The notes below the pieces were generated by a model, which was not told where the DNA came from, did no database searches, and saw only the letters and a list, made by a program, of their open reading frames with translations. A DNA stretch of 5,748 nucleotides from Candidatus Binatia bacterium (GTDB lineage Bacteria > Desulfobacterota_B > Binatia > UBA9968): assembly GCA_025922795.1 (NCBI GenBank), contig JAICHC010000213.1, positions 1 to 5,748 of the forward strand. Direction: 5' to 3'. Made by a program: the position numbers and the translations under genes. Positions 1-5,748 of the stretch are shown here, piece after piece; within the stretch, counting starts at the first letter, position 1, and the number at the start of each line of letters is the position of its first letter.

Positions 1-207
1 GGCGACTATGTCTGCAATTTTTCGATGTATGTGATGCTGGATCACATTCGCTGCAATGGGTTAGACATCCCCTACGGTTTCATCCACATCCCGCACGATG
101 GTGACGAAAAGAAAGCCGCCGGATGGATAAAGCAAATATTGGCCAGCTGCAACACGCAACGGCGAATTCACAACCCTGCACTTTCCCATCGAAAGTGCGC
201 TCGGTAG
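1..207 (+). CDS. Pyroglutamyl-peptidase I-like cysteine peptidase (family C15), C-terminal fragment
   Basis: This is the last 68 codons of a gene that enters from the left edge; frame 1 is open from base 1 to a TAG at 205-207. Family C15 enzymes remove N-terminal pyroglutamate from peptides in the cytoplasm with a Glu-Cys-His triad. The fragment begins G-D-Y-V-C-N-F-S-M-Y, the usual context of the catalytic Cys. It continues to Y-G-F-I-H-I-P-H, the context of the catalytic His. The Cys (fragment residue 5) and His (residue 29) are 24 residues apart, the spacing I recall for Cys144 and His168 of the Bacillus enzyme. The Glu would lie outside the window. The last 20 or so residues (C-N-T-Q-R-R onward) look less family-like, so the true C-terminus may be divergent. 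An ATG at 25 is internal, not a start. The gene converges on purC. The family call is fairly sure; the substrate is inferred. Confidence 0.75.
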   Translation, partial: GDYVCNFSMYVMLDHIRCNGLDIPYGFIHIPHDGDEKKAAGWIKQILASCNTQRRIHNPALSHRKCAR

Positions 208-221
208 AAACCGCCAGCTCA

Positions 222-249
222 TAAGGGCAGGTATCGGAACTCGCCCTTA
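222..249. other. Hairpin between convergent genes, possible weak bidirectional terminator
   Basis: TAAGGGC at 222-228 pairs with GCCCTTA at 243-249 across a 14-nt loop, in the 87-nt gap between the convergent peptidase and purC stops. The position suits a shared terminator. There is no T-run on either side, so intrinsic termination is not demonstrated. Confidence 0.3.
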
Positions 250-294
250 CATCCTTACATGGGGGCGTAGCCGGGCTAGCTAGCTAGGTTGCTG

Positions 295-1164
<870 letters not shown>

Positions 1165-1220
1165 GGCGCTACCATAAGTGTCCTGTCGCAGAACTTCGGA
1201 GATAATTTGAAGGCTTTTTG

Positions 1221-1312
1221 CCGCCATGCCGGCGGAGGCCGGCATCCAAGTTTATCAAACTTCCTGGATTCCGGGTCGCGCTAGCTATCGCCAGCTTGCC
1301 CGGAATGACGGC
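1221..1312. repeat. Compound REP-like palindromic element
   Basis: Three inverted repeats lie end to end in the gap between the ArsC-like gene and purC. ATGCCGGC (1226-1233) pairs with GCCGGCAT (1238-1245) around GGAG. AAGTTT (1248-1253) pairs with AAACTT (1257-1262) around ATC. ATTCCGGG (1268-1275) pairs with CCCGGAAT (1299-1306) around 23 nt. The outer arms carry the ends typical of dispersed intergenic palindromes in many proteobacteria: GGCATCCA on one, and TGGATTCCGG with CCGGAATGACGG on the other. The two units face each other in opposite orientation, like a BIME pair. That the element is dispersed is known of the motif class, not shown here. It could also end or insulate the upstream transcript. 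Confidence 0.6.
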
Positions 1313-1342
1313 GAATTGTTCAACTGATTTTAGAACGACGCT

Positions 1343-1690
1343 CTACAGCAGTTGCTTCACTTCGGCTTCGTTAAAGCCGGTCAGTTTTTTCTTGCCTTTG
1401 ATGATCACCGGCCGCTTCAGCAAGTTCGGGTCCCTGAGCATGAGCTTGATGGCTTCCTCCTTCGACGGCGGCTTCTGCTTCATGTTCTTCTCTCTGTACA
1501 GCGGCGTCCGGGTATTCAGAAAAGGCTCGATGGGATCGTCGCCGATGATGCCCCGCAATTCGTTTTCGCTAAGCGGCTGCTTGCCGTACTCGCGCTCGTC
1601 GAAGACGGCTTTTTTTGATTGCAAGAAACTTCTTGCTTTCCGACAAGTCGTTCACGTCCCCTTGTAGATGAATTGGATTCTGTCGGCCAT
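1343..1690 (-). CDS. Selenocysteine-containing ArsC/Spx-family thiol oxidoreductase (TGA read as Sec13)
   Basis: Reading from ATG 1690 through one in-frame TGA (1654-1652) to TAG (1345-1343) gives 115 residues, the usual length of arsenate reductase-like (ArsC/Spx/YffB) proteins. The N-terminus is M-A-D-R-I-Q-F-I-Y-K-G-T-[TGA]-T-T-C-R-K-A-R, so the TGA replaces the catalytic first Cys of the family's CxxC loop, giving U13-x-x-C16. The rest is intact: F-D-E-R-E-Y (30-35), N-T-R (Arg61) and L-K-R-P-V-I (Arg93). Arg61 and Arg93 match the oxyanion-binding Arg60 and Arg94 of E. coli ArsC. A SECIS-like hairpin follows the TGA. The start has AGAGGA 6 nt upstream, touching the UbiD stop, which implies co-transcription and translational coupling. 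Known family roles are arsenate reduction or redox control; with a UxxC motif, a thiol or peroxide-linked redox role is equally possible. The alternatives are a nonsense mutation or sequencing error at TGC/TGT. No sel genes are in view. A start at TTG 1624 would lose the active site. Confidence 0.82.
1621..1636 (-). promoter_or_regulatory. Putative bacterial SECIS hairpin for Sec insertion
   Basis: In the mRNA, 15 nt after the UGA, GCAAGA pairs perfectly with UCUUGC around an AGUU loop; a seventh A-U pair is formally possible. The loop contains the GU dinucleotide that SelB recognises in E. coli fdhF. The loop G is the 23rd base after the UGA, about one codon farther than in fdhF and inside the roughly 16-37-nt range I recall for bacterial SECIS elements. 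A 2x2 A-A internal loop and two more pairs (G-C, A-U) extend the base. The element lies inside the coding frame, as bacterial SECIS elements do. Confidence 0.7.
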
Positions 1691-1696
1691 CAATCG

Positions 1697-1702
1697 TCCT
1701 CT
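1697..1702 (-). promoter_or_regulatory. Ribosome binding site fixing the ArsC-like start
   Basis: AGAGGA lies 6 nt before the ATG at 1690, and its first A is the last base-pair position shared with the TAA stop of the UbiD gene. It supports translation from an ATG upstream of the in-frame TGA, which is what the selenoprotein reading needs. Confidence 0.75.
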
Positions 1703-3084
1703 TATTTGAAGAACTTCGCGACTCGCTCGAACGCGGCCGGTTCGATCTCATTGCGCACAGGCCACTCAGCCTTCGATTTCAACGGTATGGTCGCGTCGAT
1801 AATCGCGACGGTGTCGCCCAACCAGCCGCGGAAGCTCTGCACTTCGCGGATGATCTCGATGTCCTTGTCCCAGTGAACTCGCGTGGCCACGGCCCACATG
1901 ACTTCCCGTTCATTGAAGACGTCGATATCCTCGTCGACAATCACCGCCAGTTTCAGGTTCGGCATTTCGACGAAAGCCTGCATGCCGGCTTTATTCGGCT
2001 CGTTTTCAAACTCCTTCTTAATCGAGATGTAGCAGATGCAACGGCCGCATCCCGAAGCGGGAAGATGAATCCCCCGGATGCCCGGAACGTTTTTCTTGAT
2101 GACGTTGTAAGTGCTGCCTTCTTTGGGGATGCTGCCGAGATTCCAGTGGTCCATATGGCCGGGCCAGAAGTCTTCGACGATGCCGCCGCGCCGGTGTGTG
2201 ATGGCGGTAATTTCGATGACCGGAACGTCCATTTTGGGCTGAGCGTAGCCGAGGATTTCACCGAAGGGGTTTTGTGGTTGGCGCACGCCAGGGAGAATCT
2301 CACCTTCGATAATCACCTCGGCGTCCGCCGGCACCAAAAAGTTGTCGCCCCAGGTCGTCGATGGGGTCAGCCGCAGCGGTTCTTTCAGGAACGCCGATGC
2401 GGTGAGATAGTCGTTATTGCCCATCGGCGTCATGGCGCAAGAGGAAAGATAGAAGGCCGGATGGTGTCCTAAAATCACGATCACGGGCGCGCGCAGATTT
2501 TTGTCCTCGTACTCGCAAGCCATCGCCTCGAGGTGATGATGCTTATGCGCCGAGAAACTCATGTGTTTCGGATCGTGGAATTTATTTTTTGTGAAGGTGA
2601 TATCATAGAAGTCGGCGTTGAGCCCCTTCATTGCGCACGTCATGGTGTGATAAGGACCGGCGTCGCCTTTCTGGTGCATGGGCATCGGCAGCATCCTCAG
2701 ATCGGCCTTATCGCCCGTCAGGACAACTTCCTTGACCGGCGCTTTTTCGGGAGCGACCACTTCAAAGCTGCCTTTTTGCTGTTCCAGCCTGGCCACTTCG
2801 AGACTCACTTCCATGGGAGATTTTATGTCGCCCATATCGAGGGAGTCGGCGACGTACTGGCGCGTGACCCATGGATTGTAAAACATCGGGAACTCGGATT
2901 TTTTGCCGTTGAGCGCGGGCACGTTCTCGAAGAGAACCATCTTGGGCTCATTACGCACGTCGAGGTGCTTCAAATACGCGACGGTCTCATAATTGTTGGC
3001 GTCGATGAAATTGCTCTCGCGGATGACGGAGCCTTCTCGTTTGGCTCCTTCCTGGGCGATGAAGCTCGGCAGATCCTTAGGCAT
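1702..3084 (-). CDS. UbiD-family (prenylated-FMN-dependent) decarboxylase
   Basis: This 460-aa cytoplasmic enzyme belongs to the UbiD family, which reversibly decarboxylates aromatic or alpha,beta-unsaturated acids with prenylated FMN made by a UbiX partner; none is in view. Family marks are the P-M-P-M-H-Q-K-G-D-A-G-P-Y-H-T segment (about 134-148), N156-A-D-F-Y, a His-rich S-A-H-K-H-H-H (178-184), V-P-A-D-A-E-V-I-I-E-G-E-I, N-P-F-G-E276-I-L-G-Y, and a C-terminal half with D-F-W-P-G-H-M-D. The length is within the family's range of about 450-500 aa. Two residues look unusual. The Arg that follows N-x-x-x-Y in UbiD/Fdc1 is Asp161 here, and the first Glu of E-G-P-F-G-E is Gln271. The start at 3084 has AGAGGAG 6 nt upstream. 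The gene sits between ALDH (79 nt upstream) and the Sec ArsC-like gene (11 nt downstream). The substrate is unknown, and the gene should not be read as ubiquinone-biosynthetic ubiD. Confidence 0.88.
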   Translation of the reverse strand: MPKDLPSFIAQEGAKREGSVIRESNFIDANNYETVAYLKHLDVRNEPKMVLFENVPALNGKKSEFPMFYNPWVTRQYVADSLDMGDIKSPMEVSLEVARLEQQKGSFEVVAPEKAPVKEVVLTGDKADLRMLPMPMHQKGDAGPYHTMTCAMKGLNADFYDITFTKNKFHDPKHMSFSAHKHHHLEAMACEYEDKNLRAPVIVILGHHPAFYLSSCAMTPMGNNDYLTASAFLKEPLRLTPSTTWGDNFLVPADAEVIIEGEILPGVRQPQNPFGEILGYAQPKMDVPVIEITAITHRRGGIVEDFWPGHMDHWNLGSIPKEGSTYNVIKKNVPGIRGIHLPASGCGRCICYISIKKEFENEPNKAGMQAFVEMPNLKLAVIVDEDIDVFNEREVMWAVATRVHWDKDIEIIREVQSFRGWLGDTVAIIDATIPLKSKAEWPVRNEIEPAAFERVAKFFK

Positions 3085-3090
3085 GGGATT

Positions 3091-3097
3091 CTCCTCT
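3091..3097 (-). promoter_or_regulatory. Strong ribosome binding site of the UbiD-family gene
   Basis: AGAGGAG lies 6 nt upstream of the ATG at 3084. It is the best Shine-Dalgarno in the window and fixes the start. Confidence 0.75.
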
Positions 3098-3130
3098 AAC
3101 GATAGCAGTGATCACGGATATTCGTCATTA

Positions 3131-3157
3131 ATTATGCGAATCCCCAGTGGAGTGCAA
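3131..3157 (-). promoter_or_regulatory. Possible internal promoter before the UbiD-family gene
   Basis: In the 79-nt gap between the ALDH stop and the UbiD start, the minus strand has TTGCAC (3157-3152) and CATAAT (3136-3131) separated by 15 nt, which is short for a sigma-70 promoter. A small inverted repeat, ATTCG (3120-3124) with CGAAT (3137-3141), brackets the -10-like box and could be an operator. The gap may instead simply carry the operon transcript. Confidence 0.3.
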
Positions 3158-3163
3158 GCGAGC

Positions 3164-4750
3164 CTAGCTTCGGATCAGCGCCTTCAGCGCGCTGAGCTTG
3201 TGGCTCAATCCGGAGTGACAAAGCAGATTGAGCAGATGACGCACCTGCCGGGCTTTCTTGGCGGTCGCGGGATACCAGTGAAACTCCGCCTTGAGGCCGA
3301 ATCGGTCGACGAGGACCGTTTTCTGATGGCAAAATTTGCGGATGCCTTCGGCGCCGTGCCGGTAACCGAACCCGCTGTCCTTGCGCCCCCCCGTGGTCGC
3401 GTCGATGACGAGAAAAGTTACGAGGGTGTCGTTGATACAGACCGAACCGCTCTGCAGTTCGTTGGCGATATGCCGGGCCGTGACCGAGTCTCGGCTAAAG
3501 ACGCTGGCGCTCAAGCCGTAACACGAATCATTTGCCAAGCGCAGCGCTTCGTCGGCATCGCGCACCTTAATGAGAGGAATAACCGGCCCAAAGGTTTCTT
3601 CAGTCATCACGCGCATGGAAGGATCGACGTCAATCAGCACCGTCGGTTCGTAATAGAAGCCCGGTAGACTGTCGTTACGTCGGCCGCCGGTGAGCGCCTC
3701 GGCGCCGCGCGCGAGCGCATCATCGACCTGGGCGGCGACTTTTTTTAGTTGTTCTCCCGACGTCAGGCAGCCGATGTCGACCTCGTTTTCGCTTGCGCCT
3801 TGCCGGATGGCACGCACTCGCGCGACGACCTGTTCGACAAACGGTTGGTAGACCCCGGCTTCAACGTAAACACGCTCGATCGATGTGCAACTTTGGCCGC
3901 AGTTCATCAGTGCGCCCCAGACGCACGCCGCCGCGGCGCGTTCGAGATCGGCGTCCTTCAAAACGATCATGGGATCTTTGCCGCCGAGCTCGAGCGAAAC
4001 TGGTATCAACCGTTCCGCAGCCCTGCGCATCACACGCTTGCCGGTCTCAACGCTGCCGGTGAAGGCAATCATATCCGCGCAATCGATCAGTGCCTCTCCG
4101 GTGGCGCCGTAACCTGGTACCACCTGAAAGAGATCCTCAGGGAGCCCGGCTTGGGTAGCAATTTCCGCGCCGAAGAGGGCCGACAGAGGCGTCAGCTCCG
4201 ACGGTTTGATCACGACCGCGTTGCCGGCCATGATGGCCGGCAGGGCTTCGCCCAAAGTCATCACGAGTGGAAAATTCCATGGGCTGATGATGCCGACGAC
4301 TCCCCGCGGCGTGTAGGTCGAGATGACTTTTTTCGGTTTCAGCAGGGGAAAGTCGGGGCGGATTTTTTTCGCCCGCAGATAACGCGCGCTTTTTTTCGCC
4401 CACGCGCCGATCGCGTCGCAAAGATAGAACAGCTCGTTGCCGTAAACCTCCGCGCGCGGCCGGCCGGTTTCGGCCGTCAAAATATCGGCGAGCTTGTCGC
4501 CGTCATCGAGCAGCAGATCGCGCAGCCGGTAAAGTACTTTTGCGCGCTCAGCAAAGCTCGTTTGTTGCCAGGCCATCTGAGCGCGGCGCGCGCGCTCGAC
4601 CGCCGCAGCGACATCACGGGGCGAGGCAACCGGCACTTCCGCAAGGGTTTCCAGCGTGGCAGGGTTACGGACGATGATTGAAGCGAGGCTCACAGGCTCT
4701 TTGCCGTTAACGACAGGTCGTGCCAATTGACCGAGAGTTTTCCATGTCAC
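3164..4750 (-). CDS. NAD(P)-dependent aldehyde dehydrogenase
   Basis: This 528-aa enzyme of the ALDH superfamily oxidises an aldehyde to the carboxylic acid with NAD(P)+. All core motifs are present: P-W-N-F (157-160), I-K-P-S-E with cofactor-binding Lys182, F-T-G-S (230-233), L-E-L-G-G with general base Glu254, N283-C-G-Q-S-C288 with catalytic nucleophile Cys288, and E-E-T-F-G-P (384-389). It is longer than the usual 480-500 aa. After the normal end near K-T-V-L-V-D-R (477-483) comes a tail of about 45 residues that is rich in Lys, Arg and Leu and could dock on a membrane or partner. The start is a GTG at 4750, one base after the SDR stop, with no clear Shine-Dalgarno, so it probably relies on translational coupling. 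The ATG at 4745 is out of frame. The substrate cannot be read from sequence; the neighbours suggest the aldehyde comes from the SDR step and the acid feeds UbiD. Confidence 0.93.
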   Translation of the reverse strand: MTWKTLGQLARPVVNGKEPVSLASIIVRNPATLETLAEVPVASPRDVAAAVERARRAQMAWQQTSFAERAKVLYRLRDLLLDDGDKLADILTAETGRPRAEVYGNELFYLCDAIGAWAKKSARYLRAKKIRPDFPLLKPKKVISTYTPRGVVGIISPWNFPLVMTLGEALPAIMAGNAVVIKPSELTPLSALFGAEIATQAGLPEDLFQVVPGYGATGEALIDCADMIAFTGSVETGKRVMRRAAERLIPVSLELGGKDPMIVLKDADLERAAAACVWGALMNCGQSCTSIERVYVEAGVYQPFVEQVVARVRAIRQGASENEVDIGCLTSGEQLKKVAAQVDDALARGAEALTGGRRNDSLPGFYYEPTVLIDVDPSMRVMTEETFGPVIPLIKVRDADEALRLANDSCYGLSASVFSRDSVTARHIANELQSGSVCINDTLVTFLVIDATTGGRKDSGFGYRHGAEGIRKFCHQKTVLVDRFGLKAEFHWYPATAKKARQVRHLLNLLCHSGLSHKLSALKALIRS

Positions 4751-4751
4751 T

Positions 4752-5516
4752 CTAGACCATGGTCTGGCCGCCGCAGATATTCATCGCTTGTCCGGTGATA
4801 CCGCGAGCGGCGTCCGACGCGATATAGCATACGAACTCCGCGATTTCATCGGCCTCAAGAAAACGCTTGATCGGGACTGCGTCAACGGCCTGGGCTTTAA
4901 ACTGCTCCGGCATGATCCCCAAGTGTGCGGCGGTCTCGTTGATTCCCAAGCTCGCCATCTCCGTGTCCACCCAGCCGGGACAGATCGTATTGACGGTGAT
5001 GCCCCGGCTGACAACTTCCAAAGCGAGCGCGCGGGTAAAGCCGATCATGCCGTGCTTGGTTGTGCAGTAGGCCGCGTAGCCTGGCACGCCGAATTTTCCG
5101 AGCACCGATGAGATATTGATGATTCTGCCGCCGGCTTGATCCGGCATATGTTTTAAGACCGACTTGGTGACGAGATAAAGCCCGTTTAAGTTCGTGTTGA
5201 TGATATCGTACCACTTGGAATCGTCGATGTCGTCGATCAGGCTGAGCCCCGAAATCCCGGCGTTGTTCACCAAAATGTGCACGGCTCCCCAGGTCGCAAC
5301 AACCGTACTGACAGCGCGCTCGACATCGGCCTTGTTTCGCACATCCATGGCGATCGGCAGCACGGCCAAAGAGAGTTTTTTAAATTCAGCGGCGGCCTGT
5401 TCAAGCTTGGCCAGAGTGCGGGAAGCGATGGCCACTTTCGCACCATTTTGGGCCAACTTTAGTGCTATCGCCTTGCCGATTCCGCTGCCCCCACCGGTTA
5501 CTAGAGCTACTTGCAT
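4752..5516 (-). CDS. Short-chain dehydrogenase/reductase (SDR), 3-oxoacyl-ACP reductase-like
   Basis: This is a 254-aa classical SDR, the normal length for the family, with a single Rossmann domain. The N-terminal cofactor motif is T-G-G-G-S-G-I-G (7-14), and N-N-A-G is at 84-87. The catalytic set is Asn109 (N-T-N-L), Ser137 (N-I-S-S), Tyr150 and Lys154 (Y-C-T-T-K), followed by P-G-W-V-D-T (180-185) and a C-terminal G-Q-A-M-N-I-C-G-G. Ser32-Arg33 after the second strand is more typical of NADP(H) than NAD(H) binding, which would be a reductase-like preference. The family covers oxoacyl reductases, sugar and steroid alcohol dehydrogenases and many catabolic enzymes, so the exact substrate is open. 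The start is ATG 5516, just before the Rossmann strand; AAGGA lies 11 nt upstream and AGAGA closer, neither ideal. It is the first gene of the minus-strand block and overlaps nothing; ALDH begins 1 nt after its stop. Confidence 0.92.
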   Translation of the reverse strand: MQVALVTGGGSGIGKAIALKLAQNGAKVAIASRTLAKLEQAAAEFKKLSLAVLPIAMDVRNKADVERAVSTVVATWGAVHILVNNAGISGLSLIDDIDDSKWYDIINTNLNGLYLVTKSVLKHMPDQAGGRIINISSVLGKFGVPGYAAYCTTKHGMIGFTRALALEVVSRGITVNTICPGWVDTEMASLGINETAAHLGIMPEQFKAQAVDAVPIKRFLEADEIAEFVCYIASDAARGITGQAMNICGGQTMV

Positions 5517-5735
5517 ATTCTCTATTATCCTTAAGATAAGATCGATAACCTATCGTTCCATAAAACAAATCCACATGATACTTTCGGTTATGGGAGGGTC
5601 CTGCGACCGCCTCAATTCGCGCCGGGCTAAATGGTCTCGTAATTGCTCGGTTGAGTACTTCCAAAGTCAATAATTTCAAAACTTCCACAAGCTCTTATAT
5701 TAGAATCACCTCGTATAAACCAGGAGATCACACAT
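5517..5735. promoter_or_regulatory. Divergent intergenic regulatory region
   Basis: These 219 nt lie between the minus-strand SDR start and the plus-strand start at 5736. They are more AT-rich at both ends than the coding DNA and should hold promoters for both directions. Two inverted repeats lie close to the SDR start: TTATC-CTTAA-GATAA (5525-5539) and CGATA-ACC-TATCG (5543-5555), with centres about 17 bp apart, a plausible operator pair. On the plus strand, TATATT/TAGAAT (5696-5706) resembles a -10 box but has no convincing -35 at the right spacing. I see no RNA gene here. Confidence 0.45.
5722..5727 (+). promoter_or_regulatory. Ribosome binding site of the divergent gene
   Basis: AGGAGA lies 8 nt upstream of the ATG at 5736, a good Shine-Dalgarno that marks the start of a gene leaving the window. 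Confidence 0.6.
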
Positions 5736-5748
5736 ATGGATATCACAC
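5736..5748 (+). CDS. Start of a divergent gene, cut by the window edge
   Basis: Only M-D-I-T and one more base are visible, after a good Shine-Dalgarno. The function cannot be judged. A gene that diverges from a catabolic-type operon is often its regulator or another pathway enzyme, but nothing in the sequence shown supports either. Confidence 0.55.

Follow-up and report, generated by a model that had tools for sequence, protein, structure and literature searches.

The window analysed here, a stretch of 5,748 nt from a Candidatus Binatia bacterium (contig JAICHC010000213.1), carries on its minus strand an SDR gene, an aldehyde dehydrogenase gene, a UbiD-family decarboxylase gene, a predicted selenoprotein gene and a purC gene, in this order (Table 1). 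Between the ATG and the TAG of the predicted selenoprotein gene, translation shows a single in-frame stop, the TGA of codon 13. A reading made from the sequence alone had claimed an intact frame of 115 residues interrupted only at the position of the catalytic cysteine, and both translation and alignment bear this out. It had also expected standard annotation to yield a 93-residue protein from a TTG, and gene calling indeed returns an ORF at 1624-1343; the TTG is kept in 19/19 sequences of the close group (group A), window included. The Shine-Dalgarno sequence that it had placed before the ATG is recognizable by eye as AGAGGA.

Its linkage of the gene to UbiD likewise extends beyond the window, as UbiD lies upstream in 14/18 close loci; PurC lies downstream in 4/18 (flanks up to about 1.5 kb). 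The PurC gene of the window terminates with TGA, which here acts as an ordinary stop. No match to Rfam at gathering thresholds and no tRNA (ARAGORN) was detected in the window, and an inverted-repeat search of 1160-1345 found none. At the other end of the window, positions 1-207 of the plus strand hold the end of an ORF that is cut by the contig edge and matches profile positions 138-169 of Peptidase_C15 (pyroglutamyl peptidase).

Table 1. Genes and sequence elements of the window around the predicted selenoprotein gene.
Feature	Position	Strand	Basis
Spx/ArsC-type (UxxC) predicted selenoprotein gene, 115 residues; ATG 1690-1688, TAG 1345-1343	1690-1343	minus	recurrence of the TGA in homologs
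In-frame TGA, codon 13, predicted selenocysteine, first position of the CxxC motif	1654-1652	minus	translation, homolog comparison
SECIS-like hairpin, 6-bp stem GCAAGA/TCTTGC, apical loop AGTT, 21 nt 3' of the TGA	1636-1621	minus	rules in PMC13188914
TTG, start of the 93-aa fragment in the standard call, inside the 3' arm of the hairpin	1624-1622	minus	gene calling
Shine-Dalgarno-like AGAGGA, upstream of the ATG	1697..1702	minus	by eye
UbiD-family decarboxylase, upstream, ends 11 nt before the selenoprotein gene	1702..3084	minus	gene calling, Pfam
SAICAR synthetase (PurC), downstream; listed ORF probably over-long at its 5' end	295..1245	minus	gene calling, Pfam
Aldehyde dehydrogenase	4750-3164	minus	gene calling, Pfam
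SDR	5516-4752	minus	gene calling, Pfam

Recurrence of the TGA and exchange with cysteine

A search of 5.8 billion proteins gave 1526 matches, of which the best 120 were listed. Among these 120, 119 are 88-101 residues long (one being the window's own protein), as expected if they were cut after the TGA; nine of the 119 were checked as sequence. Some of the short matches are annotated under labels like "Spx/MgsR family transcriptional regulator". One near relative, P0007, shows 98% identity over the aligned part of the 93-residue protein. The only longer protein among the 120, P0002, has 140 residues and 81% identity and carries cysteine at the codon-13 column.

At the nucleotide level, the stop at codon 13 was found in four close loci of named genomes, and we surveyed the 148 genomes of the class to which genome G004 belongs. 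Each of the 18 close homologs covering the site (64-83% identity, from 18 genomes) contains one TGA, always at codon 13. Two further matches in this identity range are 3' fragments, one in G126 and one in G134, where it is the second match. The homolog of G003 (L033) is frameshifted close to its 3' end, and G126 carries a 5'-truncated remnant of the gene. This remnant (L080, about 1969-2453) is joined behind a gene that by eye looks glutaredoxin-like, an arrangement that could reflect local decay or misassembly.

In the next ring of 43 genes, at 31-50% identity, 30 have TGA and 13 have a cysteine codon at the same column. This ring was ended at an E value of 8.7e-17, and the weaker rows were, as far as they were read, other ArsC/YffB-type proteins. 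Excluded from the counts were L001-L004 (the same genes as L022, L025, L033 and L029), L005 (no match on rereading), the fragments L080 and L085, and L084 and L086-L091, which belong to other ArsC families. Thus, homologs with TGA or cysteine at this column, proposed beforehand as support for the selenocysteine reading, both exist: 49 sequences with TGA stand beside 13 with cysteine and P0002. Across the 62 compared sequences, the TGA swaps with TGC and TGT only. A tree of the two forms needs six changes of state, four of them forced by supported branches, indicating that selenocysteine and cysteine replace each other, a replacement described for other families in PMC1794560.

The short stretch before the TGA would encode a peptide of only 12 residues under normal termination. 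Its nine codons before the TGA show a pS of 0.667 and a pN of 0.221 in 18 sequences, and this ratio of 0.33 indicates protein-level constraint on the part of the gene upstream of the TGA.

The SECIS-like hairpin and the selenocysteine machinery

PMC13188914 gives rules for the stem, loop and spacing of bacterial SECIS elements and an energy limit of -7.5 kcal/mol. The 6-bp hairpin of the window, with its AGUU loop and its distance of 21 nt, fits the rules on stem, loop and spacing. Its energy lies at the published limit, with -7.3 kcal/mol for 24 nt, -7.6 for 36 nt and -11.6 for 54 nt, and the 54 nt fold only 1.38 sd below shuffled sequences. The full stem is present in 42/49 TGA genes but in 0/13 Cys genes. 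Stem pairs were set from the window's own hairpin, so that this count credits its register only and no shifted stems; L064, L069, L073 and L079, all with TGA, retain the AGUU loop on a different stem that is displaced by one base. The 5' arm of the hairpin includes the rare arginine codon AGA in 43/49 TGA genes compared to 1/13 Cys genes, and AGA accounts for 4.0% of the arginine codons of group A loci, against 3.3% for the remaining TGA loci and 1.6% for Cys loci. Moreover, across 18 group A sequences, counting the window but not the frameshifted L033, five codons of the hairpin do not differ by a single letter, while synonymous identity in group A averages 0.44 just before the hairpin and 0.55 elsewhere.

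Other measures distinguish the hairpin less clearly. TGA and Cys genes cannot be told apart by the folding energy of the whole region (mean z -0.54 versus -0.42). In a covariation analysis of 36 of the 49 TGA sequences, 79.5% of the cells pair compared to 75.4% after shuffling, with 0/500 shuffles as high, but the covariation score is higher with the structure slid by two columns (0.112) than in the true register (0.087). Under a loose loop rule, some hairpin can be drawn in 48/49 TGA genes and also in 6/13 Cys genes; at -5 kcal/mol or lower, such hairpins number 46/49 and 3/13. Since folding energy does not separate the two forms and covariation is weak, the argument for the hairpin rests on the frozen codons and on the contrast in stems between TGA and Cys genes.

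The genes for selenocysteine synthesis and insertion are widespread in the class: among its 148 genomes, 107 have a tRNA-Sec, 119 a SelB above the cut-off, 123 SelA and 124 SelD. In the 48 related genomes that carry the TGA form, the corresponding numbers are 40, 44, 46 and 47; all four genes occur together in 38, and tRNA-Sec, SelA or SelB is present in 47. The remaining genome (G130) shows a partial SelD only, and G002 a tRNA-Sec only, with no assembly completeness given for either. Of 13 Cys-form genomes, nine possess all four genes, and tRNA-Sec, SelA or SelB is present in 10. Set against each other (47/48 and 10/13; Fisher 0.028), these counts form an association that is weak by itself because most of the class has the machinery. 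In G004, selA, selB and selD are adjacent (C26, 33826-38141), and the SelD genes of G004, G025 and G028 have a TGA at their own selenocysteine site. Two Cys-form genomes without a match to tRNA-Sec, SelA or SelB, G027 and G023, have C and W, respectively, at the selenocysteine site of SelD, a picture that fits loss of the whole selenocysteine trait, with assembly completeness not given. That SelD itself is kept in these two genomes (L106 and L107) may mean that selenophosphate serves another purpose there, or that SelD is decaying.

Predicted function and alternative readings

The protein is predicted to adopt the Spx/ArsC form of the thioredoxin fold. It matches Pfam ArsC (PF03960) with 68.3 bits (cut-off 24), and with 84.4 bits it exceeds the cut-off of 75.05 of the Spx/MgsR family TIGR01617, as do L036 (76.4) and P0002 (88.4); three tested group B pieces stay below it (60.3, 64.5 and 68.5). 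The arsenate reductase family TIGR00014 gives 40.6 bits, far from its cut-off of 106.05. Thus, of the description as "arsenate reductase-like" in the sequence-only reading, membership in the ArsC/Spx family stands, but the protein is nearer to Spx/MgsR than to arsenate reductase. Both structural and sequence matches have Spx as the best hit, and U13, C16, R61 and R93 align with C10, C13, R60 and R92 of Spx (residue numbers counted from R60, the name used in PMC2801614). The two arginines that had been singled out as conserved, R61 and R93, are retained in 19/19 group A sequences.

Taken together, the TGA at a cysteine column, the Cys homologs, a full stem found only with TGA, purifying selection before the stop and the presence of tRNA-Sec, SelA, SelB and SelD in related genomes support the selenocysteine reading. 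On comparative grounds, it is nearly certain that the in-frame TGA is decoded as selenocysteine, and we regard it as likely that the gene encodes a full-length selenoprotein of 115 residues, probably a reductase of the thiol-disulfide/peroxide type. Comparison with the homologs points to a mechanism in which the hairpin 21 nt downstream would recruit SelB with Sec-tRNA at the UGA of codon 13, and selenocysteine would be inserted there instead of termination; SelB and SECIS elements often fit each other only inside one lineage. Judged by fold and motif, the selenolate of U13 would then be the most likely attacking group of a redox cycle. C16 would probably resolve the intermediate by forming a selenenyl-sulfide, with R93 and R61 placed close to the active site, and re-reduction of the protein would fall to a partner resembling thioredoxin or glutaredoxin. 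Its most likely job would be the reduction of a disulfide, a peroxide or a similar oxidised substrate, perhaps tied to the conserved UbiD neighbour.

The closeness to Spx raises the alternative that the protein is a selenocysteine-containing regulator of the Spx type, in which U13 and C16 would form a redox switch on a protein that binds RNA polymerase and has no enzymatic role. Spx as the best structural and sequence match, a score above the cut-off of TIGR01617, which is named for RNA polymerase-binding Spx/MgsR proteins, and the conservation of Spx R60 and R92 as R61 and R93 throughout group A all favor it. However, G52 of Spx, described in PMC2801614 as absolutely required for Spx-activated transcription through contact with the alpha subunit, is replaced by Pro in 18/19 and by Glu in 1/19 group A sequences. 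The position of K62 holds Pro, Ala, Leu or Ser in this group, and the window protein stops at Spx residue 114, whereas the best-matching solved Spx chains are 120-132 residues long. We therefore consider a regulator of this type unlikely; if it were true, selenium chemistry would sense oxidants and control transcription rather than catalyse. A selenocysteine-containing arsenate reductase appears quite improbable given the low TIGR00014 score, a UxxC motif where the ArsC-like rows that were compared have UxxS (6/6) or CxxS (5/6), and four annotated neighbours that include no ars gene.

The remaining readings dispense with selenocysteine altogether. Gene callers appear to treat the gene as a pseudogene or as a genuine 93-residue protein starting at the TTG, and the truncated and the frameshifted relatives could be seen in the same light. 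Against decay, a sequencing error or such a short protein stand the same TGA in 18 genomes, the coding constraint upstream of it and the homologs with cysteine at the same column; the 93-residue form would also be left without the motif and the first strand. This whole reading is very improbable, and for a pseudogene or an error the recurrence in 18 genomes was taken as ruling it out. A single TGA in an otherwise open gene would also be expected if UGA were read as another residue, be it by a general change of the code or by simple readthrough. Code reassignment was rejected because PurC ends with a TGA stop within the window and because the codon exchanges with TGC and TGT only, and the full stem that accompanies the TGA argues further against any such decoding, which we regard as extremely improbable.

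If the selenocysteine reading holds, the gene adds a well-supported selenoprotein subfamily that annotation has missed: 119 of the best 120 of the 1526 matches are too short to include the active site. The co-existence of TGA and Cys forms, with a hairpin that is frozen in group A and a full stem that is absent from the Cys genes, amounts to a clean natural experiment in a family that includes genomes which seem to have lost the selenocysteine machinery. The conserved UbiD neighbour offers a concrete lead to the substrate.

Comparison with known selenoproteins

The remark in the sequence-only reading that ArsC-type selenoproteins had been reported agrees with the literature. A survey from 2006 (PMC1794560) lists two ArsC-like selenoprotein sequences, the GOS survey (PMC2398784) distinguishes UxxS and UxxC types and has the UxxS type from marine metagenomes, and both types appear in reviews from 2022 (PMC9312934, with UxxC as COG1393) and 2026 (PMC13188914). 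The latter ties an "Arsenate reductase-like protein, UxxC" to NF041106 and places the UxxS arsenate reductase selenoprotein under TIGR00014. Both reviews cite a source that, we infer, probably corresponds to the GOS survey entry "Arsenate reductase 2, UxxC". The main text of PMC13188914 mentions neither spx nor TIGR01617. Literature listings, with most subscription journals outside their scope, gave no paper joining selenocysteine with Spx/MgsR and no description of a Binatota/Binatia selenoprotein; one Binatota paper has the word in a reference only.

Like the window protein, NF041106 (ArsC_rel_Se_1) is a small protein of the ArsC fold whose UxxC motif is predicted to begin with selenocysteine. 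However, the window protein scores 31.6 bits with this model (cut-off 85), and of five relatives four score 38.6, 22, 30.2 and 34.5, while L040 is not listed. Conversely, six genes fetched from the 30 with NF041106 reach 14.5-27.5 bits when scored against a profile built on the window's family, and in the tree these six rows group in a separate clade (100/99). NF041106 proteins occur in 30/148 class genomes, each with one TGA, and the window's family in 61/148, with an overlap of 0 (Fisher 1e-8, uncorrected for kinship). This mutual exclusion of two UxxC ArsC-like selenoproteins suggests a shared role, but common ancestry of the genomes could produce the same pattern. Scores far below the NF041106 cut-off, a separate branch and no shared genome among the 148 indicate that, on sequence grounds, the window's family is a new subfamily of a known kind. 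As the sequence-only reading had suspected, the kind was known, from predicted ArsC-like UxxC selenoproteins; the subfamily is separate from NF041106.

In a tree of 50 rows, which includes 22 hand-chosen of the 62 family rows and for which the program warns of meeting long branches, group A is supported at 99/99, and groups A and B join with a support of 92/88, which does not reach the starred level. A third UxxC Spx-like clade with TGA (L104, L105 and L126-L130; FCWSRUTTCRKAREFL-like) comes from genomes elsewhere in the phylum; its seven rows, all with TGA, group at 98/97 and apart from group A, and two tested members fall slightly short of the TIGR01617 cut-off and well short of the NF041106 one. 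The class of the window's relatives also has a second ArsC-like family, in which TGA occupies the catalytic codon of an NPGUGQSR-type UxxS motif (L086-L091). L086 reaches 74.9 against the TIGR00014 cut-off of 106.05 over a 95-residue piece, so its name is by best match only. This UxxS type can co-occur with the window's family, L088 in G034 (Cys form) and L091 in G055 (TGA form).

With the UxxS arsenate reductase selenoprotein, as presented in PMC2398784, the window protein shares the ArsC fold and a predicted selenocysteine at the place of the catalytic cysteine, but that type has an NPGUGQSR-like motif, and the ArsC-like UxxS/CxxS rows form their own clade (100/98). With Spx/MgsR (TIGR01617; B. 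subtilis Spx 1z3e), it shares the fold, the position of the CxxC motif and the arginines R60 and R92. In contrast to Spx, it has a predicted selenocysteine in place of C10, lacks G52 and K62, ends in a shorter C-terminus and is encoded next to UbiD.
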